14,790 nt of DNA, from assembly GCA_002438605.1 (NCBI GenBank), contig DJPR01000040.1:8018-22807 (forward strand), given 5' to 3'. The DNA comes from Ruminococcus sp. UBA6407 (GTDB taxonomy: Bacteria > Bacillota > Clostridia > Oscillospirales > Ruminococcaceae). Below the pieces are notes generated by a model, which saw only the letters and a list, made by a program, of their open reading frames with translations, was not told where the DNA came from and made no database searches. Numbering within the stretch: position 1 is the stretch's first letter; the number at the start of each line of letters is the position of its first letter. Of the stretch, positions 1-14,790 are shown piece by piece. The position numbers were made by a program, and so were the translations under genes.

Positions 1-13
1 GCCCTTGACCTGA

Positions 14-50
14 CCAAAGGGTTAGCAAACCCTTTGGAAACCCATTTTTT
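14..50 (+). terminator. Hairpin with T-run, likely terminator of an unseen upstream gene
   Basis: A perfect 10-bp stem (CCAAAGGGTT at 14-23 pairing with AACCCTTTGG at 28-37) with loop AGCA is followed seven bases later by six Ts (45-50). This looks like an intrinsic terminator, although the T-run is not directly adjacent to the stem. The 14-mer CCCTTTGGAAACCC (30-43) recurs exactly at 4995-5008 in another hairpin, so it may belong to a dispersed terminator-like repeat. Between it and the promoter at 196 I see no gene, only a GGCAACACCGCA motif (149-160) resembling one at the right edge of the window. Confidence 0.5.
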
Positions 51-195
51 CTCGAATTATATTTATTTAGCAAGTCCTGAAATTATTTCATCAAAACAAT
101 CTCTGTGATTACGTTGATAATTTTACCATATAAACTCTTAAAAGTCAAGGCAACACCGCACAATTTTCCAGCGTGAAAATACAAAAACCTTTTTA

Positions 196-224
196 TTGAC
201 AAAAGATAAGCCGAATGATATAAT
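196..224 (+). promoter_or_regulatory. Consensus vegetative promoter for the XRE-cupin-acyl-CoA synthetase gene
   Basis: TTGACA (196-201) and TATAAT (219-224) are separated by exactly 17 bases, a full match to the housekeeping sigma factor consensus. Transcription should begin near 231, leaving a leader of about 100 nt before the ATG at 335. Such a perfect promoter suggests strong basal expression that may need repression. The encoded protein carries its own helix-turn-helix, so autoregulation is a reasonable but untested idea. Confidence 0.85.
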
Positions 225-233
225 AATATATAA

Positions 234-270
234 GTGCTGCTGCGGCGAAAAGTCTGCCTTCAGGCAGCAC
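234..270 (+). promoter_or_regulatory. 5' leader hairpin of the acyl-CoA synthetase mRNA
   Basis: A perfect 7-bp stem (GTGCTGC at 234-240, GCAGCAC at 264-270) encloses a 23-nt loop and starts within a few bases of the predicted transcription start. It may stabilise the 5' end of the mRNA or act as a regulatory element. No U-run follows directly, so an attenuator is not evident. The GTGCTGC sequence also occurs in the leader hairpin upstream of the CAP genes (3326-3332). Confidence 0.45.
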
Positions 271-334
271 CAAAATTTTTGGTCTATTTTATTACATCAT
301 AGTTTATGAAATTTTAAGAAAGGAGTAGCTTGCT

Positions 335-2632
335 ATGAGCAAAATGAATGCAGACCCTGAAAATAAAATAAGAGAGGTCGCTGAACGAATTAGAGCCGTT
401 CGTGAATCAGTAGGTTTTACTCCTGAAGAAATGGCAGAAAAAATTGACGTTTCAGTTGAAGAATATCTCTCATACGAAAGCGGTGAAAGAGATTTCAGCT
501 TTACATTTATATATAAGGTGGCTAATCTCTGCAATGTTGAAATGACAGATCTTATGGAGGGACAAAGTCCGAGCCTTGAATCATATACGGTTACAAGAAA
601 GGGCGAGGGAACTCCCATTGCAAGAAAAAAAGGACTTGTTTACAGCCGTCTTGCCCCTATGTTCAAGAAGAAAATGGCAGAACCGTTCCTTGTGACAATT
701 CCTTATGTTGACGTTGAAACAAGAGAGCCAAAGCCAAGCAGACATAAAGGACAGGAATTTGATATTGTTGTAAGCGGTACACTTTATGCAAAAATCGGTG
801 ACAATGTTGAGGTTCTCCATGAGGGCGATGTTATTTACTACGACAGTACAACTCCTCACGATGTCTGGGCAGGTGACGGCAGGGATTGTGTTATCTATGC
901 TATTGTAATAGGTGAAAATGTACAGCAGCATCACCACTCTGAATATATTTCACTGCCGGGACAAACTAATTTCGAGCTTGCCAATATTTCCGACCCTATT
1001 TCAGATAAGTTTGTTAAGGTCACAAAAAATAAGGACGGTGCTTTGGACTCAATTCAGTTCTTTAATGAAGAAAACTTTAACTTTGCATTTGATATTGTTG
1101 ACGGACTTGCAGAAAAGTGTCCTGAAAAAACAGCTCTTATCTATGTTTCAAATGACATGGAGGAGAGAAGATTTAATTTTGCGGAAATCAAAAAATATTC
1201 CAATATGACTGCAAATTATTTCCGTTCATTAGGCATTAAAAAAGGTGACAGAGTAATGCTCGTTCTCAAGCGTCACTATCAGTTCTGGTTCTCAATTCTT
1301 GCACTTCATAAGCTTGGTGCAGTTGTTATTCCTGCAACAAATCAGCTTGTTGAGCATGACTTTAAATACAGATTTGACGCTGCTGAGGTTTCTGCAATTG
1401 TTTGTACTGCTGACGGTGACGTAGCTCATCAGGTAGACCTTGCGGCAAATACTTGTGATTATCCGATTACCAAAATCATAGTAAACGGCAAGCGTGACGG
1501 CTGGTACTGCTTTAATGAAGAATTTGAAAAGTTCAGCGATGAATTTCCACGTCCGTCTGCTGAGGAAGGTGCGTTTGGTTCAGACAGAATGCTGATGTTC
1601 TTTACATCAGGAACAACAGGCTATCCGAAAATTGCGGCACACAACCACAAATATCCTCTCGGACATTTCCTTACAGCTCGTTACTGGCATAATGTTGACC
1701 CGAACGGTATTCATTTCACAATTTCCGATACAGGCTGGGGCAAGGCTCTCTGGGGCAAGCTTTACGGTCAGTGGATGAGTGAAACTGCTGTATTTGTATA
1801 TGATTTTGACAGATTTGATGCTCATAAAATACTTCCTATGTTCAAGCAGTATAATATCACAACATTCTGTGCTCCGCCGACAATGTATCGTTTCTTCATA
1901 AAAGAGGATTTATCAAAATATGACCTCAGTTCACTTAAATATGCAACTGTTGCAGGTGAAGCACTTAACCCTGAGGTTTATAATCAATTCCTAAAGGCTA
2001 CAGGCATTAAGCTCATGGAGGGATTTGGTCAGACCGAAACCACACTTGCAATCGGCAACTTTGTAGGAATGTCAGCAAAGCCGGGTTCAATGGGTAAGCC
2101 AAGCATACTTTTTGACATTGACCTTGTTGATTCAGAGGGCAACTCCTGCAAGGACGGTGAAACGGGAGAAATTGTTGTTCGTACCAAAAAGGGTATTCCA
2201 TGCGGACTGTTCATGGGTTACTATAAGGACGATGAAAAGACCAGGGCTGCATGGCATGACGGCATTTATCATACAGGCGATACTGCTTGGCGTGATGAGG
2301 ACGGCTACTTCTGGTATGTAGGACGTGTTGATGACCTTATTAAGTCATCAGGCTACCGTATCGGGCCGTTTGAAATAGAAAGCGTTATAATGGAGCTTCC
2401 TTATGTTCTTGAATGTGCGGTTACTGCTGCACCTGATGAAATCAGAGGTCAGGTTGTAAAGGCAACAGTTGTACTTACAAAGGGAACTGTCGGAACAGAT
2501 GAGCTTAAAAAGGAAATCCAGCAGTATGTAAAGAAGCATACTGCACCATATAAGTATCCAAGAATAGTTGAGTTCAGGGACGACCTGCCAAAGACAATAA
2601 GCGGAAAAATTCGCAGAGTTGAATTGAAGTAA
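335..2632 (+). CDS. XRE-cupin-acyl-CoA synthetase fusion (AMP-forming)
   Basis: A 765-residue single chain. Residues about 11-75 form an XRE-type helix-turn-helix. Residues about 105-195 form a cupin, with H137, E141 and H175 as likely metal ligands and the first His of the usual HxH pair missing. Residues about 240-765 are a complete adenylate-forming acyl-CoA synthetase: SGTTG (425-429), FGQTETT (564-570), TGDT (647-650), GRVDDLIKSSGYRIG (663-677) and the catalytic lysine K758 in SGKI. It should activate an acetyl-like, medium-chain or aryl acid to acyl-CoA with ATP in the cytoplasm; the exact acid cannot be read from sequence. XRE-cupin pairs are normally separate transcription regulators, so the protein may couple sensing, DNA binding and enzyme activity. 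The start has an AAGGAG site about 8 nt upstream. The gene is monocistronic, between its own promoter and terminator. Confidence 0.92.
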   Translation: MSKMNADPENKIREVAERIRAVRESVGFTPEEMAEKIDVSVEEYLSYESGERDFSFTFIYKVANLCNVEMTDLMEGQSPSLESYTVTRKGEGTPIARKKGLVYSRLAPMFKKKMAEPFLVTIPYVDVETREPKPSRHKGQEFDIVVSGTLYAKIGDNVEVLHEGDVIYYDSTTPHDVWAGDGRDCVIYAIVIGENVQQHHHSEYISLPGQTNFELANISDPISDKFVKVTKNKDGALDSIQFFNEENFNFAFDIVDGLAEKCPEKTALIYVSNDMEERRFNFAEIKKYSNMTANYFRSLGIKKGDRVMLVLKRHYQFWFSILALHKLGAVVIPATNQLVEHDFKYRFDAAEVSAIVCTADGDVAHQVDLAANTCDYPITKIIVNGKRDGWYCFNEEFEKFSDEFPRPSAEEGAFGSDRMLMFFTSGTTGYPKIAAHNHKYPLGHFLTARYWHNVDPNGIHFTISDTGWGKALWGKLYGQWMSETAVFVYDFDRFDAHKILPMFKQYNITTFCAPPTMYRFFIKEDLSKYDLSSLKYATVAGEALNPEVYNQFLKATGIKLMEGFGQTETTLAIGNFVGMSAKPGSMGKPSILFDIDLVDSEGNSCKDGETGEIVVRTKKGIPCGLFMGYYKDDEKTRAAWHDGIYHTGDTAWRDEDGYFWYVGRVDDLIKSSGYRIGPFEIESVIMELPYVLECAVTAAPDEIRGQVVKATVVLTKGTVGTDELKKEIQQYVKKHTAPYKYPRIVEFRDDLPKTISGKIRRVELK

Positions 2633-2643
2633 TTGAATATATG

Positions 2644-2671
2644 AAAAAAGCGGCATATATGCCGCTTTTTT
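2644..2671 (+). terminator. Intrinsic terminator of the acyl-CoA synthetase gene
   Basis: A 28-nt perfect palindrome (A6-GCGGCATA / TATGCCGC-T6) begins 12 bases after the stop codon and is followed by further Ts. It could terminate transcription in both directions. Confidence 0.92.
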
Positions 2672-2729
2672 ATTTTTATGAACAAAATGTTATTAAATTG
2701 TTGCTATATTATTATTTACATTTGGTTAA

Positions 2730-2774
2730 TTTGTAGAAAAAAATCGTCATAATCTACAAAGTTTCTTTTTTTTG
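2730..2774 (+). terminator. AT-rich inverted repeat with T-tract (second terminator or operator)
   Basis: TTTGTAGA (2730-2737) and TCTACAAA (2753-2760) form a perfect 8-bp stem with a 15-nt loop. They are followed by GTTTC and a run of eight Ts (2766-2773). The stem has few GC pairs, so as a terminator it would be weak. It could instead be a protein-binding inverted repeat at the start of the following transcription unit. Confidence 0.4.
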
Positions 2775-2794
2775 TATAAATAATATAAAAAATA

Positions 2795-2806
2795 TGCTAT
2801 TATAAT
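2795..2806 (+). promoter_or_regulatory. Possible promoter -10 region
   Basis: TGCTATTATAAT contains both a perfect TATAAT (2801-2806) and an overlapping extended -10 form (TG, one base, TATTAT). No good -35 box lies at the right distance: TTGTAT at 2772-2777 is 20 or 23 bases away. The region is very AT-rich, so a chance match is possible. If real, it would drive transcription through the 10-codon ORF and towards the CAP genes. Confidence 0.35.
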
Positions 2807-2872
2807 TTAAAGGGACTTTGTGTGAAAAGTGTTAAGTCAACACCATGCAGAAAAATTTGAGGAGTTTTTTGT

Positions 2873-2905
2873 ATGGTAATGCTTGAAGAAATCATAGAAC
2901 AATAA
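2873..2905 (+). CDS. Possible 10-codon ORF in the intergenic region
   Basis: ATG to TAA encodes MVMLEEIIEQ. Directly upstream is GAGGAG (2859-2864) with an ideal 8-nt spacer, and a possible TATAAT lies about 65 bases before the start. A small inverted repeat GTGTT-AAGTC-AACAC lies at about 2830-2844. There is no homology I can name. It could be a leader peptide, a small protein or a chance match; the good ribosome binding site in an otherwise non-coding stretch is the only support. Confidence 0.25.
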   Translation: MVMLEEIIEQ

Positions 2906-3103
2906 GATTTCTGATGCAATATTACACAATAGATAATGCTTCATATTGCCGTTAATAATATGTATCGTTATCTGTGAACCGTAAAGTAAGATACTGAATT
3001 GATTTTGCAATAAAAAAAGAAAAAGTACACAGCTCTATATTTTATGGTATTAATATTGCCGCTTAAAGGCTTGTCTTATGATAAATATATGCTGCGGACA
3101 GGC

Positions 3104-3222
3104 TTATAGCAATACAAAAAATACTGTAACTAATCTGACAATTCAAACCGTTTACTACTGCGTTGTACTATGCGGTTTGCTTTTGTCATCTTAAGTCACA
3201 TTATTTTACTGCATTGCTGTAA
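3104..3222. repeat. MITE-like palindromic repeat, copy A
   Basis: A 119-bp imperfect palindrome. Its ends are inverted repeats (TTATAGCAATAC at the left; the right end reads TTACAGCAATGC on the other strand). The centre is a second inverted pair (AAACCGTTTACTAC with GTACTATGCGGTTT). A longer relative lies at 7839-7998 in the same orientation, with a 20-base exact match (3131-3150 to 7867-7886). There is no coding capacity, so it is probably a non-autonomous mobile or palindromic intergenic element. The rest of 2906-3260 shows no gene. Confidence 0.75.
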
Positions 3223-3261
3223 TTTGCACAGGGTGAATGGAATTGGATGGAACGTTTAGGG

Positions 3262-3332
3262 CTTATTCTCATAGTATATACGGGGATAAGTTCTAAAAAA
3301 ACAGCACTGCACACAAATTGTACGGTGCTGCA
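3262..3332 (+). promoter_or_regulatory. Two consecutive hairpins upstream of the CAP-dockerin genes
   Basis: The first stem pairs CTTATTCTC (3262-3270) with GGGGATAAG (3282-3290), nine pairs in RNA including two G-U, around an 11-nt loop. The second pairs CAGCACTGCAC (3302-3312) with GTACGGTGCTG (3320-3330), with one G-U and one mismatch. Neither has an adjacent T-run, so they look like structured 5' leader rather than a terminator. They end about 30 nt before the ribosome binding site at 3361. I could not identify a known riboswitch class. Confidence 0.4.
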
Positions 3333-3360
3333 CTAAAACTCAAATATGTTTATATATGAT

Positions 3361-3376
3361 AGGAGTGAGTGACGTG
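3361..3376 (+). promoter_or_regulatory. Ribosome binding site fixing a GTG start
   Basis: AGGAG at 3361-3365 sits 8 bases before the GTG at 3374. An in-frame ATG at 3356 lies upstream of this site with no ribosome binding site of its own. Starting at the GTG also gives a textbook signal peptide (MKRKSK, then a hydrophobic core). Confidence 0.8.
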
Positions 3377-4129
3377 AAACGAAAATCAAAATTATCTTTA
3401 CTATTGGCTGTTGTTATGTTCTTTTCTGTTATACCCACTGCAAATAATGCCGCAGCTGTTGACCAGGAAACAGCTTATCAGGCATTGGCAGATGAAGTTG
3501 TTGTTATAGTCAATGAACAAAGAATGGAAGAGGGTTTAACTCCGTTAAAGGCTGTCCCCATATTAAATGATGCGTCAGCAGTAAGAGCTGCTGAAATAAA
3601 AGATGAATTCAGCCATTATCGCCCGAATGGCGACCTGTTTGCCAGTGTTTTAACTGAAAATAAGGTCATCACCTTTTCTTGTGCGGAAAATATAGCCGCA
3701 GGAATGCCTACGGCAGATGACACCATGCATCAATGGATGAATTCTGAAGGCCATAAAAAAAATATAATGAATCCTGATTATACGCATATCGGAGTTGGTG
3801 TTTATTATGATGAGGACTCAACTTACGGTTGGTATTGGTCGCAAATATTTATAAAGTCGAGTAAAAAGTTTGATGGAGAATATTATCCTCAGCGATATTA
3901 TGTTATTCCCGAGTGTGTCGGAGATATAAACGGTGACAGTGAAGTGGATATGTTTGATTATGTCACCTTGACAAATTATTTTAATAATAAAATAATCTTT
4001 AATGATTTGCAAATGAAGAGTGCTGATTGTCTTGCGGACGGCGTTGTCAGTGTATCTGACGCAGTAATACTTGTGCGTTATATAAATCGCAAGTGTGATA
4101 CTTTGCCTTTGAGTCCGGACGACTTGTAA
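3374..4129 (+). CDS. Secreted CAP (SCP/PR-1) domain protein with dockerin
   Basis: A 251-residue exported protein. Residues 1-28 are a signal peptide (MKRKSK, hydrophobic core, cleavage near AAA-V). Residues about 35-165 are a CAP domain with the cavity residues H81 (FSHYRPNG), E105 (AENIA), E125 and H127 (SEGHKKNIM). Residues about 182-240 are a type I dockerin. Its first calcium loop is canonical (D184, N186, D188, D192, D195). The second is degenerate, with L220 and S226 where Asn and Asp are expected. Dockerins bind cohesins on scaffoldins or the cell surface, so the protein is probably displayed on the cellulosome or wall. The molecular role of bacterial CAP domains is not settled. It starts a two-gene operon with a paralogue 15 nt downstream. 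Confidence 0.9.
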   Translation: MKRKSKLSLLLAVVMFFSVIPTANNAAAVDQETAYQALADEVVVIVNEQRMEEGLTPLKAVPILNDASAVRAAEIKDEFSHYRPNGDLFASVLTENKVITFSCAENIAAGMPTADDTMHQWMNSEGHKKNIMNPDYTHIGVGVYYDEDSTYGWYWSQIFIKSSKKFDGEYYPQRYYVIPECVGDINGDSEVDMFDYVTLTNYFNNKIIFNDLQMKSADCLADGVVSVSDAVILVRYINRKCDTLPLSPDDL

Positions 4130-4144
4130 TTCGGAGAGTGTGAT

Positions 4145-4921
4145 ATGACAAGAAATAAGCTGATTTCTATAGCTGTATCAGGCTTGATTTTATTTTCGGG
4201 AATTTTCTGCGGCGGCATTGATTATTTTATGACTGATTATGAACTTTCTGCCTATGCTTATGAAAATCAGGGTGAAAGTGAAAGAATGTTACGGCTTGCC
4301 AATGAAAAACGCAGAGCAAACGGACTTCAGGAATTAAAATTATATCCCAAGCTATGTCAGTTGGCGAATATCAGAGCTAAAGAGCTGGTGCAGAAGTTTG
4401 ACCATACTCGTCCGAATGGTTCGGATTGTTTTACTGTTTTAAATGATGTAAGCTATTATTGGGCAGGGGAGAACATTGCTTACAACTATCATTCATCACC
4501 TGATAAAGTATTTAATCAGTGGTTGAATTCAGAGGGTCACAGAAATAATATATTGAACAGCAATGCAACTCATATTGGTGCAGGATTTTATAAAGCGTCT
4601 GACGGACGTTGCTATTGGGTACAGATTTTGGTTGGCGGGCCGTCTTACAGCGGAGAGTATACACCTGCATATAATGACGGTTCAGCTTACAGTATAGGAG
4701 ATGCTGACGGAAACGGAACTGTAGATGCTGTAGACGCTTCAATTGCATTAACGTGTTATGCACAAATGCAGACGGGAAACGGGATTAGTCTCAGTTTACA
4801 GGAAAAACAGGCTTGTGATGTAAATCAGGACGGAGTAATAGATTCAATTGATGCATCACAGATACTTGGGTATTATGCAATGAATAGTACAGGAAAGTGT
4901 CCTTACTTTTCTGAAAGATAA
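4145..4921 (+). CDS. Second secreted CAP domain protein with dockerin
   Basis: A 258-residue paralogue of the preceding gene. The N-terminus carries a hydrophobic export segment (about 5-24) and a likely cleavage site after SAYA (35-38). The CAP domain spans about 45-165, with H87 (FDHTRPNG), E109 (GEN), E130 and H132 (SEGHRNNIL). The C-terminal dockerin (about 184-245) has two canonical calcium loops: D186/D188/N190/D194/D197 and D225/N227/D229/D233/D236. GGAG at 4133-4136 with an 8-nt spacer supports the ATG. The two genes differ clearly in sequence, so the duplication is old, and only this copy keeps both dockerin loops intact. Confidence 0.92.
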   Translation: MTRNKLISIAVSGLILFSGIFCGGIDYFMTDYELSAYAYENQGESERMLRLANEKRRANGLQELKLYPKLCQLANIRAKELVQKFDHTRPNGSDCFTVLNDVSYYWAGENIAYNYHSSPDKVFNQWLNSEGHRNNILNSNATHIGAGFYKASDGRCYWVQILVGGPSYSGEYTPAYNDGSAYSIGDADGNGTVDAVDASIALTCYAQMQTGNGISLSLQEKQACDVNQDGVIDSIDASQILGYYAMNSTGKCPYFSER

Positions 4922-4966
4922 AGAATAAAGTATAAGGCGTTTTTATTTATCAAAAATTAACCTAAT

Positions 4967-5015
4967 CAAAGCCGGATTTTCAAAAGGATATAATCCCTTT
5001 GGAAACCCGATTTTG
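4967..5015. repeat. 49-nt imperfect palindrome between convergent genes
   Basis: The two arms (24 bases each side of about 4991) match with about six differences, mostly transitions that still allow G-U pairs in RNA. It lies between the CAP operon (+) and the ATPase gene (-), where a bidirectional terminator is expected, but no long T-run follows. It contains CCCTTTGGAAACCC (4995-5008), identical to 30-43 in the hairpin at the left edge of the window. Confidence 0.55.
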
Positions 5016-5056
5016 ACAAATTGCAAAATTATCAAACTCCTTGAAAAGCCATTTTT

Positions 5057-5087
5057 AAAGCGGTATGACATTAAATCATACCGCTTT
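5057..5087 (-). terminator. Hairpin terminator downstream of the calcium ATPase gene
   Basis: A perfect 12-bp stem (AAAGCGGTATGA at 5057-5068 with TCATACCGCTTT at 5076-5087) and a 7-nt loop lies 8 bases beyond the ATPase stop codon. The U-tract on the minus strand is limited to the stem's own TTT, so it is either a weak intrinsic terminator or a 3' stabilising hairpin. Confidence 0.65.
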
Positions 5088-5094
5088 GCGTTTG

Positions 5095-7764
5095 TTATGC
5101 TTTTTTGCTGTTTGTCAATGCCTTTCTGATAAGGTCTATCGGAATCATGGTTACAGCCATGATTACAACTGCTATCCAGCCTTTAATGCCAAATGGCTCA
5201 CAGCTGAACATTTCTCCGATAAATTCAAATATTTTAAGCGGAACACGTCCTGCATTAACGATAAGTGCCTGAACAATGATAATAGTAAAGAATACCTTTA
5301 AGAAACCTTTATTTTCATTAAGTCCCTTGAAGATACCGAATCCGTCATCACGAACATTAAAGCCGTTAAACAATGCACTTACAATAAACAGTACAAAATA
5401 TCCGGTATAGAATTGTGCATCTGTTTCAAAGAGGTTTCTGAAGAATGGAACAAGGAAGTAAATGAAGCTCATAACGATAAGCCATGCACCCATTATAAGA
5501 ATTTGTATACCCATTTTTTTGCTTATAATGCTTTCATCTCGTCTTCTTGGCTTTTCCTTCATATATTTAGGCTGTGCAGGCTCATTTCCAAGCATGATTG
5601 CACCCAAGCCGTCCATAACGAGATTTACGAAAAGCAGATGTGTAACCTTTAACGGTTCTTCAACTCCGAAGAATGGAGCAATTGCACTTACAACTACGGC
5701 TGCAACGTTGATTACAAGCTGGAATACACAGAATTTCAAAATGTTGTGGTAGATTGTTCTTCCGTACCATATAGCGTCCTTGATAGACTTGAAGTTATCG
5801 TCAAGAACAACGATTTTACCTGCTTCCTTGGCAGCCTCAGTACCGCTTCCCATAGCAAAGCCAACGTCAGCACGTTTAAGAGCAGGGGAGTCATTAACAC
5901 CGTCACCTGTCATACCTACAACGAGGTTCATTTCCTGACAAAGACGTACCATTCTTGACTTATCTGTCGGCAATGCTCTTGCAATTACTCTTATATCAGG
6001 AATAATTTTCTTGACCTCATCATCTGTCATGCTGTTGAGCTGTGCAGATGAAATTGCAATGTCCTTGTCGTTTACAAGCAAGCCTGTGTCCTTTGCGATT
6101 GCTACGGCAGTTTCAAGGCGGTCACCTGTAATCATAACTACCTGAATTCCAGCCTCCCTAACAAGCTTGATAGCTTCCTTGGCTTCTGTTCTTACGTCAT
6201 CTCTTATACCTACGAGTGCAGTAATTACAACGTCGTCATTGATTGAGTTTTCTGTAAGAGGTGCTTCTGAATATCCGAAAGCAAGAATACGCATAGCCTT
6301 TTGTGCCAGACTAAGAATTTTCTTGTTAAGAACGTCCATATCAATAGGCTTTACGTTGCCCTCGATGTCCATATAGTATTTGGCTTTGTCAAGAAGTCTT
6401 TCAGGTGCACCCTTGTAGAATGTCTTGCCAACCTTGTCGATGCGTACCTGACTGAATTTGTTTGTTGAGTTAAAGCCCTGGATTGCAGAAATTTCGTATT
6501 CCTTGTTGTCCTCAAGGAGTCTGAAGGTTTCCTCGCCGATAAACTTGGTAAGAGCCTGATCCGTTGCATTTCCGCCGATTACTCTATGCTCGGAGTCAAA
6601 CATTGACTGAGTGTTTTTGCCTATAGCAATATCAACAAGAGTTTTAACTTCCGTATGCTTTTTAAGCTCGTCCATTGAGTAGGTGTTTCCGTCAGCAGTG
6701 AAAAATTCAACAACCTCAAGAGAACCCTTTGTAATAGTACCTGTCTTATCACTGAAAAGAATATTAAGTGAACCTGCTGTTTCAATACCCTCTGCTTTTC
6801 TTACAAGAACGTTATGGTCAAGCATTTTGCTTGTGTTCTGCATAAGAACAAGAGAAATCATAAGCGGAAGTCCCTCAGGGACAGCACAGACGATAATAAC
6901 AACTGCAAGAGAAATTGCTTCAACGAATTTCTGGATTATCTCACTTACAGGCAATGAGAAAAATGCTGACGCACCGCCGTCTGTCTGGAAGAAAATGAAG
7001 TAAATAATGTACAAAACAGCAATAACTATTGCACCGATATATCCGAATGTGGAAATCTGCTTTGCAAGCTTTGCAAGCTTTACTTTAAGAGGCGAATCGG
7101 GGTCTTCCTCCTGCATTTCCTCTGCCATTTTACCCATCATTGTTTTAAGGCCTACACGTCTTACGTCCATAGTACCCTCGCCGTCAAAAACTACAGCACC
7201 TCGGAACAATGAATGTTTATCAACAAATGTATCACCTGTAATATCAGCAGGAAGGTCAAAGTCGCTTTCAGCGGCTGTTTTCTTACATTCCTCTGCTTCA
7301 CCGTTAAGTACGGAGTTGTCAACGCTGAGCTTGCCCGATACAAGAACACCGTCAGCAGGAATTTTATCTCCTGATTGGAGAATGATTTTATCTCCCACAA
7401 CTACATCGTCAACTTCAATAACGGAAATGAGGTTGTTACGCTTAACCTTGCAGGTATCTTTTTTTGTGCTGTCTTTCAGCTCTCTGTATTTTGTGTCACT
7501 TGCAACTCCTGTTTTTGCTGAAACGACTGCAACGATAAGAACTGCAACAATAGTTCCCAACGGCTCATAAATCTCAGCGTAACCGAAGAAAAACATTACA
7601 ATCATCAAAGCAGCAATTGCAAGAAGAATTTTAATCATTGGGTCGCCGAATGTTTCTTTGAATTCTTTCCAGAACGTAGTAGGCTCAGAATCAGGAATTG
7701 TATTCGAGCCGTATTTTTCTCGGGAAGCTTCTACTTCTTTGTCATTTAGTCCTTTAAATTCCAT
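5095..7764 (-). CDS. Calcium-translocating P-type ATPase, PMCA-type (IIB)
   Basis: An 889-residue membrane pump exporting Ca2+ from the cytoplasm at the cost of ATP. Key parts in order: N-terminal cation ATPase domain, first membrane pair (about 45-85), actuator loop with NGEA at 154-157 in place of TGES, PEGLP in M4 (296-300), phosphorylation site DKTGT with D339, nucleotide-binding KGAPERL (451-457), ITGDRLE (545-551), hinge TGDGVNDS (619-626), and six C-terminal helices. The M6 motif NLVMDG keeps the Asn and Asp of calcium site II. M5 has an Ala where SERCA has the site I Glu, as in one-calcium PMCA pumps. The start is set by GGAGG at 7776-7780; an in-frame ATG 10 codons earlier lies upstream of that site. 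It is transcribed in the same direction as the TerD operon, about 260 bp downstream of it and separated by a repeat. Confidence 0.93.
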   Translation of the reverse strand: MEFKGLNDKEVEASREKYGSNTIPDSEPTTFWKEFKETFGDPMIKILLAIAALMIVMFFFGYAEIYEPLGTIVAVLIVAVVSAKTGVASDTKYRELKDSTKKDTCKVKRNNLISVIEVDDVVVGDKIILQSGDKIPADGVLVSGKLSVDNSVLNGEAEECKKTAAESDFDLPADITGDTFVDKHSLFRGAVVFDGEGTMDVRRVGLKTMMGKMAEEMQEEDPDSPLKVKLAKLAKQISTFGYIGAIVIAVLYIIYFIFFQTDGGASAFFSLPVSEIIQKFVEAISLAVVIIVCAVPEGLPLMISLVLMQNTSKMLDHNVLVRKAEGIETAGSLNILFSDKTGTITKGSLEVVEFFTADGNTYSMDELKKHTEVKTLVDIAIGKNTQSMFDSEHRVIGGNATDQALTKFIGEETFRLLEDNKEYEISAIQGFNSTNKFSQVRIDKVGKTFYKGAPERLLDKAKYYMDIEGNVKPIDMDVLNKKILSLAQKAMRILAFGYSEAPLTENSINDDVVITALVGIRDDVRTEAKEAIKLVREAGIQVVMITGDRLETAVAIAKDTGLLVNDKDIAISSAQLNSMTDDEVKKIIPDIRVIARALPTDKSRMVRLCQEMNLVVGMTGDGVNDSPALKRADVGFAMGSGTEAAKEAGKIVVLDDNFKSIKDAIWYGRTIYHNILKFCVFQLVINVAAVVVSAIAPFFGVEEPLKVTHLLFVNLVMDGLGAIMLGNEPAQPKYMKEKPRRRDESIISKKMGIQILIMGAWLIVMSFIYFLVPFFRNLFETDAQFYTGYFVLFIVSALFNGFNVRDDGFGIFKGLNENKGFLKVFFTIIIVQALIVNAGRVPLKIFEFIGEMFSCEPFGIKGWIAVVIMAVTMIPIDLIRKALTNSKKA

Positions 7765-7775
7765 TTTTAAATTAT

Positions 7776-7780
7776 CCTCC
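7776..7780 (-). promoter_or_regulatory. Ribosome binding site fixing the ATPase start
   Basis: GGAGG on the minus strand, 11 bases before the ATG at 7764. It lies inside the stretch that would be coding if the earlier in-frame ATG at 7794 were used, and that earlier codon has no comparable site. Confidence 0.75.
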
Positions 7781-7825
7781 AAAAGTAAAGGCAAAGCCTG
7801 AAACGGTATGCTTCAAGATTTCCTT

Positions 7826-7855
7826 TTTATACAACAGCTTATAGCAATACAACAA
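7826..7855 (-). promoter_or_regulatory. Candidate ATPase promoter with -35 inside the repeat
   Basis: On the minus strand, TTGTTG (7855-7850) and TATAAA (7831-7826) are 18 bases apart, about 60 bases before the ATPase start. The -35 box lies in the terminal inverted repeat of repeat copy B and the -10 box lies just outside it. If functional, insertion of the repeat created or modified this promoter. Confidence 0.4.
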
Positions 7856-7998
7856 AATACTGCAGCTAATCTGACAATTCAAACCGCATATTACTGCGTT
7901 GTCCTCCTCACCATACGACAGTATGCTTTTGTCATCCGCCTTGTACTATGCGGTTTGCTTTTGCCAGCTTATGCTGCGTTGTTTTATTGCATTGCTAC
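7839..7998. repeat. MITE-like palindromic repeat, copy B (with 42-bp extra segment)
   Basis: A 160-bp relative of copy A (3104-3222) in the same orientation. It has inverted ends (TTATAGCAATAC; GCATTGCTAC) and inner inverted arms (AAACCGCATATTAC with GTACTATGCGGTTT). Relative to copy A it holds 42 extra bases (7903-7944), bordered on both sides by TTGT (7899-7902 and 7941-7944). The extra segment contains a small hairpin (CATAC-GACA-GTATG) and CTCACCATACGACAGTAT, which recurs exactly at the right edge of the window (14773-14790). It occupies the gap between the TerD operon and the ATPase gene and may act as a transcript-end structure for the operon. No other terminator is obvious there. Confidence 0.75.
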
Positions 7999-8025
7999 AG
8001 AGCTTGTTCTTACTATATAAGCTTA

Positions 8026-8616
8026 TTATGCAAATCTTCTTGCAAGTTCTGCAAGTCCGGGGTCTTTTGTACCCTGACCGATAGCACTGAACTTCCATTC
8101 ACCATTATGTCTGTATACTTCGCCAAATATCAAGGCTGTCTGTCCTGAGTAATCGTCTGTAAGATTATATCTGCACATTTCGTTATTTGTAGCCTTATCC
8201 ACAAGTCTGATAAAAGCATTCTGAATCATTCCGAAATGCTGTTTTCTTTCATAAGCCTTATAGATATTTACTACCATAACGATTTTATCCACATCTTCAG
8301 GAACCTGTTGCAGATTAATGATAATCTGTTCATCATCGCCTGCACCTGCACCTGTAAGGTTATCGCCCTGATGAATAACACCGCCTGAGCTATGTCTTAA
8401 ATTGCCGAAATAAACTATGTCCTGAGTACCTCCTGTGAGCTTGCCATTTCTGAGAAGAATTGCAGAAGCGTCACAGTCAATAGGCTGCGGCTTGAATGAA
8501 AACAGACCTCTTGCTTTTTTAGCCTCGTCCCAGCCGAGTCCGACAAGAATTGATGAAAGTCCTGCATTATCCTTTGATAAACTTACCTTTTGTCCTTTTT
8601 GTAAACTTACTGACAT
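8026..8616 (-). CDS. TerD-family protein with divergent calcium loop
   Basis: A 196-residue cytoplasmic TerD-domain protein, last gene of the Ter operon. It has the N-terminal KGQKVSL strand, GLGWD (26-30), YFGNLRH, the signature GDNLTGAGAGDDEQ (84-97) and the C-terminal HNGEWKFSAIG. It differs from its two neighbours in three ways: six extra residues between GLGWD and the DxDAS motif, DCDAS in place of DLDA, and A92 where the others have Asp (D86) in the calcium loop. TerD proteins bind calcium and act in tellurite and general chemical or envelope stress. This copy may bind calcium differently or have a separate structural role. The ribosome binding site (GAGAGG) is weaker and further from the ATG than those of its neighbours. 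It lies 25 nt after the preceding gene. Confidence 0.9.
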   Translation of the reverse strand: MSVSLQKGQKVSLSKDNAGLSSILVGLGWDEAKKARGLFSFKPQPIDCDASAILLRNGKLTGGTQDIVYFGNLRHSSGGVIHQGDNLTGAGAGDDEQIIINLQQVPEDVDKIVMVVNIYKAYERKQHFGMIQNAFIRLVDKATNNEMCRYNLTDDYSGQTALIFGEVYRHNGEWKFSAIGQGTKDPGLAELARRFA

Positions 8617-8641
8617 TTAGATTCACGTCCTCTCGTTAAAT

Positions 8642-9223
8642 TTATTCTACCTCAACGCCGAAGTTTTCACATAATGCAGCAAGTCCGCCCTGAAATCCGC
8701 TTCCGATTGCATTAAACTTCCATTCGCCGTTGTGTTTATAAAGCTCGCCGAATACTGCTGATGTTTCAATTGAGAAATCCTCGCCCAAATCGTATCTGAG
8801 GAGCTCTTCGCCTGTTTCTTCATTGTAAACACGAATAAATGCGTTGCTTACCTGTCCGAAATTCTGGCGTCTTTGGTCAGCCTCAAAAATTGTGGCTGTA
8901 AATGTAATTTTCTCAACCTCAGCAGGAATGAGTGATAAGTCAACCTTAATCTGCTCATCATCACCATCGCCTGCACCTGTACGGTTATCGCCAAGATGTG
9001 TAACTGCTCCTGACTTGTGCTTTAAATTTCCGTAAAATACAAAATCACTTGAATCTGCAACCTTGCCTGTGCTTGTAAGCAGGAAAGCTGCTGCATCGAG
9101 GTCAAAAGCAGAACCTGTATCAAATTTATTTGTATCCCAGCCAAGACCTACTACAACTTTTTTAAGTCCCGGAGCACTTTTGGAAAGGCTTACCTTCTGA
9201 CCTTTGCTTAAACTGATTGGCAT
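8642..9223 (-). CDS. terD: TerD-family calcium-binding stress protein
   Basis: A 193-residue TerD domain. Motifs: GLGWD (26-30), FDLDAAAF (40-47), YGNLKHKSG, and the calcium signature [14 protein letters not shown] (78-91), all canonical. The start is the ATG at 9223, preceded by AGGAGG (9233-9238) that overlaps the stop codon of the upstream terD gene, so translation is probably coupled. Reading from the in-frame ATG at 9319 would overlap the upstream gene by 82 bases and add a basic N-terminus foreign to the family. It is very similar to the upstream copy and is probably a recent tandem duplicate. Confidence 0.93.
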
Positions 9224-9237
9224 AATAAATATCCTCC

Positions 9238-9819
9238 TTATGCAACTTCTATTCCATAGTGACCGCATAATGCAGCGAGTCCGCCCTGGAATCCGCTTCC
9301 GATTGCGTTGAACTTCCATTCGCCGTTTATTCTGTAAATTTCGCCTACAACAACGGCTGTTTCAATTGAGAAGTCCTCGCCCAAATCATATCTGATTATT
9401 TCCTGATTTGTAACAGTGTCAACTATTCTGATGTAAGCATTTGAAACCTGTCCAAAATTCTGTCTTCTGTTTTCAGCGTCATAAATAGTTACAGTGAATG
9501 CAACCCTTGCTATATTTTCAGGGATTTTTGAAAGGTCGATCTTTATCTGTTCGTCATCACCATCACCCTCACCTGTACGGTTGTCGCCCATATGTTCAAC
9601 AGAGCCTGACTTGTGCTTGAGGTTTCCGTAGAAGATGAACTCCTGATCTGTAGGGCATTTTCCGTTTTCTCCGACCATGAATACAGAAGCATCAAGGTCA
9701 AAGTTTGCACCTGAATCAAACGCATTAACGTCCCAGCCAAGACCTATTATAATGTTTTTAAGTCCCGGATTTCCCTTTGTTAAATCGACCTTTTGTCCTT
9801 TTGTCAAATTGATTGGCAT
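9238..9819 (-). CDS. terD: TerD-family calcium-binding stress protein
   Basis: A 193-residue TerD domain with GLGWD (26-30), FDLDASVF (40-47), YGNLKHKSG and [14 protein letters not shown] (78-91). This last segment carries the acidic residues that bind calcium in characterised TerD proteins. It has a strong AGGAGGAAAG site before the ATG. It is the first of three tandem terD-like genes and follows the TelA gene by 15 nt, the order seen in the Bacillus subtilis yce-type stress operon, which also combines several TerD paralogues with TelA and YceG proteins. A cytoplasmic role in tolerance to tellurite or envelope stress is known for the family; the trigger here is unknown. Confidence 0.94.
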
Positions 9820-9834
9820 TTTTCTTTCCTCCTG

Positions 9835-10998
9835 TTAATTATTTTTATTATTATTTGGCATATGATAAGACTTATTAAATTCTGTTTTAATAGTCTCAAG
9901 TCTTGCTTGGTCTTCAACCCTCTTTTTGCGGGCATCGTCCTGAATTCTTCTTGTTTCGTCAATTCCGCTTACAATGGTTCTCCATGTAGTTTCAAGCGTT
10001 TCAATCTTAACTGAGCTGCCGGAAGAAAGTCTTGCAGCCATTTTTGAAGTTTCAACCGTATTTGCGGCATTTTTCAGCAGCATTTCATTTGTTTTCTGGT
10101 CGAGTGCTGCCATTGCTTCAGCCTGAACCTTCTGACGTTTCAGCAGTATTGCCTGAGCAAGTGCCTGCTTGAACACAGGGAGAGTAACAATAAATGCTGA
10201 ATTGATTTTTCTTACAAGATTCATGTTTGTAAATTCCATTGTTTTTATCATAGGAATAGACTGCATTGCAACATTTTCCGCAACTCTTAAATCCTGAGTT
10301 CTCTGTTCAAGCATCATAAGAGCCTGTTCGAGATTGGTTATTTCAAACTGAATTGAATTATCACCTGTTGAAGCCATATCTCCCTTTCTTTTTTCAATAT
10401 ATGCTTCAAGCTCTCGGCAGCCCTGTTCACCTGCTAAAATATACTTTACAAGCTGATGATAATATTCTACATTTGCATCAAACATCTGGTCGAGTTTTCT
10501 GTTTGACTGCTTTATTTCATCCTCATACTTTTTAAGCTGAACGTAAACCTTGTCAACCTCCTCACCCATTGTATGATATTTGGCGAGAATTTTCTCAAGC
10601 TGTTTTTTCATATTGCCGAAGATGCGTCCAAAAAGACTTGGATCTTCCTTGATTTCGTCAATATCGAATTTTTCCATGATTTTTGAAAGCGTTACAAGCA
10701 TCTGGCTTGATTCATCAAGCTGTGACATGTTCATGCTGTTAAGTACAACATCGGAAGCTTTTGATATTTCATCAGCCGCCTCTGAGCCGAAAGATACAAT
10801 GCTTTCAAGGTTATCAATTTCAATCGTACTTACAATAGCGTCAACTTCAGGTGAATTTACCAGTTCTGTATTCATCTGCTGACGGTCTGCAACTATGTCG
10901 TAGCTTGTTACAGCTTCAATCTCCTGTTCAGGAATAACAACTGTGTCTGTTTGTGTTTCTTCAGCTTTTGGTTTTGCTTTTGAGAAGTCCAATCCCAT
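9835..10998 (-). CDS. telA: TelA/KlaA-family toxic anion resistance protein
   Basis: A 387-residue soluble protein rich in helix, matching the usual length of the TelA family. The start MGLDFSKAKPK at 10998 is preceded by AGGGG about 8 nt upstream; an ATG at 11115 would run far into the previous gene and is rejected. Residues about 125-205 are strongly coiled-coil (MKKQLEKILAKYHTMGEEV and the following segment), and about 215-330 form the conserved helical core with the MQSIPMIKTMEF and VTLPVFKQALAQAI stretches. The C-terminus is charged and basic (about 340-375). TelA homologues are linked to tolerance of tellurite, some antibiotics and cell-wall stress, and occur with TerD genes in Firmicutes; the biochemical activity is not known. 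It starts one base after the YceG-like gene ends. Confidence 0.92.
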   Translation of the reverse strand: MGLDFSKAKPKAEETQTDTVVIPEQEIEAVTSYDIVADRQQMNTELVNSPEVDAIVSTIEIDNLESIVSFGSEAADEISKASDVVLNSMNMSQLDESSQMLVTLSKIMEKFDIDEIKEDPSLFGRIFGNMKKQLEKILAKYHTMGEEVDKVYVQLKKYEDEIKQSNRKLDQMFDANVEYYHQLVKYILAGEQGCRELEAYIEKRKGDMASTGDNSIQFEITNLEQALMMLEQRTQDLRVAENVAMQSIPMIKTMEFTNMNLVRKINSAFIVTLPVFKQALAQAILLKRQKVQAEAMAALDQKTNEMLLKNAANTVETSKMAARLSSGSSVKIETLETTWRTIVSGIDETRRIQDDARKKRVEDQARLETIKTEFNKSYHMPNNNKNN

Positions 10999-10999
10999 T

Positions 11000-13270
11000 T
11001 TAAACACCCCTTCTGAATAATTTTTTATGCCATGGCTGGCGTGAAACATTTGATATATGTGAGAAATCAGGAATCTGCAAATCATAAACGTATTCACCGA
11101 TCTGATGTTCTTCAATAATTTGCTGTGTGTAGTATTCTTCTATGTTCTGATAGCCTGTCGGAATAAAGAATACAACATCAAATCCGATAAGACTGAGAAA
11201 GGCAATTACTACAGCCTCCTCAAAACTGATAATGCTTTCGCCTGTATTTATATAAATAAGCTTTGGATTTTTCTTTGTAAAGTCAAAGTTCTGGATTTTC
11301 CTTATAAGCTTTTGGTCTATGTTAAGCAATGATGATATTATTGTATATTCAGTACCGTTTTCAAAGGTACCTTTAATCAGCCTGCGGTTAATAAGTGTTT
11401 CTATTTTATCAAATATATATTCCTGCACTTCATTGCGGAGTACAGTATATTTATAATATTTGCACTCTTTAATTTTACTGCGTAAAAGTTTGCCGTTCTT
11501 CCAGAATGAAACTGCAAACTGCTTTATTTGATTTACCTCGGATGAGCCGTATTTGCCTGCCCTCATTACAACAGTATCAGGCGTAATAAGAGCCTTTACA
11601 GACTGCCAGTAAGCAGTTACATTTCTGTCCTTAATGCCCGAAACCTTTGAAAGAATAACGGGTATGGTGACTTCATTATTTTCTGTCGAAAAGCTTGGAC
11701 GATATTTAAGCTCCTGATCCCATAAAATTGCAATTTCCTCATACATTGTTTTAAGTATTACGGTATTTGCTTTGGAATACTGACGGTTTCTGTACATTCC
11801 CGAATCCTGATACATAAGCGTGTCAAGCTCACGTTCGGCATGATAAGCTGTAGTGCCGACAGAAACGGTTGAATTGCTGTCAGGGAATTTTGATACGCTC
11901 AGCGAATCCTCATAGTTAAATTCTTTTAATCTGCTGTCAGTTAAACAGCATTTCATGTTAAGGTCGGGAACAAGTATGATTACGTCAACAGGGAGCTTTG
12001 AAATAAGCTTTACAAACATTGCCTCACAATTGTTTTTACAGCCTCCAAGCATTACAAAACAGCTTATATCTCCGACAGACCAATTTGAAAGAAGTGCAGA
12101 CTGATAGCGTTTCAGCCAGCATAACACATAAACAGCGTCATTTATAAGTCTGTTGAGTGAGAGCTTTTCAGCTTCGGCTTCTTTTAAAAGAACACTGATA
12201 AATTCATACCGCATAAGCTGTTGAAGCTGATTATTATTTGCATAAATAATATTATGCGACAAATCAGACAATGCAGTTTCCGCACTGTTATAATTCTTTC
12301 TGTTAATATCAGCTATTTCATCGGTAGTAGGCAGGGGTATTTCACGATTAAGTGAAAGAAATCTGCGTTTCGAGGCTTTAAGCTCCAGATTAAAGCTTAT
12401 AAGCTCATTAATGTAAGTACATTTATCATAAGCACCGTTAATGCGGTAGAAAATTGTATTATATGATGTTTCACTGCTGCCTCTCGTATTAAGAGGAGTA
12501 AGAGCATCAAGGAGTCCCTCACCCTTTGCCCATGAATTTACGCAACTTTGAAGCTTTGGAGCTGTTCCGAAGGCACGTTCGGCATTATATTGCTTTGCTA
12601 TTTCCTTTTGCAGAGCTTTTAATGAAAATCCGTCAGGAAATCCAACAGAATTATCTGCTGTATATTTATCGGAAAATTCAGAATTCGGGTCATTTTTAAT
12701 GTAATCTGCATCACCGCTGTACTCAAGCATTATAATGTCACAGCCTGCTTTTGAAAGTACAGTCAGGAGTAAAAGCTCATATTTTCCCGGAATACCCTCG
12801 TATAATATTTTAGGAATATCAGTATTGCCAAGCTTATTGGCAATGCGTTCAAATTTATAGTAAAGCCAGCACATGAATTTAATGTAGGCATTTTTTAGCA
12901 TATTTTCATTTTTGCCCGAATTTTTTAAGGAAATCAGGGTATCATATATTGATGTGCTGACTATATTCCGCTGATTATCAGTCATTCTGGGCAGCCATTT
13001 CCGCAGCTGTTCATTTATAAACGAACAGTCTGTTTTGTAAGCGTCACCTATCATTTCATAATAATAGGAAAGGTTATTTTCATTCGGATTTGGTATTCCG
13101 CCTTCTATGATAACGCCGTTTAATCGAGCCGAATTATAATATTTTAAAAGAAAAGCCTTTACAGTGTCAGTGTAATCAGCTATTCTGTAGAAGTATACGC
13201 TGTTATTTTCTCTTTTTGAAAGGTCAAGAAAATAGTCGTCAAGGGACGATATTTTTTTATGCTGAAACAT
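11000..13270 (-). CDS. yceG: YceG-like Ter-operon protein with internal repeats
   Basis: A 756-residue, probably cytoplasmic protein without signal peptide or clear membrane segments. By position next to TelA and TerD, and by overall features, I assign it to the YceG family of Ter-linked operons. The family is known from context only, with no proven activity. Inside it I see a repeated unit: a WL pair (135 and 385), a strand, a hydrophobic helix ending in a C/V/F-D-I/V-I/V motif, then FPD (211 and 462). A third, weaker copy lies at about 652-745, ending IPDFS. After FPD the first two copies also share YxAER and an ExKxRxxFxxxNxE stretch, so about 200 residues appear duplicated. The start at 13270 follows AGAGGTG (13280-13286). 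An alternative ATG at 13300 overlaps the previous stop (TAATG) but has a poor ribosome binding site. Confidence 0.75.
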   Translation of the reverse strand: MFQHKKISSLDDYFLDLSKRENNSVYFYRIADYTDTVKAFLLKYYNSARLNGVIIEGGIPNPNENNLSYYYEMIGDAYKTDCSFINEQLRKWLPRMTDNQRNIVSTSIYDTLISLKNSGKNENMLKNAYIKFMCWLYYKFERIANKLGNTDIPKILYEGIPGKYELLLLTVLSKAGCDIIMLEYSGDADYIKNDPNSEFSDKYTADNSVGFPDGFSLKALQKEIAKQYNAERAFGTAPKLQSCVNSWAKGEGLLDALTPLNTRGSSETSYNTIFYRINGAYDKCTYINELISFNLELKASKRRFLSLNREIPLPTTDEIADINRKNYNSAETALSDLSHNIIYANNNQLQQLMRYEFISVLLKEAEAEKLSLNRLINDAVYVLCWLKRYQSALLSNWSVGDISCFVMLGGCKNNCEAMFVKLISKLPVDVIILVPDLNMKCCLTDSRLKEFNYEDSLSVSKFPDSNSTVSVGTTAYHAERELDTLMYQDSGMYRNRQYSKANTVILKTMYEEIAILWDQELKYRPSFSTENNEVTIPVILSKVSGIKDRNVTAYWQSVKALITPDTVVMRAGKYGSSEVNQIKQFAVSFWKNGKLLRSKIKECKYYKYTVLRNEVQEYIFDKIETLINRRLIKGTFENGTEYTIISSLLNIDQKLIRKIQNFDFTKKNPKLIYINTGESIISFEEAVVIAFLSLIGFDVVFFIPTGYQNIEEYYTQQIIEEHQIGEYVYDLQIPDFSHISNVSRQPWHKKLFRRGV

Positions 13271-13279
13271 TACACGCTT

Positions 13280-13286
13280 CACCTCT
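13280..13286 (-). promoter_or_regulatory. Ribosome binding site favouring the 13270 start
   Basis: AGAGGTG on the minus strand lies 9 bases before the ATG at 13270 and downstream of the alternative ATG at 13300. It therefore argues for the shorter protein, although TAATG coupling at 13300 cannot be excluded. Confidence 0.6.
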
Positions 13287-13299
13287 GTAAAAACCCGCA

Positions 13300-14688
13300 T
13301 TAGTAAATAAATCCGTTTATAAAGTCGTTTATGAATTTATAGCTGACTGCCAGATTGATATTTTGTCCGCTGTCAATACCTGCCGTGCTTATTCCTATTA
13401 CCTCACCGTACATATTAAGCAAAGCACCGCCTGAGCTTCCATGTGATGTTGGGGCTGTATACTGTATCATTTCAACGCAGTCAATTGTTCTGAAGCCTGA
13501 AATAATGCCGTCTGAAACGGTATTGAAAAGTCCAAGCGGACTTCCTATTGCAACAACCCTCTGACCTCTTGCAAGCTTTTCTCCATGATAAAATTTAAGC
13601 GGAACAAGCTCACGTTCTATTTTAATTACAGCAAGGTCCTGAATGGTATTGTATTTTACGATTTCATCTGTTTCATATATTCTGTCATCGTCTTCAATTT
13701 TAACGGAATAAAACATTCCGCCTCTGGCAACATGATTGTTTGTAAGGATAAATCCGCTTCTTCCAATCATAATGCCCGAACCGCTGCCGATAACTTCGCC
13801 CTTTTCGTTGTGTATGGCAATAAGGACAACAGATGACGCTGATTTTGCCAATTCCTCTATCGACTTTTCACAGCGTAAGCCTTGCCCTTTATTGTTTGAA
13901 AAATTATGAATATTATTCCTTTTTGACATTGGTCTTTCAGGTAAAATAATTTTAATTTTGTTTTCTGAACTGCCGTTTACAATGTTACTGCTTGTCTTAT
14001 CCGGAAATTTACGGCAGTCGTATGCATTTATGTGAAATTCTCTTTTTTCACCCATTACAAATGAGCTTGAAAGGTGCAGGCGTTCTGCCGCAGAATCTAT
14101 GTCCTTTTCACATTGTATGAGCAGAATGTCGAAATCAATTAAAGCAAGAAGATAGCAGAAAAGGTATTCATGTATTCCGCTTACATTTTCAAATATGACC
14201 TTTGCGTTATATTCAGAATCAAACTTGAATGAGAGCTTTTCGCAGATGCAGTCAAGCCAGAACATCAGCTTTATGCAGAAGTTCCTTTCAATAGTCTGAG
14301 TTGCGTTTGAGCGAAATTTTAAAAAAATATCCCGCACCAATTGTATTGAACGGTCAACTGATGAATTATTATATATGTATTTTGTATGCAGGTCACGAAA
14401 ATTATTTTTTATCCATGCTTCATAGCATTTTGAGTAAAAATCAATATCATTGTTCAGATTAAGCTTAGGAAAATTATCTGTTCGGAGGTAAAAAAGCTTT
14501 TCAGCAGTTCTGCCGGACAAGAAGTAATCTGTTTTTTCAACATCTTCAGCCAATGAACTGTAATAACCTATTAAACGTACAAAGCATAAGTTCCTGCTTT
14601 CAGGCAGATTTCGCCTGTTATAGCAGCAAAAATCCGAAAATGATTTAATTTCCGCATTATTGGTTCTTATGCCCGGTAATTCTTCCAT
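13300..14688 (-). CDS. YceG-module / trypsin-like serine protease fusion
   Basis: A 462-residue protein heading the Ter operon. Residues about 105-235 resemble the repeated unit of the YceG-like neighbour: WL at 144-145, the strand-helix segment AKVIFENVSGIHEY to DFDILL at about 162-190, and KFPD at 227-230. Residues about 280-460 are an HtrA-like trypsin domain with GSGSGIMI (301-308), H319 in TNNHVA, D351 in QDLAVIKI and S419 in HGSSGGALLN, so the triad is complete. No signal peptide, membrane segment or PDZ domain is seen, so it should act in the cytoplasm. I infer that it cleaves or regulates a partner in the Ter system, with the N-terminal module giving targeting. The ATG follows AAAAGG at 11 nt, a modest site. 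No clear promoter is visible in the 100 bases before the window ends. Confidence 0.85.
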   Translation of the reverse strand: MEELPGIRTNNAEIKSFSDFCCYNRRNLPESRNLCFVRLIGYYSSLAEDVEKTDYFLSGRTAEKLFYLRTDNFPKLNLNNDIDFYSKCYEAWIKNNFRDLHTKYIYNNSSVDRSIQLVRDIFLKFRSNATQTIERNFCIKLMFWLDCICEKLSFKFDSEYNAKVIFENVSGIHEYLFCYLLALIDFDILLIQCEKDIDSAAERLHLSSSFVMGEKREFHINAYDCRKFPDKTSSNIVNGSSENKIKIILPERPMSKRNNIHNFSNNKGQGLRCEKSIEELAKSASSVVLIAIHNEKGEVIGSGSGIMIGRSGFILTNNHVARGGMFYSVKIEDDDRIYETDEIVKYNTIQDLAVIKIERELVPLKFYHGEKLARGQRVVAIGSPLGLFNTVSDGIISGFRTIDCVEMIQYTAPTSHGSSGGALLNMYGEVIGISTAGIDSGQNINLAVSYKFINDFINGFIY

Positions 14689-14732
14689 ACAAACACATAC
14701 CTTTTCAAATAAGTTACTGGTTTAATTTCTGT

Positions 14733-14790
14733 AGGCAACACTGCAAAATCACATCATATTACACATAATTTTCTCACCATACGACAGTAT
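14733..14790. repeat. Partial intergenic repeat at the window edge
   Basis: The last 18 bases (14773-14790) are identical to 7907-7924 inside the 42-bp extra segment of repeat copy B. Just before it, AGGCAACACTGCA (14733-14745) matches AGGCAACACCGCA at 148-160 with one difference. The element is cut by the window end, so its extent is unknown. It lies upstream of the Ter operon and may overlap its promoter. Confidence 0.5.

What the first reader, a model, noticed from the sequence alone, without database searches (positions are those of the whole stretch)
13300..14688. Intact trypsin-like protease fused to a YceG-type module at the head of a TerD/TelA operon
Seen: H319, D351 and S419 in the proper HtrA-like contexts, no signal peptide, no membrane anchor, no PDZ domain, and an N-terminal half sharing the WL ... 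FPD module with the adjacent YceG-like protein. Known: HtrA-type proteases are usually exported or membrane-anchored with PDZ domains. Inference: this is a cytoplasmic, Ter-dedicated protease, which would add proteolysis (of a partner, or self-processing) to a stress system whose mechanism is unknown.
Basis: partly seen in the sequence, partly recalled or inferred. Interest (0 to 1): 0.75.

Follow-up and report, generated by a model that had tools for sequence, protein, structure and literature searches.

The report
Soluble protease built into Ter operon
A genome that looks clostridial carries a protein-cutting enzyme that appears to work inside the cell and is fused to a piece of a tellurium-stress (Ter) protein; the same fusion recurs beside Ter genes in related bacteria, which suggests that this poorly understood stress system uses targeted protein cutting.

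Summary
Window 13300-14688 (-) encodes 462 aa: a YceG-like N-domain, a disordered linker and an HtrA-type (S1C) trypsin domain with H319/D351/S419, without PDZ or leader. The N-domain is homologous to repeat 1 of the neighbouring Bacillus-type YceG (hhalign probability 98.7%, E 1.5e-16). The fusion is a recurrent family: N-domain detected in 118 of the 120 best-listed protease homologues, triad invariant in 90 of 90 aligned members, Ter genes at 25 of 30 family loci against 0 of 73 control trypsin loci. It often precedes (rhomboid)-YceG-TelA-TerD-ATPase. New here: a short conserved peptide in the otherwise unconserved linker (window IKIILPER; 44 of 90 linkers, shuffle mean 0.16). In the genus sample, Ter loci without the fusion mostly start with a rhomboid gene (18 of 20); the window's genome has no detected rhomboid. 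Best reading: a soluble protease dedicated to the Ter system, docked through a YceG-type adaptor. Activity, activation and substrate are untested.

The parts
13300..14688 (-). YceG-S1C protease fusion, 462 aa, first gene of the Ter operon
   Evidence: ORF; Pfam; homologues
14044..14688 (-). N-terminal YceG-like alpha/beta domain, residues 1-215
   Evidence: PF14266; hhalign 98.7% to YceG repeat 1; AF2 model of residues 1-231 pLDDT 91.6, pTM 0.90
13873..14043 (-). linker, residues 216-272; residues 234-268 have pLDDT under 50; mean identity to relatives 14%
13933..13956 (-). conserved linker peptide IKIILPER (residues 245-252), family pattern [IV]x[IVLM]x[ILV]Px[RH]
   Evidence: 44 of 90 linkers against a mean of 0.16 in composition shuffles
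13300..13872 (-). HtrA-type (S1C) trypsin domain, residues 273-462 plus stop
   Evidence: PF13365; Foldseek to RsgI9, DegS, HtrA1; mean identity to relatives 72%
13732..13734 (-). catalytic H319
   Evidence: 90 of 90 invariant
13636..13638 (-). catalytic D351
   Evidence: 90 of 90 invariant
13432..13434 (-). catalytic S419 (GSSGG)
   Evidence: 90 of 90 invariant
11000..13270 (-). YceG (PF14266, three stretches); likely start M11 of the longer ORF that begins at 13300, with ribosome-binding site AGAGGTG at 13280-13286
   Evidence: 410 bits; start and from homologues aligning from residue 11
9835..10998 (-). TelA (PF05816); likely start M40 of the ORF
   Evidence: starts
9238..9819 (-). TerD 1
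   Evidence: PF02342 290 bits
8642..9223 (-). TerD 2 (likely start M33 of the ORF)
   Evidence: PF02342 282 bits
8026..8616 (-). TerD 3
   Evidence: PF02342 255.5 bits
5095..7764 (-). P-type cation (Ca-type) ATPase behind TerD
   Evidence: also behind TerD in L132, L134, L135, L136, L138, L139 and L145 and in L056 and L065, which lack the fusion

Best explanation
It is a soluble serine protease that belongs to the Ter stress system of these (apparently clostridial) bacteria. Shown by sequence: an S1C trypsin domain with an intact triad, fused through a disordered linker to one copy of the YceG domain, in a gene that recurs with YceG/TelA/TerD or with the Ter biosynthetic enzymes. Inferred: the YceG-type domain is an adaptor that places the protease on the YceG-TelA-TerD assembly, or binds the same partner or ligand as YceG. 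Without PDZ domains the protease would be gated by this adaptor and by the linker peptide, which would either occupy the protease groove as a latch or be the self-cleavage site. On stress the gate opens and the protease makes limited cuts in a conserved Ter or membrane partner, or frees itself. Confidence: protease dedicated to Ter 0.85; adaptor docking 0.55; gating or self-processing through the linker peptide 0.25. The score below is for the first two together.
For: Domain content. Homology of the N-domain to YceG repeat 1, E 1.5e-16, while the protease domain as negative control scores 0.1%. Triad invariant in 90 of 90, and protease domain far more conserved (72%) than the N-domain (29%) or linker (14%), which suggests a constant substrate. 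Ter genes at 25 of 30 family loci against 0 of 73 control trypsin loci. Co-occurrence with YceG in the genus. Of 9 further genomes with family members, 9 hold TerD and 8 hold a YceG apart from the fusion gene. The family and the PDZ-type HtrA proteins of the same genus are separated with 100/100 support. A vWA-trypsin protein (L103) groups among the fusions (with L102, 92/72) and an LRR-YceG-trypsin protein exists (L104). Linker peptide. Two confident domains joined by a disordered linker.
Against: No activity, localisation, interaction or substrate data. The 65 public control loci come from many taxa that may lack Ter altogether, so 0 of 73 overstates the contrast. A PDZ-type HtrA also lies about 6 kb from YceG in 9 genus loci. 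Of 28 genus genomes with YceG, 22 lack the fusion, so it is not essential to Ter. A single origin of the family is not shown: five other class trypsins fall between L125 and the remaining members on weakly supported branches. Ter-linked L105 has lost two glycines of GSSGG. The L145 ORF matches residues 244-460 only. L106, L125 and the vWA form L103 have no Ter gene within the stretch seen. 46 of 90 linkers lack the strict peptide.
Confidence: 0.6

Rival explanations
1. It is a conflict-type effector: a protease kept off by the Ter complex and released on phage or plasmid entry to cleave essential host or invader proteins.
For: Trypsin domains are described as peptidase components or effectors of prokaryotic conflict systems, and a Ter role against superinfecting phages and plasmids has been proposed (PMC7159879 and PMC7824862, passages read). 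The PADLOC match of the trypsin part is to RT-Protease_XI, a defence protein. McrC-like (DUF2357/PDDEXK_7) genes sit before the Ter genes in 12 genus loci, though in none of the fusion-bearing ones.
Against: No sign of mobility: no match at E 1e-20 in 72,556 plasmid records, and only 26-28% coverage hits in 7 phage records; gut clostridia may be thin in both collections. Strong conservation of the protease domain fits a fixed substrate better than an arms race.
Confidence: 0.2
2. It is a cytosolic quality-control protease, a leaderless HtrA that degrades proteins damaged by metal or oxidative stress, with the YceG domain only tethering it.
For: HtrA-type fold with RsgI9, DegS and other HtrA proteins as nearest structures; stress-operon setting.
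Against: No PDZ domain to select unfolded clients; near-invariant association with one adaptor domain among the best homologues (118 of 120).
Confidence: 0.15
3. The domain is a catalytically idle peptide-binding or scaffolding part.
For: [quoted passage not shown] L105 has a damaged GSSGG.
Against: Triad invariant in 90 of 90, though the rows were chosen partly by protease similarity; GSSGG kept in 89 of those 90 rows.
Confidence: 0.05
4. Chance neighbour: an unrelated protease that landed beside the Ter operon.
For: In three genus loci it lies behind TerD instead of before YceG.
Against: Shared YceG domain, co-occurrence, and recurrence of the linkage in two families of the genome sample (f1, f60) and in 14 of 15 named loci.
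Confidence: 0.02

Closest known systems
HtrA/Deg (MEROPS S1C) proteases
   Same: Trypsin_2 domain, fold and catalytic motifs
   Different: No leader or PDZ; N-terminal YceG domain; far below every NCBIfam HtrA/Deg cut-off; separated from the PDZ-type HtrA of the same genus
Bacillus-type YceG (PF14266), Ter component
   Same: One YceG repeat as the N-domain; same operon
   Different: YceG has three PF14266 stretches and no protease; the fusion has one and a protease
TerD-trypsin fusion of Pseudomonas syringae YP_273108.1 (PMC2605481, passages only)
   Same: A trypsin domain joined to a Ter-system domain; called uncharacterised there
   Different: TerD instead of YceG; one protein listed; not compared here by sequence
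Trypsin components of VMAP/MoxR-vWA and NucA conflict systems (PMC7159879, passages only)
   Same: Trypsin domain tied to a sensory or effector operon
   Different: None of the core genes named there was among the 7 window proteins scanned
RT-Protease_XI (PADLOC)
   Same: Trypsin part matches, E 2e-16
   Different: No reverse transcriptase domain in this protein
Anti-sigma-I factor RsgI9 S1C domain (7sjy)
   Same: Nearest solved sequence and fold
   Different: RsgI9 is titled an anti-sigma factor with an S1C-NTF2 pair; the N-domain here is YceG-like

Membership tests
HtrA/S1C protease | trypsin fold with His-Asp-Ser triad | tested here: met
HtrA/S1C protease | one or more PDZ domains (full HtrA) | tested here: not met
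   none listed at E<=1; the two other proteases of the genome have them
HtrA/S1C protease | exported or membrane anchored | tested here: not met
   hydropathy only: no leader in 0 of 90 first-50 windows at 1.6 or more; no dedicated predictor was available
HtrA/S1C protease | NCBIfam HtrA/Deg model cut-offs | tested here: not met
   best 114.5 bits against 416.2 (TIGR02037)
HtrA/S1C protease | trimeric, allosterically activated | not testable with these tools
   single-chain models only
Ter system component | gene linkage with TerD/TelA/YceG or the Ter biosynthetic enzymes | tested here: met
   25 of 30 family loci; window
Ter system component | required for a Ter phenotype | not testable with these tools
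   needs experiment
YceG_bac domain (PF14266) | curated Pfam cut-off of 25 bits | tested here: inconclusive
   24.9 bits, 30.5; relatives L124 71.0 and L125 77.4 bits; L102, L104 and L106 list no such match at E<=0.01; hhalign 98.7%
YceG_bac domain (PF14266) | a known three-dimensional fold | tested here: inconclusive
RT-Protease_XI | reverse transcriptase domain | tested here: not met
   no such family at E<=1
VMAP/MoxR-vWA or NucA-trypsin conflict system | core MoxR, vWA, VMAP or NucA gene nearby | tested here: inconclusive
   none among the 7 window proteins scanned; genes left of 5095 were not scanned

The most novel reading that the evidence does not exclude
Ter systems of these bacteria are protease-executing stress or immune systems. 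The operon head is a protease slot, filled by a rhomboid, by the YceG-trypsin fusion or by both. A Ter signal (perhaps the nucleoside-like product of the PRTase/StiP/C-C-lyase enzymes) read by the YceG domain displaces the linker peptide, an encoded latch or self-substrate, and turns the protease on.
Probability: 0.2. Interest if true: 0.8.

Novelty: new variant of a known kind. Interest (0 to 1): 0.55.

Why it matters
Ter genes are widespread, yet how they protect cells is not settled (general knowledge). A protease with an assayable active site gives a handle on an output: its substrate would show what the system does. The finding also predicts that YceG repeats are docking or ligand-binding units that can be lent to other proteins (an LRR-YceG-trypsin form and a vWA-trypsin form also exist), and it names a short peptide that can be tested directly. 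On print: three text searches of an open-licence library for TerD/TelA/YceG with trypsin, serine protease, StiP or rhomboid listed 20 of 29, 6 of 6 and 4 of 4 papers. From these listings I followed one to a Ter-protease fusion, the 2008 TerD-trypsin entry; most listed papers were not opened. The key 2012 Ter survey (10.1039/c2mb25239b) is not held, so prior mention there cannot be excluded.

Full report
What is there. The ORF at 13300-14688 (-) is intact and encodes 462 residues. Pfam finds Trypsin_2 at 303-433 (86.6 bits) and YceG_bac at 60-196 (24.9 bits, cut-off 25). No PDZ domain is listed. The neighbours are YceG, TelA, three TerD and a P-type cation ATPase on the same strand. Ribosome-binding sites put the likely starts of YceG at 13270, TelA at 10998, TerD2 at 9223 and the ATPase at 7764. 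The gene before the protease, outside the window, is a flavodoxin; between them lie a terminator-like site and a perfect sigma-70-type match, both consensus matches only.

The N-terminal half is a YceG domain. Alignments of 90 fusion proteins and 27 YceG proteins were compared by hhalign. The N-domain matches YceG repeat 1 with 98.7% probability (E 1.5e-16), repeat 2 with 95.2%, repeat 3 with 24%; the protease half, as a control, gives 0.1%. Distant relatives L124 and L125 pass the Pfam cut-off (71.0 and 77.4 bits), while L102, L104 and L106 do not show the domain in Pfam and are tied to it by direct alignment to the window's N-domain. The domain alone is predicted well (pLDDT 91.6, pTM 0.90), but its fold has no confident match.

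The C-terminal half is an HtrA-type protease domain. The nearest solved structures are RsgI9, DegS and other HtrA proteins. His319, Asp351 and Ser419 are invariant in 90 of 90; one row, L105, lacks G417 and has Ser for G421. The rows were picked partly by protease similarity, so invariance is favoured. No member has a hydrophobic leader. In a 26-sequence tree the 15 family members and the 5 PDZ-type HtrA proteins, two of them from this genome, are separated with 100/100 support; six other class trypsins were left ungrouped, and five of them fall between L125 and the other members, so a single origin of the family is not shown.

How widespread. Of the 120 best protease homologues listed from the protein database, 118 carry the N-domain, 113 of them over at least 60% of its model. 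In all 2675 of the 7999 scored candidates reach E 1e-20 with the protease part; how many of these are fusions was not counted. In 100 genomes of the genus the gene is in 6 (one cut by a contig end) and YceG in 28; the 6 are among the 28 (Fisher 3e-4). Relatives occur elsewhere in the family and in two other families of the class. Named records with relatives over 200 residues or more are labelled Lachnospiraceae, Ruminococcus, Oscillospiraceae, Flavonifractor, Clostridiaceae and Eubacteriaceae, and one metagenome bin Aeromonadales (L141).

Linkage. 25 of 30 family loci hold at least one Ter gene. The five without are L060 (contig end), L141 (7.6 kb contig), L103 (vWA in place of YceG), L106 and L125; one of the 25, L143, has only a TerD-like gene 8 kb away (29% identity). 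0 of 73 control trypsin loci hold one, but 65 of these come from mixed taxa. The genomes of L103, L106 and L125 do hold TerD, and those of L103 and L106 also a full YceG elsewhere; in L125's genome the only YceG matches lie in or directly before the fusion gene. In several named loci (for example L134, L139) the order is PRTase_2, StiP, divergent C-C lyase, fusion, optional rhomboid, YceG, TelA, TerD, ATPase, HAD. In L100 and L101 the fusion sits beside the biosynthetic genes, with no TerD, TelA or YceG in the stretch.

First, the linker (residues 216-272; 14% mean identity) keeps a short peptide with pattern [IV]x[IVLM]x[ILV]Px[RH]: 44 of 90 linkers against a mean of 0.16 and a maximum of 2 in 300 composition shuffles; two proteins have two strict copies. 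The pattern was drawn after looking at these linkers and related sequences are not independent, so the contrast is not a probability. Second, the gene right before YceG is mostly a protease: of 24 evaluable genus loci (the window's own and 23 fetched around YceG matches), 18 have a rhomboid-like gene and 2 the fusion. The window's genome shows no rhomboid although the 14 control genomes all do. Outside the genus sample 5 loci have both, so the two are not exclusive.

How it most likely works. Shown: architecture, homology, conservation, linkage. Recalled: S1C proteases are usually kept inactive and switched on by a ligand or partner, often through PDZ domains. From passages read: Ter proteins are thought to sense a nucleoside-like signal and metal at the membrane (PMC7824862 and PMC4633105). 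Inferred: the YceG domain takes the place of PDZ as adaptor and gate on the YceG/TelA/TerD assembly; the protease cuts a conserved partner. The much higher conservation of the protease than of the adaptor suggests a fixed substrate and co-evolving docking; picking rows by protease similarity exaggerates this difference. The linker peptide, with alternating beta-branched residues, could be a latch or a self-cleavage site; this rests on the motif alone.

Known and new. Trypsin joined to a Ter domain was noted once in what I saw, as TerD-trypsin in Pseudomonas syringae (PMC2605481, passages). Precomputed Pfam annotation already shows the YceG-trypsin combination for many proteins. In the listings I saw no description of it, of the linker peptide or of the rhomboid link, but most listed papers were not opened and the 2012 Ter survey could not be read. 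I therefore call it a new variant of a known kind: an HtrA-type domain recruited, without PDZ and apparently without export, as a part of Ter systems.

Against the reading. 22 of 28 YceG genomes of the genus lack it. Three genus loci have it behind TerD rather than before YceG. A PDZ-type HtrA also lies near Ter in 9 genus loci, behind McrBC-like genes, so nearness of a trypsin to Ter is not by itself specific there. The L145 ORF lines up with residues 244-460 only. Nothing here shows activity.

Noticed in passing
L040, L041, L042, L045, L046, L048-L051, L053-L055, L058, L061-L063, L066, L068: A rhomboid-type gene stands directly before YceG in 18 of 24 evaluable genus Ter loci (Pfam checked on L040 only, the rest by BLAST to it).
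   Followed up: partly
L040:2166-8632 and further genus loci: A PDZ-type HtrA (9 loci), a protein of about 1070 aa with a sub-threshold AAA match and a DUF2357/PDDEXK_7 (McrC-like) protein (12 loci) lie before the rhomboid-YceG-TelA-TerD genes.
   Followed up: partly
L103:9191-10384: The same protease subfamily fused to a vWA domain in place of YceG.
   Followed up: partly
L104:3192-5567: 791-aa LRR + YceG-like + trypsin protein beside YceG and TerD.
   Followed up: partly
L105:7357-8589: Ter-operon relative whose GSSGG motif has lost two glycines, next to a rhomboid gene; perhaps inactive.
   Followed up: no
L125: YceG part of the fusion interrupted by a stop codon in a single-contig genome.
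   Followed up: no
L102:12600-13736 and L144:12849-13988: Conserved 378-379 aa protein (74% identical to each other) with no Pfam family at E<=0.01, directly behind YceG where TelA usually stands; no match to a TelA profile.
   Followed up: partly
L043, L047: SbcC/SbcD, AIM24 and a long TerD protein upstream of YceG (L043 by BLAST to L047 only).
   Followed up: no
L044:3486-6636 and L057:2534-5634: Conserved three-gene cluster (PurA-like, unknown 302 aa, a protein with a sub-threshold PI3/4-kinase match) facing the fusion gene.
   Followed up: no
window 335-2632 and 3356-4921: By eye from the translations only: a DNA-binding/cupin/AMP-ligase fusion, and two tandem secreted CAP-like proteins with dockerin-like repeats.
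   Followed up: no
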